A DNA stretch of 64,000 bases from Deltaproteobacteria bacterium (GTDB lineage: Bacteria; Desulfobacterota; Desulfuromonadia; Desulfuromonadales; BM103): NCBI GenBank assembly GCA_024279915.1, contig JAJRRB010000078.1, positions 186,001-250,000 of the forward strand. The letters are read 5' to 3'. The notes beneath the pieces were generated by a model. That model saw only the letters and a program-made list of their open reading frames with translations, did not search any database and was not told the origin of the DNA. Position numbers and translations under genes: made by a program. Below are positions 1 to 64,000 of this stretch, piece after piece. Positions within the stretch are counted from its first letter, which is position 1. The number at the start of each line of letters is the position of its first letter.

Positions 1-1
1 G

Positions 2-289
2 CAGGATACCGTTAACACCATCGAGGGTCTGATTCACCACTTCAAGATCATCAGTGAAGGTTTCAAACCAGACGTTGGTGAAGTTTATGTCGGCGTCGAG
101 AACCCTAAAGGTGAAGTCGGTTTCTATCTTGTTTCAGACGGATCTCCAAGACCGTATCGGATGAAAATCCGCCCGGCCTCATTCATTAACCTCCAGGCCT
201 TACCCAAGATGTGTGAAGGTTCAATGATTGCCGATGTTGTGGCAGTTATCGGAACCCCGGACATCGTTTTGGGTGAGATCGACCGCTAA
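2..289 (+). CDS. nuoD: NADH-quinone oxidoreductase subunit D, C-terminal part
   Basis: Only the last 95 residues are inside the window; the gene runs off the left edge. The tail reads [20 protein letters not shown] followed by [14 protein letters not shown], the conserved end of the 49-kDa subunit of complex I, and finishes with the typical GEIDR. In complex I this subunit forms part of the quinone site at the membrane interface. It is the first visible gene of the nuo operon, with nuoE 26 bp downstream behind a GGAGAAGG ribosome site. The identity is certain from sequence and context. Confidence 0.95.
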
Positions 290-315
290 TCTGCTGCGAG
301 GAGAAGGAACCAGCC

Positions 316-816
316 ATGAGTGAAGCAGTCGAAGCAACTGTAGACGAGCAAGATACAGATCTGACCGGAGCCAATCAGATTCTCGATAAATATGTCGATT
401 TCCCTGGTGCTCTGATGCCGGCATTGCAGGAAATTCAGGAGTTGTACGGTTATATTCCTGAGCCGACAGTGCACCTTACGGCAGAACGTCTGAATGTTTA
501 TACCAGCCAGATCTACGGCGTACTGACGTTCTATGCGCAGTTCCACCTTGCACCGCGTGGCAAGTACATTATCCGGGTTTGCATGGGAACCGCCTGTCAC
601 GTCAAGGGTGCGACCCGTATAGGCGATGTCATCAAAGATCGCCTGGGTGTCGCTCATGCAGAAACCACGGATGATCTTAAATTTACAGCAGAATACGTGG
701 CTTGTATCGGTGCCTGCGGTATGGCACCAGTCATCATGGTTAATGATGCAACTTATGGTTCATTGACGGTTCAGAAGACGGACGAAGTCATCCAAAAATA
801 CCAGGCAATGGATTGA
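316..816 (+). CDS. nuoE: NADH-quinone oxidoreductase subunit E (24-kDa, 2Fe-2S)
   Basis: A 166-residue thioredoxin-fold 2Fe-2S protein of the NADH-oxidising module of complex I. The four cluster cysteines fit the family pattern: CMGTAC at about residues 93-98, then CIGACG at about 133-138. The segment YGYIPEP near residue 44 is also typical. The start is supported by GAGGAGAAGG just upstream. The N-terminus is acidic and not conserved. It lies between nuoD and nuoF, as in other bacteria with separate E, F and G subunits. Confidence 0.96.
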   Translation: MSEAVEATVDEQDTDLTGANQILDKYVDFPGALMPALQEIQELYGYIPEPTVHLTAERLNVYTSQIYGVLTFYAQFHLAPRGKYIIRVCMGTACHVKGATRIGDVIKDRLGVAHAETTDDLKFTAEYVACIGACGMAPVIMVNDATYGSLTVQKTDEVIQKYQAMD

Positions 817-834
817 TAACTGACCGAGGTTTTT

Positions 835-2616
835 ATGGCCGAAACAGCTGAAAATATTCAAGTACTTATCTGCACCGGAACTGGTGGCTTCGCTTCTGGC
901 GCCCAGAGTGTTATCGATGCCTTCGAAGCCGAGTTTGAGAAACAGGGCGTCGAGGGTAAGATAGGCAAACGTTGTGATATCAAAAAGACCGGTTGTCGTG
1001 GACTTTGTGCCAACGACGTGCTCGTTGATGTCATCCTGCCGGGCGAGCAAGCTGTCACATACGATTTTGTGACTGCTGAATTGGTGCCGCAGATTGTTGA
1101 AGAGCATATGCTCAAGAACGAGCCTGTCGCAAAGAAAGTTGCTGGCAAATACTACAACCAGTTCCTCGATAAACAGCAGCGTATTATTTTCTCCCGTTGC
1201 GGAACCATCGATGCTGAGAGCCTTGATGATTTTATAGCCAATAAGGGTTTCACCGGCATCAAGAAGGCCGTGACCATGGCGCCTGAAGAGGTCATCGAGG
1301 AAGTCAAGAAGTCTGGTCTGCGTGGTCGTGGTGGCGGTGGTTTCCCTACTGGTGTCAAATGGTCATTTTGTAAGGCTACTCCCGGTGATAAGAAATATCT
1401 GATCTGCAACGCTGACGAAGGCGACCCAGGCGCATTCATGGACCGTTCGGTTCTTGAAGGTGACCCCTATGGCTTGATCGAAGGCATGATGATCGCTTCC
1501 TATGCGATTGGTTGCCAGTTTGCTTATGTCTACTGTCGTGCCGAATATCCGTTGGCGATCAAACGCCTGCAAAAAGCTATTGATGTCTGCTACGAGAAAG
1601 GTTATCTCGGTAAGGATTGCATGGGTTTGGGCTTTCCTCTTGATATGCGTATCAAGGCTGGTGCCGGTGCATTTGTCTGCGGTGAAGAGACGGCACTGAT
1701 GGCTTCGATAGAAGGTGAGCGCGGTATGTCACGACCCCGTCCGCCTTTCCCGGCAGTAAAAGGCCTGTGGGGTCATCCGACAAATATTAACAATGTCGAG
1801 ACCTTTGCCCATATTTCCTATATTTTTTATAACGGCGCGGACTGGTTCTCTTCGATTGGCACTGAAGGCACCAAGGGTACCAAGATTTTCGCTCTGACCG
1901 GTAAGGTCAAACATACCGGACTGGTTGAAGTCCCGGCCGGAACTACCATGAAGGAAGTCATCTATGACGTCTGTGGTGGCATCCTTAATAACCGTAAGTT
2001 TAAAGCGGTTCAGGCTGGTGGCCCTTCGGGAGGTTGTCTGCCCGCAGAGGCCCTTGATGCCGAAGTTGATTACGACTCGCTGATTAAGGCTGGCGCCATG
2101 ATGGGCTCCGGTGGTCTGGTGGTTATGGACGAGACGACCTGTATGGTTGATATCGCCCGTTTCTTCCTCAATTTCACCCGTGTCGAGTCTTGTGGTAAGT
2201 GTATCCCTTGCCGCATCGGTCTGAAAATCATGCTTGAGATTCTCGAGCGAATCACTCAGGGCGAAGGCCGTGAAGGTGATCTCGAATTGCTCGAAAGCAT
2301 GGCCTACGACATCAAAAAGAGTTCGCTCTGCGGCCTTGGCCAGACAGCTCCCAACCCGGTTCTCTCCACTCTCCGTTATTTCCGCCATGAGTACGAGACG
2401 CATATTCAAGATAAAGAGTGCCCATCACATGCTTGCAAGCCGCTGCTGCATTACAAGGTTATAGAAGAGAAATGCAAAAAGTGTGGTATCTGCCCGCGTG
2501 TCTGTCCGGTTGACTGCATCACTTGGGAAAAGGGACAGGTTGCGGTGATTGACCGTGAGAAGTGTACTGAGTGTACATCCTGCTACGACGCCTGCCGTTT
2601 TATGGCGATCGAATAG
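835..2616 (+). CDS. nuoF: NADH-quinone oxidoreductase subunit F with extra ferredoxin domains
   Basis: This 593-residue protein holds the NADH and FMN site of complex I. Domains in order are an N-terminal thioredoxin-like 2Fe-2S domain (about 1-100, cysteines in CTGTGG and GCRGLC), the NADH/FMN core with the glycine-rich GRGGGGFPTG near residue 162, a 4Fe-4S motif ESCGKCIPC, and a C-terminal 2x4Fe-4S ferredoxin (CKKCGICPRVC and CTECTSC). Standard NuoF is about 420-450 residues. The extra domains match the longer NuoF/HydB-like type known from Geobacter relatives and electron-bifurcating hydrogenases. NuoE is directly upstream and nuoG 39 bp downstream. Confidence 0.95.
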   Translation: MAETAENIQVLICTGTGGFASGAQSVIDAFEAEFEKQGVEGKIGKRCDIKKTGCRGLCANDVLVDVILPGEQAVTYDFVTAELVPQIVEEHMLKNEPVAKKVAGKYYNQFLDKQQRIIFSRCGTIDAESLDDFIANKGFTGIKKAVTMAPEEVIEEVKKSGLRGRGGGGFPTGVKWSFCKATPGDKKYLICNADEGDPGAFMDRSVLEGDPYGLIEGMMIASYAIGCQFAYVYCRAEYPLAIKRLQKAIDVCYEKGYLGKDCMGLGFPLDMRIKAGAGAFVCGEETALMASIEGERGMSRPRPPFPAVKGLWGHPTNINNVETFAHISYIFYNGADWFSSIGTEGTKGTKIFALTGKVKHTGLVEVPAGTTMKEVIYDVCGGILNNRKFKAVQAGGPSGGCLPAEALDAEVDYDSLIKAGAMMGSGGLVVMDETTCMVDIARFFLNFTRVESCGKCIPCRIGLKIMLEILERITQGEGREGDLELLESMAYDIKKSSLCGLGQTAPNPVLSTLRYFRHEYETHIQDKECPSHACKPLLHYKVIEEKCKKCGICPRVCPVDCITWEKGQVAVIDREKCTECTSCYDACRFMAIE

Positions 2617-2655
2617 TTATTATTTAAAGATTATCACTGACGATAAGAGGACACG

Positions 2656-5136
2656 ATGGTTAACCTGACAATCGACGGTAAACAAGTCACGGTCAGCAAG
2701 ACGGCCACGCTTTACGAGGCCGCCAAAGAGGCCGGTATCCACATTCCAGTGCTCTGCTATGCCAAAAAACTCCTGCCTTATGGCGCTTGCCGAGTCTGCC
2801 TGGTGGAAGTTGAGCAGATGAAGGGTCGTTTGATGCCCTCCTGCACCACGCCGGTTGGTGAAGGCATGGTTGTGACCACCAACTCCGACGAGATCAAGAA
2901 GGTTCGCAAGACGGTGATGGAATTCTTGCTGGTCAATCACGTTCTCGATTGCCCGGTCTGTGACAAGGGCGGTGAATGTGACCTTCAGGATCTGGCTTAT
3001 GAATTTGGGTCGATCTCTAATCGTTTTGAGGGTGAAAAATTCGACCTGCCAACTGATGAAGTCAATCCGCTCATCGAGCGCAACATGAATCGCTGCATAC
3101 TCTGTGGTAAGTGTGTGCGTGTCTGTGATGAGATCGTTGGCTACGGATCCTACTCATTTATTAATCGTGGTTTTGAGACCAAAATTGCTACGGCCTATTA
3201 CCGCGGCCTCGATTGCGAATTCTGCGGCCAGTGCCTCTCTATGTGCCCGGTCGGCGCCCTGTTACCTAGACCATTCAAGTTCAAAGCTCGTCCCTGGCAA
3301 TTGAAGGAGGTTGATTCTGTCTGCGGATACTGCGGTAACGGCTGTACCGTTACTCTCGGCGTACTCGACAAGAAAGTCGAAACCATCCGCTTCAATGACA
3401 AGATTGGTGTCAACGATGGCAACCTCTGTGTCCGTGGCCGCTTCGGTTATTCCTACGTCAATCATGAAGATCGCCTGACCAAGCCGCTGGTACGCAAAGA
3501 CGGCGAACTGGTCGAGACCGATTGGGATGAAGCTCTACAGGTTGTTGCTGATGGTTTGGTAAAAGCTCAGAAGGGCCAGGGTGCTGGAATTCTCTCTGGC
3601 GCGCGATTGACCAACGAAGAACTCTTCATGCTCAAGTAGGCCGCCAAAGCTCTTGGTACAGAGAACCTTGATCACTCCGGTGGCGAATGCTACAAGGGCG
3701 TCACCGAAGCTCTGCAAGATGCCATCGGCGTAGCCGCGTCAACAGCGACTTTCCCGCAAATCGAGAAAGCCGATGTCATTCTGGCAATTCGTTCTGATTT
3801 CTATGAAACTCATCCGGTTGTCGGCATGGTGGTTAATCAGGCTATTCGCCGCAACGGCGCAAAACTCCTGGTTCTTGCTGACAAGCGTGGCAAACTGGAT
3901 AAGTTACCCGGTGCTAAAACTCTGTTGAGTCAGCCTGGTTTGGAACTCGATGTCCTCAATGCCATGTGCAAAGTTCTTCTCGATGAGGGTTTGGCCCAGA
4001 CCGAAGGTGTTGAAGGTGTTGAGGAACTCAAGGCAGCTTTGGCAGACTTCAGTCCAGAGCAAGTTGCAAAACGTAGCGGAGTCGATGCTGAACTGTTGCA
4101 GGCTGCTGCCCGTCAACTGGTCGAAGCTAAAAATGCCGCAATCCTGATGGCATATGGTCTTCCCTACCAGGGATTGAACAAGGAGCTGTCAACAGCAGCA
4201 GCCAATCTGGCCTTGTTGGCTGGCATTCCTGGCCGCGAAGGTAGTGGCTTGTATCTCTGTGGCGAGAAAGCAAACAGTCAAGGTGCTATTGATCTCGGAC
4301 TCTTGCCTCAGGGCAATGGCCAGGGTGCTCAAGCAATGCTGGCTGCTGCAGCCGAAGGCAAACTGGATGCACTGTATGTTGTCGCTGAAGATCCACTGAG
4401 CAGCTATCCTGACCGTGACAAGATTGCCAAAGCTCTGGAAAAAGTACCTTTCCTGGTAGTTCAGGACTTGTTTCTGTCGCCGACGGCCCAACAGGCCGAT
4501 GTGGTTCTCCCTGCAGCTTCATTTGCTGAAAAGGATGGTACTTTTACTAACGCCGAGCGACGCATCCAACGAGGGCGTCCTGGTATTCCGAGCCCTGGCG
4601 AAGCACGTACTGACGGAGCGATCTTTACCTCTCTGGCCGACAAGTTTGGCAGTACGCTCTCCTTTACTGGTCCTGCAGCGATCTTTGCTGAAATTGGTAA
4701 AGAGGTTCCGGCCTATGCAGAGTTCAATTTCAACGAAATTGGTCCGCAAGGGGTTGTCTGGGGTGGTGAAAAGCTGCAGATTGCCAACCGCAAGCTGGTT
4801 GTTTCTGGTGCCGGTGCGACAGTAGATGGCGACTTCAAATTTGTAACTGGTAGTGCCCTTTATCACAGTGGCACGGTGTCCACCAAGGCCAAGGGCCCGG
4901 TTGCTGTGCTTGACGAAGCCTATATTGAACTTTGCCGTGAAGATGCCAAAGAACTTAAAGTTGTTGATGGTGACCTGGTTAAGGTCGCTGGTAACGGTGC
5001 TGAGTTGAAACTTAAAGTTAAAGTAGGCAACCGCCTGCCGAAAGGCGTGATCTTTGCCCCTTATCACTTTGCCGAGGCTCAGGTTAATCGCCTGTATAAA
5101 GGCGAAGCGGTAATTTCGGTCAAAGTCAGTAAGTAG
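2656..5136 (+). CDS. nuoG: NADH-quinone oxidoreductase subunit G, interrupted by an in-frame TAG
   Basis: The reading frame codes for an 826-codon NuoG but is broken by TAG at 3637-3639 (codon 328). Before the stop are the N-terminal 2Fe-2S domain (CYAKKLLPYGACRVC), the His-Cys type domain (CPVCDKGGEC) and two 4Fe-4S motifs (CILCGKCVRVC, CEFCGQCLSMC), then a CGYCGNGC motif. After the stop the same frame continues straight into the molybdopterin-oxidoreductase-like domain to 5136. The sequence across the stop (NEELFMLK, stop, AAKALGTENLDHSGG) is otherwise seamless. A single-base change or sequencing error is likely. If real, the product would be truncated within the molybdopterin-like region and complex I would be impaired. 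Confidence 0.9.
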
Positions 5137-5152
5137 CATTCATTGGAATTTC

Positions 5153-5181
5153 GTGGCTGACACTACTTTAGAGTGTGCCAC
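5153..5181 (+). other. Hairpin between nuoG and nuoH
   Basis: GTGGC and ACACT, separated by a two-base bulge, pair with AGTGT and GCCAC around a seven-base loop. There is no T-tract, so it is unlikely to be a terminator. It may be an mRNA processing or stability element inside the nuo transcript. The function is inferred only from structure. Confidence 0.4.
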
Positions 5182-5232
5182 GGTAAATAGTTAGAACACT
5201 AAGATCAATCTGATACAAGGAAGAGGAAAATC

Positions 5233-6300
5233 ATGACGCCTGAAATGCTGAGCCTCTCTAACAGTCCTGTATGGTTTGTCGGGATAATGCTGGTAAAACT
5301 CCTGGTGGTCTTTACGGTCGTCATGCTGAGTGTCGCTTACGCTACTTGGTGTGAGCGTAAAGTTATCGGCCATATGCAGACCCGCCTTGGACCGATGCGA
5401 ACCGGTTGGCACGGACTCTTGCAGCCGTTTGCTGACGGTATCAAACTCTTTTTTAAGGAAGAGATCGTTCCGACCGATTCAATCAAGGTGCCGTTTCTGC
5501 TGGCTCCTATGATGATTCTGGTTCCGGCACTGATCACCGTAGCCGTCATTCCTTTCGGTCCTGATATCCAGGTTGGTGATTTCATGGTGCCCCAGCAGAT
5601 CACCGATCTGAACATCGGGGTTCTGTATATTCTGGCTTTTGCTGGCCTTGGTGTTTACGGGATTGTTCTGGCTGGTTGGGCTTCTAACAGCAAATACTCT
5701 CTGCTCGGTGGCATAAGAGCTTCAGCCCAGATGATTTCGTATGAACTAGCAGCCGGATTGTCAATTATTGCCGTCTTCATGCTCTCTGAAACACTGAGCC
5801 TGCGTGAAATCGTTGCGCTACAACAGCAGGATCTCTGGGGCATCTGTTCGTTTGTGCCGAACTGGTATATTTTTACCCAGCCGCTGGCCTTTTGCCTCTT
5901 CGTTGTGACTGCTTTGGCAGAGATCAATCGGACCCCCTTTGATATGCCCGAAGCGGAGAGTGAGCTGGTTTCCGGTTTCTGCACAGAATATTCGTCCATG
6001 AAGTACGCTCTTTTCTTCATGGCGGAATATGCCAACATGATTGTCATTTCGGCACTTGCAGCGACCCTCTTTCTCGGTGGCTGGAGCGCACCGCTGAATA
6101 TTGCCATCTTCACCATGATTCCAGGGTTCGTCTGGTTGCTGGCAAAAGTTTACTTTATGATGTTCTGTTTCATGTGGTTGCGTGCCACTTTCCCCCGCGT
6201 TCGCTACGACCAGTTGATGCGACTGGGTTGGAAAGTCATGTTGCCGTTGGCTCTGGCCAACGTGATGATTACCGGACTCGTAGTCGTGATTCTGCAATAA
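5233..6300 (+). CDS. nuoH: NADH-quinone oxidoreductase subunit H
   Basis: A 355-residue membrane protein with about eight hydrophobic segments, the proton-module subunit that contributes to the quinone-binding chamber. Conserved family stretches are visible: ERKVIGHMQTRLGPMRTGWHG near residue 38, LQPFADGIKLFFKEE near residue 59, EINRTPFDMPEAESELVSGF near residue 228, and EYSSMKYALFFMAEY. Length matches the family. The start at ATG has GGAAGAGGA upstream. It follows nuoG after a 97-bp gap that contains a hairpin, and leads into nuoI. Confidence 0.96.
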   Translation: MTPEMLSLSNSPVWFVGIMLVKLLVVFTVVMLSVAYATWCERKVIGHMQTRLGPMRTGWHGLLQPFADGIKLFFKEEIVPTDSIKVPFLLAPMMILVPALITVAVIPFGPDIQVGDFMVPQQITDLNIGVLYILAFAGLGVYGIVLAGWASNSKYSLLGGIRASAQMISYELAAGLSIIAVFMLSETLSLREIVALQQQDLWGICSFVPNWYIFTQPLAFCLFVVTALAEINRTPFDMPEAESELVSGFCTEYSSMKYALFFMAEYANMIVISALAATLFLGGWSAPLNIAIFTMIPGFVWLLAKVYFMMFCFMWLRATFPRVRYDQLMRLGWKVMLPLALANVMITGLVVVILQ

Positions 6301-6333
6301 ACCGTTACCTTTGAGTCTTTAAGAGGTCTGATC

Positions 6334-6729
6334 ATGTTCAAAGAATTTGCCAAAGGTCTGAGCATTACCTTCAAACACCTGCTTCCGGGTCATTCAACGA
6401 CGGTGCAGTATCCGACTGTCAAGCTCAAGATGTCTGACCGGTTTCGTGGATTGCATCGTCTGGTCCCTTCTCAGGACCGTGAAAAGTGTGTCGCCTGTTA
6501 CCTTTGCCCGACGGTCTGTCCGGCGAAATGTATCACGGTGGTGTCAGCGGAAAATGAAAAGGGCGAGAAGTACCCCGAAGTTTACACGATTGATATGCTG
6601 CGCTGTATTTTCTGCGGCTACTGTGTGGAAGCCTGTCCTGTAGAAGCAATCGAGATGACAGGGGCCTATGAACTGGCCAATTACAAGCGTGAAGATTTTC
6701 AGTTCACTAAGCAGCGGCTGCTGAAGTAA
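6334..6729 (+). CDS. nuoI: NADH-quinone oxidoreductase subunit I (2x 4Fe-4S)
   Basis: A 131-residue ferredoxin-like subunit that carries electrons from the peripheral arm to the quinone site. Two 4Fe-4S motifs are intact: CVACYLCPTVCP near residue 53 and CIFCGYCVEACP near residue 91. The segment RFRGLH before the first motif is typical of the family. The N-terminal region is shorter than in E. coli, as is common in deltaproteobacteria. It is directly flanked by nuoH and nuoJ. Confidence 0.96.
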   Translation: MFKEFAKGLSITFKHLLPGHSTTVQYPTVKLKMSDRFRGLHRLVPSQDREKCVACYLCPTVCPAKCITVVSAENEKGEKYPEVYTIDMLRCIFCGYCVEACPVEAIEMTGAYELANYKREDFQFTKQRLLK

Positions 6730-6750
6730 GCCTAGAGGAGCGTAGAACTC

Positions 6751-7254
6751 ATGGAGATTATCTTTTTCTATCTGGTTGCGTTGGTTGCTGTGGTCTCGGG
6801 ATTCCTGGTGATCCGTTGCCAAAGCCCTGTCAACAGCGCCCTCGGCCTGGTTAACACCTTTTTCTGCCTGGCAATTTTCTATGTCATGCTGCATGCCCCT
6901 TTTATGGCAGCAATTCAGATTATGGTCTATGCCGGGGCGATTATGGTGTTGATCATTTTTGTCATCATGTTGCTGAATCTCGGCGAGGCTGAGCGCAAGC
7001 GTTACACACACGGGATTGTCTGGTCGAGCATCGCCAGTCTGCTGGTTCTGTTCAATGTGATCTTCTTCATCAAACGTGGTCGTGTCACTGGTGCTGAGGG
7101 AGACATCACAACTTTTATGGTTGAAAGCTTCGGCCATACCGAGTTAATCGGCAAGGCGATCTTCACCGAGTTTCTGCTGCCATTTGAAATTGCCTCCATT
7201 CTCTTGTTGGTGGCGATTGTCGGCGCGGTAGTACTTGCTAAAAAAGAAGTTTAA
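6751..7254 (+). CDS. nuoJ: NADH-quinone oxidoreductase subunit J
   Basis: A 167-residue membrane subunit with five hydrophobic segments. The family signature VYAGAIMVLIIFVIMLLNLG lies at about residues 58-77, the third helix with the pi-bulge region. An AGAGGAG ribosome site precedes the ATG. It sits between nuoI and nuoK with short spacers, so it is co-transcribed. Confidence 0.95.
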   Translation: MEIIFFYLVALVAVVSGFLVIRCQSPVNSALGLVNTFFCLAIFYVMLHAPFMAAIQIMVYAGAIMVLIIFVIMLLNLGEAERKRYTHGIVWSSIASLLVLFNVIFFIKRGRVTGAEGDITTFMVESFGHTELIGKAIFTEFLLPFEIASILLLVAIVGAVVLAKKEV

Positions 7255-7282
7255 AACGTAGCGGATTACGGGAGACATACCA

Positions 7283-7585
7283 ATGATTAGCGTTTACCAC
7301 TACATGACAGTATCTGCAATCCTCTTTGCCATGGGCACCTATGGTGTCCTGACCCGGCGGAATGCAATTGTCATCTTCATGTGCATCGAATTGATGCTTA
7401 ACTCGGTTAACTTGACCTTCATTGCTCTGTCGAGTCATCTGCAAAGCATGGATGGCCAGGTCTTCGTCATGTTTGTCATGGTTGTTGCCGCCGCAGAGGC
7501 AGCCGTCGGCTTGGCTCTGATGATTAGCTTTTACAGAAATCGGGAATCAATCGACGTTGATGATATGAACCTGCTGAAATTGTGA
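7283..7585 (+). CDS. nuoK: NADH-quinone oxidoreductase subunit K
   Basis: A 100-residue, three-helix membrane subunit of the proton module. The segments [15 protein letters not shown] and [19 protein letters not shown] carry the two conserved membrane glutamates of NuoK/MrpC proteins. Length matches the family exactly. It lies in the standard J-K-L order. Confidence 0.96.
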
Positions 7586-7641
7586 GCGACTTAAACCGCC
7601 CACTTCCCATAAGAAGCTTACTTTGTTCGGAGGAGAGATAG

Positions 7642-9633
7642 ATGTACGATAAACTGTGGCTCATACCCTTCTTCCCGTTGCTCGGTTGTATCATCAACGG
7701 GTTGCTTGGCAAGCGGTTCATCAAGAATGAAAAGATCATTGGTGCTATCGGTACTGGTGCGGTATTCCTTTCATTCCTGGTCTCCTGCAAGTACTTTTTT
7801 CAACTGCTCGGCGACTCCGTCAAGTCTCATGAAAACATTGTCGCGTCGTGGATTTCGGTTGGTAACCTGCAAGTAGACTGGGGCTTCCTGCTTGACCCAC
7901 TTTCCGCTCTGATGCTTATGGTGGTCTGTGGCGTTGGCTCTCTGATCCATCTCTACTCCATCGGGTATATGCACGGTGAAGAGGGTTACTACCGTTACTT
8001 CAGCTATCTGAATCTCTTTGTCTTCTCCATGCTGATGCTGGTGCTTGGCAACAACGCCCTGGTCATGTTCGTTGGCTGGGAAGGTGTTGGCCTCTGTTCC
8101 TACCTTTTGATCGGCTACTACTTTGAAAAGCAGAGTGCTGGTGATGCGGCGAAGAAAGCTTTTGTCATGAACCGCATTGGTGACTTTGGCTTCCTGCTCG
8201 GGCTCTTCACTATCTACTGGACTCTGGGCAGCAAGCACGGTGTCTGGACAATCAATTTTACGGAAATCACTGCGAATGCTCATCTGTTGTCTGGGGACAT
8301 GATCCTGGGTACCAGTGTGACGACAGTTGCGACCCTCTGCTTCTTCCTCGGTGCAACCGGTAAATCGGCGCAGTTGCCGCTTTTTACCTGGCTCCCTGAT
8401 GCGATGGAAGGCCCGACCCCGGTCTCCGCACTGATCCATGCAGCCACCATGGTTACAGCAGGTGTCTACATGATCGGTCGTATGAATGTTCTCTTTGTCA
8501 TGAGCCCGACGACGATGGCTGTTGTTGCCATGGTTGGTGCCTTGACAGCAATCTTTGCTGCCACCATTGGTTTCGCCCAAAATGACATCAAGCGAGTACT
8601 GGCTTACTCGACGGTCTCTCAGTTAGGCTTCATGTTCGTTGCCATGGGTGTTGGTGCCTTTACCGCAGGTATCTTCCACTTGATGACACACGCTTTCTTT
8701 AAGGCTTGTCTCTTCCTCGGTTCCGGTTCGGTTATCCACGCCATGCACCATGCTCTTCATAAGGCCCATCTTGATGATGATGCCCAGGACATGCGTAACA
8801 TGGGTGGTCTTCGCAAAAAGATGCCGATCACATGGGCAACCTTCGGTATCTCTTGTCTGGCCATTTCAGGTCTACCGTTCTTCTCCGGATTTTTCTCTAA
8901 GGACGAGATTCTTTGGTGGGCATTCGCCTCAACGCGCGGCAATATGTTTATCTGGGTTATTGTAGTCATCGCTGCATTCATGACCGCCTTCTATATGTTC
9001 CGTTGTCTTTTCATGACCTTCTACGGTGAGCAAAAGACCAATCCTAAGGCTAAAGATCATGTCCACGAGTCACCGTGGGTCATCACCTTACCTCTGGTTG
9101 TCCTCGCGGGTCTGGCAACAGTTGGTGGCTTGATCGGTATCCCGCATGTTATCGATGTTGCCCACATTGGCAATAAATTGAATGCATTTCTGGCGCCAGT
9201 TTTCCAGCACTCTCAAGAGCTGTACAAGATCGAAGCACATGGCACAGCAAGCACCGAGATCATGTTAATGGTCTTTTCAGTTATTGTTGCGCTGGCAGGT
9301 ATTACTCTCGCGTATGTGATGTACCGTAAGAATCCTGAGTTACCCGGCAAATTTACAGCTAAATTCCCCACACTGCATCGCACTGTGTTTAACAAATGGT
9401 ATGTCGATGAAATTTACGACGCACTATTTGTTAACCCCACCAAGAAACTTGGCATCTTCTGCTGGAAGGGTTTTGATGTCAAAGTGATCGATGGCATTGT
9501 TAATGGTGTCGCCAAACTGGTTGGAGTCATTGCAGATACATTGCGTCATACACAAACTGGCTTCTTCCAAAACTATGCCTTGACTATGGTTCTTGGCACG
9601 GTGGTCATGATGGCCATTTTTATCCTCAACTAA
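7642..9633 (+). CDS. nuoL: NADH-quinone oxidoreductase subunit L
   Basis: A 663-residue antiporter-like proton-pumping subunit with many membrane helices and the long C-terminal lateral-helix region. Typical stretches are MFVGWEGVGLCSYLLIGYY near residue 142, NRIGDFGFLLG, LPDAMEGPTPVSALIHAATM near residue 251, and LAYSTVSQLGFM near residue 318. A GGAGGAGAG ribosome site precedes the start. Length matches the family. No frame problems are seen. Confidence 0.96.
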   Translation: MYDKLWLIPFFPLLGCIINGLLGKRFIKNEKIIGAIGTGAVFLSFLVSCKYFFQLLGDSVKSHENIVASWISVGNLQVDWGFLLDPLSALMLMVVCGVGSLIHLYSIGYMHGEEGYYRYFSYLNLFVFSMLMLVLGNNALVMFVGWEGVGLCSYLLIGYYFEKQSAGDAAKKAFVMNRIGDFGFLLGLFTIYWTLGSKHGVWTINFTEITANAHLLSGDMILGTSVTTVATLCFFLGATGKSAQLPLFTWLPDAMEGPTPVSALIHAATMVTAGVYMIGRMNVLFVMSPTTMAVVAMVGALTAIFAATIGFAQNDIKRVLAYSTVSQLGFMFVAMGVGAFTAGIFHLMTHAFFKACLFLGSGSVIHAMHHALHKAHLDDDAQDMRNMGGLRKKMPITWATFGISCLAISGLPFFSGFFSKDEILWWAFASTRGNMFIWVIVVIAAFMTAFYMFRCLFMTFYGEQKTNPKAKDHVHESPWVITLPLVVLAGLATVGGLIGIPHVIDVAHIGNKLNAFLAPVFQHSQELYKIEAHGTASTEIMLMVFSVIVALAGITLAYVMYRKNPELPGKFTAKFPTLHRTVFNKWYVDEIYDALFVNPTKKLGIFCWKGFDVKVIDGIVNGVAKLVGVIADTLRHTQTGFFQNYALTMVLGTVVMMAIFILN

Positions 9634-9673
9634 GGGTAGAACGTTCAAGCGTTGATATAAGGAGCAAGCACCC

Positions 9674-11242
9674 ATGACTGACCATCTTCTTAGCCTAATG
9701 ACCTTTTTTCCGCTGGTGGGGATGTTGATTATCCTCTTCCTGCCTCGGGAAGCCGACCGCCTGATCAAGACGGTGACACTGATCATAACGATCATTGTCT
9801 TCTTCATCAGTTTGCCGTTGGCATTCGACGATGTCTTTGTCACCTCGTCGGCAATGCACTATACCGAATTTGCCAATTGGATCAGCATCGGTCAGTACTT
9901 CCAAATGAACTACAACGTCGGTATTGACGGTATCAGCCTCTGGTTGGTTATGTTGACCACGTTCATTATGCCGATCGCAATTCTCTCGACCTGGCATGCA
10001 ATTGATAAAAACACCAAGGGCTTTATGGCTCTGGCACTGCTCCTGGAAACAGGCATGCTTGGAGCATTTATCTCCCTCGATCTCTTCCTCTTCTATATCT
10101 TCTGGGAGTTGATGCTCGTACCGATGTATTTCATGATCGGTATCTGGGGCGGCAAAAACCGCATTTATGCTGCGGTTAAGTTCTTCATCTTTACAGCGGT
10201 TGGTTCACTCCTGATGCTGGTCGCTATCATTTACGTCTATTACTTCTCGGTTAAGGCTGGTGTTCCTTTCGAAAATGGTTTCAGTGTCGCTCACTTTGCC
10301 CAACTCGATATCCCGGCGCATCTACAGACCTGGCTCTTTGCCGCCTTCGCCTTCAGCTTTGCTATCAAGGTGCCCATGTTCCCGGTTCATACCTGGCTCC
10401 CCGATGCCCATACTGAAGCACCAACAGCTGGCTCAGTTATCCTCGCCGCAATTCTTTTGAAAATGGGTACCTACGGTTACATACGTTTTGCAATCCCACT
10501 TTTCCCCGTGGCGACCATGCAATTCACTCCGTTCCTGGCTTTTTTGGCCGTCGTCGGTATTATCTACGGCGCTCTGGTCGCCATGATGCAGGATGATGTA
10601 AAAAGACTGGTAGCCTACTCTTCGGTATCCCACCTTGGTTTTGTTATGCTGGGCGTTTTCGCCATGAACCTGCAAGGCCTCTCTGGTGGTCTGTTGCAGA
10701 TGATCAGTCACGGTATCACAACGGGTGCACTCTTCCTTATCGTTGGTTTTCTCTATGAACGTCGCCACACGCGTCTGATTGTCGAGTTCGGTGGTCTGTC
10801 GAAAGTCATGCCAGTCTTTGCCGTGGTCTTCATGATTGTTACTTTCTCTTCGATTGGTCTGCCGGGCACCAACGGTTTTGTTGGCGAGTTTCTGATTCTG
10901 GTTGGCGCCTTCGAAAGTGAACTACGTGTCTTTGCAGTCTTTGCCACCACTGGAGTTGTTCTGGCAGCTGTCTACATGTTGTGGATGTTCCAGCGGGTTA
11001 TGATGGGTAAGGTAACGAACCCTAAGAATGAAAATTTGAAAGATTTGTCAGCTCGAGAACTTGCTATCATGATGCCTCTGCTGATCTTCATCTTCTGGAT
11101 TGGTATCTACCCGAACACCTTCCTGGACAAGATGAATCCTGCTCTTGATAATATGATTCAGCAGGTTAAGGGTAAGCAGCAAATTGCCATGATGGTCGAG
11201 GATATGGACCAAACCGTTACGCAAATTACGGTTAACGATTAA
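9674..11242 (+). CDS. nuoM: NADH-quinone oxidoreductase subunit M
   Basis: A 522-residue antiporter-like proton-pumping subunit. Diagnostic stretches include FWELMLVPMYFMIGIWGG near residue 143, FPVHTWLPDAHTEAPTAGSV near residue 236, and VAYSSVSHLGFVMLG near residue 311. Start and length agree with the family, and an AAGGAGC ribosome site is present. It is placed between nuoL and nuoN in the usual order. Confidence 0.96.
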   Translation: MTDHLLSLMTFFPLVGMLIILFLPREADRLIKTVTLIITIIVFFISLPLAFDDVFVTSSAMHYTEFANWISIGQYFQMNYNVGIDGISLWLVMLTTFIMPIAILSTWHAIDKNTKGFMALALLLETGMLGAFISLDLFLFYIFWELMLVPMYFMIGIWGGKNRIYAAVKFFIFTAVGSLLMLVAIIYVYYFSVKAGVPFENGFSVAHFAQLDIPAHLQTWLFAAFAFSFAIKVPMFPVHTWLPDAHTEAPTAGSVILAAILLKMGTYGYIRFAIPLFPVATMQFTPFLAFLAVVGIIYGALVAMMQDDVKRLVAYSSVSHLGFVMLGVFAMNLQGLSGGLLQMISHGITTGALFLIVGFLYERRHTRLIVEFGGLSKVMPVFAVVFMIVTFSSIGLPGTNGFVGEFLILVGAFESELRVFAVFATTGVVLAAVYMLWMFQRVMMGKVTNPKNENLKDLSARELAIMMPLLIFIFWIGIYPNTFLDKMNPALDNMIQQVKGKQQIAMMVEDMDQTVTQITVND

Positions 11243-11274
11243 ATTAGATTTTATAGCGTCTGAGGAGCCATTCA

Positions 11275-12734
11275 ATGGAAAACCTGGTGCAAATTGCCAT
11301 ACAAAACGTCAATATGGCGGCCATCTTACCGTCAGTGATACTGACCTGCTTCGGCATGGGACTACTACTGATTAACGTATTCCTGCCTCGTGGCACCACG
11401 CGACATGCCGTCTGGATCAGCCTGATCGGCATTCTGGTGACAGGATTCTTTGTCTACACTGGCTGGGGTAATCCTCAATATGGATTCAATGATGCTGTTG
11501 CGATGGATAATTACGCTGCGTTCTTCAGCATGATCTTCCTGTTTGCCGCCGGCCTGACTATTCTGATGTCGGATGATTATCTGCATCGTGAAGGTTACCC
11601 GGTCAGTGAGTATTACCCGCTGATTCTCTTTACCACAGCGGGCGCTATGTGGATGGCCTCCGGTACCGACATGATGACGATATTTCTCGGTCTGGAAGTC
11701 ATGTCTATCGGCCTCTATGTGCTGGCTGGTTTCTTCCGTGGTCAGGTACGTTCAAATGAAGCCGGTCTCAAGTACTTCCTGTTGGGAGCCTTCTCCACCG
11801 GATTCCTCCTTTACGGTATGGCCCTGATTTATGGCGTTACCGGCTCAACCAAGTTGACCGAGATTGGCATTTACCTGAATGCCCATGCCTCATTGCTGGA
11901 CAATCCGATGACTCTTGCAGGTCTGGTTCTGCTTTCAATCGGCTTCTTGTTCAAAATTGCCGCCGCGCCTTTCCACATGTGGACACCGGATGTCTATGAG
12001 GGAGCGCCGACACCGATAGCCGCATTCATGAGTGCCGGTCCGAAGGCCGCAGCTTTTGCCGCGTTCCTGAGGATTATGGAGTACTGTTTCTTTAGTCTGA
12101 AGCCTGAATGGACCGCAATGCTGTGGGTGATTGCTGTTATGACGATGGTCATCGGTAACGTGATTGCTATCAGCCAGACCAATATCAAGCGTATGCTGGC
12201 CTACTCCTCGATTGCGCATGCCGGTTATGCACTGGTCGGCTTGGTTGCTGCGAATGAAATTGGTTACTCTGGCCTTCTTTTCTACATGCTTGCGTACACT
12301 TTCATGAACATCGGTGCCTTTGCGGTATTGACCCTGGCGGGTAAAAAGGCGAAGAGAACCTGACTCTTGAGGGTTTCTCAGGGTTTGGTTTCAAACGCCC
12401 ATACCTGGGTGTGGCTATGACCATTTTCCTCTTTTCGCTGATGGGTCTGCCATCGTCGGCCGGTTTCTCCGGTAAGTTCTTCATCTTTGCCGGTGCTATT
12501 GATGCTGGTTACATTTGGTTAGCGATCATTGGCGTGCTTAACTCAGCAGTCTCTCTCTACTACTACCTGCGTGTGATGGTCTACATGTACTTCCGTGACC
12601 CTGTCGAAGATTACGCCTGGGTTTCGCTACCAGCCGCGGCAGTGGTCTCTATCGTGATCTGTCTTATTGGTGTTCTCTATCTGGGAATCATTCCAGGTGA
12701 TGTCATGGAATTGGCTAAGTTGGCCATATTCTAG
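11275..12734 (+). CDS. nuoN: NADH-quinone oxidoreductase subunit N, frameshifted
   Basis: The first 355 or so codons read as NuoN (FKIAAAPFHMWTPDVYEGAP near residue 223, LAYSSIAHAGYALVG near 308). The frame then breaks at the homopolymer GGTAAAAAGG at 12340-12349 and stops at 12363. In the neighbouring frame the protein continues without gap (GEENLTLEGFSGFGFKRPYL, then SLMGLPSSAGFSGKF) to 12734. Adding one base restores an antiporter-like subunit of about 486 residues. A lost base in an A/G run is typical of sequencing error, though a true mutation cannot be excluded. It is the last gene of the nuo operon, followed by a terminator. Confidence 0.9.
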
Positions 12735-12762
12735 AGATATCAATAGTTTGTTTGAAAAACAC

Positions 12763-12792
12763 AGCCCCGACCTTCCAGTCGGGGCTTTTTTT
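12763..12792 (+). terminator. Rho-independent terminator of the nuo operon
   Basis: A perfect 9-bp GC-rich stem (AGCCCCGAC with GTCGGGGCT) around a six-base loop is followed by seven more T. It lies 28 bp after nuoN. Confidence 0.9.
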
Positions 12793-12910
12793 ATGACAAT
12801 ATTCGTTGAACATGGTCAAAAGAGAGATGAAACTTGGCTATCCTGCCTCTGAGCAGTATGATTCAGATCATTAGTAAATAAAGCAGCAGTCTTGCGATAG
12901 AGGATGCCGC

Positions 12911-14224
12911 ATGTATTTTGCAGATCTACAGAGTTTCATCAAACAACTCGAGAATATTGGCGATCTGAGCAGGATAAAGTCCACAGTCAACCCGTATCTT
13001 GAAACCGCGGCCATCATTAATCAGGCTTGTAAAAGCACTGGTGAAAAGAAGGCGTTGCTGTTCGACAAGATTAGTGACTCACAGGTTCCATTGGTGGCCA
13101 ATCTGTTTGGCTCAAAAAAACGGGTTGCCATGGCCTTGGGTGTGACAGATATCGAGGCATTGGCAAACCAGCTGCGGGATGATCTGAAAACATGTACCGT
13201 AAAAGAATATGGTCCTGCTTTAGCAAGGATAATTCGAAAGAATGTAACTGAATCTGTACGTTTCAGTGTTGCACCATACTGCACAACAGATGTGAGTGAG
13301 AAGGGGTTGAATATTCTTCCTGCTCTGCAGTCATGGCCAGGTGATGGCGGGCGATACCTGACCCTTGGGCAGGTCTTTACCCGCCATCCAGATAGCGCAC
13401 AGCAAAATTGCGGTATGTACCGTGTGCAAATAATAGATAAGCAAACGTCACTTATTCGTTGTCACCCAGGCTCTGGTGGTGGCGTTCATCTGACAGCCTG
13501 GCACGAACAAGGTTTGGCCATGCCTGTCGCAATTGTCTTAGGTGGGCCACCTTCCTTAACCTGGTGCGCAGGGCTTCCTCTTCCGGGAGAAGTCTCCGAG
13601 TTCGAGTTCGTGAGCTACCTGACTGGGCAAGCCATTGCAGTCACAGAGTGTCAGAATTCCGATCTTTGTGTGCCATCGGCTGCAGAGCTTATTATAGAAG
13701 GGGAGATTCTGCCTGGAGAAGAGCAACCGGAGGGACCATTCGGAAATCATACCGGATATTATTCTCCGATAGCTCCTGCGCCAGTTCTAAGAGTTAAAAA
13801 TGTGTATATGAGAGAGAGGGCGGTTTACCCATGTACTGTAGTCGGGCCTCCACCGATGGAAAACATGTATCTTGCACAAGCTGCTGAACGTTTGTTGCTG
13901 CCGTTACTTCAGCATCAATATCCCTGGATTATAGATATACATATGCCTCTGGAGGGGATTTATCATCGGGCTGCATTGGTCTCTGTCGATGCCCAAGAGC
14001 TTTCTATGCAGGAGATCAGCAAGGCGCTCAGACAAACCACGCTTATTCGTAACTCACGCTTACTTGTCTTGTTGGACCAGGGCATCGCTCTGCGTGATGC
14101 TGCAAAGGTTTATTGGCGAGTTATCAATGCTGATGACTGGACGAGAAGCGTCTCGATTGACGGAGATAAAATGACCATCGATGCGAGAACTTTGATACAA
14201 AGGAATCAGGTTCATCAAGTATAG
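12911..14224 (+). CDS. UbiD-family decarboxylase, probably menaquinone pathway
   Basis: A 437-residue UbiD-type, prenylated-FMN-dependent (de)carboxylase. The conserved stretch IEGEILPGEEQPEGPFGNHT near residue 255 contains the family's active-site acidic residues. The region GMYRVQIIDKQT and IVLGGPPSLTW are also family-like. It is somewhat shorter than E. coli UbiD. Its neighbours (UbiA-type prenyltransferase, UbiX, MqnE, MqnC) suggest that it decarboxylates a prenylated dihydroxynaphthoate in futalosine-type menaquinone synthesis (the role called MqnL). That role is inferred from context. An AGAGGA ribosome site precedes the ATG. Confidence 0.85.
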   Translation: MYFADLQSFIKQLENIGDLSRIKSTVNPYLETAAIINQACKSTGEKKALLFDKISDSQVPLVANLFGSKKRVAMALGVTDIEALANQLRDDLKTCTVKEYGPALARIIRKNVTESVRFSVAPYCTTDVSEKGLNILPALQSWPGDGGRYLTLGQVFTRHPDSAQQNCGMYRVQIIDKQTSLIRCHPGSGGGVHLTAWHEQGLAMPVAIVLGGPPSLTWCAGLPLPGEVSEFEFVSYLTGQAIAVTECQNSDLCVPSAAELIIEGEILPGEEQPEGPFGNHTGYYSPIAPAPVLRVKNVYMRERAVYPCTVVGPPPMENMYLAQAAERLLLPLLQHQYPWIIDIHMPLEGIYHRAALVSVDAQELSMQEISKALRQTTLIRNSRLLVLLDQGIALRDAAKVYWRVINADDWTRSVSIDGDKMTIDARTLIQRNQVHQV

Positions 14225-14278
14225 AACTGTTGAATAGAGTGATAAGCGCTGGCGCCAGTTGCTACCGGGAGAACAGTT

Positions 14279-14410
14279 TTGAAAATTATATCTTTCAACG
14301 TCAACAGGATTCGCATGCGTTTGCATCAACTTGCCGCTGTGATAGAGAAGCATCAAGCAGAAATAATCGCCCTGCAGGGGACTAGGCACAGAACGCCGAC
14401 TTCCCTCTGA
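14279..14410 (+). pseudogene. Dead 5' fragment of exonuclease III (xthA)
   Basis: A TTG start is followed by KIISFNVNRIRMRLHQLAAV and IEKHQAEIIALQG, clearly the N-terminus of exonuclease III (family consensus MKIISFNVNGIRARL...LQET). The conserved Gly after VN is Arg, the catalytic-site Glu of LQET is Gly, and a one-base loss shifts the frame so that AQNADFPL is read in another frame. Nothing of the remaining 200 or more residues follows. Several independent changes plus truncation show true gene decay. The 150 bp after it, up to the prenyltransferase gene, hold no recognisable gene. Confidence 0.75.
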
Positions 14411-14534
14411 TCATGCCTCGATCTGGGCTAAGTTCGCCGTCAGCTAATATTTGATCTTTGTAGATGTTCTCTCCAAGGTAGTACACATTATTCGAAAAAT
14501 TACTCATGACATTACGCTGGAGGGTCAGCTTTGC

Positions 14535-14563
14535 TTGAACCTGTGGCGAGGGCGTTGTAAACT
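14535..14563 (+). promoter_or_regulatory. Possible promoter before the prenyltransferase gene
   Basis: TTGAAC and TAAACT are spaced by 17 bp. The predicted transcription start would fall almost at the ATG, so the mRNA would be leaderless. It is a weak call based only on consensus match. Confidence 0.3.
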
Positions 14564-14572
14564 ATCTAACTT

Positions 14573-15457
14573 ATGGATACGACAATGACAAATAGTGCCT
14601 GGGGCAAGCTGACAGCGTTGTTGGAGATGATTAAATTCTCCCATACGGTTTTTGCTTTCCCTTTTGCTTTGATGGGGGTGGTGCTGGCCTCGCTGGCAAG
14701 TGGCACAGCACCAACTTTTGGCCAGGTCTTCTGGATCTGCCTTGCTATGGTTGGAGCCCGCACTGGTGCCATGGGGTTGAACCGCATCATTGACGCCCGC
14801 ATCGATGCCGATAATCCCCGTACCTCGGAACGGCATCTTCCCGCGGGTAAAGTTGCTCTGAGTGAGGCTTGGCTCCTGGTGTTGGTAGCGTTTGCCGTCT
14901 TGTTGCTGGCGGCCTGGATGCTCAATCCGCTATGTTTAACGTTGGCGCCGGTTGCCATCTTCTTTCTGGCTTTGTATAGTTACTGCAAACGATTCACGGC
15001 CATGGCCCATATTGTTTTGGGAATCTGTCTTGCCGCAGCACCTGTGGGGGCTTGGATTGCGCTGCGTGGCGATGTTGGCTGGCCGGTTGTCGTACTTGGT
15101 CTGGCAGTGCTGTTCTGGGTGGCGGGCTTCGATATCTTCTATGCTCTGCAGGACTACGAGTTTGATCGCGACAATGGTCTCTATTCCATCCCATCTCGTT
15201 TTGGTATCAAGCGTTCATTCCAGATTACTCGTCTGTTTCATGCGGCCATGGTGCTCCTGCTCCTGATACTCTTCTTCAGCGAAGGGTTGGGGGTTATTTA
15301 TTTGCTTGGTGTCGTGGTGGTGGCAGGATTGTTGCTCTATGAGCACCTGTTGGTGCGCCCAGACGACCTGTCACGCCTGGATGCCGCTTTTTTTAATATG
15401 AACGGCTATATCAGTGTGACGATTTTTCTCTTTACGCTTGCGGATGCGATCATTTAA
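14573..15457 (+). CDS. mqnP: UbiA-family prenyltransferase of the futalosine menaquinone pathway
   Basis: A 294-residue membrane prenyltransferase with about eight hydrophobic segments. The first Asp-rich motif is NRIIDARIDADNPRT near residue 64, and the second is YALQDYEFDRDNGLYSIPSR near residue 190; both bind the Mg-diphosphate of the prenyl donor. The family includes 4-hydroxybenzoate polyprenyltransferase (UbiA). With mqnE and mqnC downstream, the likely acceptor is dihydroxynaphthoate. The stop overlaps the start of ubiX (TAATG), so translation is probably coupled. An alternative start lies four codons downstream. Confidence 0.85.
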   Translation: MDTTMTNSAWGKLTALLEMIKFSHTVFAFPFALMGVVLASLASGTAPTFGQVFWICLAMVGARTGAMGLNRIIDARIDADNPRTSERHLPAGKVALSEAWLLVLVAFAVLLLAAWMLNPLCLTLAPVAIFFLALYSYCKRFTAMAHIVLGICLAAAPVGAWIALRGDVGWPVVVLGLAVLFWVAGFDIFYALQDYEFDRDNGLYSIPSRFGIKRSFQITRLFHAAMVLLLLILFFSEGLGVIYLLGVVVVAGLLLYEHLLVRPDDLSRLDAAFFNMNGYISVTIFLFTLADAII

Positions 15458-16080
15458 TGTCTTCAGAAAATCATGAAATAAGACATTTTGTTGTGGCGAT
15501 AACCGGAGCTTCCGGTTCTGTCTACGGACTAAAGTTGGTCAGTGAGTTACTGCGTGCCGGTGAACGTGTCAACCTGATTCTGACCTCTACGGGACGCCAG
15601 GTCCTATATCATGAAACCGGTCTCGACTGGTCCGCAGAGATCAAGGAACAGCGTCACCAGGTCCAGGAACATTTTGCCAGTATTGCTGTTGATTGTCTGG
15701 CCATCGATGACTTCTGGGCGGGTGCAGCCAGCGGTTCAGCGGCTGCCAATGCTATGATTGTTATCCCCTGTTCCATGGGGACCGTGGGCAGGATTGCTGC
15801 TGGTTTGAGTGGTAATCTGCTGGAACGAGCTGCTGATGTTATGCTCAAGGAACGTCGCCAGTTGATCCTGGTACCGCGCGAGACTCCTTTCAGCACGATC
15901 CACCTGGAGAATTTGTTGCGTCTTTCTCGAGCTGGTGCGGTTGTTTTGCCAGCAATGCCGGGTTTCTACCATGGTCCGGAAACGATAGATGACCTGGTGG
16001 ATTTTGTGGTCGGTAAAGTGCTTGATCAGCTGAGTGTTCAGCATTCACTTTTTGAGAGATGGGGAGCAAGCCGGGAATGA
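15457..16080 (+). CDS. ubiX: UbiX-type flavin prenyltransferase
   Basis: A 207-residue flavoprotein that makes prenylated FMN, the cofactor of UbiD-type decarboxylases. The N-terminal ITGASGSVYGLKL motif, the segment ASGSAAANAMIVIPCSMGT near residue 89, and LVPRETPFSTIHLENLLRLS near residue 138 are diagnostic. It overlaps the upstream prenyltransferase gene and lies near a UbiD-type gene that would need its product. Confidence 0.92.
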   Translation: MSSENHEIRHFVVAITGASGSVYGLKLVSELLRAGERVNLILTSTGRQVLYHETGLDWSAEIKEQRHQVQEHFASIAVDCLAIDDFWAGAASGSAAANAMIVIPCSMGTVGRIAAGLSGNLLERAADVMLKERRQLILVPRETPFSTIHLENLLRLSRAGAVVLPAMPGFYHGPETIDDLVDFVVGKVLDQLSVQHSLFERWGASRE

Positions 16081-16133
16081 TTGCTCCTGATAGGATGGGG
16101 AAGGGACTAAGCCTCTTAGTTTTATAAATCGTT

Positions 16134-17216
16134 ATGACCAATCTATTTAAAAATATACGTGCAAAAATTGAAGCTGGAACCCGCATCTCTGACGATGAGG
16201 CCCTGGCTCTTTTTGCATGTGACGATCTGCTTGCTGTTGGTGAACTGGCCGCTCTGGCCAACCAGCGCGTCAATGGCAACAAGGTTTACTTCAACGTTAA
16301 TCGTCACATCAACTACACCAATATCTGCGTCAATCGCTGTACTTTCTGTGCGTTCAGTCGCGAACATGAAGGTGAAGATGGTGGCTATACCCTGGCGCTC
16401 AATGACATCCTCAAACGTGCTGCTGAGGCAAGCACCGCTGGTGCCACAGAAATCCACATGGTCGGCGGTTTACACCCTGATCTGCCTTTCGATTTTTACC
16501 TGGAGATCCTGGCGGCCATCAAGGCGGATAGCCCGAAATTGCACATCAAGGCGTTTACCGCTGTAGAGATAGACTATTTTGCCAAACTGACCGGGCAATC
16601 TCCTGTTGAAGTTGTTGAAGAGCTGAAAGCCGCTGGGCTTGATTCCATGCCCGGCGGTGGCGCGGAAATTTTTGCCACTGAAGTGCGCAAGCAGATTTGT
16701 CCTGAAAAAATCTCCGGTGAGCGCTGGCTGGAGATTACCGAACAGGTCCATCAGGCCGGCTTGAAGACCAACGCCACCATGCTCTTCGGTCATGTTGAGG
16801 ATTACGCCGATCGAGTTGATCATCTCGCCAGGTTGCGTCAGCTGCAGGACCGTACTGGTGGTTTTCAGGCGTTTATTCCGCTGGCTTTTCAGCCGGATAA
16901 TACCCGGGTGCGCGGAGCTAAAGGCGTCGGTGGTGTTGATGCTCTTAAGACTCTGGCAATCAGCCGGCTCTATCTCGACAACTTCCGGCATATTAAAGCC
17001 TACTGGGTCATGCTCGGGTTGAAAATTTCGCAGGTTTCACTGGCTTTTGGTGTCAACGACATCGATGGTACGGTAGTCGAGGAACAGATCGGTCATGACG
17101 CCGGAGCCGACTCGCCCCAGCAGTTAAGCAAAGAGCAACTTGTCGACTTGATTCGCAAGGCAGACAAGCAGCCGGTGGAGCGGGACACGCTTTATCAAGA
17201 GTTGCGAGCCTATTGA
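16134..17216 (+). CDS. mqnE: Aminofutalosine synthase (radical SAM)
   Basis: A 360-residue radical SAM enzyme of the futalosine pathway that joins an SAM-derived adenosyl radical to 3-enolpyruvylbenzoate to give aminofutalosine. The cluster motif is CVNRCTFCAF near residue 66, preceded by the family-specific NVNRHINYTNI. Other typical stretches are MVGGLHPDLPFDFY and SMPGGGAEIF. It is followed 64 bp later by mqnC, its close homologue. Together with MqnB and MqnD, encoded further on, most of the pathway is present. Confidence 0.93.
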   Translation: MTNLFKNIRAKIEAGTRISDDEALALFACDDLLAVGELAALANQRVNGNKVYFNVNRHINYTNICVNRCTFCAFSREHEGEDGGYTLALNDILKRAAEASTAGATEIHMVGGLHPDLPFDFYLEILAAIKADSPKLHIKAFTAVEIDYFAKLTGQSPVEVVEELKAAGLDSMPGGGAEIFATEVRKQICPEKISGERWLEITEQVHQAGLKTNATMLFGHVEDYADRVDHLARLRQLQDRTGGFQAFIPLAFQPDNTRVRGAKGVGGVDALKTLAISRLYLDNFRHIKAYWVMLGLKISQVSLAFGVNDIDGTVVEEQIGHDAGADSPQQLSKEQLVDLIRKADKQPVERDTLYQELRAY

Positions 17217-17280
17217 ATCGCAACAGATTTGAATTGTTAATTCTGAATTGATTTACTCCGGACTTCAGGCTGAAAAGCAC

Positions 17281-18345
17281 ATGCTCAAGCAGATCAAACA
17301 TAAACTGGAAAGCAAGCAACCGATTAACCGGGACGAGGGCCTCTGGCTCTTAACCAAAGCCGACTTGCTCAGCCTGGGCAAACTGGCTGACGGTGTGCGT
17401 CGGCGCATGCACCCGGATCGTCGCGTCTCTTTCGTCGTCGATCGTAATGTCAACTACACCAACGTTTGTACCTCGCAATGTAAGTTCTGCGCATTTTACC
17501 GGGATGAGATGCATCCCGATGCGTACGTGCTCAGTTATTCGCAGATTTTCAGTAAGATCCAGGAGCTGGTTGATAGCGGTGGCACGCAATTGTTGATGCA
17601 GGGGGGCTTACATCCCGACCTGAAGCTCGACTGGTTTGAAGATCTCTTTCGCCAACTCCGTCATCGTTTTCCAACGGTGCAAATTCATTCTCTTTCTCCT
17701 GCCGAGATTGTGCATATTGCCAAACTCTCCGGGATCTCCATGAATGAATGTCTGGCACGATTACACCATGCCGGTTTGCAGTCGCTGCCCGGTGGCGGAG
17801 CAGAAATTCTGGTTGATAAGGTTCGCCAGAAAATTTCACCGGATAAGATCGGTTGGCAGGAGTGGGCCTCTGTGATGCGCGAAGCTCATAACCTTGGTAT
17901 GCCGACCACAGCAACTATGATGTTCGGTGTACGTGAGAGGCTTGAAGATATAGTCGAACATCTGTTCCGGGTTCGCGAACTGCAGGCGGAGCAGGGTGGT
18001 TTCACCGCTTTCATCCCCTGGAGCTACCAGCCGGGAAATACCGCCTTGGGTGGTGAGCAGGCGAGCGGTGTCGAATACCTGAAGGTGTTGGCGCTTGCGC
18101 GTGTGGTCCTTGATAATGTGGAGAACATTCAGGCCAGTTGGGTGACTCAAGGGGCGCGTATGGCTCAAATTGCGCTCTATTTTGGTGCTAATGATCTGGG
18201 TGGAACCATGTTGGAAGAAAATGTTGTTGCAGCAACTGGAGTAGGTTTTCGCATGAGTCAGGATGAAATCATCGAACTGGCGAGAGATGCCGGGTTTATC
18301 CCTACACGTCGATCGACAGTGTATGAGGTTTTAGAAACTTATTGA
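17281..18345 (+). CDS. mqnC: Cyclic dehypoxanthinyl futalosine synthase (radical SAM)
   Basis: A radical SAM enzyme that cyclises dehypoxanthinyl futalosine. The cluster motif is CTSQCKFCAFYR, preceded by VDRNVNYTNV. The segments MQGGLHPDLKLDWFEDLFR and SLPGGGAEILVDKVR are typical of MqnC. The ATG at 17281 is preferred; an in-frame TTG 33 bp upstream has no better ribosome site. With this start the protein has 354 residues, the family's usual length. It lies last in the cluster that starts with the prenyltransferase gene. Confidence 0.92.
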   Translation: MLKQIKHKLESKQPINRDEGLWLLTKADLLSLGKLADGVRRRMHPDRRVSFVVDRNVNYTNVCTSQCKFCAFYRDEMHPDAYVLSYSQIFSKIQELVDSGGTQLLMQGGLHPDLKLDWFEDLFRQLRHRFPTVQIHSLSPAEIVHIAKLSGISMNECLARLHHAGLQSLPGGGAEILVDKVRQKISPDKIGWQEWASVMREAHNLGMPTTATMMFGVRERLEDIVEHLFRVRELQAEQGGFTAFIPWSYQPGNTALGGEQASGVEYLKVLALARVVLDNVENIQASWVTQGARMAQIALYFGANDLGGTMLEENVVAATGVGFRMSQDEIIELARDAGFIPTRRSTVYEVLETY

Positions 18346-18360
18346 TGCTAGTACCGTGTC

Positions 18361-18500
18361 ACCCATAAACTAACGCATCTTGCTTGTCCTTTGACACGCC
18401 AACTGCGTTGTGGCTTCGGTTACATAGCGGTGCTATGCGCTCTCAGCCACGCCTTGTTGGTGCGCCAAATCCTGTCGCAATTTTGCGACATTTTATGAGT
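18361..18500. repeat. Long imperfect palindrome between mqnC and hisC
   Basis: The two halves of this 140-bp spacer are imperfect inverted copies: CCCATAAA at the left answers TTTATGAG at the right, CCAACTGCGTTGTGGCT answers AGCCACGCCTTGTTGG, and the centre is CATAGCGGTGCTATG. The design (long inverted repeat, small central hairpin) resembles non-coding dispersed repeat elements. No gene is seen in it. Confidence 0.6.
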
Positions 18501-18514
18501 TCCAAGGTGCTTTT

Positions 18515-19558
18515 ATGTCTTATCTCCGTAAAAATATCGCCGATATGACTGGTTACGTGCCAGGCTTTCAACCGACTGACGAATTCAGCTGGGTTAAGCT
18601 AAACACCAATGAGAACCCCTACCCACCGTCTCCTCAAGTCATCAAAGCCATACAAGATGCAACGGGAGAAGATTTGCGCAAATATCCGGATGCACCCAGT
18701 CGTGCCGGTCGTGAGGCAGCTGCTGAGCTGTACGGTTATCCGGTAGAGTGGGTGATCATGGCCAACGGTTCTGATGAATTGCTCAATAACCTGATCCGAG
18801 CCTGTGCCGGTGAGGGTGAAGAGATCGCCTACCTGCATCCTTCCTATTCTTACTATTCGACCCTTGCGGAAATTCAGGGAGCCAAGGTAAAAACTTTTTC
18901 CTTGAAGGAGAGTGGCGAGATCGAGGGTTTCCCTGAGCGCTACACCGGCAAGCTGTTTTTCCTGACCAATCCCAATGCGCCGCTCGGGTTACGCTGGGGG
19001 ATTGAAGAAGTCGCGGCCCTGGCTGACCGGTGTGCCGGCCTGCTGGTCGTGGACGAAGCCTATGCTGATTTTTCTGAAGGCAACTGTCTCGAACTGGTCC
19101 GCCAAAAGTCAAACGTGGTGGTGACCCGGACCTTGTCGACAAGTTACTCTCTGGCCGGAATGCGACTTGGCCTGGCGATTGCGCGCCCTGAGATCATCGC
19201 TGCCCTGGATAAAATTCGCGATCACTACAACCTTGATCGCCTGGCTCAAACCGCAGTTGCAGCAGCCCTGATTGATCAAGATTATTTGCAGAGCTGTGTC
19301 GAGCGCATCTGCGCGACTCGTGAATGGTTCAGTGCCGAGCTGGTTAAGCTTGGCTACAAGGTCATTCCGTCGAGTGCCAACTATCTTTTCGCTGCTCCTG
19401 CCGACCGGAATGGCAAGCGGATTTATGACGCACTCTTCGAGCGTAAAATCCTGGTTCGTTATTTCAGTGATCCGGTTCTCTCTCACGGTTTGCGTATTTC
19501 CATTGGTACTCGTGAGGAGATGGAGAAGACGCTGCAGGCTTTGAGCGAGATCGGTTAA
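18515..19558 (+). CDS. hisC: Histidinol-phosphate aminotransferase, catalytic Lys apparently lost
   Basis: A 347-residue class I/II PLP aminotransferase of histidine synthesis. Family stretches include [13 protein letters not shown] near residue 28, [15 protein letters not shown] near residue 87, and [11 protein letters not shown] near residue 181. The PLP-lysine motif is normally TLSK followed by YSLAG or AFALAG. Here it reads [14 protein letters not shown]: codon 209 is ACA (Thr) at 19139-19141 instead of AAA/AAG. All else around it is conserved, so a one-base error or mutation is likely. If real, the enzyme would be inactive. Related aminotransferases have overlapping specificities, but HisC is the best fit. 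Confidence 0.87.
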
Positions 19559-19587
19559 TGGCAGGAGCGTGTCCCGGAAGATTTGCA

Positions 19588-20667
19588 ATGAACCTTCCTT
19601 TCGACCCCGCCGAAGTTTCCCGTCGTCTACTTGTCTGGTACGGCAAAGCCGGTCGTGATCTCCCCTGGCGAAACACTCGCGATCCTTATCGGATCTGGCT
19701 CTCCGAGATCATGCTGCAGCAGACCACCGTGGCTGCGGTCATTCCGTACTACGAAAGATTTCTGGAGAGTTTTCCGACTGTTGACGATCTGGCTTCAGCA
19801 TCTCTTGATGAGGTCATTACCCTCTGGGCCGGGCTCGGCTACTACTCGCGGGCTCGAAATCTACATAAAGCCGCTCGTCAGGTTGTCTCGGAACAGGGTG
19901 GAGGTTTCCCGAACACCCTTGACGCTTTGACGTCCCTACCCGGTGTCGGTCGCTCCACGGCTGGTGCTATCCTCTCCATCGCTTTTGATAAAGCTGCAGC
20001 AATCCTTGATGGCAATGTCCGCCGCGTGTTGGTACGTCTCTTTGCCTGGCAAGAGGACCCGCGTAGCAGCCGGGCGGAGAAGCAGTTGTGGCTCTGGGCT
20101 GCAGCTTTGACGTCCAAAGAACAGCCGCACGATTACGCCCAGGCGATTATGGATCTGGGTGCAACTGTCTGCGTACCACGCGACCCGGATTGCGATAATT
20201 GTCCATTGCAGGAAATCTGGCAGGCCAGTAAAAAAGGCTTGGCTGCTGACTTACCGTTTGCCCGCAAGCAGAAAAAGGTTCCGGTTCGACAACAAGTTGC
20301 CCTGATTATCTCTGCTTCAGATGGGCTCTTGCTCCAACAACGTCCGCCTGAAGGGTTCCTGGGTGGTCTGTGGGAATTCCCAACGACTGACCTGTCTCCG
20401 GAGTTGACGGCTGAACAGGCTGCTGTTCGTCTGCTCTCCGAACTTTGCTTGCACGGCTCGCTTAAAAAAGTTGGCGAGATCCGACATGCCTACAGTCATT
20501 TCAAGTTGGAGCTTTCTCTTTTTAAGGTTGATGCAGAGGTTACCGAGGGGGTTGCCGAAGGAAGCGAATATTGCTGGCGTAGCGGCACTGAACTTGAGAG
20601 CCTGCCCTTACATGGTGCTCATCGTAAAGCTTATAATCTGTTTGCAAATGACAGCCGACGGAAATGA
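19588..20667 (+). CDS. mutY: A/G-specific adenine glycosylase, one cluster Cys replaced
   Basis: A 359-residue base-excision repair enzyme that removes A opposite 8-oxoG. The N-terminal catalytic domain has LPWRNTRDPYRIWLSEIMLQ near residue 24, the helix-hairpin-helix LTSLPGVGRSTAGAIL, and the catalytic-Asp region LDGNVRRVLVR. The C-terminal NUDIX-like domain (PPEGFLGGLWEFP) reads 8-oxoG. The 4Fe-4S motif should be C-x6-C-x2-C-x5-C, but the fourth position is TGG (Trp, codon 211, 20218-20220). The start at 19588 has GGAAG in good position; an in-frame ATG overlapping the hisC stop at 19558 is possible. Confidence 0.92.
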   Translation: MNLPFDPAEVSRRLLVWYGKAGRDLPWRNTRDPYRIWLSEIMLQQTTVAAVIPYYERFLESFPTVDDLASASLDEVITLWAGLGYYSRARNLHKAARQVVSEQGGGFPNTLDALTSLPGVGRSTAGAILSIAFDKAAAILDGNVRRVLVRLFAWQEDPRSSRAEKQLWLWAAALTSKEQPHDYAQAIMDLGATVCVPRDPDCDNCPLQEIWQASKKGLAADLPFARKQKKVPVRQQVALIISASDGLLLQQRPPEGFLGGLWEFPTTDLSPELTAEQAAVRLLSELCLHGSLKKVGEIRHAYSHFKLELSLFKVDAEVTEGVAEGSEYCWRSGTELESLPLHGAHRKAYNLFANDSRRK

Positions 20668-20741
20668 TAGCGACTATTGCTTGAAAGAGAGATTCTACTC
20701 TCTCACCACCCACTTTCGCGCCTTGCGCAACCTTATCATCT

Positions 20742-22769
20742 ATGTCTGAAGAAACGAAAATACACCAGCTAATCGTCCGTCAGCGTCCTGCAGCTAATCC
20801 GGAGCTGGATACTCTGTTGCAGCTGTTGCAAAGTGATTTCGGTCTCGATACATATACGGCACACCAACGCCTGATCGGCCCAGGCTTAGCCATGTTTGGT
20901 AAGGGCCCTCTCGAAAAGACCGGGAAAGTGGCGGCTCTGTTGCAACTTCACGGCTTCGCCTGTTGGCTGATTGAGCCACAGAAACCTGCCTTTGCTTCTG
21001 ACCTGTTACGTAGTCTGGAAATCCACGGTGATTACATTATGTTTACCTGTCAGAAGTCGCCGGTTCGTCTTGAGCGAGGTGCGTCAGTGGTCGGAGTACT
21101 GGCTGATCTTTCGGGGGGGCTGGCTGACAAACATGTCAAACGACTTTTGGCCCAGAATACCTATCGCGGTAGCGATGCTCTGGAAATCCTCAGTCGCGAC
21201 GAGATGATTCGCACCATCCTGCAGGGACAGCCGGTCTTTGATTTTTACCTGCTCGACCAGGAGCACAAAGTTCAGAAAACAGTGCAGGTGATGCCTGGTC
21301 GTTTCAATATTGACGGCCTCGGTACTCGTGCGGCTATGGGGAGCAGGCAGAACTTGCAGGCGTTGATGAAATTGGTCAAAGAGTATGCCGGGTCGTTCCG
21401 GTTGTACTGTGACTTTGGTTTGAGTCAACTGCCGAGATGTAATGTTAAAAAAGCTTCTGATAACCCATCGGCAACTCTGGAAAATATCGCCAGCCTGAGT
21501 CGTTATGGCTGGCTGGTCACCCAGTTACAAGGCGATGGCCGCCCCGTAACGGAACAGCAGTCCGGTAGCGCTGGTTTGGTGGCCGGTGTCACGGCTGCTG
21601 TTGTGGTTGGACAGCCAGCACTTGGTGCGGTTCTGGCGGGCGGTGGCATTAACGCGATTCCTGGTTTTGCTGAAGTAACCCAAGAGATTCGTGGCGAGCT
21701 CGACGATAGCGACGAAACGTCGACCGTACAACAGCCTGTCAAAAGCCAGTTAAAGCGTAGGGATTTGCCTGCTCCGCCGGACCGGCCAGCGGCCAAACTG
21801 AACTGGCGAAAATCGCTCCTGACAGTTTTTGTGGTTGCTGTCGGGTTCTCTTTCGTGGCTGGTGGTGTTGGCGATGAGCTGCTTCGATTGATCTCCAGAT
21901 ATGGAATCGCGACCGGGGTTGTGCCAGCGATTGCGGCTGTGCTTTTACTCTGGGGCGGGTTTCATTATATTCGTCTCAAACGGCGCATTGAAAACACGCC
22001 GACCAGCAAAGTCCGTTCTGTGGCTATGGGGCTGGTTGAAGTTCATGGTCGAACCAAACGCCTTTACGCTTTGGTGGCACCGATGACCCAATCGGCCTGT
22101 GCCTGGTACCGGCTGCGTAAATACCGTAAAGATAACAATAAGAGCTGGAAGTTGATCAAAGAGGTCAACAGCAATCATGTTCCGTTCCAGATTGACGATG
22201 GCACGGGGCGGGTCATTGTTGTCCCCGCAGGCGCTTCCATAAAAGCCAAGGTTCAGCAGACTGGCTATCCCGGTCAGTCGCCACTCACTTTTACAGCGTT
22301 TGGCAGTGGTTACGATGAAGATGAAAAGTGGATTGAGGATATTATCTATGAAGGGACCTCTCTCTACGTACTCGGTTATGCTCAGCCGTTACGCGAAGAG
22401 CGCATGAGCCTGCGTGAACGAACTATGGCGAAGCTACGCCAGCTCAAGCTTGACCCCCGGGCGATGCGCCGTTACGATGCTGATGGCGACGGAGTTATCG
22501 ACGAAGTTGAATGGCAAAATGCCCGTAACGATGCTGAGCAGGAGGCAATGCGTGAGCAGCTGACGGAGGGTAGCGCACGTAAACGCCAGGAAGAACATGT
22601 GGTGATTGGCAAGGGTCCGCAACGCAGTTCGCCATTTATTATCGCCGAAACAGTTTCCGAGGCCGAGCTGATCCGCAAGTATGGTCTAATAAGTATACCC
22701 CTGTTGATTGCTGGCTTGGGAGCGGTGATTCTGGCTCTTTACAAGTTTCTGCAGTACATCACGATGTAA
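20742..22769 (+). CDS. Large membrane protein with GIDE-like domain and EF-hand
   Basis: A 675-residue protein. Residues 1 to about 290 form a soluble region of unknown type. A Gly/Ala-rich segment near 275-300 may associate with the membrane. Two membrane helices follow at about 355-415, then a region resembling the GIDE (E3-ligase-like, no RING seen) domain: VRSVAMGLVEVHGR, then SACAWYRLRKYRK and FQIDDGTGRVIVVP. A perfect EF-hand loop DADGDGVIDEVE sits near residue 580, and a final helix at about 645-672. GIDE-domain proteins are often encoded beside LemA, as here (lemA starts 23 bp downstream). The function is unknown; an envelope-stress role is a guess from related families. Confidence 0.75.
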   Translation: MSEETKIHQLIVRQRPAANPELDTLLQLLQSDFGLDTYTAHQRLIGPGLAMFGKGPLEKTGKVAALLQLHGFACWLIEPQKPAFASDLLRSLEIHGDYIMFTCQKSPVRLERGASVVGVLADLSGGLADKHVKRLLAQNTYRGSDALEILSRDEMIRTILQGQPVFDFYLLDQEHKVQKTVQVMPGRFNIDGLGTRAAMGSRQNLQALMKLVKEYAGSFRLYCDFGLSQLPRCNVKKASDNPSATLENIASLSRYGWLVTQLQGDGRPVTEQQSGSAGLVAGVTAAVVVGQPALGAVLAGGGINAIPGFAEVTQEIRGELDDSDETSTVQQPVKSQLKRRDLPAPPDRPAAKLNWRKSLLTVFVVAVGFSFVAGGVGDELLRLISRYGIATGVVPAIAAVLLLWGGFHYIRLKRRIENTPTSKVRSVAMGLVEVHGRTKRLYALVAPMTQSACAWYRLRKYRKDNNKSWKLIKEVNSNHVPFQIDDGTGRVIVVPAGASIKAKVQQTGYPGQSPLTFTAFGSGYDEDEKWIEDIIYEGTSLYVLGYAQPLREERMSLRERTMAKLRQLKLDPRAMRRYDADGDGVIDEVEWQNARNDAEQEAMREQLTEGSARKRQEEHVVIGKGPQRSSPFIIAETVSEAELIRKYGLISIPLLIAGLGAVILALYKFLQYITM

Positions 22770-22792
22770 CCTTTTTCCGAAGGAGTTTTGCT

Positions 22793-23364
22793 ATGAGTGT
22801 GGCTTGGATTATTCTTGGGGTTATGGCTTTTATCATCGTTGCGCTGGTGTTCTACGTGATCACTATCTACAATGGTTTTGTCGCATTAAAGAACAACATT
22901 GAGCGAAACTGGAGCAATATCGATGTTTTGCTCAAACAACGTTACGACGAATTACCCAAGTTGATCAAGGTTTGTGAAGGTTACATGCAGCACGAGCAGA
23001 AGACTTTGGAAGCGGTCATCAAAGCGCGCTCCATGGTCAATCAGGCCGGATCGGATGAGCAGAAAATGCAGGCCCAGAACATGTTGACCGACACCTTGAA
23101 GTCTCTCTTCATGGTGGTTGAAAAATACCCCGATCTTAAGGCTGACAAGTCCTTCCAGCAACTCGGCTATCGCATTACTGAACTAGAAGATCAGATCGCT
23201 GATCGCCGTGAGTTTCTCAATGAATCAGTCAACATGTACAATATCCGTCTTGAGCAATTCCCGGACGTTGTTATGCTCGTCTCTTTAACTTTGCAAAACG
23301 CACTCTTTGGCAGATTGATCCTGAACATCGTCAGGATGTTAAAGTTGAGTTTAAGCACACCTGA
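22793..23364 (+). CDS. lemA: LemA-family protein, frameshifted near the end
   Basis: One N-terminal membrane helix (about residues 4-26) is followed by the LemA core: YNGFVALKNNIERNWSNIDV, then QRYDELPKLIKVCEGYMQHE and ITELEDQIADRREFLNESVN. Near 23275 one base is missing. In the +1 frame the expected tail RLFNFAKRTLWQIDPEHRQD runs to TGA at 23362-23364, giving about 190 residues. Read without correction, the frame runs into nonsense through the downstream terminator to 23476. LemA proteins are envelope proteins of unclear function. The gene pairs with the GIDE gene upstream. Confidence 0.85.
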
Positions 23365-23399
23365 GAGTAAAGTTGACATGATTCCTGTCTGTAATATGC

Positions 23400-23438
23400 A
23401 AAACGGGCTCCGTCCAGTAGATAGACGGAGCCCGTTTT
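23400..23438. terminator. Bidirectional terminator between lemA and the HAMP-protein gene
   Basis: A perfect 15-bp stem (AAAACGGGCTCCGTC with GACGGAGCCCGTTTT) has a nine-base loop. It ends in T on both strands and lies between two convergent genes, so it can serve both. Confidence 0.9.
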
Positions 23439-23467
23439 GTGTTCTGCTTGAAAGATGTAAGTTCTGT

Positions 23468-24052
23468 TTATTTTGAGTACTTATCCAGAATTTGAGCGGT
23501 TTCCTCTCTCCTCGCCTGCATCTTCTCTATCAATGCTCTTCCTGCCTCATTGTCGATCTGGTTGTCCTTGATCTGGTCTTCCAGGTCGTTGATGCATGAT
23601 GACATGGTCTCGTAGTCACCTCTGAGGTTTTTTACAGCTCCCCGCAACTCACTGATCACCATGTTAAGATCTTCCGCTAAGTCTTTCAGATCGTCCTTTT
23701 CTCTCAACTTGATTGATACGTCCAGGTTGCCATTAGCAATTTGAGCGAGGGTTTGTTTAAAACGATAAACCGGCCCGGCTATCTTGTGGGTAATCAAAAT
23801 GCTCACGGCGCTCATAATGAGAATAACTACGCCAAGGGCAGGCCAAATGCTTCCGTGCAAAATCAGTAATGTTTTAGCTGCCTCGGTTTGCTCAGCGAGG
23901 GGATAGTCAAATGAAAGCGCTACGATATAGGGAAAAAGCAAGATTACGACAAACAGCAAAGTGTAAAGTATCAGCATCATAATCGTTAAGATGATGTACT
24001 TTGTCTGTAACTGCTTATCGATGAAGTAACGTTTTCTGTTGAATTTGGCCAT
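23468..24052 (-). CDS. Two-helix membrane protein with HAMP domain and coiled coil
   Basis: A 194-residue protein. Two membrane helices lie at about 18-45 and 66-90. A HAMP domain follows (ITHKIAGPVYRFKQTLAQIA near 88, then DDLKDLAEDLNMV). The rest, about 140-194, is a charged coiled coil. No methyl-accepting signalling tip, kinase or cyclase domain follows, so it is a stand-alone HAMP protein. It starts 2 bp after the stop of the pilin gene, so the two are co-transcribed. A role in sensing or in pilus-linked signalling is inferred only from this pairing. Confidence 0.75.
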   Translation of the reverse strand: MAKFNRKRYFIDKQLQTKYIILTIMMLILYTLLFVVILLFPYIVALSFDYPLAEQTEAAKTLLILHGSIWPALGVVILIMSAVSILITHKIAGPVYRFKQTLAQIANGNLDVSIKLREKDDLKDLAEDLNMVISELRGAVKNLRGDYETMSSCINDLEDQIKDNQIDNEAGRALIEKMQARREETAQILDKYSK

Positions 24053-24054
24053 GG

Positions 24055-24537
24055 TTATGGGGCCTTGAAGATTTCTGTTGGGGTTAAAGTTATTTCAGTT
24101 TGATCGTCATCCCTGGCATTGGCTACCAGGGTATAGGTGCCGCCATTGATGGCAGAATTATAGCTGACGAGAATGATGTCACTGTTGATTTGATCCAGTA
24201 AAAGACTTGAAAAGACAGTGCGCCCATTACCGTCTGTCCCAGTGAAGAAGTTGATCGGCTCGGGAGGATACTCTTGGTAGTCAATGTGATAGTTTTCAAA
24301 GTTTTTACGAATAGCGTCCAATGTGCCATACGCAACGGTTACTTTTGCTTTATTTATGTAGTTGCTGTATGTGGGGATCGCAATCGCGGCAAGAACACCA
24401 ATGATCGCAACGATCACCAGGAGTTCAATGAGGGTAAAGCCCTTTGAACCTTTGGGGAGGGCTAGCCGTTTAAGGGAAAGGCTACTCTGTTTGATTGGCG
24501 CAGACACTTGATTCAATCCTGTTGAGCCAGAGAGCAT
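24055..24537 (-). CDS. Type IV pilin-like protein
   Basis: A 160-residue protein with a class III prepilin signal: a long leader, then KG at 32-33 and FTLIELLVIVAIIGVLAAIA. Cleavage after Gly33 leaves Phe1 and Glu5 of the mature protein, as required for prepilin peptidase and assembly. The C-terminal 100 residues form a small globular domain (YPPEPINFFTGTDGNGRTVF). It resembles minor pilins or type II secretion pseudopilins; no other pilus genes are nearby. The leader is unusually long (33 residues), and a later start is possible. It is followed at 2 bp by a HAMP protein. Confidence 0.8.
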   Translation of the reverse strand: MLSGSTGLNQVSAPIKQSSLSLKRLALPKGSKGFTLIELLVIVAIIGVLAAIAIPTYSNYINKAKVTVAYGTLDAIRKNFENYHIDYQEYPPEPINFFTGTDGNGRTVFSSLLLDQINSDIILVSYNSAINGGTYTLVANARDDDQTEITLTPTEIFKAP

Positions 24538-24604
24538 GGGCTGATTGACACCCGAGATTAGAATCGTAACTAAACCATTCTATTAGACATTTCATCACGA
24601 TGCA

Positions 24605-24664
24605 ACGTTTCGATTGACGTTTCGATTGACGTTTCGATTGACGTTTCGATTGACGTTTCGATTG
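24605..24664. repeat. Five tandem copies of a 12-bp repeat
   Basis: ACGTTTCGATTG is repeated exactly five times without spacers, upstream of the pilin gene (which reads leftwards). The perfect identity suggests slippage-prone DNA. It could be a cluster of binding sites or only a minisatellite. Confidence 0.9.
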
Positions 24665-24696
24665 ACTGTGCTGTTACCAAAGTGCCGCCAAAAAAG

Positions 24697-24770
24697 AAAA
24701 AGGCCTCGCAGTCGGTAGATTGCGAGGCCTTTTAACTTGTGGTGCCCAGGGACAGAACCAAACCGTCGAC
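24697..24770 (-). repeat. Left copy of 74-bp direct repeat: tRNA-Phe 3' remnant and terminator
   Basis: This copy matches 26304-26377 at about 68 of 74 positions. Read on the minus strand it contains the last part of tRNA-Phe (T-arm, acceptor strand CCTGGGC, ACCA) and the following terminator with an 11-bp stem (AAGGCCTCGCA with TGCGAGGCCTT). The rest of the tRNA is missing, so no functional tRNA is made here. The hairpin with its T-rich tail can terminate the fic transcript. Confidence 0.85.
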
Positions 24771-24787
24771 TCTCCAGAGTTTTAGTT

Positions 24788-26005
24788 TTAGTCTTCGCCC
24801 AGCTCGGCGCCCTCAGGATATAGACGAGGGAAATAGTATCCGACAGCGCAGGTGGGAAAGGCAAGACGCACTGGCCCCTTCTCTGTCTCAGCACTTAACA
24901 GCCTCTTTTCAAGAAGGTCTTTGAGAATACGGCGTGCTGTACGTTCTGCCTTTCCGGTTATTCTCGAGGCCTCTCCGCGAGGGACTTCTCCGCGAAATAA
25001 AATCTCACGTAAAAGATATCCAGATTCTGGTTGTAGTTCTCCAAGAACTGTCTGGCGATCTACATAACCGATGATGCGTTTTTGCAAGCCATCAAAGTCA
25101 AGCAGAGTCGACATGAACTTTATTTGATCAAGAGCCATTTCCAGGAAAAAGGTGCAAAAAGCGACCAGGCCTTTGTTTGAAAGGTTGCCACGACCATCCA
25201 TGTCTCCTTGACGGTGGCTGTCGGCACCGGCAAGCGCAGCTAGATAGTCATCGCGATTGCGCGCCAGGCCACGGGAAACGGTCCACATACCATGACCGTC
25301 AATACGTGCTTTAACAAGGTAAGTGTGAGAAAAGAGACGGGTAACTCTACCGTTGCCATCCAAAAATGGATGAATCCAAGCAAGGCGATGGTGAGAAGCT
25401 GCGGCTGCCACAACTTTATTTACTGCGCTCAAATGTGGATCGCCATAAGCAGCATGGAAGTGCGACAAAAAGCTTGGCAGTGAGTGAAACCCAGGGGCAA
25501 GGTGTATGCCTACGGTGACCTCGTTTTCACGAAGCTCTCCTGGCTTCACAACTTTTATCTCGCCTTCAGAGGTTTTGATGTTACGGAATTCATCGGCAAG
25601 CCGCTCGTAAAATTCGCGGTGGATCCAACAGAGGAAATCAGGTGCGCAGATATCAGTATCAACCTTCTCTGCCAGCCGCACCTCTATAAGTTTCTGAACC
25701 TCTACATGTGCGGCACTCTCCATTTGCAGCGCTCGTTTTACGGGGTTATGAGAGTAGTTTTTGACTAATGCCCGTTCAATGTCAACGGGGTGGGTATTGT
25801 GGCCCTCAATGAGATTGGAATAGTAGCTATTCATGGACCGCACCAGTCCAACAATTGCTTTTCGGGTCGTTGGATGCAGAGTTGTGCTCAGCGCGGCTGA
25901 TTGTCGAATGACTTCAATAGCCAAATCAGTAAGGCTTGCATCTTGAACCGATGGGAACATTGGCTCCATTTGCGAGGTGCGTGTGTAAATGGGCTCTTTG
26001 GACAT
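24788..26005 (-). CDS. Fic-family protein with inhibitory motif and winged-helix tail
   Basis: A 405-residue Fic protein, probably an AMP-transferase acting on protein hydroxyl side chains. The complete catalytic motif HPFLDGNGRVTR lies near residue 219. An N-terminal inhibitory motif of the S-x-x-x-E-G type (SNLIEG, near residues 64-69) predicts self-inhibition. The C-terminal 80 or so residues (GEASRITGKAERTARRILKD) look like a winged helix for DNA binding. It is alone, with no antitoxin gene, between two copies of the tRNA-Phe 3' end, and upstream DNA is AT-rich. This suggests acquired cargo. The target is unknown. Confidence 0.9.
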   Translation of the reverse strand: MSKEPIYTRTSQMEPMFPSVQDASLTDLAIEVIRQSAALSTTLHPTTRKAIVGLVRSMNSYYSNLIEGHNTHPVDIERALVKNYSHNPVKRALQMESAAHVEVQKLIEVRLAEKVDTDICAPDFLCWIHREFYERLADEFRNIKTSEGEIKVVKPGELRENEVTVGIHLAPGFHSLPSFLSHFHAAYGDPHLSAVNKVVAAAASHHRLAWIHPFLDGNGRVTRLFSHTYLVKARIDGHGMWTVSRGLARNRDDYLAALAGADSHRQGDMDGRGNLSNKGLVAFCTFFLEMALDQIKFMSTLLDFDGLQKRIIGYVDRQTVLGELQPESGYLLREILFRGEVPRGEASRITGKAERTARRILKDLLEKRLLSAETEKGPVRLAFPTCAVGYYFPRLYPEGAELGED

Positions 26006-26082
26006 CCGAAGCTCCTGACTTTAGCTTGGCAAGACTGATTTGCACGAAGCATACATCATCTTTTTTGTTTTTTCCACTAAAA

Positions 26083-26107
26083 TGGCCGATATGTTGGCCG
26101 ATGTTTT
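26083..26107. promoter_or_regulatory. Operator-like repeat upstream of fic, copy 1
   Basis: The 25-bp sequence starting TGGCCGATATGTTGGCCGAT is repeated exactly at 26192-26216. Each copy itself holds two GGCCGAT words 12 bp apart. It lies about 80 bp before the fic start, in a place fit for autoregulation by the winged-helix tail (inferred). Confidence 0.5.
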
Positions 26108-26191
26108 TTTATTATATAGATCGTTAAGTGACTAATAATTATGCATATTGTTTTTTTAAAATGGTTAGATGCGAGCATTTTCTTTTGGTTT

Positions 26192-26216
26192 TGGCCGATA
26201 TGTTGGCCGATGTTTT
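26192..26216. promoter_or_regulatory. Operator-like repeat upstream of fic, copy 2
   Basis: An exact copy of 26083-26107, 109 bp further from the fic start. The two copies lie in the AT-rich spacer between fic and tRNA-Phe, which holds no other gene. Confidence 0.5.
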
Positions 26217-26224
26217 CCGTTGCA

Positions 26225-26258
26225 AGTATCCCCCCCGTAGGGGAAGGGGATACTCTTT
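26225..26258. terminator. Hairpin between fic and tRNA-Phe, terminator-like
   Basis: AGTATCCCC pairs with GGGGATACT over 9 bp around a 12-base loop, followed by CTTTTC on the plus strand. No plus-strand gene precedes it inside the islet, so its role is unclear. It could stop read-through or be a relic. Confidence 0.4.
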
Positions 26259-26303
26259 TCACACGAAGAGACCCTTAGAGGTTATGAGAGGTTACACGGA
26301 ATA

Positions 26304-26422
<119 letters not shown>

Positions 26423-26553
26423 AAGGAAAGGGATTTGTAACCAAAAGCTCACTTTATGTCAAGGATAAAAGCGGTGACCGATTCTTTGCTTGCTTTCCGT
26501 TGTGCTTTTTGTTACCAAGAAGTTTCACGAAATTTGATCAGGGTGGCATCGAA

Positions 26554-26640
26554 ATGAAATCACAAAGTTGGTTGTTTACAGATAGTTACTTTTGGTTCGG
26601 CAGCTTTTTTGGCTTGCCTGACCGGGGAGAAGTCTGTTGA
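26554..26640 (+). CDS. Aromatic-rich leader peptide before DAHP synthase
   Basis: A 28-residue open frame whose middle reads SWLFTDSYFWFGSFFG: five Phe, two Trp and one Tyr within residues 6-19. A terminator-like hairpin starts 25 bp after its stop, and the first enzyme of aromatic amino acid synthesis follows. This is the arrangement of a ribosome-mediated attenuator: stalling at Phe/Tyr/Trp codons would favour read-through. GGGTGG lies about 10 bp before the ATG. The peptide is predicted from pattern only. Confidence 0.7.
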   Translation: MKSQSWLFTDSYFWFGSFFGLPDRGEVC

Positions 26641-26665
26641 TGATCAACTATCGATAGAATTACTG

Positions 26666-26705
26666 AAACCACGGGCGGGCTCAATCAGGGCGCCTGTGGT
26701 TTTTT
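26666..26705 (+). terminator. Putative attenuator terminator upstream of DAHP synthase
   Basis: AAACCACGGGCG pairs with CGCCTGTGGTTT (12 bp with one G-U) and is followed by a T-run. It lies between the leader peptide and the aro gene. A competing pairing of 26616-26621 (GCCTGA) with 26685-26691 (TCAGGGC, one bulge) is a weak candidate antiterminator. Confidence 0.75.
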
Positions 26706-26726
26706 CGTTTAAGGGAAAGTAAACGA

Positions 26727-26764
26727 TGAAGGCCGCCGGGAAACCCCTGCCGGCCTTCACTTTT
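26727..26764 (+). terminator. Second hairpin before DAHP synthase
   Basis: TGAAGGCCG pairs with CGGCCTTCA, extended by an imperfect inner stem, then CTTTT. It ends 32 bp before the gene. It could be a second terminator or a structure that hides the ribosome site. Confidence 0.5.
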
Positions 26765-26795
26765 AACCGGAACTTTCTCAAAAGGAGACGAACAA

Positions 26796-27815
26796 ATGAT
26801 TATCGTTATGCGAAATGGAGCCAGTAATGAAGAACTGGTCGCAGTCGAGGCGCGCATCAAGGAGTTGGGTTACAAACCTCATGTGATTCACGGTGATACC
26901 CGCAATGTTGTCGGTGCGGTTGGTGATGAGCGTGGCAAGGCGATACTGCAGTCACTCGAATCGATGCCAGGCGTGGAAAATGTGGTGCCGATTCTCAAAC
27001 CCTACAAATTAGCGAGTAAAGAAGTCAAATTGGAGCGAACCACTGTTGAGATTGCTCCCGGCGTAGCCGTTGGCGGAGATCGCCTTGTGGTTATGGCGGG
27101 GCCCTGCGCAGTAGAGAGCGAAGAGCAGATCCTTGAATCCGCTCATGCTGTTAAGGCTGCAGGAGCCACGGTTCTTCGTGGTGGAGCCTTCAAGCCGCGC
27201 TCCAGCCCCTATTCTTTTCAGGGCATGGAAGAAGAGGGCCTCAAATTGCTGGCAATGGCTCGGGAAGAGACCGGGCTGCCGGTTGTGACAGAAGTCGTCA
27301 ATTCTCGTGATGTTGAGCTGGTTGCAAAATATGCCGATGTGATGCAGGTTGGTGCGCGTAATGTGCAGAACTTTGCCCTGCTCAAAATGCTCGGTAAAAT
27401 CGACAAGCCGATCTTACTTAAACGCGGCATGTCGACAACCATTCAGGAATTTCTGATGAGCGCCGAATACATTCTCTCCGAAGGTAATCAACGAGTTATT
27501 CTCTGTGAGCGTGGTATTCGTACTTTTGAAACGGCAACCCGTAATACTCTTGATATCTCGGCAATCCCGGTTCTGCAAGAGCAGACGCACCTGCCGATTA
27601 TTATTGATCCTTCGCATGCGACCGGCCATGCTTCACTGGTGCCGAGCATGTGCTATGCATCAGTCGCCGCCGGTTGTGATGGCCTGATAGTTGAAGTTCA
27701 TCCTCATCCGGAAGTTGCTGCCAGTGATGGACCACAGTCGTTGCGTCCGGCCGATTTCAAAGTGATGATGGATAAGCTTGCTGAATTTGCTAAAGTTGTG
27801 GGGAAAAAGCTTTAA
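26796..27815 (+). CDS. aroF: 3-deoxy-7-phosphoheptulonate (DAHP) synthase, type I-beta
   Basis: A 339-residue enzyme that condenses phosphoenolpyruvate and erythrose 4-phosphate, the first step of the shikimate pathway. An N-terminal ferredoxin-like domain (about 1-75, [20 protein letters not shown]) that may bind an effector precedes the barrel. Barrel motifs include [43 protein letters not shown] and DPSHATG. This is the bacterial type found in Thermotoga and many deltaproteobacteria. AAAAGGAG lies before the ATG. The preceding leader peptide and hairpins suggest control by aromatic amino acid supply. Chorismate also feeds the futalosine pathway encoded elsewhere in this window. Confidence 0.93.
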
Positions 27816-27887
27816 AATCGAGAAAGCGGTACGTGGGATAAGGAACGCGAAAAAACGTTTAACCCAGAATCCGCAGTTGGAGTCTCT

Positions 27888-28154
27888 ATGTTTTTGATAC
27901 CGTTGAACCAGATTGAGAGTGTTGATCTTGTCATCCATGCTCTACGTGCGGCAGCAGGTGAAGCTGATTGTACGATGTGCCCGGTGCGTAAAGTCTGTAC
28001 AAAACAGTGTCTGGCAGTGGCTGATGGGATACAGCAGATGGTTGCAACCAATAGTTTGCCGAATATGGACCTGATTCAGGGTGATGCGGACGAAGACCCG
28101 CCTGATGGGCCAGAGAGTGGTGGCTCCGGTTCGCATCTACGGGTTGTGAAATAA
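27888..28154 (+). CDS. Small Cys-rich protein, unknown
   Basis: An 88-residue soluble protein with four clustered cysteines (CTMCPVRKVCTKQC, residues 28-41), spaced x2, x5, x3, which could bind a metal or an Fe-S cluster. The rest has no recognisable motif; the C-terminus is acidic and Gly/Ser-rich. It lies 72 bp after aroF and 33 bp before the DUF1015 gene, so it is probably co-transcribed. I do not recognise the family. Confidence 0.65.
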   Translation: MFLIPLNQIESVDLVIHALRAAAGEADCTMCPVRKVCTKQCLAVADGIQQMVATNSLPNMDLIQGDADEDPPDGPESGGSGSHLRVVK

Positions 28155-28187
28155 GATTTAGAAACCGAAAAGGGGAAAGACTTAATT

Positions 28188-29525
28188 ATGAATCTCGCAA
28201 CTCTTGCACTGCAAGTTCCGACCATCTTATTGCCTAAGGAAGGCATCGACCTGGGCCGCTGGGCGGTGATTGCCTGTGACCAATATACTTCCGAACCGGA
28301 GTACTGGCAGACGATTGATCGCCTGACTGCCGATCAGCCTTCAACCTTGCGTCTGGTCTTCCCGGAGGTTTATCTGGAAGAAGCTGACGGCGATGCGAGG
28401 ATTGCCGATATCAACCAATGTATGAATCAGTACCTGGCTGATGGTGTTCTGGCCGCTCAGGAGCAAGGCTTTATGCTGGTTGATCGTAAAACCAGTCATG
28501 CACCATCACGCAAGGGGCTGGTTGTGGCGCTCGATCTGGAAGCTTATGATTATCGCCCTGGTTCCAAAACCATGATCCGAACCACTGAAGGGACTATTGT
28601 CGATCGTTTACCTCCGCGCATTCGCGTCAGGGAAAATGCGGCCGTTGAATTGCCGCATATCATGGTGCTGATCGATGATCCCGAGCAGACAGTGATTGAA
28701 CCGTTGTTTGATGCTGATCTGGAACTGGCTTATGATTTTGAGCTGATGCAGAACGGCGGCCATCTTCGCGGTTGGAATGTTACCCAGCAGAGTTTACTCG
28801 GTCAGATTGGCTCCGCTCTGCAGCGTCTGGCAGAAAAAGACCGGTTCCAAAAGCGTTACGATGTCGATGATGACGAAGTCATGCTCTATGCTATGGGTGA
28901 TGGCAATCACAGTTTCGCTACTGCCAAGGCGATCTGGGAGCAACTCAAGTCTGATGCCTCCGATCCTGCTGACATCATGGGTCACCCGGCTCGCTATGCG
29001 CTGGTAGAACTGGTGAATGTTCATGACCCAGGTCTTGAGTTCGAGGCAATTCATCGCGTGATTTTCGATGTCAATACTGATGACTTGTTCGAGAAAGCTG
29101 ATGATTACTATCGCCAGGCTGGTACGCCCTGTCAGGTTGAGTGGTATGAAGATTTCGCCGCTGCAAATGCTGCCGCCGAAGCTGCTGGTACGCCACATGC
29201 GCTTCCATTGGTTGCTGCTGGTCGTTATGGTTTGCTGAAAATTGCTGATCCGACTCTGACCCTTGAAGTCGCGACCCTGCAGAACTTCCTTGACGAGTAT
29301 CTACAAAAAACTCCAGCAGCGCGCATTGATTACATCCATGGTAATGAAGCAGTCAGCCGACTCGGTGGTCAGCAAGGCAACGTTGGCTTCTATCTGCCAT
29401 CGATTTCCAAGCATGATTTGTTCCGCACCATCGTCCGGGATGGAGCCTTGCCGCGCAAGACCTTTTCCATGGGTGAAGCGGATGAAAAACGTTTCTATCT
29501 GGAGGCGCGCAGGATTACCCGCTGA
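28188..29525 (+). CDS. DUF1015 family protein
   Basis: A 445-residue cytoplasmic protein. Typical DUF1015 stretches include WAVIACDQYTSEPEYW near residue 25, MLYAMGDGNHSFATAKAIWE near residue 231 and HGNEAVSRLGG near residue 384. DUF1015 genes often stand beside serA and serC, as here, so a link to serine or phosphoserine metabolism is inferred; the reaction is not known to me. A hairpin (CTGCCGG with CCGGCAG, 29539-29574) and then a 168-bp repeat element separate it from the next gene. Confidence 0.85.
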   Translation: MNLATLALQVPTILLPKEGIDLGRWAVIACDQYTSEPEYWQTIDRLTADQPSTLRLVFPEVYLEEADGDARIADINQCMNQYLADGVLAAQEQGFMLVDRKTSHAPSRKGLVVALDLEAYDYRPGSKTMIRTTEGTIVDRLPPRIRVRENAAVELPHIMVLIDDPEQTVIEPLFDADLELAYDFELMQNGGHLRGWNVTQQSLLGQIGSALQRLAEKDRFQKRYDVDDDEVMLYAMGDGNHSFATAKAIWEQLKSDASDPADIMGHPARYALVELVNVHDPGLEFEAIHRVIFDVNTDDLFEKADDYYRQAGTPCQVEWYEDFAAANAAAEAAGTPHALPLVAAGRYGLLKIADPTLTLEVATLQNFLDEYLQKTPAARIDYIHGNEAVSRLGGQQGNVGFYLPSISKHDLFRTIVRDGALPRKTFSMGEADEKRFYLEARRITR

Positions 29526-29618
29526 AGCCATTGACAAACTGCCGGGAAAAGTAGTAAAAACGGCCTTCCGGCAGCTCTTTACACCTGTTGAAGACGAAGA
29601 TCGCCGACCATGAATGCC

Positions 29619-29786
29619 CTAGGAGGCTGTCGGACTATCCATGACCCGGCTGCAAATCCGGCAGTTTGGCCCATATCTCAGCTCTTTTTCGACCAATAGC
29701 TACGGCTATTACTCTCAAACGAGCCAAAATCTGGTCTCAAACTCCCGAATTTTCGCTTCGGCCCGTATAGTCCGACAACCTCCTAG
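29619..29786. mobile_element. 168-bp terminal-inverted-repeat element, copy A
   Basis: Ends are CTAGGAGGCTGTCGGACTAT and its inverse with one mismatch. A second 168-bp copy lies inverted at 56525-56692. The centre has a small palindrome (AATAGCTACGGCTATT). It codes for nothing convincing; an open frame through it that joins the next gene is fortuitous. It looks like a MITE or similar non-autonomous repeat. Confidence 0.85.
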
Positions 29787-29841
29787 AAGGACGGTGCGGC
29801 GTTTTTTGTTTTCAAATCAAGCATATTTTCAGGAGTCCACG

Positions 29842-31014
29842 ATGAATAAAGTCCGTACTTACAACAAAATCTCTGTCAAAGGTCTGGAGAAATTCTCCCT
29901 CGACAAGTATGAAATTGCCAGCGAGATTGGCACCCCCGATGCGCTGATGTTGCGCAGCCATGTTCTGCAACCAGAAGACATCGAAACTTCTGTCAAAGCG
30001 GTCGGTCGTGCTGGTGCTGGAGTCAACAACATTCCGGTCGAAAATTGTACGGAACGCGGCATCGTGGTTTTCAATGCACCCGGTGCTAACGCCAATGCCG
30101 TTAAGGAGTTGGCATTAGCGGCGATGCTGATATCGACCCGCGACATTGTCGGTGCGATCGAGTTTGTTCGCAAAGAGGGGCAAGGCAAGAACGCCGAAGA
30201 GTTACACAAGCTGGTTGAAGGCGGCAAGAAGACTTATGGTGGAACTGAACTGAAGGGCAAGACCCTCGGTGTTGTGGGCCTCGGTGCCATCGGCTCGCTG
30301 GTTGCCGAAACCGGTCTGATGCTTGGCATGAAAGTGCTTGGTTATGACCCGGCTCTTTCTGTCGCCGCTGCCTGGCGCCTCTCTCGTGATGTCGAGCGCA
30401 TGGAGAATATGCAGTCGTTGCTGGCCAAGTCGGATATCGTCACCTTGCACCTGCCGGTTCTCGAAGCGACCCGCAATCTGATCAACAAAGATCTGATCGA
30501 CAGCTTCAAGCCAGGAGCAACTCTGATCAACCTGTCTCGTGAGAAGGTCGCTGATACCGAGGCGATCCTGCTCGGTCTGGAGAATGGTCGGATTGGCAAG
30601 TACCTGACGGATTTCCCGGTTCAGGAGCTGATGGGAAATGACAAAGTTGTGCCGATCCCGCACCTTGGTGCCAGTACCGAAGAGGCCGAAGAGAATTGTG
30701 CCATCATGGTGGCTGATCAGCTGATTGATTTTCTCGAGAATGGCAATATCCGGAATGCGGTCAATTTCCCAAATATCGCACTGGAGCGCAATGGCGGTTA
30801 CCGTATCGCCTTTTCCAATCGCAATGTGCCGAAAATGCTGAATCAGGTGCTTTCCGTGTTGGCTGATCGGGAAATCAACGTGATCGACATGATCAATAAA
30901 AGCCGTGATGAAGTGGCTTACAATATTATTGACATCGAACAAGAGCCGTCTGACGAGCTTGTCCAGGCTCTGGAAGCTATCGACGGGGTTATCAAGGTTC
31001 GTACTCTCATCTAA
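29842..31014 (+). CDS. Short D-3-phosphoglycerate dehydrogenase with ACT domain
   Basis: A 390-residue NAD-dependent 2-hydroxyacid dehydrogenase. The nucleotide-binding motif is GVVGLGAIGSLVAETG near residue 140, the conserved Arg lies in NLSREKVAD, and the catalytic His is in PHLGASTEEAEENC. Residues from about 315 form an ACT domain, which suggests serine feedback control. The ATG at 29842 has AGGAG upstream; the frame is open further up only because of the repeat element. SerC follows 21 bp later. A second, longer SerA is encoded at 32777, so which one supplies serine is unclear. Confidence 0.9.
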   Translation: MNKVRTYNKISVKGLEKFSLDKYEIASEIGTPDALMLRSHVLQPEDIETSVKAVGRAGAGVNNIPVENCTERGIVVFNAPGANANAVKELALAAMLISTRDIVGAIEFVRKEGQGKNAEELHKLVEGGKKTYGGTELKGKTLGVVGLGAIGSLVAETGLMLGMKVLGYDPALSVAAAWRLSRDVERMENMQSLLAKSDIVTLHLPVLEATRNLINKDLIDSFKPGATLINLSREKVADTEAILLGLENGRIGKYLTDFPVQELMGNDKVVPIPHLGASTEEAEENCAIMVADQLIDFLENGNIRNAVNFPNIALERNGGYRIAFSNRNVPKMLNQVLSVLADREINVIDMINKSRDEVAYNIIDIEQEPSDELVQALEAIDGVIKVRTLI

Positions 31015-31035
31015 ACAGAACAACAGGAGTCTCTC

Positions 31036-32124
31036 ATGTCTCAAGTTTATAACTTTGGTGCTGGTCCGGCGATGCTGCCGGTCCCTGTGATGGAACGCAT
31101 TCGCGAGGAATTTCTTGATTTTCAGGGGATGGGTGTTTCTGTTATCGAAGTCAGCCACCGTGCCAAGCAGTTTGAAAAAGTTCTTCTTGATGCCCAGGAC
31201 CGCTTTCGTCAGTTGACCAACCTGCCGGATAACTACAAGATTCTTTTTGTCCACGGCGGTGCGCGCATGCAGTTCTCGGCTCTGCCGATGAACCTGGCCG
31301 GACGAACGGCGAGTAAGAAATGCCTCTATGTTGAGACGGGCAACTTTGCCAAGCTTGCCAACAAGGATGCCAAAGGTTATGGCGATATTCAGGTCATTGC
31401 CAGCAGTGCCGACACCAGTTACGATCGTCTGCCCACAATAACACCGGAGATGATTGACCAGGATGCCGCCTACCTGCACATCACCAGCAACAATACCCTT
31501 TACGGCTCACGCTACAGCCAGTTCCCTGATGCCGGCAAGGTGCCTTTGATTGCCGACCAGACCTCGGAGATCCTTTCTCGCGTGGTCGATTACAGTAAGT
31601 TCGGTTGTGTCTACGCTGGCCTGCAGAAAAACCTTGGACCTTCCGGAACCGCGATTGTAGTCATTCGTGAGGACCTGCTTGGTCATGCTTCCCCTGAGAC
31701 GCCGGTGCTCCTCAACTATGAACAGTGCGCCAAGGATAACTCCCTGACCAACACCGCCAACACCTTTGCCATCTATGTCACCGGCCTGGTGCTGGAGTGG
31801 TTGCAGGAGCAGGGCGGTGTCGCAGCGATCGAGAAAATCAACGAGCAGAAGGCAAGTATCCTCTACAGTCTCATCGATGACGGTGATTATTATCGTGGCG
31901 TGATCCAACCTGAATTCCGCGGCACCATGAACGTCAGTTTCAACCTGGCAAGTGAAGAGCTCGAAGCAAAGTTCCTCAAGGAAGCTGGCGAACAGGGTCT
32001 GTATGCACTCAAAGGCCACCGCAGTGTCGGCGGTATCCGCGCCTCCATCTACAACGCCATGCCGCTGGCCGGTGTCGAAAAAATGGCGGGTTTCATGAAA
32101 GAATTCGAGAGCAAGAACGGTTAA
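31036..32124 (+). CDS. serC: Phosphoserine aminotransferase
   Basis: A 362-residue PLP aminotransferase that makes phosphoserine from 3-phosphohydroxypyruvate. The start YNFGAGPAMLPVPVMERI is diagnostic, and the PLP Lys sits in YAGLQKNLGPSGTAIVVIRE near residue 194. HGGARMQFSALPMNL and LKGHRSVGGIRASIYNAMP also match. CAGGAG lies before the ATG. It forms a unit with the short serA upstream, closed by the terminator at 32151. Confidence 0.96.
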   Translation: MSQVYNFGAGPAMLPVPVMERIREEFLDFQGMGVSVIEVSHRAKQFEKVLLDAQDRFRQLTNLPDNYKILFVHGGARMQFSALPMNLAGRTASKKCLYVETGNFAKLANKDAKGYGDIQVIASSADTSYDRLPTITPEMIDQDAAYLHITSNNTLYGSRYSQFPDAGKVPLIADQTSEILSRVVDYSKFGCVYAGLQKNLGPSGTAIVVIREDLLGHASPETPVLLNYEQCAKDNSLTNTANTFAIYVTGLVLEWLQEQGGVAAIEKINEQKASILYSLIDDGDYYRGVIQPEFRGTMNVSFNLASEELEAKFLKEAGEQGLYALKGHRSVGGIRASIYNAMPLAGVEKMAGFMKEFESKNG

Positions 32125-32150
32125 CTCTCCGCAAATTATTTTGTTAAGAG

Positions 32151-32190
32151 TGGGGATACTTTCCAATGGGAAGTATCCCCATTTTCCTTT
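32151..32190 (+). terminator. Terminator after serC
   Basis: A perfect 11-bp stem (TGGGGATACTT with AAGTATCCCCA) with a nine-base loop, followed by TTTTCCTTTT. It overlaps the upstream region of the thioesterase gene. Confidence 0.88.
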
Positions 32191-32201
32191 TGGAGGTTGT
32201 G

Positions 32202-32678
32202 GTGACTGAAGTTGATTTGCAGGGCGAGGCAGGTTGGGAGTTTTTTGACGCTCCCGCGCTGGTTGGTGAAACATTACGCTTTGTTTCCGGAGACCGGACC
32301 GGCGATCGTTTCCGGATGAAGTACTTTCGCGATCAGGAAACCAATCTGGTTGCCAGGATCTGGTTCGGCCCGGTGACGGAAGGCCCGCCTGGTCATGCCC
32401 ATGGCGGCAGTATCGCTGCAGTGCTTGACGAGGTTCTCGGTTTGGCCGCCTGGGCGGCAGGACACCAGATTGTGGTTGGCAATCTGAATGTCAGCTTTCG
32501 GCAACTGCTGCCGATTCAGACTGTGGTGCAGGTCAATACCAAACTGATTTCAGTTCAGGGGCGTAAGGTTTTGGTGCACGGTGAAGTCTGTGCCCTTGAT
32601 GGGAGTGTTTATGCGGCGGGTGAGTGCCTCTGTATCAAGTTAACCAAGGAGCAGTTGGCCTCATCTAAAAATACTTAA
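32202..32678 (+). CDS. PaaI-type hotdog thioesterase
   Basis: A 158-residue hotdog-fold protein. The motif GPPGHAHGGSIAAVLDEVLG near residue 60 is the PaaI/YigI-type active site (HGG, then Asp/Glu). GNLNVSFRQLLPI follows as usual. The GTG start has TGGAGG at five bases' distance; a longer frame would run through the terminator hairpin and is rejected. The substrate is likely an acyl- or aryl-CoA, not predictable here. It lies between two serine-pathway genes without evident link. Confidence 0.85.
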   Translation: MTEVDLQGEAGWEFFDAPALVGETLRFVSGDRTGDRFRMKYFRDQETNLVARIWFGPVTEGPPGHAHGGSIAAVLDEVLGLAAWAAGHQIVVGNLNVSFRQLLPIQTVVQVNTKLISVQGRKVLVHGEVCALDGSVYAAGECLCIKLTKEQLASSKNT

Positions 32679-32697
32679 CGTATACGGAATGATGGCG

Positions 32698-32726
32698 TTG
32701 ACAGGGGGGAATCTTCGCCCTAGAAT
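32698..32726 (+). promoter_or_regulatory. serA: Sigma70-type promoter of serA
   Basis: TTGACA and TAGAAT with 17 bp spacing. It is flanked by inverted arms GAATGATGGCG (32687-32697) and CGCCATTATTC (32750-32760) with one mismatch, which may be an operator or stem. Confidence 0.7.
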
Positions 32727-32776
32727 CGGCACTTCGATCTTTTTGCTTCCGCCATTATTCATGAGGAATAAAGTCA

Positions 32777-34366
32777 ATGAAAGTCATCGTTACTGACGAG
32801 ATATCCGAGAAGGGCCTTGAGCCCCTGGAGAAAGATCCGCGAGTTCAGCTGGACGTGCGCCTTGGTTTGGAGAAGGCCGAACTCTATCAGCTGATCGGCG
32901 ACTATGATGCCATCATCACCCGCTCCGGGACTCAAGTCGATGCAGAGCTCTTAAGCCATGCCACAAAGCTGAAAATGGTCGCCCGTGCCGGGGTCGGTAT
33001 CGACAATGTCGATGTTCCCGCTGCTAGCGAACGTGGCATCATTGTCGTTAATGCGCCGTTCGGTAATACCAACTCGGCTGCAGAGCACTCCATGGCGATC
33101 CTGCTCTCTATGTGTCGCAATGTCCCGGATGCCAACGCCAGTCTAAAGAGTGGCCAGTGGCAACGGGCTCCATTCACGGGCTACGAGCTCAAGCACAAGA
33201 CCATGGGTATTATCGGTCTTGGCAAAGTCGGTGGTCGAGTGGCGCTACGCTCCCGGGCTTTTGAAATGGATGTGGTGGTTTATGACCCGTATATCAGTGA
33301 AAAACGGGCGACTGATTTCGGAACGCGCCTGGTTTCACTCGATGAACTGATCAGCATGGCTGATGTTATCTCAGTGCATACACCACTGAACGACGAGACC
33401 AGCGATCTGATTACGGCAGTGCACTTCACGCAGATGAAAGATGGTGTATTGATCGTCAACTGCGCCCGAGGTGGCATTATTAACGAGGCTGACATGTTGA
33501 ACGCTTTGGAAGGAGGTAAAGTGGCTCACGCTGCATTTGACGTCTGGAGCGAGGAACCACCCAATAACAAAACCCTCAAAAGATTGATCGCTCACCCGAA
33601 CATGATTGTCACCCCGCACCTTGGTGCCAATACCTTTGAGGCGCAGACCAATGTTGCGGTTGATGTCAGCCGCGAGATTCTCAACCTGCTTGATGGCAAA
33701 CCGGTGGAGAATGCTGTGAATATTGCCCGTTTCGATCCGGACCTCATGGCCCAGATGCGCCCCTTTATGGAGCTGGCTGCTGTTATGGGCGATTTTATCT
33801 CTCAGCTAGCACCGGAAAACCCTGGCAAGGTCACTTTTAATTATACTGGCAAGCTTGCCGCGCATGACTGCATGCCGATTACTGTAGCTGGGCTTGCGGC
33901 ATTGCTCAATCGCTGTACTGACCAGGAAATCAACATGGTCAACGCCAACCTGGTTGCCGAGCGCCGTGGTCTGGTTGTTGAGCAGAGTCGCTCAACAGAA
34001 TCTGAGTTCTTCTCCAATCTGATCACCTTGAGTCTGGAAACTCCACAGGGCAAGCGAACCATTGCTGGTACTCTCTTTGAAGGAATGCCAAAGATCGTCA
34101 AAATGCGTGACTTTGCTGTTGATTTCACCCCTGAAGAGCATATGTTGGTTTTGGCATATGAGGATCGGCCCGGCCTGATCGGTAAGATTGGTACCATCCT
34201 AGGTGAGGCTGAGGTGAACATCGGCTCTATGAGCCTTGGTCGGAGGGGTAAGGGTGGTGAGGCTATGGTGGGTTTTTCTGTTGATTCTCCGGTTGATGAG
34301 GCGACACTGGTCGGACTGACGGAAGCTATTGGTGCTCGCTTTGTTAAGGCGGTGCATTTGTCTTAA
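32777..34366 (+). CDS. serA: D-3-phosphoglycerate dehydrogenase, long form
   Basis: A 529-residue enzyme of the long SerA type: catalytic and NAD domains (IIGLGKVGGRVALRSRAFEM near residue 143; NCARGGIINEADM with the catalytic-site Arg; TPHLGANTFEAQ with His), then an intervening allosteric domain (about 320-450) and a C-terminal ACT domain (MLVLAYEDRPGLIGKIGTIL). It catalyses the first step of serine synthesis. TGAGGAATAA precedes the ATG. It has its own promoter and a terminator-like hairpin after it. Confidence 0.95.
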   Translation: MKVIVTDEISEKGLEPLEKDPRVQLDVRLGLEKAELYQLIGDYDAIITRSGTQVDAELLSHATKLKMVARAGVGIDNVDVPAASERGIIVVNAPFGNTNSAAEHSMAILLSMCRNVPDANASLKSGQWQRAPFTGYELKHKTMGIIGLGKVGGRVALRSRAFEMDVVVYDPYISEKRATDFGTRLVSLDELISMADVISVHTPLNDETSDLITAVHFTQMKDGVLIVNCARGGIINEADMLNALEGGKVAHAAFDVWSEEPPNNKTLKRLIAHPNMIVTPHLGANTFEAQTNVAVDVSREILNLLDGKPVENAVNIARFDPDLMAQMRPFMELAAVMGDFISQLAPENPGKVTFNYTGKLAAHDCMPITVAGLAALLNRCTDQEINMVNANLVAERRGLVVEQSRSTESEFFSNLITLSLETPQGKRTIAGTLFEGMPKIVKMRDFAVDFTPEEHMLVLAYEDRPGLIGKIGTILGEAEVNIGSMSLGRRGKGGEAMVGFSVDSPVDEATLVGLTEAIGARFVKAVHLS

Positions 34367-34461
34367 GTTTTTTGTAAGGTTGTATGCTGTTAAGGAGGGG
34401 GGTGGATTGATTCCATGCCCTTTTTCCGTTTAGAGGGCTGAAACATTTTAAAACCTCAAGC

Positions 34462-34497
34462 AAGACCGCGGGTCGCGTCCCGCCGGTCTTATCTTTA
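34462..34497 (+). terminator. serA: Terminator after serA
   Basis: AAGACCG with CGGTCTT and inner CGGG with CCCG around TCGCGT, followed by ATCTTT. It lies between convergent genes, 95 bp after serA and 10 bp before the end of mqnD. Confidence 0.75.
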
Positions 34498-34507
34498 GAT
34501 CACAGAT

Positions 34508-35344
34508 TTAACAGAGACATAGCGGCTCTTTACTCTTTGGTATCAGCCCGCGTGCTTCGGCACGAGCCAGGAGAGCCTCTACAGCGTTAACCCCCTCTTC
34601 ACCAAGATCAAGCGAAAAGTCATTCACATAAAGGTTGATATGCGCATCAATCACCTGATCATCAAGTTCTTGGGCGTGATCTTTGATATAGGCACGCGGC
34701 TCCTGAGGATGCTGCCGGGCATACTCAAGGCTGGCTCGAATGGCCCGATCGACGGACTGGATTGTCTCTACACCCAGATCCCGTCGCGCCAGAATCCCAC
34801 CGAGTGGAATTGGCAGACCTGTGTCTTCTTCCCACCATGCCCCAAGATCAACAACTTCATGAAATCCTGCTTGCTGGAAAGTGAAACGTGACTCGTGGAT
34901 GATGACTCCAGCTTCCACTTCGCCACATTTGAGAGCGGGCATGATCTGGTCAAAGGGGAGGATCAACAGCTCTTCATAACCTGTCCCATAAAGTTGTAGC
35001 AGCAGGTTGGCCGTGGTCAGTTTGCCCGGAACCGCTATGCGCTTTCCGCGCAAGCTTTTCATGTCGGTTGGCCCCTGAGCAATGACCGTTGGTCCACAAC
35101 CGCGACCGAGGGCGCCACCACTGCGCAAGAGGACGTAACGATCGCGAAGATGCCCGAAAGCATGGTAGGAGATTTTGGTCAGGTCGAGCAGGCCATTAAG
35201 TGCCAGTTGGTTGAGTGTCTCCACATCCTCAAGACGCTCTGCAATCATGTGCTGAGGGATTGTGACCTTATTATGCGTCAGAGCGTAAAAGATATAGGTG
35301 TCGTTCGGACAGGGTGAGTAGCCCAGACTTAAAGTCTTTGTCAT
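34508..35344 (-). CDS. mqnD: 1,4-dihydroxy-6-naphthoate synthase
   Basis: A 278-residue enzyme of the futalosine pathway that makes 1,4-dihydroxy-6-naphthoate. It starts MTKTLSLGYSPCPNDTYIFY, the family signature, and has YHAFGHLRDRYVLLRSGGAL and the substrate-site stretch GRGCGPTVIA. The ATG overlaps the mqnB stop (ATGA), so translation is coupled and the longer open frame inside mqnB is not used. MqnD acts after MqnC, encoded 17 kb away on the other strand. Confidence 0.94.
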   Translation of the reverse strand: MTKTLSLGYSPCPNDTYIFYALTHNKVTIPQHMIAERLEDVETLNQLALNGLLDLTKISYHAFGHLRDRYVLLRSGGALGRGCGPTVIAQGPTDMKSLRGKRIAVPGKLTTANLLLQLYGTGYEELLILPFDQIMPALKCGEVEAGVIIHESRFTFQQAGFHEVVDLGAWWEEDTGLPIPLGGILARRDLGVETIQSVDRAIRASLEYARQHPQEPRAYIKDHAQELDDQVIDAHINLYVNDFSLDLGEEGVNAVEALLARAEARGLIPKSKEPLCLC

Positions 35345-36078
35345 TTCTTTTGCCCGGACCGTGCTTGAAGAAGCATTAGAATGGCATTCTGTGCTGCAGT
35401 CATGGCGAGGGAAAGATTCCAACGGCTGGTGTCGCGATCTTCAACCAGGTTGGAAATGCCACGGACCTCAAGTAACGGCACTGTTAACTGCTGACAAGCA
35501 AGGGCGACCGCAGCCCCTTCCATGTTTTCACAGATCCCACCCGTGCGACTTTCAATCACCGTGGCTTTTGACGTCGTTCCCGTACATGTGGAGACCGTAA
35601 CAAAAGGTCCACTACGGAGGACTGTATTTGTGCTTTCCGCATGATCTGACAGAAGTGGTTGCGCCCAGTCGTGTAGCTTTGGATCGACTGGCCAGCTATT
35701 GAAAAGAGGTTCGGGAGTCTGGCGCATGGGCAGCTTCATCTCGGTAAAGTCACGGAAGCCTTTGGCCGTCGCACCCCCTTCGTCACCGAAGATCTCTGCA
35801 GTGGCAAGAGCCAGGTCGCCGACAGCTAAGCCTGCGCCGAGGTAGGCACCACCGCAACCGAATAGCCAGAGGGCATCTGGCCGGCAGTTACTCAGTAAGG
35901 TGATTGCACTTGCTGCTGCAGCCGCTTTGCCGATGCCGCTATGCGCCAGGCAGATCTCATGGTCAGCGAATTTACCGGTTGTCAGGGTGATGCCATCGGC
36001 AGACTGTTGCTTAAAATTCTGAAGGGATTGCCTGATCAGGTGAGTTTCTGCGGAAACAGCTGCAAGTAGAGCGATCAT
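35341..36078 (-). CDS. mqnB: Futalosine hydrolase
   Basis: A 245-residue nucleosidase of the MTA/SAH-nucleosidase fold that removes the base from futalosine. Family stretches are VSAETHLIRQSL, HSGIGKAAAAASAITLL, LFGCGGAYLGAGLAVGDLAL and GGICENMEGAAVALACQ, with the Glu-Met-Glu of the nucleoside site. The last codons overlap mqnD. Its presence, with MqnE and MqnC, shows the route through futalosine rather than menaquinone via isochorismate. Confidence 0.92.
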   Translation of the reverse strand: MIALLAAVSAETHLIRQSLQNFKQQSADGITLTTGKFADHEICLAHSGIGKAAAAASAITLLSNCRPDALWLFGCGGAYLGAGLAVGDLALATAEIFGDEGGATAKGFRDFTEMKLPMRQTPEPLFNSWPVDPKLHDWAQPLLSDHAESTNTVLRSGPFVTVSTCTGTTSKATVIESRTGGICENMEGAAVALACQQLTVPLLEVRGISNLVEDRDTSRWNLSLAMTAAQNAILMLLQARSGQKK

Positions 36079-36100
36079 AGGGTCAGGTACGCGTCCCGGA

Positions 36101-37177
36101 TTAAGGTTTATACCAGTCGTGGCGCATCAGGTCGCGGCGAAGCTCGTGTCCTGCATTGCGGATCACACCGTTGTACCAGAAGTGCTCATCCGAGGAGACG
36201 GTGCCCGGGTTGTCCATCCTTTTGCGGTTGTCAATCAGGATCTGGCGGAATTTTTCATCCGGTGCCTTGAGAACCTCGAGGATGCGGCTTTTGAGTGGTT
36301 CTTCGCAGGTTGAAATAACATGGTGAAGTATGTCCCGTAGCTGCAGGCCCATACGGTACTCCCATAAATCTCCTTCGAAATTACTGCAACACTCCTGGAC
36401 GAAGTCATTCCAATCAAGGAGCAGGGCTCCAAAATCATCTTCGGCAAATTCTTCATAGCTCGGGTTCTGGCTGAGAATTTCTTCGATCAGTCTCTGTTCC
36501 TTGCGGGAGAAGAAAAAAGAAAGACTCTCTTCCACCGGGTACATACTGAGAGTGTCAACCAGCTCGCGGCAAAAGTGTGCGTAATCCAGGTCTCGATCGC
36601 TGAAGTCTTGCCGGCAGCCCGGGAGATTCTCGCGTTCCAAACAGAGCAGCGACAGGTGGTCGTGGCCAAGTTCCGTGTGTAGAAGCAGGTCCGGACAGTG
36701 TGGGATTCTGGTCTTGGCCAACTGGTTAGTGAGTCGCAGATGGTTGTCGGTGAAAAAAGTCAGAACTTTCTCTTCCGAATAGAACATCTCCTGACTGGAG
36801 CGATTATTGGCCAGCCCAAAACCGACGAAGCCATCATGCACCAGCCGGTTCCAGTAAGGAGCAATAGTGTCCATGATTTCCGGGATCGGCATATAGGGCG
36901 AATAGTGAATCGTCGGTATTGGTGGTTCCTGATCGTTTGCGTTCGGTTCCGTGGTATAGAATTCGAGGATGAAGAACGCTTCTTCCGGCATACTGGTGGC
37001 AAATTCATTAAATGCCACACCCATGCGCGATGCGCCTGCCAGGACTGAAAAGTGGTAGGTGTCGCTGGAATTTTCCAGCAGGGAAAAGTTGTAGCCTTCC
37101 CGCAGGTTCCGTGACCGGCGTCGGGCTTGAGGCCAGAACTGCAAGCCTACCGGGAAATCTGTAAGAATATCGGACAA
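36101..37177 (-). CDS. Conserved-looking protein of unknown function
   Basis: About 358 residues from a TTG start with GAGG six bases upstream; an open frame upstream to 37237 overlaps a likely promoter (TTGACT). It is soluble and acidic, with no signal peptide or membrane helix, and no motif I know. Recognisable features are Trp/Tyr-rich stretches (IAPYWNRLVHDGFVGFGLAN near residue 110, HFWYNGVIRNAGHELRRDLM at the end). It lies 22 bp upstream of mqnB on the same strand and is probably co-transcribed with mqnB and mqnD. No function is proposed. Confidence 0.7.
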   Translation of the reverse strand: MSDILTDFPVGLQFWPQARRRSRNLREGYNFSLLENSSDTYHFSVLAGASRMGVAFNEFATSMPEEAFFILEFYTTEPNANDQEPPIPTIHYSPYMPIPEIMDTIAPYWNRLVHDGFVGFGLANNRSSQEMFYSEEKVLTFFTDNHLRLTNQLAKTRIPHCPDLLLHTELGHDHLSLLCLERENLPGCRQDFSDRDLDYAHFCRELVDTLSMYPVEESLSFFFSRKEQRLIEEILSQNPSYEEFAEDDFGALLLDWNDFVQECCSNFEGDLWEYRMGLQLRDILHHVISTCEEPLKSRILEVLKAPDEKFRQILIDNRKRMDNPGTVSSDEHFWYNGVIRNAGHELRRDLMRHDWYKP

Positions 37178-37355
37178 GGGTAACCTCGTGTTTGGGATTG
37201 TCCGCTTATGATGCGGCAATCCTCTTTGTGAAGTCAACAGTAAGTCGAGACGTAGATTTTTACCGGTGTAATAACAGCATGTTCACCAGTTGTCAGACAC
37301 TTCACTACTCAGTGCATAAAGGAGTTATGAAAAGAAATAATGTCTCGCTAAACAG

Positions 37356-37452
37356 GTGTTTAATATAAGTAAATATGTTTTATCTAAAATGAATTTACCA
37401 TTGACATCCTAGAGCACTTGGGCTATATCCATGCGGTGGATAAAACCCTATT
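37356..37452 (+). promoter_or_regulatory. Promoter and operator region of the carboxylase operon
   Basis: Elements in order: GTGTTTAATATAAGTAAAT (37356-37374), TTGACA (37401), TATATC (37424, 17 bp spacing), and TAAAACCCTATT (37441-37452) over the expected start site. The same four elements occur at 42378-42472 before the XRE-cupin gene with nearly equal spacing. The surrounding 37178-37609 spacer holds no gene. Confidence 0.75.
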
Positions 37453-37609
37453 CTACTGTAACTATGTTATGTACGTTCTGCACTTCTGAATTAACTCACG
37501 TGTTTTAAGAACACTAAGTTTACTGAATATCAACCGGGTTTATTAAATATCAGCCAGCGAAGCGAATCAGTTGCTTGCTGAAAACTCCAGCCAATAGAGG
37601 AATTCAAAG

Positions 37610-39334
37610 ATGGCCAAAAAAGCGATTAAACCGTCACTGAAGAATCCATTCGATCCGCCAGAAAAAGTCGAATTCACCATTCCCGGCGAAGTTGCGGGCG
37701 TGCGTGGTGGCTACGAGGATGTGATGCAGGAAGGTTACGACCTGATCCAGCGTCCAATCAAATCTGTGCCCGTCGGGCAGATTGAAAAGCAGCATTTCAA
37801 GAAAAGGATGACAGTTTGGGAACGGATCAAAGTTTTGACCCAGGCCAAACCGAACATCCTTTTCCAGAACTGGGGCAAGAACCTTGATGGTGCATCACTT
37901 GTTACAGGTATCCTTAATATCAACGGTCGTGATGTCGGTGTCTACGGTCACGATTTCACGGTACGCGCTGGCTCCATTGACGCAACCAACGGCAACAAGT
38001 TGGCGCGTCTCTTCAAAATGTGCGGCGAAAAAGGTTTGCCACTGATCGGTATGAACGACTCTGCGGGCGCCTTTGTTCCGGCCGGAGTCGGTGGTCTTGA
38101 TGGCTATGCTGAAGCATTCACTGCCTTGCGCAAAATCAGCGGTGTGGTGCCAACCGTCATGTGTATGTTCGGTTTCAACGCTGGCGGTGGTTCCTACCTG
38201 CCGCGTCAGGGCAGTTTCCTGATTCAGCCCAAAGATACCTTCTTTGGGCTGACTGGCCCCGGTGTTGTCAAATCGGTGCTTGGTGAGGATATCACTCCCG
38301 AAGATCTTGGTGGCCCCAAGGTTCATTGCGCATCGGGTGTTACCGATCTGACGGTGGCCGATGAGACCGCAGCGCTACGTACTGCTGTGCGTCTGATCAG
38401 CTATCTGCCAGACAATAATTTCAGTATGGCGCCTTTCCAGGAGACCAGCGATCCGCTCGATCGTAAGACCTGGGAGATCAATACTCTGTTGAAGAAAGCC
38501 TTCAACTCACCGACCGGTTTCAATACTCCCTTCGATGTTTCAATTATCATCCAGCAGATTTGCGATCACGGCGATTACTTCGAATTACAGCCTGATCGTT
38601 CCCGCGAGGCGATCACTGCTCTCGGCCGCCTCGGTGGTAACGTGGTTGGCTTCGTTGCCAACAACAGCGCAGTCTCCTCTGGCCAGATTGACTGCGACTC
38701 GGCTGTTAAAATCGCTCGTTTTGTACGTTTCTGCAACATCTACAATATTCCATTGATTTTTATGGAAGACACTACCGGCTTCCTGCCGGGGCGTGATCAG
38801 GAAGCCCGCGGTATTGTGCAGGCTGGTCGTTCCATGCTCGATTCGATCATTGATGTGCGTACCCCCCGTATCCTTTTGATTTTGCGCAATGCCTATGGTG
38901 GAGCTTACGCGTCTTACAACAACTACCCGACTGGCGCCGACCTGGTGCTGGCTCTGCCAACCACACGTCTGGCCGTTATGGGACCCGCCGGCAAGGAGTT
39001 TGTCTACAAGGGCGAACTGCGCAAGATGCGCGGTGGCATCAAAACGATGGTTGCGACAGGAACCCAGGAACGCATCAAAGCCGGCATGGACGGAGTCGAT
39101 GCCAAGAAAGACGCCGAAGCCGAAGCAGCCGAATGGCTCAAGACCCAGGAAGCTGAGCTCAACTTGCGTTACGAAAAAGAACTGATGAACCCGAAAGAGG
39201 GTCTGGCCCTTGGTTCCATCTCCTCACTGGTTATGCCGACCGATCTGCGTAAGGTCCTTGGCGAGAATATGAACTTCCTGCTGCGACACTATCAGCCGTC
39301 ATCCTGGCATGATGTCCAGCGAGAGTTTCATTGA
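37610..39334 (+). CDS. Acyl-CoA carboxylase, carboxyltransferase subunit (propionyl-CoA type)
   Basis: A 574-residue carboxyltransferase of the crotonase fold. Conserved stretches are [20 protein letters not shown] near residue 144, [20 protein letters not shown] near residue 184, and [20 protein letters not shown] near residue 383. [20 protein letters not shown] near residue 426 forms the second half-site. It moves CO2 from biotin to an acyl-CoA. The mutase, epimerase and MeaB downstream point to propionyl-CoA as the substrate. GAGGAATTC lies before the ATG. The biotin subunit gene follows. Confidence 0.87.
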
Positions 39335-39392
39335 TAACCAGGGATTTTACAGCATCTTAAGCGAATCAAAATTTCGATTTGGAGATAAAGCA

Positions 39393-42266
39393 ATGGCACA
39401 GACTAATTACTATACAAATAATCCACTGATCCACAGCGATCGCCGCTTGAGCCAGTCCGATTCAGAGTGGGTTCGTTCCTTCTCTTGTGAAGATCTCAAG
39501 CCGCTGATCGTTTGCCGTGGTCCAATTCGCCTTGAAGCGATGACTGTCTACGAAGAGATGGGCATGGACCATTACGGAATTCTGCTCTCTGAGAAGGATT
39601 CGATTGTTTACCCCAACGCCCTGTCGCCGGAACTGCGCATGCTGACCGACAACAGTCGTGTGCACCGGGTACCTGATTACACCGGAGCCTCCAAGGAAGA
39701 GCGTCTTGAGCGGATCGGCCAGATTATCCAGATCGCCAAGGATAATGGTTACGATGCAATCTTTGCCGGCTATGGCTTTATGGCGGAAGACGACGAGTTC
39801 GTCGCTGCGATTGGAAATGCCGGGTTGAACTTCATCGGCCCCTGCGCAGCTACCCAGCGCGGTGCCGGTAAAAAGGACGAAGCGAAGCGAACTGCTCTGA
39901 GCGTGGATGTCTCGGTTACCCCGGGGATTGATAATGTTACCGCTCGCACCCTGATCACCAAGCACCCCAGTAGCAAAGCGTTGCTGGCAGTAGTCAAGGC
40001 TGAAGGGCTCAAGTGCGACAAGAAAATTCTCAACGATAAAAATCTGGCGATAGCGAATTTGGCCGATCATATCCTGATGGCGTCTTATGCAAAAGGTATT
40101 GACCTGTTCTCCATCGAGGAGCTCTGTGCCCAGGTTGAAAAAGAATGTGTGGGGATGTTCAAGAGTTATCCCGGTGCCAGAATTCGCCTTAAAGTGATCG
40201 GTGGCGGTGGTGGTAAGGGCCAACGGATTCTTGGAGGGTCACTACTGACCAAAAAGAACGTCTCCGATGCCGACATCAAGAAGGCTGCAACTGTCGCACC
40301 GGAACTGGTTCGTGAAGTCCTGCTTGAAGTTAAGGCCAACGGTGTTGGTGACAACAAGAACGTGCTGGTCGAACTTAATATCGAGCAGACCCGTCACAAT
40401 GAGATCCAGTTGCTTGGTAACGGCGAGTGGACTATTGCTCTCGGTGGTCGTGACTGTTCCCTGCAGATGCATGAGCAGAAATTGCTTGAAATTTCAGTCA
40501 CCCAGGAAGCCTTGACCGAGGAGATCGAAAAGGCCAAAAAAGCTGGCCAGAAAGCTCAGGCAACAGCGCTGGAGAGTGATCTGACGGTCCTTAAGAAGAT
40601 GGAAGAGGAGTCGGAGCGGTTCGGTATTGCCGTCGGACTCGATTCAGCATCAACATTCGAGTGCATTGTCGATGGTGCCCGCCACTACTTCATGGAAGTT
40701 AACACCCGTATCCAGGTCGAACACCGGGTAACGGAACTGGTTTACAACCTCAAGTTCACCAATCCGAAGAACAAGAAAGAGTTCTTTATTGTCGAATCGT
40801 TGGTCGAAGCGATGGCTCTTCTGGCCCGGCACAAGAAGCGTCTGCCGCGTCCGGAACGTCAACAGCGTTTTGGCGCCGCTGCCGAAGCTCGTCTCAATGC
40901 GACTGATTGTTCACTCTCGCCGAGTGCTGGCGGCGTAATTCGCTACTGGTCGAAGCCGATCGATGGCGAAATTCGTGATGACCAGGGCATCTGCATGGTC
41001 AATCCGGACACTGAGCAATTTATGCGTTATACGGTGGCCGGTGCTTACGATTCCAATATCGCCTTATTGCTAACCAAGGGTGACAATCGCCTTGCCAGCT
41101 ATCAGCATCTTTCCAAAGTTCTGAGCAGTACTGTGCTGCGTGGTACCGATTTGGCAACCAACCTCGAATTCCACTACGGTCTGGTCAATTGGTTCCTCGG
41201 GCAGAACGTTATGGCCAAACCGACCACCCGCTTCGTGGTTCCTTATCTGACCTTGGTCGGCAAGCTCAAGGAAGAGGCCAGCAAGCTGGATGTGGTCTTT
41301 GCTTTCATAGCGATGAAGAAGCATTATGGCAAACTCTACAGCGATGATTCTGAGATCAAGAAAGCGATCTCTGAAACCCTTGATCGCAAAGGCACGCTCC
41401 TGACCCGGCCAATGGAAAAGTTGCTGGAAGATCCGCATATGCTTTCGGGTTGGTTGAGTATCAATCGCAAAAATTTCAAGTATAAAGGCGGCAAACTGGT
41501 CTGGCTGCGGAATCCTCTGGTTATTCTTGAAGAAACCTATGAATACCTCAATATGACCTGGCGCAAGGAAGCTCCGGCAGCCGAAGTGATCTGGACTCAC
41601 GACCGCGACCTGTTGCAGAATGCTCTGGCTTTCTATGCCGAGTTACGGGAGAAGTTCAACCTGGAGAAAGAAGAGTTCGCCAAGCTTAACGACATCCTCA
41701 GCAAGGATAAGCCGCAAGGCGGCTTTGATGCTGAAATCTGGGCGGACATCCAGGCGTCTCATCTTGGTTATGAAGTTGGTAATGAGCTTTTCGGTATGCT
41801 CTTCATGATCGCTGAAAAGACCGACTTCTATGACTTTAAGGTGGAGGATGATCTAGAGGTAACGATCCCTGATTATCTCAATGATCCCGATCTGCAGGCG
41901 GCTATGAAGAAGATTCTGGTACCGCCCCCAGCAACCAAGGCTGATGAAATTGTCACTCCAGGGGGTGGCATGTACTATGCGCAGGAAGCTCCCGGTATGC
42001 CGTTATTTGCGACCGAAGGCATGCATTTCGAAAAGGGCCAGCCGCTCTTTATTCTCGAAGTTATGAAAATGTTCAACAAGGTTCCGGCGCCTTTCGCTGG
42101 AACCATTGACACGATTATCATTGAAGGTGGCGATGGCGTCATTGTCCAGAAGGGACAGCCGATCTTCAAGGTTACCCCTGATGAGAAATTTGTTGAAATT
42201 GATCCAAAAGAGGTTGAGCGTGAAAAGCGGGCGACAACGACAGAGTATCTGGAAGCTGTTCTCTGA
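39393..42266 (+). CDS. Acyl-CoA carboxylase, biotin carboxylase and biotin carrier subunit
   Basis: A 957-residue protein. The N-terminal biotin carboxylase part has the ATP-grasp stretch VIGGGGGKGQRILGG near residue 268 and the active-site VNTRIQVEHRVTELV near residue 436. A long middle region (about 580-870) without clear similarity follows. The C-terminal biotinyl domain has LEVMKMFNKVPAPFAG near residue 888, where Lys carries biotin. A standard subunit of this kind has about 650 residues. The ATG at 39393 has TTTGGAG upstream; a longer frame would overlap the previous gene. It is the partner of the carboxyltransferase. Confidence 0.87.
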   Translation: MAQTNYYTNNPLIHSDRRLSQSDSEWVRSFSCEDLKPLIVCRGPIRLEAMTVYEEMGMDHYGILLSEKDSIVYPNALSPELRMLTDNSRVHRVPDYTGASKEERLERIGQIIQIAKDNGYDAIFAGYGFMAEDDEFVAAIGNAGLNFIGPCAATQRGAGKKDEAKRTALSVDVSVTPGIDNVTARTLITKHPSSKALLAVVKAEGLKCDKKILNDKNLAIANLADHILMASYAKGIDLFSIEELCAQVEKECVGMFKSYPGARIRLKVIGGGGGKGQRILGGSLLTKKNVSDADIKKAATVAPELVREVLLEVKANGVGDNKNVLVELNIEQTRHNEIQLLGNGEWTIALGGRDCSLQMHEQKLLEISVTQEALTEEIEKAKKAGQKAQATALESDLTVLKKMEEESERFGIAVGLDSASTFECIVDGARHYFMEVNTRIQVEHRVTELVYNLKFTNPKNKKEFFIVESLVEAMALLARHKKRLPRPERQQRFGAAAEARLNATDCSLSPSAGGVIRYWSKPIDGEIRDDQGICMVNPDTEQFMRYTVAGAYDSNIALLLTKGDNRLASYQHLSKVLSSTVLRGTDLATNLEFHYGLVNWFLGQNVMAKPTTRFVVPYLTLVGKLKEEASKLDVVFAFIAMKKHYGKLYSDDSEIKKAISETLDRKGTLLTRPMEKLLEDPHMLSGWLSINRKNFKYKGGKLVWLRNPLVILEETYEYLNMTWRKEAPAAEVIWTHDRDLLQNALAFYAELREKFNLEKEEFAKLNDILSKDKPQGGFDAEIWADIQASHLGYEVGNELFGMLFMIAEKTDFYDFKVEDDLEVTIPDYLNDPDLQAAMKKILVPPPATKADEIVTPGGGMYYAQEAPGMPLFATEGMHFEKGQPLFILEVMKMFNKVPAPFAGTIDTIIIEGGDGVIVQKGQPIFKVTPDEKFVEIDPKEVEREKRATTTEYLEAVL

Positions 42267-42309
42267 TCCCGGTTTTCGGTAGAGAAACAATAAAGAACGT
42301 AAAGTGCAG

Positions 42310-42348
42310 CGCCCCAACCTGAAGACAGGTGGGGCGTTGTTCTTTTTT
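42310..42348 (+). terminator. Terminator after the carboxylase operon
   Basis: CGCCCCAACCT pairs with AGGTGGGGCG (one bulged A) around GAAGAC, followed by TTGTTCTTTTTT. It separates the carboxylase operon from the XRE-cupin gene. Confidence 0.85.
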
Positions 42349-42377
42349 GCCAGCCCACAATAAAACGTCCTACTTGA

Positions 42378-42472
42378 GTGTTTAATATAGGTAAATTATT
42401 TTTATCGTCAATAAAATTTGTTGACATTTGTGCCTTGTATTGGTTATATCCTACAGGTTCTAAAACCCTATT
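42378..42472 (+). promoter_or_regulatory. Promoter and operator region of the XRE-cupin regulator
   Basis: GTGTTTAATATAGGTAAAT (42378-42396), TTGACA (42421), TATATC (42445, 18 bp spacing) and TAAAACCCTATT (42461-42472). TTGACA to TAAAACCC is 40 bp here and before the carboxylase operon. This suggests one regulator, most simply the XRE protein itself, acting on both. Confidence 0.75.
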
Positions 42473-42496
42473 TTATTTTCGCTGGGAAGGTTTGTT

Positions 42497-43057
42497 GTGG
42501 AATACAATATTGGCTCAAAAATCAAGGAACTACGTAAAGCGCGTAAGCTGACTTTGCAAGCTGTGGCACGTGAAACAGGTTTCTCTCCTGCATTGATCTC
42601 CCAGATTGAAAACAATAATGTTTCACCGCCGATAGCGACCCTTTCTAAAATAGCCCGTTTTTTTGATGTCAAGATCGGTATGTTTTTTGAGGAAGAGGAA
42701 ATTGATTGTAAGTACGAGGTGGTCAGAAAATCTGATCGTCGGGAAGTCAGCCGGGTGATCTCGGTGGCCGGTACTGGTCATGGCTACACTTATGAAGCGC
42801 TCTCGTTCCGCAAGCGTAACAAAAAGATGGAGCCGTTTGTGGTGACGGTTGCCAGTCGTCCCGAAGAAGAAACTCTCTACAATCATGACGGTGAAGAGTT
42901 CCTGCTGATCCTTAAAGGCAAGGCAGAGGTCATCCTTGAAGATGAGCGTATTATCCTGGAGGAAGGGGATGCCGTTTATTTTGATGCGACTCTCAGGCAC
43001 CGTCTGCTTGCTTGTGATGAAGGTGAAGTCCAAGTACTGGCGATTGTGACACGTTAG
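42497..43057 (+). CDS. XRE-family regulator with cupin domain
   Basis: A 186-residue regulator. The helix-turn-helix spans about residues 8-62 (RKLTLQAVARETGFSPALIS, then QIENNNVSPPIATLSKIARF). The C-terminal cupin_2 domain (EEETLYNHDGEEFLLILKGK near residue 117, then LEEGDAVYFDATLRHRLL) probably binds a small ligand. XRE-cupin proteins commonly control nearby catabolic genes. This one lies between the carboxylase and mutase genes and shares its upstream sites with the carboxylase operon, so it likely responds to a propionate or methylmalonate-related signal (inferred). The GTG start has GGGAAGG upstream. Confidence 0.9.
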   Translation: MEYNIGSKIKELRKARKLTLQAVARETGFSPALISQIENNNVSPPIATLSKIARFFDVKIGMFFEEEEIDCKYEVVRKSDRREVSRVISVAGTGHGYTYEALSFRKRNKKMEPFVVTVASRPEEETLYNHDGEEFLLILKGKAEVILEDERIILEEGDAVYFDATLRHRLLACDEGEVQVLAIVTR

Positions 43058-43161
43058 AAGAGCACCGGAGGCTGAGAATTGGGATTGGAGACTGGTAAGA
43101 TCAACAACCAGGCTCTGGCCCCAATTCCCAGCCCTCATATTTTAATAAAGGATTGATAGAA

Positions 43162-45303
43162 ATGAGCTGTTTCGAAAAGAAAAATTTGGCCGACTGGGAA
43201 GCCCAGGCAAAAAAAGAGAAGAAGACTGACGACCTCTCCAACTTTAAATGGGAGACTGCGGAAGGGATTGATGTCAAGCCGCTCTACACCGCGGCAGACC
43301 TCGAAAATCTGGAAACGGTTGATTCTTTACCTGGTATGGCTCCCTTTACGCGTGGACCGATGGCGACCATGTACGCCGGTCGCCCCTGGACCGTCCGCCA
43401 GTATGCCGGTTTTTCAACTGCGGAAGAGTCGAACGCTTTCTACAAACGTAATCTTGCCGCTGGTCAGCAGGGATTGTCGGTCGCCTTCGATCTGGCGACC
43501 CATCGTGGTTACGATTCAGATCATCCTCGCGTGGTTGGCGATGTCGGTAAAGCTGGCGTGGCGATCGACTCGGTTGAGGATATGAAGATCCTCTTTGGCG
43601 ACATCCCGCTTGACAAGGTTTCAGTGTCGATGACTATGAACGGCGCGGTTCTGCCAATTTTGGCCAGCTACATAGTCGCCGCTGAAGAGCAGGGCGTTTC
43701 CCCGGAGCAGTTGGCCGGTACTATTCAGAACGATATCCTCAAAGAGTTCATGGTCCGCAATACTTACATATATCCTCCGGCACCGTCGATGCGGATCATT
43801 GCCGATATTATTGAGTACACCAGCAACCACATGCCGCGCTTCAATTCCATTTCAATCTCCGGCTATCATATCCAGGAGGCTGGAGCCAACAACGCCCTGG
43901 AGCTGGCATTCACTCTGGCCGATGGCCTTGAATATGTGAAGACCGCAATCGACAAGGGACTTGATGTCGATGTCTTTGCACCGCGACTCTCCTTCTTCTT
44001 TGGCATCGGCATGAACTTTTTCATGGAGGCATCCAAGCTGCGTGCGGCTCGCTACCTCTGGTCGCATCTGATGAAGCGCTTCGAGCCGAAAAACCCGAAG
44101 TCGCTGATGCTGCGTACCCATTGCCAGACCTCCGGATGGAGCCTTACTGAGCAGGATCCTTATAACAATGTCGTGCGAACGACTCTCGAAGCTCTGGCTG
44201 CCGTGCTGGGTGGCACACAGTCGTTGCACACTAACGCGCTCGATGAAGCAATCGCTCTACCGACCGATCATTCTGCAAGGATTGCTCGTAATACCCAGTT
44301 GATCATCCAGGAAGAATCTGGCGTTACCAATGTCGTTGATCCTCTGGCTGGCTCATATTATGTTGAAAGTCTGACCGCCTCGCTGATTGCAGAAGCTCAG
44401 AAGATCCTTGATGAAATCGAAGGCCTTGGCGGTATGACCAAGGCGATTGAGTCTGGCATGCCAAAGTTGCGTATCGAGGAATCAGCCGCCAAAAAGCAGG
44501 CTTCCATCGATAGCGGCCGCGATGTCATCGTCGGCGTCAACAACTATCAACTCGCTGAAGAAGCTCAAATTGAAGTGCTTGCTATCGATAACACCGTCGT
44601 ACGCAAATCACAAATTGCTCGTCTCGAAAAGATGCGCGCTGACCGTGACGAAGATGCCTGCCAGAAGGCGCTTGCCGCAATTACTGCCGCATGCGAAAAT
44701 AACTCAGGGAACCTCCTCGGTCTCACTGTTGATGCTGCCCGCCTACGAGCTAGCGTTGGAGAGATCTCCGATGCAATGGAGAAGGTGTTTGGCCGCCACA
44801 AAGCGGAGATCAGATTGGTTTCAGGAGCCTACGGAGCTGTGGTGAGTAACGACGACAATTTTTCTGCCCTGCAAAAGCGGATCGACGCATTTTCTGAGAA
44901 AGAAGGTCGTCGTCCACGCATCCTGATTGCCAAGATGGGACAGGACGGCCATGATCGTGGTGCTAAGGTGGTGGCAACGGCCTATGCTGATGCTGGCTTT
45001 GATGTTGATGTCGGACCGCTCTTCCAGACTCCTGAAGAAGCTGCAAAGATGGCAGTGGAAAACGATGTCCACGTGGTCGGTGTCTCAAGCCTGGCCGCCG
45101 GACACAAAACTCTCGTACCACAGCTTGCCGCTGAGTTAAAGAAACTCGGCGCTGAGGATATCGTCATTGTTTGCGGCGGTGTCATCCCACGCCAGGATTA
45201 TGACGAGCTGTTTGCAGCTGGCGCCGCCAGGATCTTCGGGCCAGGTACGCCGATTGTTACCTCGGCTACCCAGACGCTGGACGCAATCGAAGAGAAGAAG
45301 TAA
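43162..45303 (+). CDS. Methylmalonyl-CoA mutase
   Basis: A 713-residue B12-dependent enzyme that interconverts methylmalonyl-CoA and succinyl-CoA. The catalytic barrel (about 1-560) has [20 protein letters not shown] near residue 58 and [17 protein letters not shown] near residue 318. The C-terminal B12 domain has [16 protein letters not shown] near residue 592, with the His that ligates cobalt (D-x-H-x-x-G). Both domains are on one chain, so no second subunit is needed. The ATG at 43162 has AAAGGA upstream. MeaB follows after a terminator. Confidence 0.95.
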
Positions 45304-45323
45304 TTTTCTAACATTAGACATTG

Positions 45324-45356
45324 AGAGGGTAGGCGTGAGCCTGCCCTCTTTTTTTT
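45324..45356 (+). terminator. Terminator after methylmalonyl-CoA mutase
   Basis: AGAGGGTAGGC pairs with GCCTGCCCTCT (one T-G) around GTGA, followed by a long T-run. It merges with the start of the repeat at 45354. Confidence 0.9.
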
Positions 45357-45480
45357 AACGCAAAGACGCAAAGGCGCAAAGAAAGCAATGTTTTCCTTTT
45401 GGGAATTAAATAGTATTATCCCTTATAGGGTTTGCTTTGCGACTTCGCGTCTTGAGTGAGCGAAGCGAGAGGGCGTTAAA
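45354..45480. repeat. Inverted repeat of the CGCAAAGACGCAAAG family
   Basis: TTTAACGC at the left end answers GCGTTAAA at the right. Inside the ends are CGCAAAGACGCAAAGGCGCA and CTTTGCGACTTCGCGTC. Related words recur at 46505, 46990 and 52359. The segment fills most of the mutase-meaB gap and holds no gene. Confidence 0.65.
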
Positions 45481-45500
45481 TTGATTTTTCAGGTTTTAAC

Positions 45501-46478
45501 ATGATCAAAATCCAAGAAATAGCCGAAGGTGTTCGTGCTGGCAACGTCCGCGCCCTGGCCAAGGCGATCACCCTGATTGAGAGTCGTAATCTCGATCATT
45601 CTTTGGCAGCAACCACGCTGCTTGATGAACTTCTTCCCTCAATAGGCAATTCAATTCGTATCGGTATCTCCGGGGTTCCGGGCGCTGGCAAAAGCACTTT
45701 TATTGAAGCCTTCGGTATGTATCTGGTCAAACAGGGACACAAGGTGGCTGTGCTGGCGGTCGACCCGACTTCACAGCTCTCCGGTGGCAGCATCCTTGGT
45801 GACAAGACGCGTATGGAGGAGTTGGCGCGAGAGACCAGTGCGTTCATTAGGCCATCGCCTGCTGGCGACACACTGGGTGGTGTAGCCCGCAAAACCCGTG
45901 AGACTATGTTGATCTGCGAAGCAGCTGGCTTTGATGTGGTCATCGTTGAAACGGTCGGAGTTGGCCAGTCGGAGATAACCGTCGCCTCAATGGTCGATTT
46001 CTTCCTCTTACTGCAGATTCCCAATGCCGGAGACGAACTGCAGGGGATTAAACGTGGTGTCATGGAGATCGCTGACGCCATCGTTGTCAATAAAGCGGAA
46101 GGTGATAACCGTTCTCGTGCCGAACTCGCAAGGCAGCAGTACACCAACGCTTTGCACATGCTTAAACCGAAGAGCCTTAACTGGCAGGTTCCTGCTTTGC
46201 TTTGTAGCGCGCTGCACAATGAAGGTGTCTCAGAGGTGTGGAATATGATCGAGGACTTTCGTTCACGCATGCAGCTAAACGGTGAGCTCGAAGATAAGCG
46301 TAAATTGCAGGCCAGCGACTGGATGTGGACATTGTTGATGGATGATCTCAAAGAAATGTTTTTGCGCGATCGTCACGTCGAAGGGCTACTAACACAGGTG
46401 CAGGCTGCTGTGGCAAATGGTACGACGACACCGAGTGCTGCTTCGAGAAGATTGCTGGAGGTTTTTAAACGGAACTGA
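45501..46478 (+). CDS. meaB: Methylmalonyl-CoA mutase-associated GTPase MeaB
   Basis: A 325-residue G3E-family GTPase that protects and reloads the B12 mutase. Walker A is GVPGAGKST near residue 56. DTLGGVARKTRETMLICEAA near residue 117 and ETVGVGQSE near residue 152 are family hallmarks, and NKAEGDN is the guanine site. It follows the mutase gene, though a terminator and a repeat lie between them. No strong ribosome site is seen. Confidence 0.95.
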   Translation: MIKIQEIAEGVRAGNVRALAKAITLIESRNLDHSLAATTLLDELLPSIGNSIRIGISGVPGAGKSTFIEAFGMYLVKQGHKVAVLAVDPTSQLSGGSILGDKTRMEELARETSAFIRPSPAGDTLGGVARKTRETMLICEAAGFDVVIVETVGVGQSEITVASMVDFFLLLQIPNAGDELQGIKRGVMEIADAIVVNKAEGDNRSRAELARQQYTNALHMLKPKSLNWQVPALLCSALHNEGVSEVWNMIEDFRSRMQLNGELEDKRKLQASDWMWTLLMDDLKEMFLRDRHVEGLLTQVQAAVANGTTTPSAASRRLLEVFKRN

Positions 46479-46504
46479 CCTTGTAGCGTTAGACAGAGCA
46501 AAAG

Positions 46505-46527
46505 CGTAACGCAAAGACGCAAAGGGA
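46505..46527. repeat. Left 23-bp inverted repeat of the GxxExxY islet
   Basis: A 23-bp arm that contains AACGCAAAGACGCAAAGGG and has a perfect inverted partner at 46990-47012. The two arms enclose the GxxExxY gene. Confidence 0.85.
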
Positions 46528-46569
46528 TAGAGCAAGACGCAAGGGAAAACTTTAATATATAGTCTGTTT

Positions 46570-46962
46570 ATGGAGGGGATGATGAATGAGAATGAGATCA
46601 GTAAAGCTATTGTTGTATCCGCGATTGAGGTGCATCGCGAATTAGGTGGTCCGGGTTTGCTCGAAAACATTTATGAAGAAGCTCTTTGTAGAGAGCTGAC
46701 AACACGTGGGCTTAAGGTGCAACGTCAATTCCCGGTGAATGTCGAATATAAAGGTCAAGAACTGGGGAAAAGACTGGTTCTTGACCTGCTTGTAGAAAAT
46801 AAAGTCATTGTAGAGGTAAAATCTGTAGAGAAACATAATCCTCTTTACGAAGCACAACTTCTAACCTATTTACGGACATCTCATAAGAAGTTGGGACTTT
46901 TAGTCAATTTTGGCGAACGGTATGTCACCCAAGGGGTCAGGCGGATTGTTAATGGTTTATAA
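46570..46962 (+). CDS. GxxExxY family protein
   Basis: A 130-residue protein of the GxxExxY (PDDEXK-like nuclease fold) family. The motif GGPGLLENIYEEAL near residue 28 gives the name. LVLDLLVENKVIVEVKSVEK near residue 69 resembles the D and E-x-K of such nucleases. A start at the second Met cluster (MMNENE) is possible. It sits between perfect 23-bp inverted repeats and interrupts the meaB-mce unit, so it is probably an inserted passenger. The function is unknown; nuclease activity is only inferred from the fold. Confidence 0.85.
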   Translation: MEGMMNENEISKAIVVSAIEVHRELGGPGLLENIYEEALCRELTTRGLKVQRQFPVNVEYKGQELGKRLVLDLLVENKVIVEVKSVEKHNPLYEAQLLTYLRTSHKKLGLLVNFGERYVTQGVRRIVNGL

Positions 46963-46989
46963 ATTGAAATCCATTGCGTCTTGTTTTCC

Positions 46990-47012
46990 CCCTTTGCGTC
47001 TTTGCGTTACGC
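46990..47012. repeat. Right 23-bp inverted repeat of the GxxExxY islet
   Basis: The exact inverse of 46505-46527. The next methylmalonyl gene begins 65 bp further on. Confidence 0.85.
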
Positions 47013-47077
47013 CTTAGCCCTTTCTTGGTTTGCTTATAACCACTAACGAGATGATCCCTTCAAAAAGGTTAATAATC

Positions 47078-47485
47078 ATGTTAAAAAAAATCAGTCACAT
47101 CGGTATCGCCGTTACCAGCATTGATGAAGCTACACCCTTTTATCGGGATGTTCTCGGTATGGAGTTCGAAGGAACCGAAGTCGTTGCTGAACAGAAGGTC
47201 AAAGTGGCATTCTTTGCTGTTGGTGAAAGCCGGATCGAACTGTTGGAGCCAACGGCACCTGATTCGCCGGTTGCCAGGTTTCTGGAAAAAAATGGCCCTG
47301 GAGTCCATCATGTAGCCTATGAAGTTGCCGATATTGAACAGCGTCTGGTGCAACTCAAGGCAGAGGGTGTGCGTCTCATCGATGAGAGTCCACGCATTGG
47401 AGCCCACAAAACGCAGATCGCTTTTATGCATCCCAAGGCTAGTGGCGGGGTGCTGACTTAGCTTTGTCAGCCAGGAAAGCAGTAA
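47078..47485 (+). CDS. mce: Methylmalonyl-CoA epimerase, amber codon near the end
   Basis: A glyoxalase-fold enzyme that interconverts the (R) and (S) forms of methylmalonyl-CoA. KKISHIGIAVTSIDEATPFY at the start includes a metal-ligand His, and GPGVHHVAYEVADIEQRL near residue 80 another. The family ends in GGVL-x-EL-x, where Glu is a metal ligand. Here the frame reads SGGVLT, TAG (47459-47461, codon 128), LCQPGKQ, stop at 47485. One base (GAG to TAG) explains it. Without read-through the product ends just before the ligand. The ATG at 47078 matches the family N-terminus; an upstream frame is not needed. Confidence 0.87.
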
Positions 47486-47678
47486 TAAAGTGACTCTCTA
47501 CAGTAAAGGCCTCGCGATAGTTGAAGTAAATGGTGGGCAAGTATGTAACGATGTTTTTCTGGACGTCGGTTAAGATGTCCCTAATAAACAATAATAAAGT
47601 ACGGGAAAAAGCATCGTGGCTTCTTTTCTCCTTGCAAAACAGAAACAGCGTTTCTATACTACTGACCGTTGTTCAATT

Positions 47679-47744
47679 AAAAGCCACGTGAAGGGGGCTT
47701 AGCGCCCTAACTCTCGACTGGTGCTTTTACTGCCTAAAGTAAAA
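47679..47744 (+). other. Structured leader upstream of the thioredoxin-like gene
   Basis: AAAAGCCAC (47679-47687) can pair with GTGCTTTT (47721-47728) around an inner hairpin (47692-47708). A competing hairpin TTTTACT (47725-47731) with AGTAAAA (47738-47744) uses the same T residues. The layout resembles a switch, but it fits no riboswitch class I know. The rest of the 47486-47770 spacer shows no gene. Confidence 0.3.
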
Positions 47745-47770
47745 ATTGTTTTAGCTATAGTGGGAATAAT

Positions 47771-48286
47771 ATGAAGTTTCACAAACGCACGTTCATTATC
47801 TTACTTCTCATGGTTTCCTGTCTGGCCCCTGCTGCGGCAGTCGCTATTGAAGTGGGTACGCAGGCTCCTGGCTTCAAATTGAAGTCACTGCAGGGTGAGG
47901 ATGTTAGCTTGGCAGATTTCAAGGGCCGCCTGGTACTGCTTAAGTTGGCAACGACCTGGTGCCCGACCTGCAAGCAATTGAGCGCAGAAATCGAAAAGGT
48001 TGGAGCATTTCTTAAAGAAAACGATGTGGTGGTTCTTGATGTTTTCGTCCAGGATTCACCGGAGATGATCAAGAAATATCTGGGCGATACAGAGCCCCCC
48101 ATGAGCTTCTATGCGTTGCTCGACGACGGCCAGGTTTACGAAGCTTATAATGTTTACCTGATCCCACGTCTGTTGCTTATCGATGCGGAACAGATTGTCC
48201 GTTTTGAAAGTTCTGGTCGTAGTATGTTGGCTGCTGATATTGTCGCTTTGGTTGAAGAGTATGGCCCCAAAGCAGGTCCTTCTTAA
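47771..48286 (+). CDS. Exported thioredoxin-like protein (TlpA/peroxiredoxin type)
   Basis: A 171-residue protein with an N-terminal signal peptide (about 1-26, ending AVAIE) and a thioredoxin fold. The redox motif is WCPTC near residue 63, within LLKLATTWCPTCKQLSAEIE; the cis-Pro region is VYLIPRLLLIDAEQIVRFES. It likely acts in the periplasm as a thiol oxidoreductase, for example in cytochrome maturation, but no partner genes are near. It stands alone behind a structured leader. Confidence 0.85.
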   Translation: MKFHKRTFIILLLMVSCLAPAAAVAIEVGTQAPGFKLKSLQGEDVSLADFKGRLVLLKLATTWCPTCKQLSAEIEKVGAFLKENDVVVLDVFVQDSPEMIKKYLGDTEPPMSFYALLDDGQVYEAYNVYLIPRLLLIDAEQIVRFESSGRSMLAADIVALVEEYGPKAGPS

Positions 48287-48502
48287 CAGGCTTGAAAAGT
48301 GAACGTTTGTTTGGTTCGACTCCAGAAAGCGTGGGGAAAATGCGACAGTGTGGTAGGATGGCAACACTTTGAGAACAGGCAAAGGATAGGAAAAAATAAC
48401 ATTATTTTACTGAGGATGTAAAAAGTCCTTGGAAAACAAAGCTTCTTTAGTTATCTTGTGGCAGGACTGATAGATTGGCACCATTGTTGAAGTGTAGACA
48501 TA

Positions 48503-48559
48503 GCTGGGATTGTCGTTTAATTCCAGCTTAAGTACGATTAAGGCTCTTCAAGGAAGAGC
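48503..48559 (+). other. Two hairpins in the 313-bp gap before the small lipoprotein gene
   Basis: GCTGGGATT pairs with AATTCCAGC (48503-48527) and GCTCTT with AAGAGC (48543-48559). Neither has a T-tract. They lie in the leader before a gene with a very strong ribosome site. Nothing else is seen between 48287 and 48599. Confidence 0.35.
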
Positions 48560-48599
48560 TTGGTGCAATCAAACAAACTCTACGAAAGGAGGTCAATGA

Positions 48600-48737
48600 A
48601 TGAAGAAGGTTTTTACCGGTGTCTTGACAGTCATGATGGTCTTCTCTCTGGTGGCATGTGCTGGCACGAGTGGGGATCAGAAAGTTCGTGTCAAGTGCCC
48701 GGCATGTGGTTATGAGTTTGATGCACCGACTGAGTAA
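48600..48737 (+). CDS. Tiny lipoprotein with a CxxC motif
   Basis: A 45-residue protein. The N-terminus has a lipoprotein signal with lipobox LVAC (Cys20), and the mature part is only about 26 residues: AGTSGDQKV then KCPACGYEFDAP. The CPAC with following GYEF looks like half of a zinc ribbon. An ideal AAAGGAGG lies seven bases before the ATG. It directly precedes the porin gene. The family is unknown to me; a role in envelope metal binding or redox is speculation. Confidence 0.75.
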   Translation: MKKVFTGVLTVMMVFSLVACAGTSGDQKVRVKCPACGYEFDAPTE

Positions 48738-48821
48738 ATAATTGTGGTTTATAACGGCTTCGCTCGCTGTGGTAGCGGGTGCAGGTTGGTAAACTAAGTG
48801 TACATATCAGGAGGCAAAAAG

Positions 48822-50153
48822 ATGAAATTGTTAAAAGTTGCAGTAGCAGCGTTAGTGATGGTAGCTATGGCCGTTCCGGTCATCGCAGAAGATCGCCTGA
48901 GCCTGGGTGGTGAAATGCGTGTTCGTAGTTGGCACACAGACTTTGATCATCAGGACAACACCCAGACCTGGGCTGACCAGCGTCTGCGTCTCGGTGGTAA
49001 AATTGCAGTAGCAGAAGGCGTCAGCATCACCTTCCGTACTGACATCACTGAGTCCAACTGGGGAAATACGGGCGGTGACGGTCAAGCTAATGGCTTTGGT
49101 TCCGGGCGTTCGGGTGCATACCAGCAGTGGGACCGCGCTCACCTCGATCTGACCAAAGGCAACTTCCACATTCGTGCCGGTCAGCAGTACAAAGCATACG
49201 GCAAGACCTATGCTCTTGACTCTCAGGACAACGGCGTCTCCGTAGATTACAAATTTGGTGACGTTCCAGTTAATGTTTTCTTTCTTGTCAATGACGACAA
49301 TGCTTCTGATGCTACCCCAGCGACTATTGTTGACACAGATCCTACTTCAATTACTTACCTTGAGAACATTGTCAATCCAGATGCCGCAGATGCTAAATCA
49401 GCAAACAGCCAGTCTGATGCTTTCCTGGTTGGTGCAAAAGTCAGCCCTAAATTTGGCAACATTGCTACTAACTTCTTCGTTGGTAACCAGACTGATGGCT
49501 CTGAAGAAAGCGTTACCCTGATCGGTGCTGACGTGACCATTCCTCTCGATGCACTCACGATCGTTGCTGAACTTGACGTCTTCACTGGTGATTCTACCAA
49601 AAAGGGTGTTGACGCCATGGGTACCCAGTTCCTGCTCGACGGTAAGTTTGCAGTGTCTGATGCTATGTCACTCGGCGGCCAGTTCTTCTACGCCGCTGGC
49701 GACGATGAGGACGTGCAGTACACCGGCATCGGTAACCGCTTCGGTGGTTGGGATCCAGTCTATGATGTTGGTACCAGCCTGAGCAACGAGCAGATTACCT
49801 TTGGCCGCGTGTTTAACGTAGCTGAAATTGCTAGAAAAGAAATTGGTAGTTTGACTCTCACGTCTGCCGGTGTGGTTGGCGGCCGTCTCTACACGAGCTA
49901 CAAGGCTAACGATGCAATGACCTTCGGTGCTTCGGCTGGTTACTTCGTGTCTGAAGAAGACAAAATTGCTGACGTTGAAGTTATGGCTCTTGCTGCTGGC
50001 CTGGTTTACAAGGTTATGGAAAACACCTCTCTTCAGCTTCAGCTCCAGTACACCGATGGTACCCTTAATGAGACAAACACTGTTCTCGTTGGCCAAGGTG
50101 ATGAAGACTTTGACGCCTTCCGTATGGGTTCTGGTCTGTTCGTCAAGTTCTAA
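48822..50153 (+). CDS. Outer membrane porin
   Basis: A 443-residue beta-barrel protein. Signal peptide MKLLKVAVAALVMVAMAVPV, cleaved after VIA, then alternating hydrophobic strands rich in Gly, Tyr and Asp, ending in GLFVKF with the C-terminal Phe needed for outer membrane assembly. DRLSLGGEMRVRSW is the first strand. The ATG at 48822 has AGGAGG upstream. It is probably a general porin of the type abundant in Desulfuromonadales; selectivity is unknown. A strong terminator follows. Confidence 0.85.
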   Translation: MKLLKVAVAALVMVAMAVPVIAEDRLSLGGEMRVRSWHTDFDHQDNTQTWADQRLRLGGKIAVAEGVSITFRTDITESNWGNTGGDGQANGFGSGRSGAYQQWDRAHLDLTKGNFHIRAGQQYKAYGKTYALDSQDNGVSVDYKFGDVPVNVFFLVNDDNASDATPATIVDTDPTSITYLENIVNPDAADAKSANSQSDAFLVGAKVSPKFGNIATNFFVGNQTDGSEESVTLIGADVTIPLDALTIVAELDVFTGDSTKKGVDAMGTQFLLDGKFAVSDAMSLGGQFFYAAGDDEDVQYTGIGNRFGGWDPVYDVGTSLSNEQITFGRVFNVAEIARKEIGSLTLTSAGVVGGRLYTSYKANDAMTFGASAGYFVSEEDKIADVEVMALAAGLVYKVMENTSLQLQLQYTDGTLNETNTVLVGQGDEDFDAFRMGSGLFVKF

Positions 50154-50182
50154 GATTCTTTCTAAGAGCTAAAGCACAATCT

Positions 50183-50222
50183 GGGAAGCCCGCTGCATTG
50201 CGCAGCGGGCTTCCCTTTTTTT
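50183..50222 (+). terminator. Terminator after the porin gene
   Basis: A perfect 14-bp stem (GGGAAGCCCGCTGC with GCAGCGGGCTTCCC), loop ATTGC, then seven T. This is the strongest terminator in the window. Confidence 0.95.
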
Positions 50223-50313
50223 ACATGTTAAAACTTCCCATCTCGTGGAATAAACGGTAATATGCGTTCTTATTTTCAATGCTAAAAATTCAGACTAGTG
50301 AACAGGAAAGCCC

Positions 50314-52032
50314 ATGAATCTCGCTGTAAAATTGATCCTGATTTTTTCTTTCTGCTTGCCAACCATCGCCTTAGCCGAACTTCCTGAACAGGTTCGAGAT
50401 GATTTTGCCGTAGTCGATGGCTACGTGGTAATGCCGATCAACGACAAGTATATTGTTGACCTTAATGCCAGTGACAAGCTGCGTGTCGGCGATATCCTGA
50501 CTCTGGTAAGGCACGGCGCGAAGATACTGCACCCTGTGACCAAGGAAGTGGTCGGATCAGTTGAGGAGGCGGTTGGCTTTCTGCAGGTGACCCGCATCTT
50601 GTCCGGCTATTCTTATGCAGAAGCCTTGAACACTGAATTGAAGATCGCAAATGGTGCTCTGGTTAAACGCTTCGAGCAGGTGCCGGCCTTTTTCGCCGAG
50701 ACTACAGCCGAAGGTGACAAGGTGATGCGCCAGGTCAAAGCCTTTCTGCCGCAGTTAGAGTGGCTTGAGGACAGCAATAAGGATCGCGCTTTGCTGATCT
50801 TTACCCTGAAGGAGGGGTTTGTTGTTGTCACGAATAGCCAGGGTGTTCCTCTGCATAAATATAAGGTGACGGACGAACAGGAATTAGCCGATACAAAGGC
50901 AAATCCACAGCCTGCACTTTCGTCCGGGTACAAGCCCAAACCGAAGCCCCTGCAGCAGTTAGCCAATAGTGTGATGGGAGTTTTTACCGAAACTCCTGAT
51001 GAGCGATTTGCGGAAATAGATGCAGCTATCATTCGTCAGAAACAGACTGAACTACAAGGTATCTGGATGGGACCAAACCTGAGTGGCAGTGCCTCTGCTA
51101 TGATTGTTGCGGACCTGGATGGAGACGGTCTGCAAGAGACCGCCGTAGTCCTGGATAACAAGATTGTTATTGCACGGATAACTGACGGTAAATTTAACCA
51201 GTTAGCAGAAGTCGAGATTCCTGTACGTCTGCAGGGGATTAGCTTTGATGCTCTTGATATTAATAAAGATGGTCGTGCTGAGCTCTACCTGACAGCGATG
51301 AATAAGAGTGCACTCGCGTCCTTTGTCGTGGAGCTCAAGGGTGACAGTTACGAGCGAGTCATCGAGAATGTTAACTGGTTCCTGCGCGTCGTGAACCTGC
51401 CTGATCATCAAGAGCGCGTTCTGATTGGGCAAGAGAAGGGTAGTGCCAGAGTGCCTTACTCAGGCCAGCCATTCCTGATCAGTCGTGATGGCAATCGTCT
51501 GGTCAAGGGAGCCGCATTTGAGCTGCCCAAACCTATGAATCTGTTCAGTTTCGTACCCTTTAAGAATGATCGGAACGAGATCAACTACGCGCATTTAACT
51601 GCAGGCGATTATCTCAAAGTGTTCAGTGAACAGGGTGTGGATTTGTGGGAATCTGCAGATTATTTCGGCGGCTCTGAAACATGGTTTTACCCACGTCCTG
51701 AGGAAACAGATGAAATCCTTGCGCCTGCACGTATGCGTCCCAGACTGATCAGGACTTTTGGTAATGAAATTTTAGCAGTTCAGAATGATGGACAACGATT
51801 GACCCAAAATTACCGTAAATTCAAGAAGAGCAGGATAGTCTCACTTGCCTGGAATGGCTTTGCGCTTGCTGAGCAGTGGCGGACATCCAGTCAAAGAGGT
51901 TATCTGGCTGATTTCGCTCTGGCTGATGCCGATAATGATGGCACTGATGAATTAGTCCTGGCGGTTAAATTTAAGCACAAAGGGTTGGTGGATCCCGCAA
52001 GGTCGGCTGTTGTCATCTACGAGTTGGAATAA
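50314..52032 (+). CDS. Exported FG-GAP/VCBS repeat protein
   Basis: A 572-residue protein with signal peptide (about 1-21, ending ALA). Residues 25-200 form a domain without clear family. The rest has beta-propeller-type repeats with Ca-binding loops: DLDGDGLQE near residue 268, DINKDGRAE near residue 314, DADNDGTDE near residue 540. Such repeats occur in surface or periplasmic binding proteins. No enzyme motif is seen. It has its own short leader after the porin terminator and stands alone. Confidence 0.75.
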   Translation: MNLAVKLILIFSFCLPTIALAELPEQVRDDFAVVDGYVVMPINDKYIVDLNASDKLRVGDILTLVRHGAKILHPVTKEVVGSVEEAVGFLQVTRILSGYSYAEALNTELKIANGALVKRFEQVPAFFAETTAEGDKVMRQVKAFLPQLEWLEDSNKDRALLIFTLKEGFVVVTNSQGVPLHKYKVTDEQELADTKANPQPALSSGYKPKPKPLQQLANSVMGVFTETPDERFAEIDAAIIRQKQTELQGIWMGPNLSGSASAMIVADLDGDGLQETAVVLDNKIVIARITDGKFNQLAEVEIPVRLQGISFDALDINKDGRAELYLTAMNKSALASFVVELKGDSYERVIENVNWFLRVVNLPDHQERVLIGQEKGSARVPYSGQPFLISRDGNRLVKGAAFELPKPMNLFSFVPFKNDRNEINYAHLTAGDYLKVFSEQGVDLWESADYFGGSETWFYPRPEETDEILAPARMRPRLIRTFGNEILAVQNDGQRLTQNYRKFKKSRIVSLAWNGFALAEQWRTSSQRGYLADFALADADNDGTDELVLAVKFKHKGLVDPARSAVVIYELE

Positions 52033-52076
52033 TTTGCAGTTTTCAGGTTAATGCTCAGTTTACAAACAAAACCTCT

Positions 52077-52172
52077 GGACACGGATAAGAATCTGATTTA
52101 CACGGATCGAACAAAGTCTAACGCCTTGATACCTTTCCACTAAATCCGTGTTCATCCGTGCAATCCATGTCC
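52077..52172. repeat. Intergenic inverted repeat (ACACGGAT family)
   Basis: GGACACGGAT at the left answers ATCCATGTCC at the right with one mismatch; inside are further ACACGGAT and ATCCGTG words. This is a common type of non-coding proteobacterial repeat. Confidence 0.65.
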
Positions 52173-52218
52173 TGTTTATCTTTAAAAAGCGGTAACTATT
52201 CTGTTTACGACTAAAGCT

Positions 52219-52293
52219 TGTCATTCCCGAGGGTGTAATCGGGAATCCAGACTTTAAGCATGGATCCCCGATAGAACCATTCGAGGATGACAG
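52219..52293. repeat. Intergenic inverted repeat (TCATTCCCG family)
   Basis: TGTCATTCCCGA at the left and TCGAGGATGACA at the right are near-inverse, with GGGAATCCAG and TGGATCCCCGAT between. It is a well-known kind of dispersed repeat. Confidence 0.65.
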
Positions 52294-52358
52294 GAATTAT
52301 TGTTAACAGTTCAAAGATTCTGGATAGTTACTCAAAAACAATCTTTTGAACTCCCATT

Positions 52359-52386
52359 CTTTGCGTCTTCGCTTCTTTGCGTTAAA
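52359..52386. repeat. Short repeat of the CTTTGCGTC family
   Basis: CTTTGCGTCTTCGCTTCTTT and the following GCGTTAAA match the right end of the repeats near 45480 and 47012. Together with the two repeats above it fills the 390-bp gap before pepF, which has no gene. Confidence 0.6.
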
Positions 52387-52423
52387 ATGCCCTTCATTCA
52401 TGATTTAAACGTAAGGAGCTTCC

Positions 52424-54235
52424 ATGATGTCCCCCTCTGTAGATAAAATTAACTGGGATCTGACCCCCCTCTACGTTGACAGTAGTGACCAAAGTCTGCA
52501 AGCTGACCTGGCTGCAGCACGAGGTGCCGCAGAGCAGTTTCGAGCCTCTTACTACGGCCACATCAACAGCACGGAAATAAATCCCAAAAGATTCAGTAAA
52601 GCTCTACACGAGTATGAAGTTCTGCAGCTTAAAATCCTCAGACCTTATCTCTATGCACAACTGCTTTTCTACGCAAATAGCAGCGAGCCAGAGCATCCTC
52701 GACTGCTGGCTCAGGTACGTGAAGCCTGGCAGAAGATTCACGAAGAGACCCTTTTCTTTGAGCTGGAGATCCTTGCTCTGGACGATAATGATTATACTCC
52801 TCTGGTCATGGATGCTGCTGTCTCTCCCTATAGCCACTATTTGACAACTGTAAGAGCCCACGCTCCTTACACCCTTGGCGAATCTGTGGAGCAGGCGCTC
52901 AAGCGCAAAGATCTATCTGGTAAAGATGCTGTTGTTCAGTTGTTTGATGAATTAACGACTGGCCTGACTTTTCGTTTCCACTTTCCCGGTGAGGAAGAAG
53001 AGCGTGAGGCTACAGGTGAAGAATTGTTGTCGCTGATTTATCATCAGGACCGCGACGTTCGCGAATCCGCTTTTGCGACTTTTTTGGACAAACATGCCGA
53101 GCAGTCACTGGTACTGACCAGCTGTTTCAACAATATACTGCTCGATCATGGCAAAGAAGCAGAGCTGAGAAACTACCCGGACCTGATGACGCCAACCCAT
53201 CTGAGCAGTGAGACTGCTCCGGAAATGGTGGAGAAAATGCTCGCCGTCACCGAAGCTCACTATCCTCTCGCGCAGGAGTACTTTGAGCTTAAACGACAAC
53301 TACTCGGTTACAAAAAGCTGAAGAACACAGATCTTTATGCGCCGGTGGCCAAGGAAACCCGTAAGTACAGCTTTACTGAAGCTCTTGAACTGGTTGTGAA
53401 TGCCTTTCGGACTTTTGATCCAGGCATGGCTGAGATTGTGGAACGCCTGGTTGAAACTGGACGTCTGGATGCCGCGCCGCGTGTCGGCAAGTCTGGAGGT
53501 GCCTTCTGCATGGGGCTCTATCCCGGAGCTGATCCTTATGTTTTGCTCAATTTCACCGGCACTTTGCGCGATGTCTCCACCCTGGCTCATGAACTTGGTC
53601 ATGCGGTGCATTACGTGCTTTCTGGTGAGCAGAACTTTTTCCACTACCATGCGCCTTTACCTCTGGCAGAGACAGCCAGTGTTTTTGGCGAAATGCTTTT
53701 GACCCGCACCCTGCTGGACCAGGAACCTGATCGACAGACCAGAATCGCCCTGCTTTGTGCCAAGATTGAGGATATTATTGCCACGACATTCCGCCAGACT
53801 GTACTGACCCGTTTCGAGCAGGCGGCTCATGCCCGACGTGGCGAGGGACTCCTTGCAGCTGATGACCTATGCGAGTTATGGCTGGCAGAAAATGCCCGTT
53901 TGTTAGGTGATCACGTTGAAATGATTCCGGCTTATCGATGGGGCTGGAGTTATATCAGCCACTTTATTCATGCCCGATTTTATTGCTACTCCTATGTGTT
54001 CGGTGAGCTGCTGGTGCTGTCTCTTTATCAAAAGTACCGATCTGAAGGGTCCTCTTTTGTCCCTGCCTATCGGGAATTGTTACGGGCCGGTGGTTCAGTG
54101 AGACCGGATACCCTGGTTAAACCGATGGGAATTGATTTGGCCTCTGCTGATTTCTGGGCGCAGGGTTATGGGTTGGTCCGGGAGTTGATTGAGGAGCTCA
54201 GGTTGTTGATTGTGGAGGAACGCCGCGGCGTGTAG
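52424..54235 (+). CDS. pepF: Oligoendopeptidase F family (M3) metallopeptidase
   Basis: A 603-residue cytosolic zinc peptidase. The zinc motif is in VSTLAHELGHAVHYVLSG near residue 388 (HELGH), and the third ligand Glu is expected in ETASVFGEMLLTR. WDLTPLY at the start and YRWGWSYISHFIHARFYCYS near the end are M3B-typical. It would cut short peptides. AAGGAGC precedes the ATG; a start one codon later is equally possible. Confidence 0.92.
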   Translation: MMSPSVDKINWDLTPLYVDSSDQSLQADLAAARGAAEQFRASYYGHINSTEINPKRFSKALHEYEVLQLKILRPYLYAQLLFYANSSEPEHPRLLAQVREAWQKIHEETLFFELEILALDDNDYTPLVMDAAVSPYSHYLTTVRAHAPYTLGESVEQALKRKDLSGKDAVVQLFDELTTGLTFRFHFPGEEEEREATGEELLSLIYHQDRDVRESAFATFLDKHAEQSLVLTSCFNNILLDHGKEAELRNYPDLMTPTHLSSETAPEMVEKMLAVTEAHYPLAQEYFELKRQLLGYKKLKNTDLYAPVAKETRKYSFTEALELVVNAFRTFDPGMAEIVERLVETGRLDAAPRVGKSGGAFCMGLYPGADPYVLLNFTGTLRDVSTLAHELGHAVHYVLSGEQNFFHYHAPLPLAETASVFGEMLLTRTLLDQEPDRQTRIALLCAKIEDIIATTFRQTVLTRFEQAAHARRGEGLLAADDLCELWLAENARLLGDHVEMIPAYRWGWSYISHFIHARFYCYSYVFGELLVLSLYQKYRSEGSSFVPAYRELLRAGGSVRPDTLVKPMGIDLASADFWAQGYGLVRELIEELRLLIVEERRGV

Positions 54236-54288
54236 TTCGTAACGTGTAGCAGGGAAAGGCTGAATTGTTGGGAGACGTAACGAATTAA

Positions 54289-54347
54289 GGGGACAGAATT
54301 ATGGGGACAGAATTATGGGGACACGTAACGAGTACATGTCCCCATAA
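54289..54347. repeat. Tandem GGGGACAGAATTAT and hairpin between pepF and tkt
   Basis: GGGGACAGAATTAT occurs twice in tandem with a third partial copy; the last part forms an 11-bp stem (TTATGGGGACA with TGTCCCCATAA). GGGGACAG words of this kind accompany REP elements. It lies between convergent genes and may also end transcription. Confidence 0.65.
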
Positions 54348-54355
54348 TCCTTAGA

Positions 54356-56338
54356 TTAAATGAGTTCTTTGACTTTAGCGACAACATTCTCAACGGTAAA
54401 ACCGAACTTTTTCATCAGTTGATCGATCGGGGCACTGGCACCGTAACCCTGCATGCCGATGATCTTGCCTTTGAAACCGACGTAACGTTCCCAGCCAAAG
54501 GTTGAAGCTGCTTCAACTGAGACGCGGTTCAGACATTCGGGTGGCAGAACTTGATCACGATACTCTTGGCTTTGTTTCTCAAAGAGTTCCCATGTGGGCA
54601 GAGAAACAACCCGGGTGCCGATACCTTCTTGTTGCAGCTGCTCCTGAGCAGAAAGAGCCAAGGGAACTTCTGAACCACTGGCGATGATGATTGCCTGCAG
54701 ATCGACTTGTTCTTTAGCCAGCACATAGCCCCCTTTGTGGAGACCTTCCGCTGCACCAAAAACTTCTCGATCGAGGGTTGGCAGCCCCTGCCGGGTCAAA
54801 ATCAGAGCCGTCGGACCCTGTCGGTTGGCAATCGCTGATTTCCACGCTTCAACAGTTTCATTGGCGTCACCAGGGCGAATCACGGTCAGGTTGGGTACCG
54901 CTCTCATGTTGGGCAATTGCTCGATTGGCTGATGTGTCGGGCCGTCTTCACCGAGACCGATGGAGTCATGAGTCAGCACGTAAATAGTCTGTAGTCCCAT
55001 CATGGCTGCCAGACGCATCGGTGGACGCATATAGTCGGCAAAGATCATAAAGGTGCCGCCGAAAGGGATCAGCCCCGGGGTGTGAGCCATGCCGTTGAGG
55101 GCTGCGGCCATGGCGTGCTCGCGAACACCAAAGTGGATGTTACGGCCAACGCTACAGGGCGTGAAAGACTCCTCGCCCTTGAGGGTCGTGTTGTTGGAAG
55201 GGCCAAGGTCGGCAGAGCCACCAAGCAAGAAGGGTAGCTTTCCTGCTAGCGTATTCAGCGTTTTGCCGCTGGCCTGACGGGTGGCAAGTTTTTCACCGGC
55301 TGTAAACTTTGGAAGGTCATCCCATCCAACGGGAAGCTCACCTGCTGCAGCTTCTTGCCATGCGGCCAAGTCTTTGTTGGATGTGAGCTCTTTGTCAAAA
55401 GCCTGCTGCCAGGCCGCTTCTTGCTCTGCGCCACGCTTGACGGCCTCTACCATATGGGCAGAGACGTCTGCTGGAACGACAAAAGTTTCCTCAGGGTCGC
55501 GATCAAAAAACTGTTTAGTCAGTTGCAACTCTTCAGCACCCAATGGGGCGCCGTGAGCATTGTGTGTATCTTGCTTGTTCGGTGCACCAAAACCGATGTG
55601 TGAGCGGGCAATGATCAGTGAAGGACGAGGAGAGTGCTTGGCCTTGGCGATGGCCCGGTCAAGATCCTGAACGTTTTCACCCTCTACATGTTGAACATGC
55701 CAACCGTAACTGAGGTAGCGGGTAGCAACTTCTTCAGTGAAAGCCAGGTCGGTATTCCCTTCGATGGTGATCTTGTTGTCAAGGTAGAGATAAACCAGAT
55801 TTCCCAGACGGAGATGGCCGGCCAGGGAGGCTGATTCGGCAGAGACTCCTTCCATCAGATCACCATCGGAACAGAGGCCGTAGATGGTGTAGTCGAAGAG
55901 GTCTTTGCTGATACGTTCGTTCAGGAAACGAGCACCCATTGCCATGCCGACACCGACCGAGATCCCTTGGCCAAGCGGGCCAGTTGTGGTCTCAATACCT
56001 GGCGCGTGGCCAAATTCCGGATGACCAGCAGTCGGGCTGTCGAGCTGACGAAAGTTTTTCAAATCGTCCAGAGAGAGGTCGTAGCCGGATAGATGCAGCA
56101 TGCTGTAGAGGAGTGCTGAGGCGTGGCCGCAAGAGAGGACAAAACGATCACGTCCTGCCCAATCAGGGTTCTTGGGATTGTAACGCATGTGTCGGTTGTA
56201 AAGCAGGTAAGCAATCGGCGCGGCTTCCATGGGAGTGCCGGGATGCCCTGATTGAGCCTGTTCAACCATGTCGGCGGAAAGCAAGCGGATCGTGTCGATA
56301 GCCCTTTGGGCCTGTTGCATATCAAGCGTTTGTGCCAT
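54356..56338 (-). CDS. tkt: Transketolase
   Basis: A 660-residue thiamine diphosphate enzyme of the pentose phosphate pathway. Conserved stretches: MVEQAQSGHPGTPMEAAPIA near residue 23, GPLGQGISVGVGMA near residue 120, the ThDP motif CSDGDLMEGVSAESASLAGH near residue 158, and HDSIGLGEDGPTHQPIEQL near residue 464. Length matches. The ATG at 56338 has GAGGAG upstream; a longer frame of 21 codons is not supported. It supplies erythrose 4-phosphate, also used by the DAHP synthase in this window. Confidence 0.95.
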   Translation of the reverse strand: MAQTLDMQQAQRAIDTIRLLSADMVEQAQSGHPGTPMEAAPIAYLLYNRHMRYNPKNPDWAGRDRFVLSCGHASALLYSMLHLSGYDLSLDDLKNFRQLDSPTAGHPEFGHAPGIETTTGPLGQGISVGVGMAMGARFLNERISKDLFDYTIYGLCSDGDLMEGVSAESASLAGHLRLGNLVYLYLDNKITIEGNTDLAFTEEVATRYLSYGWHVQHVEGENVQDLDRAIAKAKHSPRPSLIIARSHIGFGAPNKQDTHNAHGAPLGAEELQLTKQFFDRDPEETFVVPADVSAHMVEAVKRGAEQEAAWQQAFDKELTSNKDLAAWQEAAAGELPVGWDDLPKFTAGEKLATRQASGKTLNTLAGKLPFLLGGSADLGPSNNTTLKGEESFTPCSVGRNIHFGVREHAMAAALNGMAHTPGLIPFGGTFMIFADYMRPPMRLAAMMGLQTIYVLTHDSIGLGEDGPTHQPIEQLPNMRAVPNLTVIRPGDANETVEAWKSAIANRQGPTALILTRQGLPTLDREVFGAAEGLHKGGYVLAKEQVDLQAIIIASGSEVPLALSAQEQLQQEGIGTRVVSLPTWELFEKQSQEYRDQVLPPECLNRVSVEAASTFGWERYVGFKGKIIGMQGYGASAPIDQLMKKFGFTVENVVAKVKELI

Positions 56339-56524
56339 TGGGAAAACTCCTCGGAAAACAGTTTTTATTGAGCCGCCACTATACTGACCTGTTGCCGGCA
56401 AAACAAGGGCAAATTAGTGATAAATAGTTGCAAAAACCCCCTCTCAAAGGGGGCAAGGGAGGATTTTAGTCCTGTGGACTGATCAGCAAAAATCTAACTG
56501 GAAAAATGATGGTCAACTATCAGC

Positions 56525-56692
56525 CTAGGAGCCTGTCCGACAATAAGGGTCGAAGCGAAAATCCAGAAGTTTGAGAACAGATTTTGGCTCGTTTGATAGC
56601 TCATAGCAGTAGCTATGGGCCGAAAAGGAGCTGAAATATGGTCCAAACAGCTGGATTTGCAGCCGATCATGGATTGTCGGACAGCCTCCTAG
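56525..56692. mobile_element. 168-bp terminal-inverted-repeat element, copy B
   Basis: Same length as, and in inverted orientation to, 29619-29786. Ends are CTAGGAGCCTGTCCGACAAT and its inverse with one mismatch; the centre is CATAGCAGTAGCTATG. Its right-hand terminal CTAG supplies the stop codon of gshA, so it abuts or has trimmed that gene. Confidence 0.85.
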
Positions 56693-58092
56693 AACTGTGT
56701 CTCGGCGCAGTCCGCAGGTTTGGGAGGGATATCGAAAAAGCCGCAATGCGCAATCAAAATCTTGATCTTCTCCTGACGATCCCCTTGCCAATTTTGCAGA
56801 AGTTGTTCTGCCAGGGTGACACTGCCCTCTACCAGAGTGTCGAGTCCTTTCAGAAAATGACACTCGCTCCGTTCCTGGCATTTTCTGGATTTCTGTTGGT
56901 CAAGGCCATTACGAGCCAGGGCAAGGCAGATTCGCGCAAGATCCTGCAAGGTGCCGTCTTTCCAGGGAGCGTGCAGACCTTGACGCCAAGCGTTGCGGCA
57001 GGCGATTTCGATTTCTGCTGTGGAATCCAGTTGACAATATTCCCATGCAGTCTGGAAAGACTCCTTATCGTACATCAAGCCTTTTAGTAGAGCGGCAACG
57101 GCTAACACCAGGTGTGGTGGCAGGCTGTCGGCACTACGTACTTCGATCTGCGGGCGTAGCCGTACTTCAGGAAAAAGTGTCGATAAGTGCAGATCCCCAT
57201 CGCTCATGGTTGCTTGGTGCCCAGCGTGACCTGAGTCGAGGAACTCACGGAAGGTGAAAGGTCGTTGGGTCAGGTCGAGATACTCTCCTTTCCGACTAAG
57301 AAAGTACATCGGCACATCGAGAGCATACTCGACATAATCGGCAAAGCCTGCATCAGGGTTGTCGAGGAAAGGCAGCAGTCCGGTTCGGTCTGGATCTGTG
57401 CGTGACCAGATCTCGCCACGTGTGGTCAAAAAGCCGGTAGGCTGCCCGTCCATAATGGGTGAATTGGCAAAAAGCCCGTAGAGCAAGGGGGCGAGAGCCT
57501 GAGCCAGGCGCAGTTTTCTCATGCAGTCAGCTTCATCGCTGAAATCCAGATTAACCTGAAAGCCTGCGCTCTGCTTCATCATGCGTTGGCCCATGTCGCC
57601 GGTTTTCTGCATGTAGGGTACCATGATGTCGTAACGTGACTTGGGCGCCCACTCTATTTCATTCAGACGGCTGAAAGGCTGGGTTCCCAGGCCAAGCAGA
57701 ATCAATCCCAGCTTTTTACAGGCATCAACCACTTTGGCAATATGTTGGTTGAAATCTCTGCAGTTGCAGAAAAGATCAATACAGAGTCGCCCGGAAAGTT
57801 CAAACTGTCCACCAGGTTCGAGAGTAATCGATGAATGTTGCCCCTGCAGACCTATGAGTCTGGACCCTTCACGAAGATCCTGCCAGTCGCCGGCTTTTGC
57901 CAGTGCTGCCAGTAAGGTTTCAATCCTGGAAAACTTGGCCGCTTCGCCTGTTTTGGCATCGAGAACCAGCATTTCCATTTCCGCACCGATACCCCACTCG
58001 GTTTCCGGCCGTGCTCCAGCAGTAAAAAAATGAATCAATTGGTCACGTGATGTAATCAGCGCGTCATCTTTGATTTTATGTGGAGTGAGCAT
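56689..58092 (-). CDS. gshA: Glutamate-cysteine ligase (plant/proteobacterial GCS2 type)
   Basis: A 467-residue ATP-dependent ligase for the first step of glutathione synthesis. GIGAEMEMLVLD near residue 35 is the ATP/Mg site region; SITLEPGGQFELSGRLCIDL near residue 87 and KSRYDIMVPYMQKTGDMGQR near residue 150 are typical of the GCS2/EgtA superfamily. Its stop codon lies in the end of the repeat element, so the natural C-terminus may have been a little different. Alternative: a related carboxylate-amine ligase, but the length and motifs favour GshA. Confidence 0.87.
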   Translation of the reverse strand: MLTPHKIKDDALITSRDQLIHFFTAGARPETEWGIGAEMEMLVLDAKTGEAAKFSRIETLLAALAKAGDWQDLREGSRLIGLQGQHSSITLEPGGQFELSGRLCIDLFCNCRDFNQHIAKVVDACKKLGLILLGLGTQPFSRLNEIEWAPKSRYDIMVPYMQKTGDMGQRMMKQSAGFQVNLDFSDEADCMRKLRLAQALAPLLYGLFANSPIMDGQPTGFLTTRGEIWSRTDPDRTGLLPFLDNPDAGFADYVEYALDVPMYFLSRKGEYLDLTQRPFTFREFLDSGHAGHQATMSDGDLHLSTLFPEVRLRPQIEVRSADSLPPHLVLAVAALLKGLMYDKESFQTAWEYCQLDSTAEIEIACRNAWRQGLHAPWKDGTLQDLARICLALARNGLDQQKSRKCQERSECHFLKGLDTLVEGSVTLAEQLLQNWQGDRQEKIKILIAHCGFFDIPPKPADCAETQF

Positions 58093-58119
58093 ACTGGTCT
58101 CTGCTGCAGCGGGTGATTG

Positions 58120-59433
58120 TCAGTCTGAACCTGATCCCAGATATTCAGAAATCTTAGCCGAAATATTTTTGAAGATGCGCGTGAAGGTTGCTTCGTCACG
58201 TTCCAGCAGAGTGATGCGGAAACCCTGCTCAGGGGTGAAGAAGGATGATAGTGGTACGACGCAGATGCCGGTTGACGCCAGCAGATAGTAGACGAAGCGT
58301 TTATCTGGAGAGACTCCAGGCTGGTTGACCAGATTTTCGACCAGTTTACGGACTTCGGGAAGTTCTATCGGTAGAGTTTGCTTATCGTTGAGTTGCTCCT
58401 CTTTGAAAGCAACACTCATGTAGAAGGCGCCGTTAGTCCGATTGACCTTGATCTCCGGAACTTGTTTGAGAATATCGTAAGCAATGTTGGAAAATTTCTC
58501 ATAACGGGTGATGCGTTCTTCAAGCCAGGCCGGGTACTCGGGGTGGCTGAGAATGGGTGGAATCGCTTTTTGTGGCAAAGTTGTCGAACACACTTCGACC
58601 ATTTTTGAATCAACAATACTCTGGATGTAGCGTTTGAACATCGGATCCTTATCAACGTTGTAAACTTCAATCCAGCCGCAGCGAGAGCCGGGCCATGGCA
58701 ACTCCTTGCTGATCCCCTTCATCGAAATGGCTGGAACATCGCCAATCAGGTCAGAGATCGGCTTGGTCGATTGGCCGTTATAGACGATGTTCTGATAGAT
58801 CTCATCAGCGATAATGAAGAGGTCGTACTCTTTGGCGATCGCCACCATTTCTTTGAGGATGCGCTCTGGCCAGACAGCTCCGGTGGGATTGTCCGGGTTG
58901 ATAATCAGGATGCCGGAGATGGTTGGGTTATACTTGATCGACAGGCGCAGATCATCAAGATCAGGATACCAGTTGTTGGCAGGATCGAGACGATAACAGA
59001 CCGGGCTTTGACCGGCATGGGCGGCTTCGCCGGACGAGTGTGTGGAATAAGTCGGTGAGGGTCCGATTACGCGGGATTCACGCCGCAATAGGCCATAAAC
59101 CTTTTGAATCGCATCGCCCAGGCCGTTGAAGAAGATGATGTCGTCCGCGGATATCTGTGTTTTGTCCCGCCGATTGGTCATCTTGGCGAGGAATTCGCGG
59201 GTCTCAAGAACACCCTTGGTCGCACAATATCCGTAGCTGCAGTCCTTCATAGCCAGATCGGCGACGATCTTTTTCATCCACTTGGGAATGATCTCGCCCT
59301 TGGCGATTGGATCACCGATATTTTCCATATTGGTATCGATGCCGAGAGATTTAAGCTTATCGGCAATGTCGACGATGGCCCGGATTTCGTAAGTCAGTTC
59401 GCCAGCACCGATATGAACGATATTGTTACGCAT
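58120..59433 (-). CDS. PLP-dependent class I/II aminotransferase, possibly alanine-linked
   Basis: A 437-residue aminotransferase. Substrate-strand NMENIGDPIAKGEIIPKW near residue 36, cofactor site NPDNPTGAVWPERI near residue 178, DEIYQNIVYNG, and PLP Lys in SMKGISKELPWPGSRCGW near residue 238. The sequence alone does not fix the substrate. Upstream on the same strand lies an alanine-rich leader peptide followed by a terminator, so alanine is the likely product or signal. It reads towards gshA, 27 bp apart, and the two may be co-transcribed. Confidence 0.87.
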   Translation of the reverse strand: MRNNIVHIGAGELTYEIRAIVDIADKLKSLGIDTNMENIGDPIAKGEIIPKWMKKIVADLAMKDCSYGYCATKGVLETREFLAKMTNRRDKTQISADDIIFFNGLGDAIQKVYGLLRRESRVIGPSPTYSTHSSGEAAHAGQSPVCYRLDPANNWYPDLDDLRLSIKYNPTISGILIINPDNPTGAVWPERILKEMVAIAKEYDLFIIADEIYQNIVYNGQSTKPISDLIGDVPAISMKGISKELPWPGSRCGWIEVYNVDKDPMFKRYIQSIVDSKMVEVCSTTLPQKAIPPILSHPEYPAWLEERITRYEKFSNIAYDILKQVPEIKVNRTNGAFYMSVAFKEEQLNDKQTLPIELPEVRKLVENLVNQPGVSPDKRFVYYLLASTGICVVPLSSFFTPEQGFRITLLERDEATFTRIFKNISAKISEYLGSGSD

Positions 59434-59470
59434 GAGGTTCTTCCTTCCGGTTCCCCTGGGGGAGGTAAAA

Positions 59471-59503
59471 TTAAAAAGGCCATGGACGTTTGCCCATGGC
59501 CTT
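59471..59503 (-). terminator. Putative attenuator terminator before the aminotransferase
   Basis: Read on the minus strand: AAGGCCATGG, loop GCAAACGT, CCATGGCCTT, then TTTAATTTT. It starts 19 bp after the stop of the Ala-rich leader peptide. Its 5' arm can instead pair with the leader: GCCTTGA (59536 to 59530) with TCAAGGC (59505 to 59499), a 7-bp antiterminator. Confidence 0.8.
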
Positions 59504-59522
59504 GATCAAGTAAAAGTCTGAA

Positions 59523-59630
59523 TCAGTTTTCAAGGCAATGGATAAGTTCGTGGCAAGCGGCCGCCGCTGCAGCCGCGCTGTTTGCTCGGGCGGTTTTGCT
59601 TGCTGCAGGAGTGTTTGCCATTTTGAACAT
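59523..59630 (-). CDS. Alanine-rich leader peptide
   Basis: A 35-residue frame (or 32 from the second ATG) that reads MFKMANTPAASKTARANS, then seven Ala in a row, then CHELIHCLEN and stop. The seven Ala use GCG, GCT, GCA, GCG, GCG, GCC and GCT, so amino acid, not codon or simple repeat, is kept. GGAAG stands four bases before the first ATG. With the terminator after it and an aminotransferase next, this is the layout of an alanine-tRNA-sensing attenuator. The GCCTTGA antiterminator arm lies just before the stop codon, where a terminating ribosome would cover it. Confidence 0.75.
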   Translation of the reverse strand: MFKMANTPAASKTARANSAAAAAAACHELIHCLEN

Positions 59631-59720
59631 GAATCTTCCGTTGCGAGAGATTAGAGAGTGTCCGTCTGTTAGCATGACTGATTTTTTTTGTCAATGAATT
59701 GTTCTTCAGCCGACAGTCAT

Positions 59721-62279
59721 TTACTCCTCTTTGTCGCCCATTTCCGTGTCATTGAATTTGGTGCTGTCGAAGAATTCTGTGATGGCATCAGTCAGCTCAG
59801 CTTGGGGTTTTGTTGCTATCGGTACATTCGGTAAAGAGTGCAGGAAAAGTCGTCCATAGCCGCGCCTGACAATCCGACTGTCGAGAATCAGAACAACCCC
59901 ACGATCGGTGCGATGGCGAATCAGTCGGCCGAAACCTTGCCGGAAACGAATCACAGCTTGGGGAACTGTGTAGTCCATGAATGGATCGCCTCCAGCTCTG
60001 GTAATTGCTTCGGCACGCGCTTCGAGTACCGGCTCGGTAGGAACTCTGAATGGCAGTCGGGCAATGATGACCTGCTCTAATGATCGCCCGGGGACATCAA
60101 CCCCCTCCCAGAAGGAATCGGTGGCAAACAGAATGCTGGTTGGGTCCTGACTGAATTTCTGTAGCAGGTCGTGCCGGGTTGCTTCGCCCTGGCGTAATAC
60201 TTGGTAACCGCGAGCCGATAGTATTGGAGATAACTCGCTATGAATGCGGCGTAAAAGGCTGTAGGCGGTAAAGAGCACAAAGCTGCGACCATCAGCAGCA
60301 AGCAGAGCTTTTTCAGTCAAGTCACGGACGGCTTCGGTATATCCGGGTCGACCAGGCTCAGGAATGTCAGTTGGGATTGCCAGCAGGGCCTGTTTTTCGA
60401 AATCGAAAGGTGATGCGAGCAGTAGCTCAGAGAAACGACCTGGTTCCAGCTCATCAAGTCCGATCCGTTGGCGAAAGTAATCAAAACGTCCAGCCACAGT
60501 CAGTGTTGCACTGGTCATGACGACAGTCTGCATGCGTTCCATCAGAGTCTCTCGCAAGAGCGGCGCAACCACCAGAGGTGCTGTGCAGAGGCGGGTGATG
60601 ATCCCTTCACCGCGACCGATGCGGCCTTTGGTGATTTCAAACCAGGCACACGATTCCGGAGCATTGGCGACAAATGCCCGCACCTGGTCGGCGGTGCTCT
60701 GCAGACGTAAACTGATGCCGGCCAGGTCAGTCGCGAGCGAACGGGTTGCTTCGGCAGCGTCGTCTGGTAGTTTGTTTAATGCTTTCAGCAGTTCGCGTAG
60801 CGCATCACCGAAGTCACTGGTCGCTCTAGACAGACTGCGCAGCATGCCCTCGGTTTTTTGCCAGGCCGGTTTTTCAATGAACAGAGGTATCAACCTTTGA
60901 CGAATTTCTTCTCCGGCACGAATGTCAGTGCCAAGAGCTTTTGCTAAATCGAGACCGGTCTGTTCCAGTTCGGCAATGGATCTGTCGAGCAACTCTTGAC
61001 GTTGGTTGGTGAGTGCGTCAATACGCTCTTGCAGTTCCTGATATAGAGCATTCTGGCTATCATCAAGCGAGTTGCTGAGTTGTACAAGCAGACGTGGCAA
61101 AAGACCTCGTTGCGGTTTGCGAGGGTGGCGTAGTCGGTTAAGGGTGCGGGCGAAAGCAAAGCGGGTCACTTGTGTACTGAAGTAACGTGTCGCAACTTCT
61201 TCAAGATGATGTGCTTCGTCAATCACTAATCTGGAGAATGGCGGTAACACCGCCATTGCCGAATAGTTGTCGGTCTGATGGCGTAAAGAGAGGTCGGCCA
61301 AGAGCAGGGCATGATTCACCACCAGGATATCGGCCCGGGCGGCACGTCGCCTGGCTTGATGAAAGAAACAGCTGTTAAAATACTGACACTGGCTACGACT
61401 GCATTGGTCCGCTTCGCAGCAGACTTCGTCCCAAAGGGTACCATTGGGAAGAAAAGAGAGGTCTTCGCGTGAGCCATCACTGGTCTGCTCTGCCCATTCG
61501 CGTAACGCCTTCAGCTCGCCAACATGCTCACTGTCAAAAAGGCCAGGCTCTGCTGCAGCGCTTTCCAGCCGGCGTTGACAAAGGTAGTTCGAGCGGCCTT
61601 TGACCAGTTCAACTCGAAACTCCAGACCCGTGGCCCGTTGCAAGAAGGGCAGGTCTTTGCGAATCAACTGCTCCTGCAGATTGATTGTGTTGGTAGAGAC
61701 GACCAGTCGCTCCCGGTTGGCAAGGGTCCAGAGGATGGCAGGAACCAGGTAGGCGAGGCTTTTGCCTGTGCCGGTACCAGCCTCAACCAGGGCGATGCTG
61801 TGGCGATTGAGAGCTTCGGTGACCGCAAAGGCCATGCGCAACTGTTCGGGGCGGTCTTCAAATCCAGGCAGGTTTTGACAAACTTTCCCTTCTGCTCCCA
61901 GGAGTGCCGTGACTTGTTCGTATTCAACCGTTGTGTTCTCTGCTGGTTTAAACGCTTCGACGACCCGGTAAATTTTGTTGACCTGGTTATTGACAATGTA
62001 GAAACCAACTCCCAGAGAACCAAGATTGCCGGCTATGGCAAGGTCCGGATCTGAGGGCTCAAGATGTCCGCTTGGGTGATTATGAATAATGATATCGCCG
62101 GGACGGCAGGACTGGAGAATTGCGGGGACCGCTTCGCGATTGCCCCGGGCGAGGACTTCCAGATCAACGACAATTTGCTCCGCATCGGTATGGCCGAGAC
62201 AGAAAACTTCGTTGCCGCCAGATTCGAGAATTTCCTGGCGCAGCTTGGCTTGAGATTTTTCAGAAAGATACTTGTCCAT
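59721..62279 (-). CDS. DinG-type helicase with N-terminal JAMM/RadC-like domain
   Basis: An 852-residue fusion. Residues 1-110 carry a RadC-like JAMM domain with a full metal motif in IIIHNHPSGHLEPSDPDLAI (H-x-H, then S and D). From about 150 on is an XPD/DinG superfamily-2 helicase: Walker A VEAGTGTGKSLAYLVP, FeS-type cysteines (CCEADQCSRSQCQYFNSC), VNHALLLADL, DEAHHLEE, and the C-terminal motor with SFWEGVDVPG and QGFGRLIRHRTDRG. DinG unwinds DNA/RNA structures. The metal-hydrolase fusion is unusual. The upstream spacer with clpB may hold divergent promoters. Confidence 0.88.
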   Translation of the reverse strand: MDKYLSEKSQAKLRQEILESGGNEVFCLGHTDAEQIVVDLEVLARGNREAVPAILQSCRPGDIIIHNHPSGHLEPSDPDLAIAGNLGSLGVGFYIVNNQVNKIYRVVEAFKPAENTTVEYEQVTALLGAEGKVCQNLPGFEDRPEQLRMAFAVTEALNRHSIALVEAGTGTGKSLAYLVPAILWTLANRERLVVSTNTINLQEQLIRKDLPFLQRATGLEFRVELVKGRSNYLCQRRLESAAAEPGLFDSEHVGELKALREWAEQTSDGSREDLSFLPNGTLWDEVCCEADQCSRSQCQYFNSCFFHQARRRAARADILVVNHALLLADLSLRHQTDNYSAMAVLPPFSRLVIDEAHHLEEVATRYFSTQVTRFAFARTLNRLRHPRKPQRGLLPRLLVQLSNSLDDSQNALYQELQERIDALTNQRQELLDRSIAELEQTGLDLAKALGTDIRAGEEIRQRLIPLFIEKPAWQKTEGMLRSLSRATSDFGDALRELLKALNKLPDDAAEATRSLATDLAGISLRLQSTADQVRAFVANAPESCAWFEITKGRIGRGEGIITRLCTAPLVVAPLLRETLMERMQTVVMTSATLTVAGRFDYFRQRIGLDELEPGRFSELLLASPFDFEKQALLAIPTDIPEPGRPGYTEAVRDLTEKALLAADGRSFVLFTAYSLLRRIHSELSPILSARGYQVLRQGEATRHDLLQKFSQDPTSILFATDSFWEGVDVPGRSLEQVIIARLPFRVPTEPVLEARAEAITRAGGDPFMDYTVPQAVIRFRQGFGRLIRHRTDRGVVLILDSRIVRRGYGRLFLHSLPNVPIATKPQAELTDAITEFFDSTKFNDTEMGDKEE

Positions 62280-62353
62280 GATTGCCGGGCATTATAACGA
62301 TGCCGACTCGTTGTGGAAAGCCTTTCTGGTACTTTAAATCGTGAGCGCGATAG

Positions 62354-62446
62354 TTACACGTCGACAAAATAGTTTTCGCAGGCGTGATCGATGGTGTCGC
62401 GGTGCAGTTCCGGGGTCTCCTCGAAAAAACGGGCGAGGTCAATCAC
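62354..62446 (-). pseudogene. Possible remnant of a protein C-terminus
   Basis: A 30-codon frame from GTG reads IDLARFFEETPELHRDTIDH then ACENYFVDV and stop. It has the composition and helical pattern of a real protein end, but no start with a ribosome site and a stop codon shortly upstream. It may be a gene remnant or chance. The remaining 62280-62610 spacer shows no other convincing gene. Confidence 0.3.
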
Positions 62447-62610
62447 GTGATCAATTTGTTACAATCTTTCTTTGCTATTTATTTGCGGTGGCATTCTTGA
62501 AATGGCTTTCCTGGATGACTACATTGAAAAGTCAGATGAAATTCAACCAGAATTAGATAAACTTAAGATGGGCTACACAAAGAATCCAGGAATCTTGTCG
62601 GGAGAACATT

Positions 62611-64000
62611 ATGGACATGAACCGCATGACCCAGAAAACCCAGGAAGCGATCCAGGCAGCACAGAGTCTGGCGGTTCGCTACGGCCACGTTGAAGTTGAC
62701 GGTGAGCATCTGCTACAGGCTCTCCTTGAACAGGAGGGTGGTCTTGTCTCACGCCTTGTGCAACGCCTCGATATTGATCCTAAGGAGTTGATTACGGCGG
62801 TTCGCTCAGAACTGCAACGCTTGCCTTCGGTTTCTGGGCCTGGCGCTGAGCCTGGCAAGATCTATGTCACCCAGCGGTTTAACCAGATGATGGCGAAGGC
62901 AGAGTCTGAAGCGAAACAGCTTAAGGATGATTTTATCAGCGTTGAACATTTATTACTGGTGATGACTGAGGAAAGCAGTAAGACGGTTATCGGCAGGGTT
63001 TTACAAGAATTCAACCTGAACCGTGATCGCCTGCTCCAGGCACTGACTGCTGTACGCGGTCATCAAAGGGTGACCACTGCTGACCCTGAAGGGACCTATG
63101 AAGCGCTGGAAAAATATGGGCTTGATCTGGTTCAGGAAGTACATAAGGGCAAGCTCGATCCGGTGATTGGTCGGGATAGCGAGATCCGGCGCGTGATCCG
63201 AATCCTTTCACGCAAAACCAAGAATAATCCGGTCCTTATCGGTGAGCCCGGTGTTGGTAAAACGGCAATTGTTGAGGGACTGGCGCAACGCATCGTACGG
63301 GGTGACGTGCCTGAAGGGCTTAAGGATAAAACCATCTTTGCCCTCGATATGGGGGCCTTGCTTGCGGGAGCCAAGTATCGTGGTGAATTCGAAGAACGGC
63401 TTAAGGCCGTCCTTAATGAGATTCGTGAAAGTGATGGCCGGATTCTGCTCTTTATTGATGAACTGCATACGATTGTCGGCACTGGCAAGGCTGAGGGGGC
63501 GATTGATGCCGGCAACATGCTGAAGCCGATGCTGGCGCGTGGCGAGCTGCACTGTGTCGGCGCGACGACTCTCGACGAATATCGTCAATATATCGAAAAA
63601 GACGCAGCACTGGAGCGCCGCTTTCAGCCGGTTCTGGTCGAACAACCGACTGTCGAAGACACCATCAGTATCCTGCGTGGCCTCAAGGAGCGCTTCGAAG
63701 TTCATCATGGTGTACGTATCCTCGATAACTCGCTGGTGGCGGCTGCTACCCTGAGCCACCGTTATATCTCTGACCGGTTCCTTCCAGACAAGGCCATAGA
63801 CCTGGTCGATGAAGCTTGTGCCATGATCCGCACCGAGATTGACTCACTGCCAGCGGATCTTGATGAAGTGACGCGGCGAGTCATGCAATTGGAGATCGAA
63901 GAAGCGGCCCTGAAAAAGGAGAAGGACAAGGCGAGCCGGACACGGCTTGACGCTTTGCGCAAAGAGTTGGCTGACTTGCGCCATCAGAGGGATACCTACA
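62611..64000 (+). CDS. clpB: ATP-dependent disaggregase ClpB, N-terminal part
   Basis: The first 463 codons of ClpB; the gene runs off the right edge. The N-terminal domain ([20 protein letters not shown], then [18 protein letters not shown]) is followed by nucleotide-binding domain 1 with Walker [19 protein letters not shown] near residue 210, Walker [14 protein letters not shown] near residue 281, and the start of the middle coiled coil. ClpB works with DnaK to dissolve aggregates. GGGAG precedes the ATG. No clear heat-shock promoter is identified; CTTGAAA at 62493-62499 fits only a sigma32 -35 box. Confidence 0.95.

Follow-up and report, generated by a model that had tools for sequence, protein, structure and literature searches.

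Relation to described attenuators

Ribosome-mediated attenuation is a textbook mechanism of bacterial gene control. The trp, his, leu, thr, phe and ilv leaders carry a short leader ORF rich in codons for the end product and a terminator located before the first gene; in attenuators of the trp/his/leu type, the leader end pairs alternatively with the 5′ arm of the terminator. A protector hairpin belongs to the trp scheme and is not taken here as defining for every attenuator. T-box riboswitches, including those with Ala specificity, likewise respond to tRNA charging and act on termination. In the model of Elf and Ehrenberg, how sensitive an attenuator is depends on how little its regulatory codon is used and on which of the synonymous codons is chosen (PMC1183508, accessible part), so a common amino acid would be a hard case for attenuation. 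In mycobacteria, transcription of whiB7 under uORF control is connected with alanine starvation and with aspC, a gene of alanine biosynthesis (PMC13236596, accessible text).

The locus described here lies on the minus strand of the window, the whole 64,000-nucleotide stretch of DNA that was analysed. It is read as a ribosome-mediated transcription attenuator that would report alanine supply through charged tRNA-Ala, with a probability of roughly 0.88. Translation of the leader, termination and the alanine signal are predicted; the leader ORF, its codon choice, the mutually exclusive covarying stems, the promoter-like motif and the match between codons and pathway are established at the level of sequence comparison. 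The locus shares with the operon attenuators the codon-rich leader ORF, the terminator before the first gene, the alternative pairing of the leader end and, as modelled in the accessible part of PMC1183508, a biased set of synonymous regulatory codons. It differs from trp/his/leu-type attenuators in its Ala codons, in the absence of a detectable protector hairpin, in an antiterminator running into the terminator loop and in a conserved CGA codon. Unlike a T-box, it carries codons in a leader ORF, and the window contains no T-box match at the gathering threshold. The likeness to whiB7 is one of description: the whiB7 uORF controls a trans-acting transcription factor (PMC13236596, accessible text), whereas the window's attenuator would act in cis before an aminotransferase gene.

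Scanning the window against Rfam release 15 at the gathering threshold yielded only a tRNA, and positions 59400-59720 gave no match at E up to 1; eight relatives likewise had no match at the gathering threshold, and none was seen in the five tested loci of the wider module described below. The sequence-only reading had called alanine attenuators rarely if ever described. The alanine-linked whiB7 is a precedent that calls for a correction of this claim (PMC13236596, accessible text). Among the listed literature matches (titles and beginnings of abstracts, with most subscription papers outside the scope), none concerned a cis-acting alanine attenuator before an aminotransferase gene or attenuators of this type from Geobacter or Desulfo- groups. 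That partial literature also yielded neither the CGA codon nor the shared module discussed below, the searches having been aimed at other subjects than the module. With this locus, alanine, which ranks among the most frequent residues of proteins, would very probably join the amino acids known to be subject to cis attenuation. The predicted RNA switch is found again across the bacterial class, and versions fitted to other amino acids occur elsewhere in the phylum.

Organisation of the locus

A 287-nt gap separates a DinG/YoaA-type helicase gene (59721-62279) from the aminotransferase gene (58120-59433), both on the minus strand; in it, a promoter-like motif is followed by the 35-codon leader and then by the terminator. 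The locus comprises the following features.

59670-59694, minus strand: promoter-like TTGAC-N15-TGCTA upstream of the leader; the pattern is conserved across loci
59635-59639, minus strand: SD-like GGAAG, 4 nt ahead of the leader ATG
59523-59630, minus strand: putative leader peptide ORF, 35 codons and a stop (ATG 59630-59628, stop 59525-59523); peptide MFKMANTPAASKTARANSAAAAAAACHELIHCLEN
59586-59588, minus strand: CGA (Arg) codon ahead of the Ala run, conserved as a codon across leaders
59556-59576, minus strand: seven consecutive Ala codons (GCG GCT GCA GCG GCG GCC GCT), the putative regulatory codons
59530-59541, minus strand: 5′ strand of the predicted antiterminator (region 2), within the end of the leader ORF; from pairing and covariation
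59494-59505, minus strand: 3′ strand of the predicted antiterminator (region 3), overlapping the terminator 5′ arm; from pairing and covariation
59476-59503, minus strand: predicted intrinsic terminator hairpin, 12 pairs and a loop of 4; from sequence and covariation
59473-59477, minus strand: T tract of the terminator, overlapping the last stem pairs; from sequence
58120-59433, minus strand: putative regulated gene, AlaA-like PLP aminotransferase (NF005334/PRK06855); from NCBIfam and a structure-sequence match
56689-58092, minus strand: second gene, GCS2-family glutamate-cysteine ligase by profile match, 27 nt downstream of the aminotransferase gene and possibly co-transcribed

The 35-codon leader, its seven consecutive mixed GCN codons and its ribosome site (59639-59635), all named in the sequence-only reading, can be read directly from the minus strand. 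The spacing of 19 nt between stop and terminator given there is also correct; the stem of 10 bp has to be corrected to 12 pairs (59503-59476). An alternative in-frame ATG at 59675 would give a 50-codon ORF, but it sits inside the promoter-like motif, and the 35-codon start is therefore likelier. SD-like 4-mers precede an in-frame leader start in 61 of 79 loci, a raw count without a control. The N-terminal stretch of the upstream helicase resembles a RadC-like JAB domain (PF04002, 24.2 bits, barely above the cut-off of 22.1).

Conservation in relatives

Relatives' loci (n = 80) were retrieved with the aminotransferase as the query; the nearest are Desulfuromonadales, Deltaproteobacteria and Geobacteraceae records. 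An Ala-rich leader and a terminator precede the aminotransferase gene in 38 of the 80, or in 39 of 81 with the window included. The leader finder required at least 4 Ala. Two of its matches (L062 and L079) were judged spurious, the match in L072 was replaced by the leader adjoining the gene, and L001 was replaced by the window itself; three loci (L043, L045 and L074) have less than 100 nt of upstream sequence, which is too short for judgement. The leader peptides range from near copies to very different sequences, such as MMFSLKGYTMAAAAAAAAKAAAAGCRTHARILAR in L032 and MNSLHMASFAAARAISAAARKAARVPAAM in L055, and the Ala runs are kept while the peptides diverge, contrary to the outcome that would have refuted the sequence-only reading. 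Four loci with an 80-82% identical aminotransferase (L034, L035, L037 and L049) show no attenuator, and the finder yielded no accepted leader upstream of Desulfobulbaceae orthologs; the aminotransferase gene, therefore, does not need the attenuator. The distance from terminator to gene in L022 (2255-2500), L031 (2305-2500) and L046 is about 200-250 nt, longer than in most loci; that of L022 looks repeat-like by eye.

Two mutually exclusive stems

The window's antiterminator pairs CCATTGCCTTGA (59541-59530) with TCAAGGCCATGG (59505-59494) at 11 of 12 positions. The single mismatch interrupts the duplex as CCAT-T-GCCTTGA against TCAAGGC-C-ATGG, the latter strand holding most of the terminator 5′ arm. 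The 7-bp antiterminator proposed earlier (59536-59530 with 59505-59499) is present as the core of this longer pairing. The leader tail and terminator arm of the window pair at -17.3 kcal/mol, a value reached by 3.3% of 300 mononucleotide shuffles. Over the 39 loci, the mean z of the leader tail-arm pairing against shuffles is -2.28, with z < -1 in 33; the six others are L030, L038, L055, L068, L072 and L077. When leaders were swapped among 21 divergent loci, own leader-arm pairs were stronger than swapped ones, the sum being reached by 21 of 20000 permutations. At the level of single loci, the window, L030 and L036 pair no better than with other species' leaders, 10 of 20 of which do as well for the window. 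Taken on its own, the window's pairing is unremarkable.

With all 39 loci aligned (38 distinct rows), the 13-pair antiterminator is paired at 85.9%, versus 29-47% for slid partners, with 26 double-change cells; for four of the five measures no shuffle out of 500 does as well, and for the fifth 8 do. The 12-pair terminator of the same rows is paired at 97.1%, also with 26 double-change cells, and has double changes at 8 pairs. In six loci, an A of the terminator 5′ arm is changed to G; the terminator partner is C in all six and the antiterminator partner is C in five. The antiterminator extends towards the terminator loop, whose side of the pairing covaries with the leader: L025 has CTTCACTGCC with GGCAGTGAAG, and L046 has GAAGCTC with GAGCTTC. 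The outer antiterminator pairs, those next to the terminator base, are broken in 10 to 15 of 38 rows.

Alignment A1, which contains 28 of the 39 loci, omits seven without an in-frame CGA, the near-duplicates L017 and L018 and the divergent L030 and L033; the antiterminator is unsupported in L030. Restricted to A1, the antiterminator scores less well on two of its five measures (33/500 and 26/500 shuffles), and one terminator measure is not significant (119/500). The re-alignment of all 39 loci served as a check on this selection, and the covariation result holds. In L206, leader-arm pairing does not beat shuffles (46% as good); in that comparison the energies of L208, L212, L214, L217 and L218 carry little weight, the terminator arm having been misplaced in them. 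RNAalifold, applied to the leader part in search of a protector or pause (1:2) hairpin, returned no structure. Comparison of the aligned loci thus demonstrates, for the window and its relatives, two mutually exclusive covarying stems, the predicted antiterminator joining the leader end to the terminator 5′ arm. The hairpin covariation that was to be sought in relatives is therefore found for both alternative stems.

Proposed mechanism

Transcription would start upstream of the leader, and a ribosome would begin the leader peptide. With plentiful alanine, the ribosome would pass the Ala codons, reach the stop and cover most of region 2, upon which the terminator (59476-59503) would form and transcription would end. 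When charged tRNA-Ala is short, the ribosome would stall in the Ala run and leave region 2 free to pair with region 3, which holds most of the terminator 5′ arm; the antiterminated RNA polymerase would then read into the aminotransferase gene and possibly also into that of glutamate-cysteine ligase.

The spacing of the elements is compatible with this scheme. Averaged over the 28 A1 loci, 14 nt (range 3 to 23) separate the start of the last Ala codon from region 2, the distance from the start of region 2 to the leader stop is 16 nt (10 to 22), and the terminator follows the stop at a distance of 23 nt (18 to 31); the window's values are 17, 16 and 19 nt. A ribosome footprint of 26 nt was taken for the M. 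tuberculosis ilvB1 attenuator (PMC13236596, accessible text). Applied to the window, it predicts that region 2 is accessible when the ribosome sits centred on the last Ala codon and that a ribosome at the stop hides 8 of the 12 bases of region 2, in agreement with the earlier proposal that finishing the leader would mask the antiterminator and stalling at Ala codons would expose it.

Distribution in the class

A covariance model, R1, was built from the 28 A1 loci. At E ≤ 0.05 it matches 247 of 277 genomes of the class, where the weak matches may be ordinary terminators; among the class members listed in the phylum draw, 15 of 17 match at E ≤ 1e-7. Forty strong matches (each E < 1e-12) were chosen to span 22 families; eight of them were model-building loci. 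All 40 have an Ala-rich leader and a downstream aminotransferase ortholog (60-86% identity), although in L148 the best alignment spans residues 129-434 only. The downstream gene is not part of R1; the Ala-richness of leaders is partly by construction, because the finder needed at least 4 Ala and R1 contains Ala codons.

A stretch of about 1 kb in L151 (minus strand 1880-800), apparently a coding gene, stands between the Ala attenuator and the aminotransferase gene, and the attenuator there may control another gene as well. A search for a second attenuator copy in the window's genus gave no candidate among the matches inspected: nine of the weaker R1 matches, two of them in the window's own genome, were read with their surrounding DNA and look like plain gene-end terminators. 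A further weak match, G008:C71, was likewise discarded, having neither leader nor aminotransferase.

Sister attenuators in the phylum

Outside the class, 17 genomes of the phylum draw match R1 at E ≤ 1e-7, and 16 loci were read in detail. Six have an Ala leader and the aminotransferase ortholog (62-75% identity). In nine others, the antiterminator-terminator part matches and the codon run is different. Leu-rich leaders precede 2-isopropylmalate synthase (L210 and L219) and the gamma subunit of a 2-oxoacid oxidoreductase (L209); aromatic leaders precede ADTH synthase (L212, L215 and L217 by NCBIfam, L220 by likeness). L213 has a Leu-rich leader at a contig end, and L214 has, from oriented position 435 onward, six consecutive Tyr codons and the same type of terminator before a gene without an NCBIfam match. 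The match of L216 is attributed to chance.

A second model, R2, represents the module alone and was built from 16 Ala, 4 Leu and 4 aromatic cases. Its 10-pair antiterminator is paired at 94.2%, versus 31-48% when slid, and has 19 double-change cells; none of 500 shuffles equals it by four of the five measures, and 9 do by the remaining one. R2 matches 87 of 247 phylum genomes at E ≤ 1e-5, which is an undercount, since the class genomes G091, G160, G260 and G274 match R1 but not R2 at this threshold. Thirty R2 loci were returned, nine of which were already in the model; the other 21 were assessed. Leader codons fit the downstream gene in 16 and contradict it in none, with frames picked by eye and the gene known, that is, not blind; five could not be judged (L247, L250, L254, L264 and L267) owing to a contig end or the lack of a clear gene or leader. 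The fitting loci combine aromatic codons with DAHP synthase, ADTH synthase or shikimate kinase, Leu with LeuA, Trp/Tyr with TrpD, and Ala with the aminotransferase. Several loci offered two or three candidate leader ORFs, L256 and L266 being the least clear. Downstream proteins of ten of the 16 were assigned by NCBIfam (nine above the curated cut-off, the shikimate kinase just short of it); the remaining six rest on the earlier reading of R1 loci (L261) or on likeness by eye. The module leaders (L209, L210, L212-L215, L217, L219, L220 and L240-L269) include Leu, aromatic, Trp and Ile-rich types.

As sister modules match the codon run to the downstream pathway, an alanine sensor is the best reading of the Ala version, and this correspondence is the strongest single argument for it. 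The shared module also suggests an annotation rule, whereby the codon run would name the pathway of the downstream gene. The same correspondence bears on the possibility of a general sensor of translation slow-down (by antibiotics or other starvation) in which, as reported for whiB7, the Ala run is merely a slow stretch. The geometry would allow this, as any stall ahead of region 2 would free it, and a trpL reporter with its Trp codons replaced by Ala responds to ribosome inhibitors (PMC5039519, accessible part). A general sensor, however, needs neither a codon identity that tracks the downstream pathway nor the abundance of Ala in the leaders (738 of 2448 residues in 69 unique leaders), and such an explanation appears improbable.

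Codon choice in the leaders

The interpretation as an Ala attenuator is supported by conservation, covariation and the sister attenuators and also by the choice of Ala codons. GCA and GCG make up 256 of 412 leader Ala codons in the 40 class loci versus 325 of 1187 in the downstream genes, and in 40 of 40 loci the share is higher in the leader than in its own downstream gene; the Fisher p of 1e-35 has to be read with caution, since the loci are related and hence not independent of one another. The rarest Ala codon of those genes is GCA, which accounts for 34% of leader Ala codons (139/412) and 7% of those in genes (81/1187), an approximately five-fold difference. GCT, the next rarest in genes (104/1187), is only slightly raised in leaders (56/412). 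GCA is not as scarce in the large ORFs of the window itself (301/1531). The bias in the leaders agrees with the theory, by which a sensitive attenuator calls for synonymous codons that are seldom used or well chosen, and the excess of GCA in leaders (34% versus 7%) makes the prediction of Elf and Ehrenberg testable (PMC1183508, accessible part).

A CGA codon followed by Ala or Val (CGA-G[CT]N) precedes the Ala run in 62 of the 69 unique leaders, with neighbouring third positions varying. R1 favours CGA, because it was built from CGA leaders only; in the set found independently of R1, CGA precedes the run in 32 of 39. The codon is rare in the downstream genes (38 of 917 Arg codons). In the window's genome, for which 44 tRNA genes were found, the Arg anticodons are ACG, CCG, TCT and CCT, and TCG is not among them; CGA should therefore be read by the ACG tRNA. 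Decoding of CGA by this tRNA is a slow pairing. A simple attenuator model gives no account of the conserved CGA; as a guess, it may be a pacing codon. By eye, four loci of another type have ATA in place of CGA (L078, L080, L211 and L218; L080 and L211 share one leader). An RNA-structural role of CGA, through pairing of CGAGC in the Ala run or with the leader tail, was dropped after inspection by eye, the flanking bases varying without evident compensation. Among the same 44 tRNA genes, the only Ala anticodon is GGC and no tRNA-Ile GAT was seen; tRNAs of rRNA operons may be absent from the assembly.

Besides Ala itself, R-A-x-x-A is the sole conserved peptide feature seen. It could point to nascent-peptide arrest, a ligand-dependent stalling of the ribosome by the conserved R-A motif and the Ala tract. 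What is kept at the Arg position, however, is the codon CGA (62 of 69) and not the residue alone; the peptides otherwise diverge, and L024, L032 and L040, which lack the motif, keep their Ala runs, so that arrest of this kind seems very improbable.

More tentatively, and with odds somewhat below even, the loci may represent one standard attenuator module of the phylum with exchanged codon cassettes (Ala, Leu, Phe/Tyr/Trp, Trp and probably Ile). Its Ala version would sense a very common amino acid by means of GCA and GCG, GCA being the rarest Ala codon of the regulated genes, with a near-invariant slow CGA pacing the ribosome against RNA polymerase.

The promoter-like motif

Of 79 loci (69 unique leaders), 77 have the pattern TTGAC-N12..19-TGNTA ahead of the leader, versus 0.4 expected in shuffles; the pattern is post hoc, having been drawn up after inspection of the sequences, and a stricter earlier one matched 24 of 79. 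The motif bears indirectly on a refuting case named in the sequence-only reading, a transcript that begins downstream of the leader. A generic sigma-70 scan called no promoter in the region upstream of the leader. That the hairpin simply ends transcription of the upstream DinG-type helicase gene, the ORF ahead of it being there by chance, is scarcely credible: it does sit between two co-directional genes, but the promoter-like motif is placed between the helicase stop and the leader, the leader and terminator stay with the aminotransferase across 22 families, and the antiterminator covaries.

The aminotransferase and the second gene

The aminotransferase belongs to NCBIfam NF005334 (PRK06855; 750.7 bits, cut-off 443), a family with a generic aminotransferase name. 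Among solved structures, E. coli AlaA (4cvq, E 3e-41) matches it best, followed by a putative transaminase (1xi9). The accessible part of PMC4094517 names the catalytic and plug residues of AlaA, with Tyr15, Ile17 and Arg18 as the substrate-selecting plug. In a phmmer alignment, ten of the residues named there are identical in the window's enzyme: Tyr15, Ile17, Arg18, Gly41, Tyr68, Tyr129, Asn179, Tyr210, Lys240 and Arg248 (offset 26, derived by hand; Arg378 and residues beyond the aligned stretch lie outside the comparison). Ser105 of AlaA is Gly in the window's enzyme; this position varies among E. coli enzymes (PMC4094517, accessible part). The suggestion in the sequence-only reading that the downstream enzyme is an alanine transaminase is thus consistent with an AlaA-like protein, to which this specificity can be assigned as probable. 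The attenuator, in turn, would support an alanine role for the PRK06855 family, so far generically named.

An alanine dehydrogenase (TIGR00518) is also encoded in the window's genome, which counts against the attenuator reading. The genome contains nothing above the cut-off of NF006964, the one model searched, which we take to be that of valine-pyruvate aminotransferase. An orthologous aminotransferase gene in a member of the genus (L011) has one internal TAA. Among the 37 attenuator loci with more than 700 nt beyond the aminotransferase gene, 25 have a GCS2 match after it.
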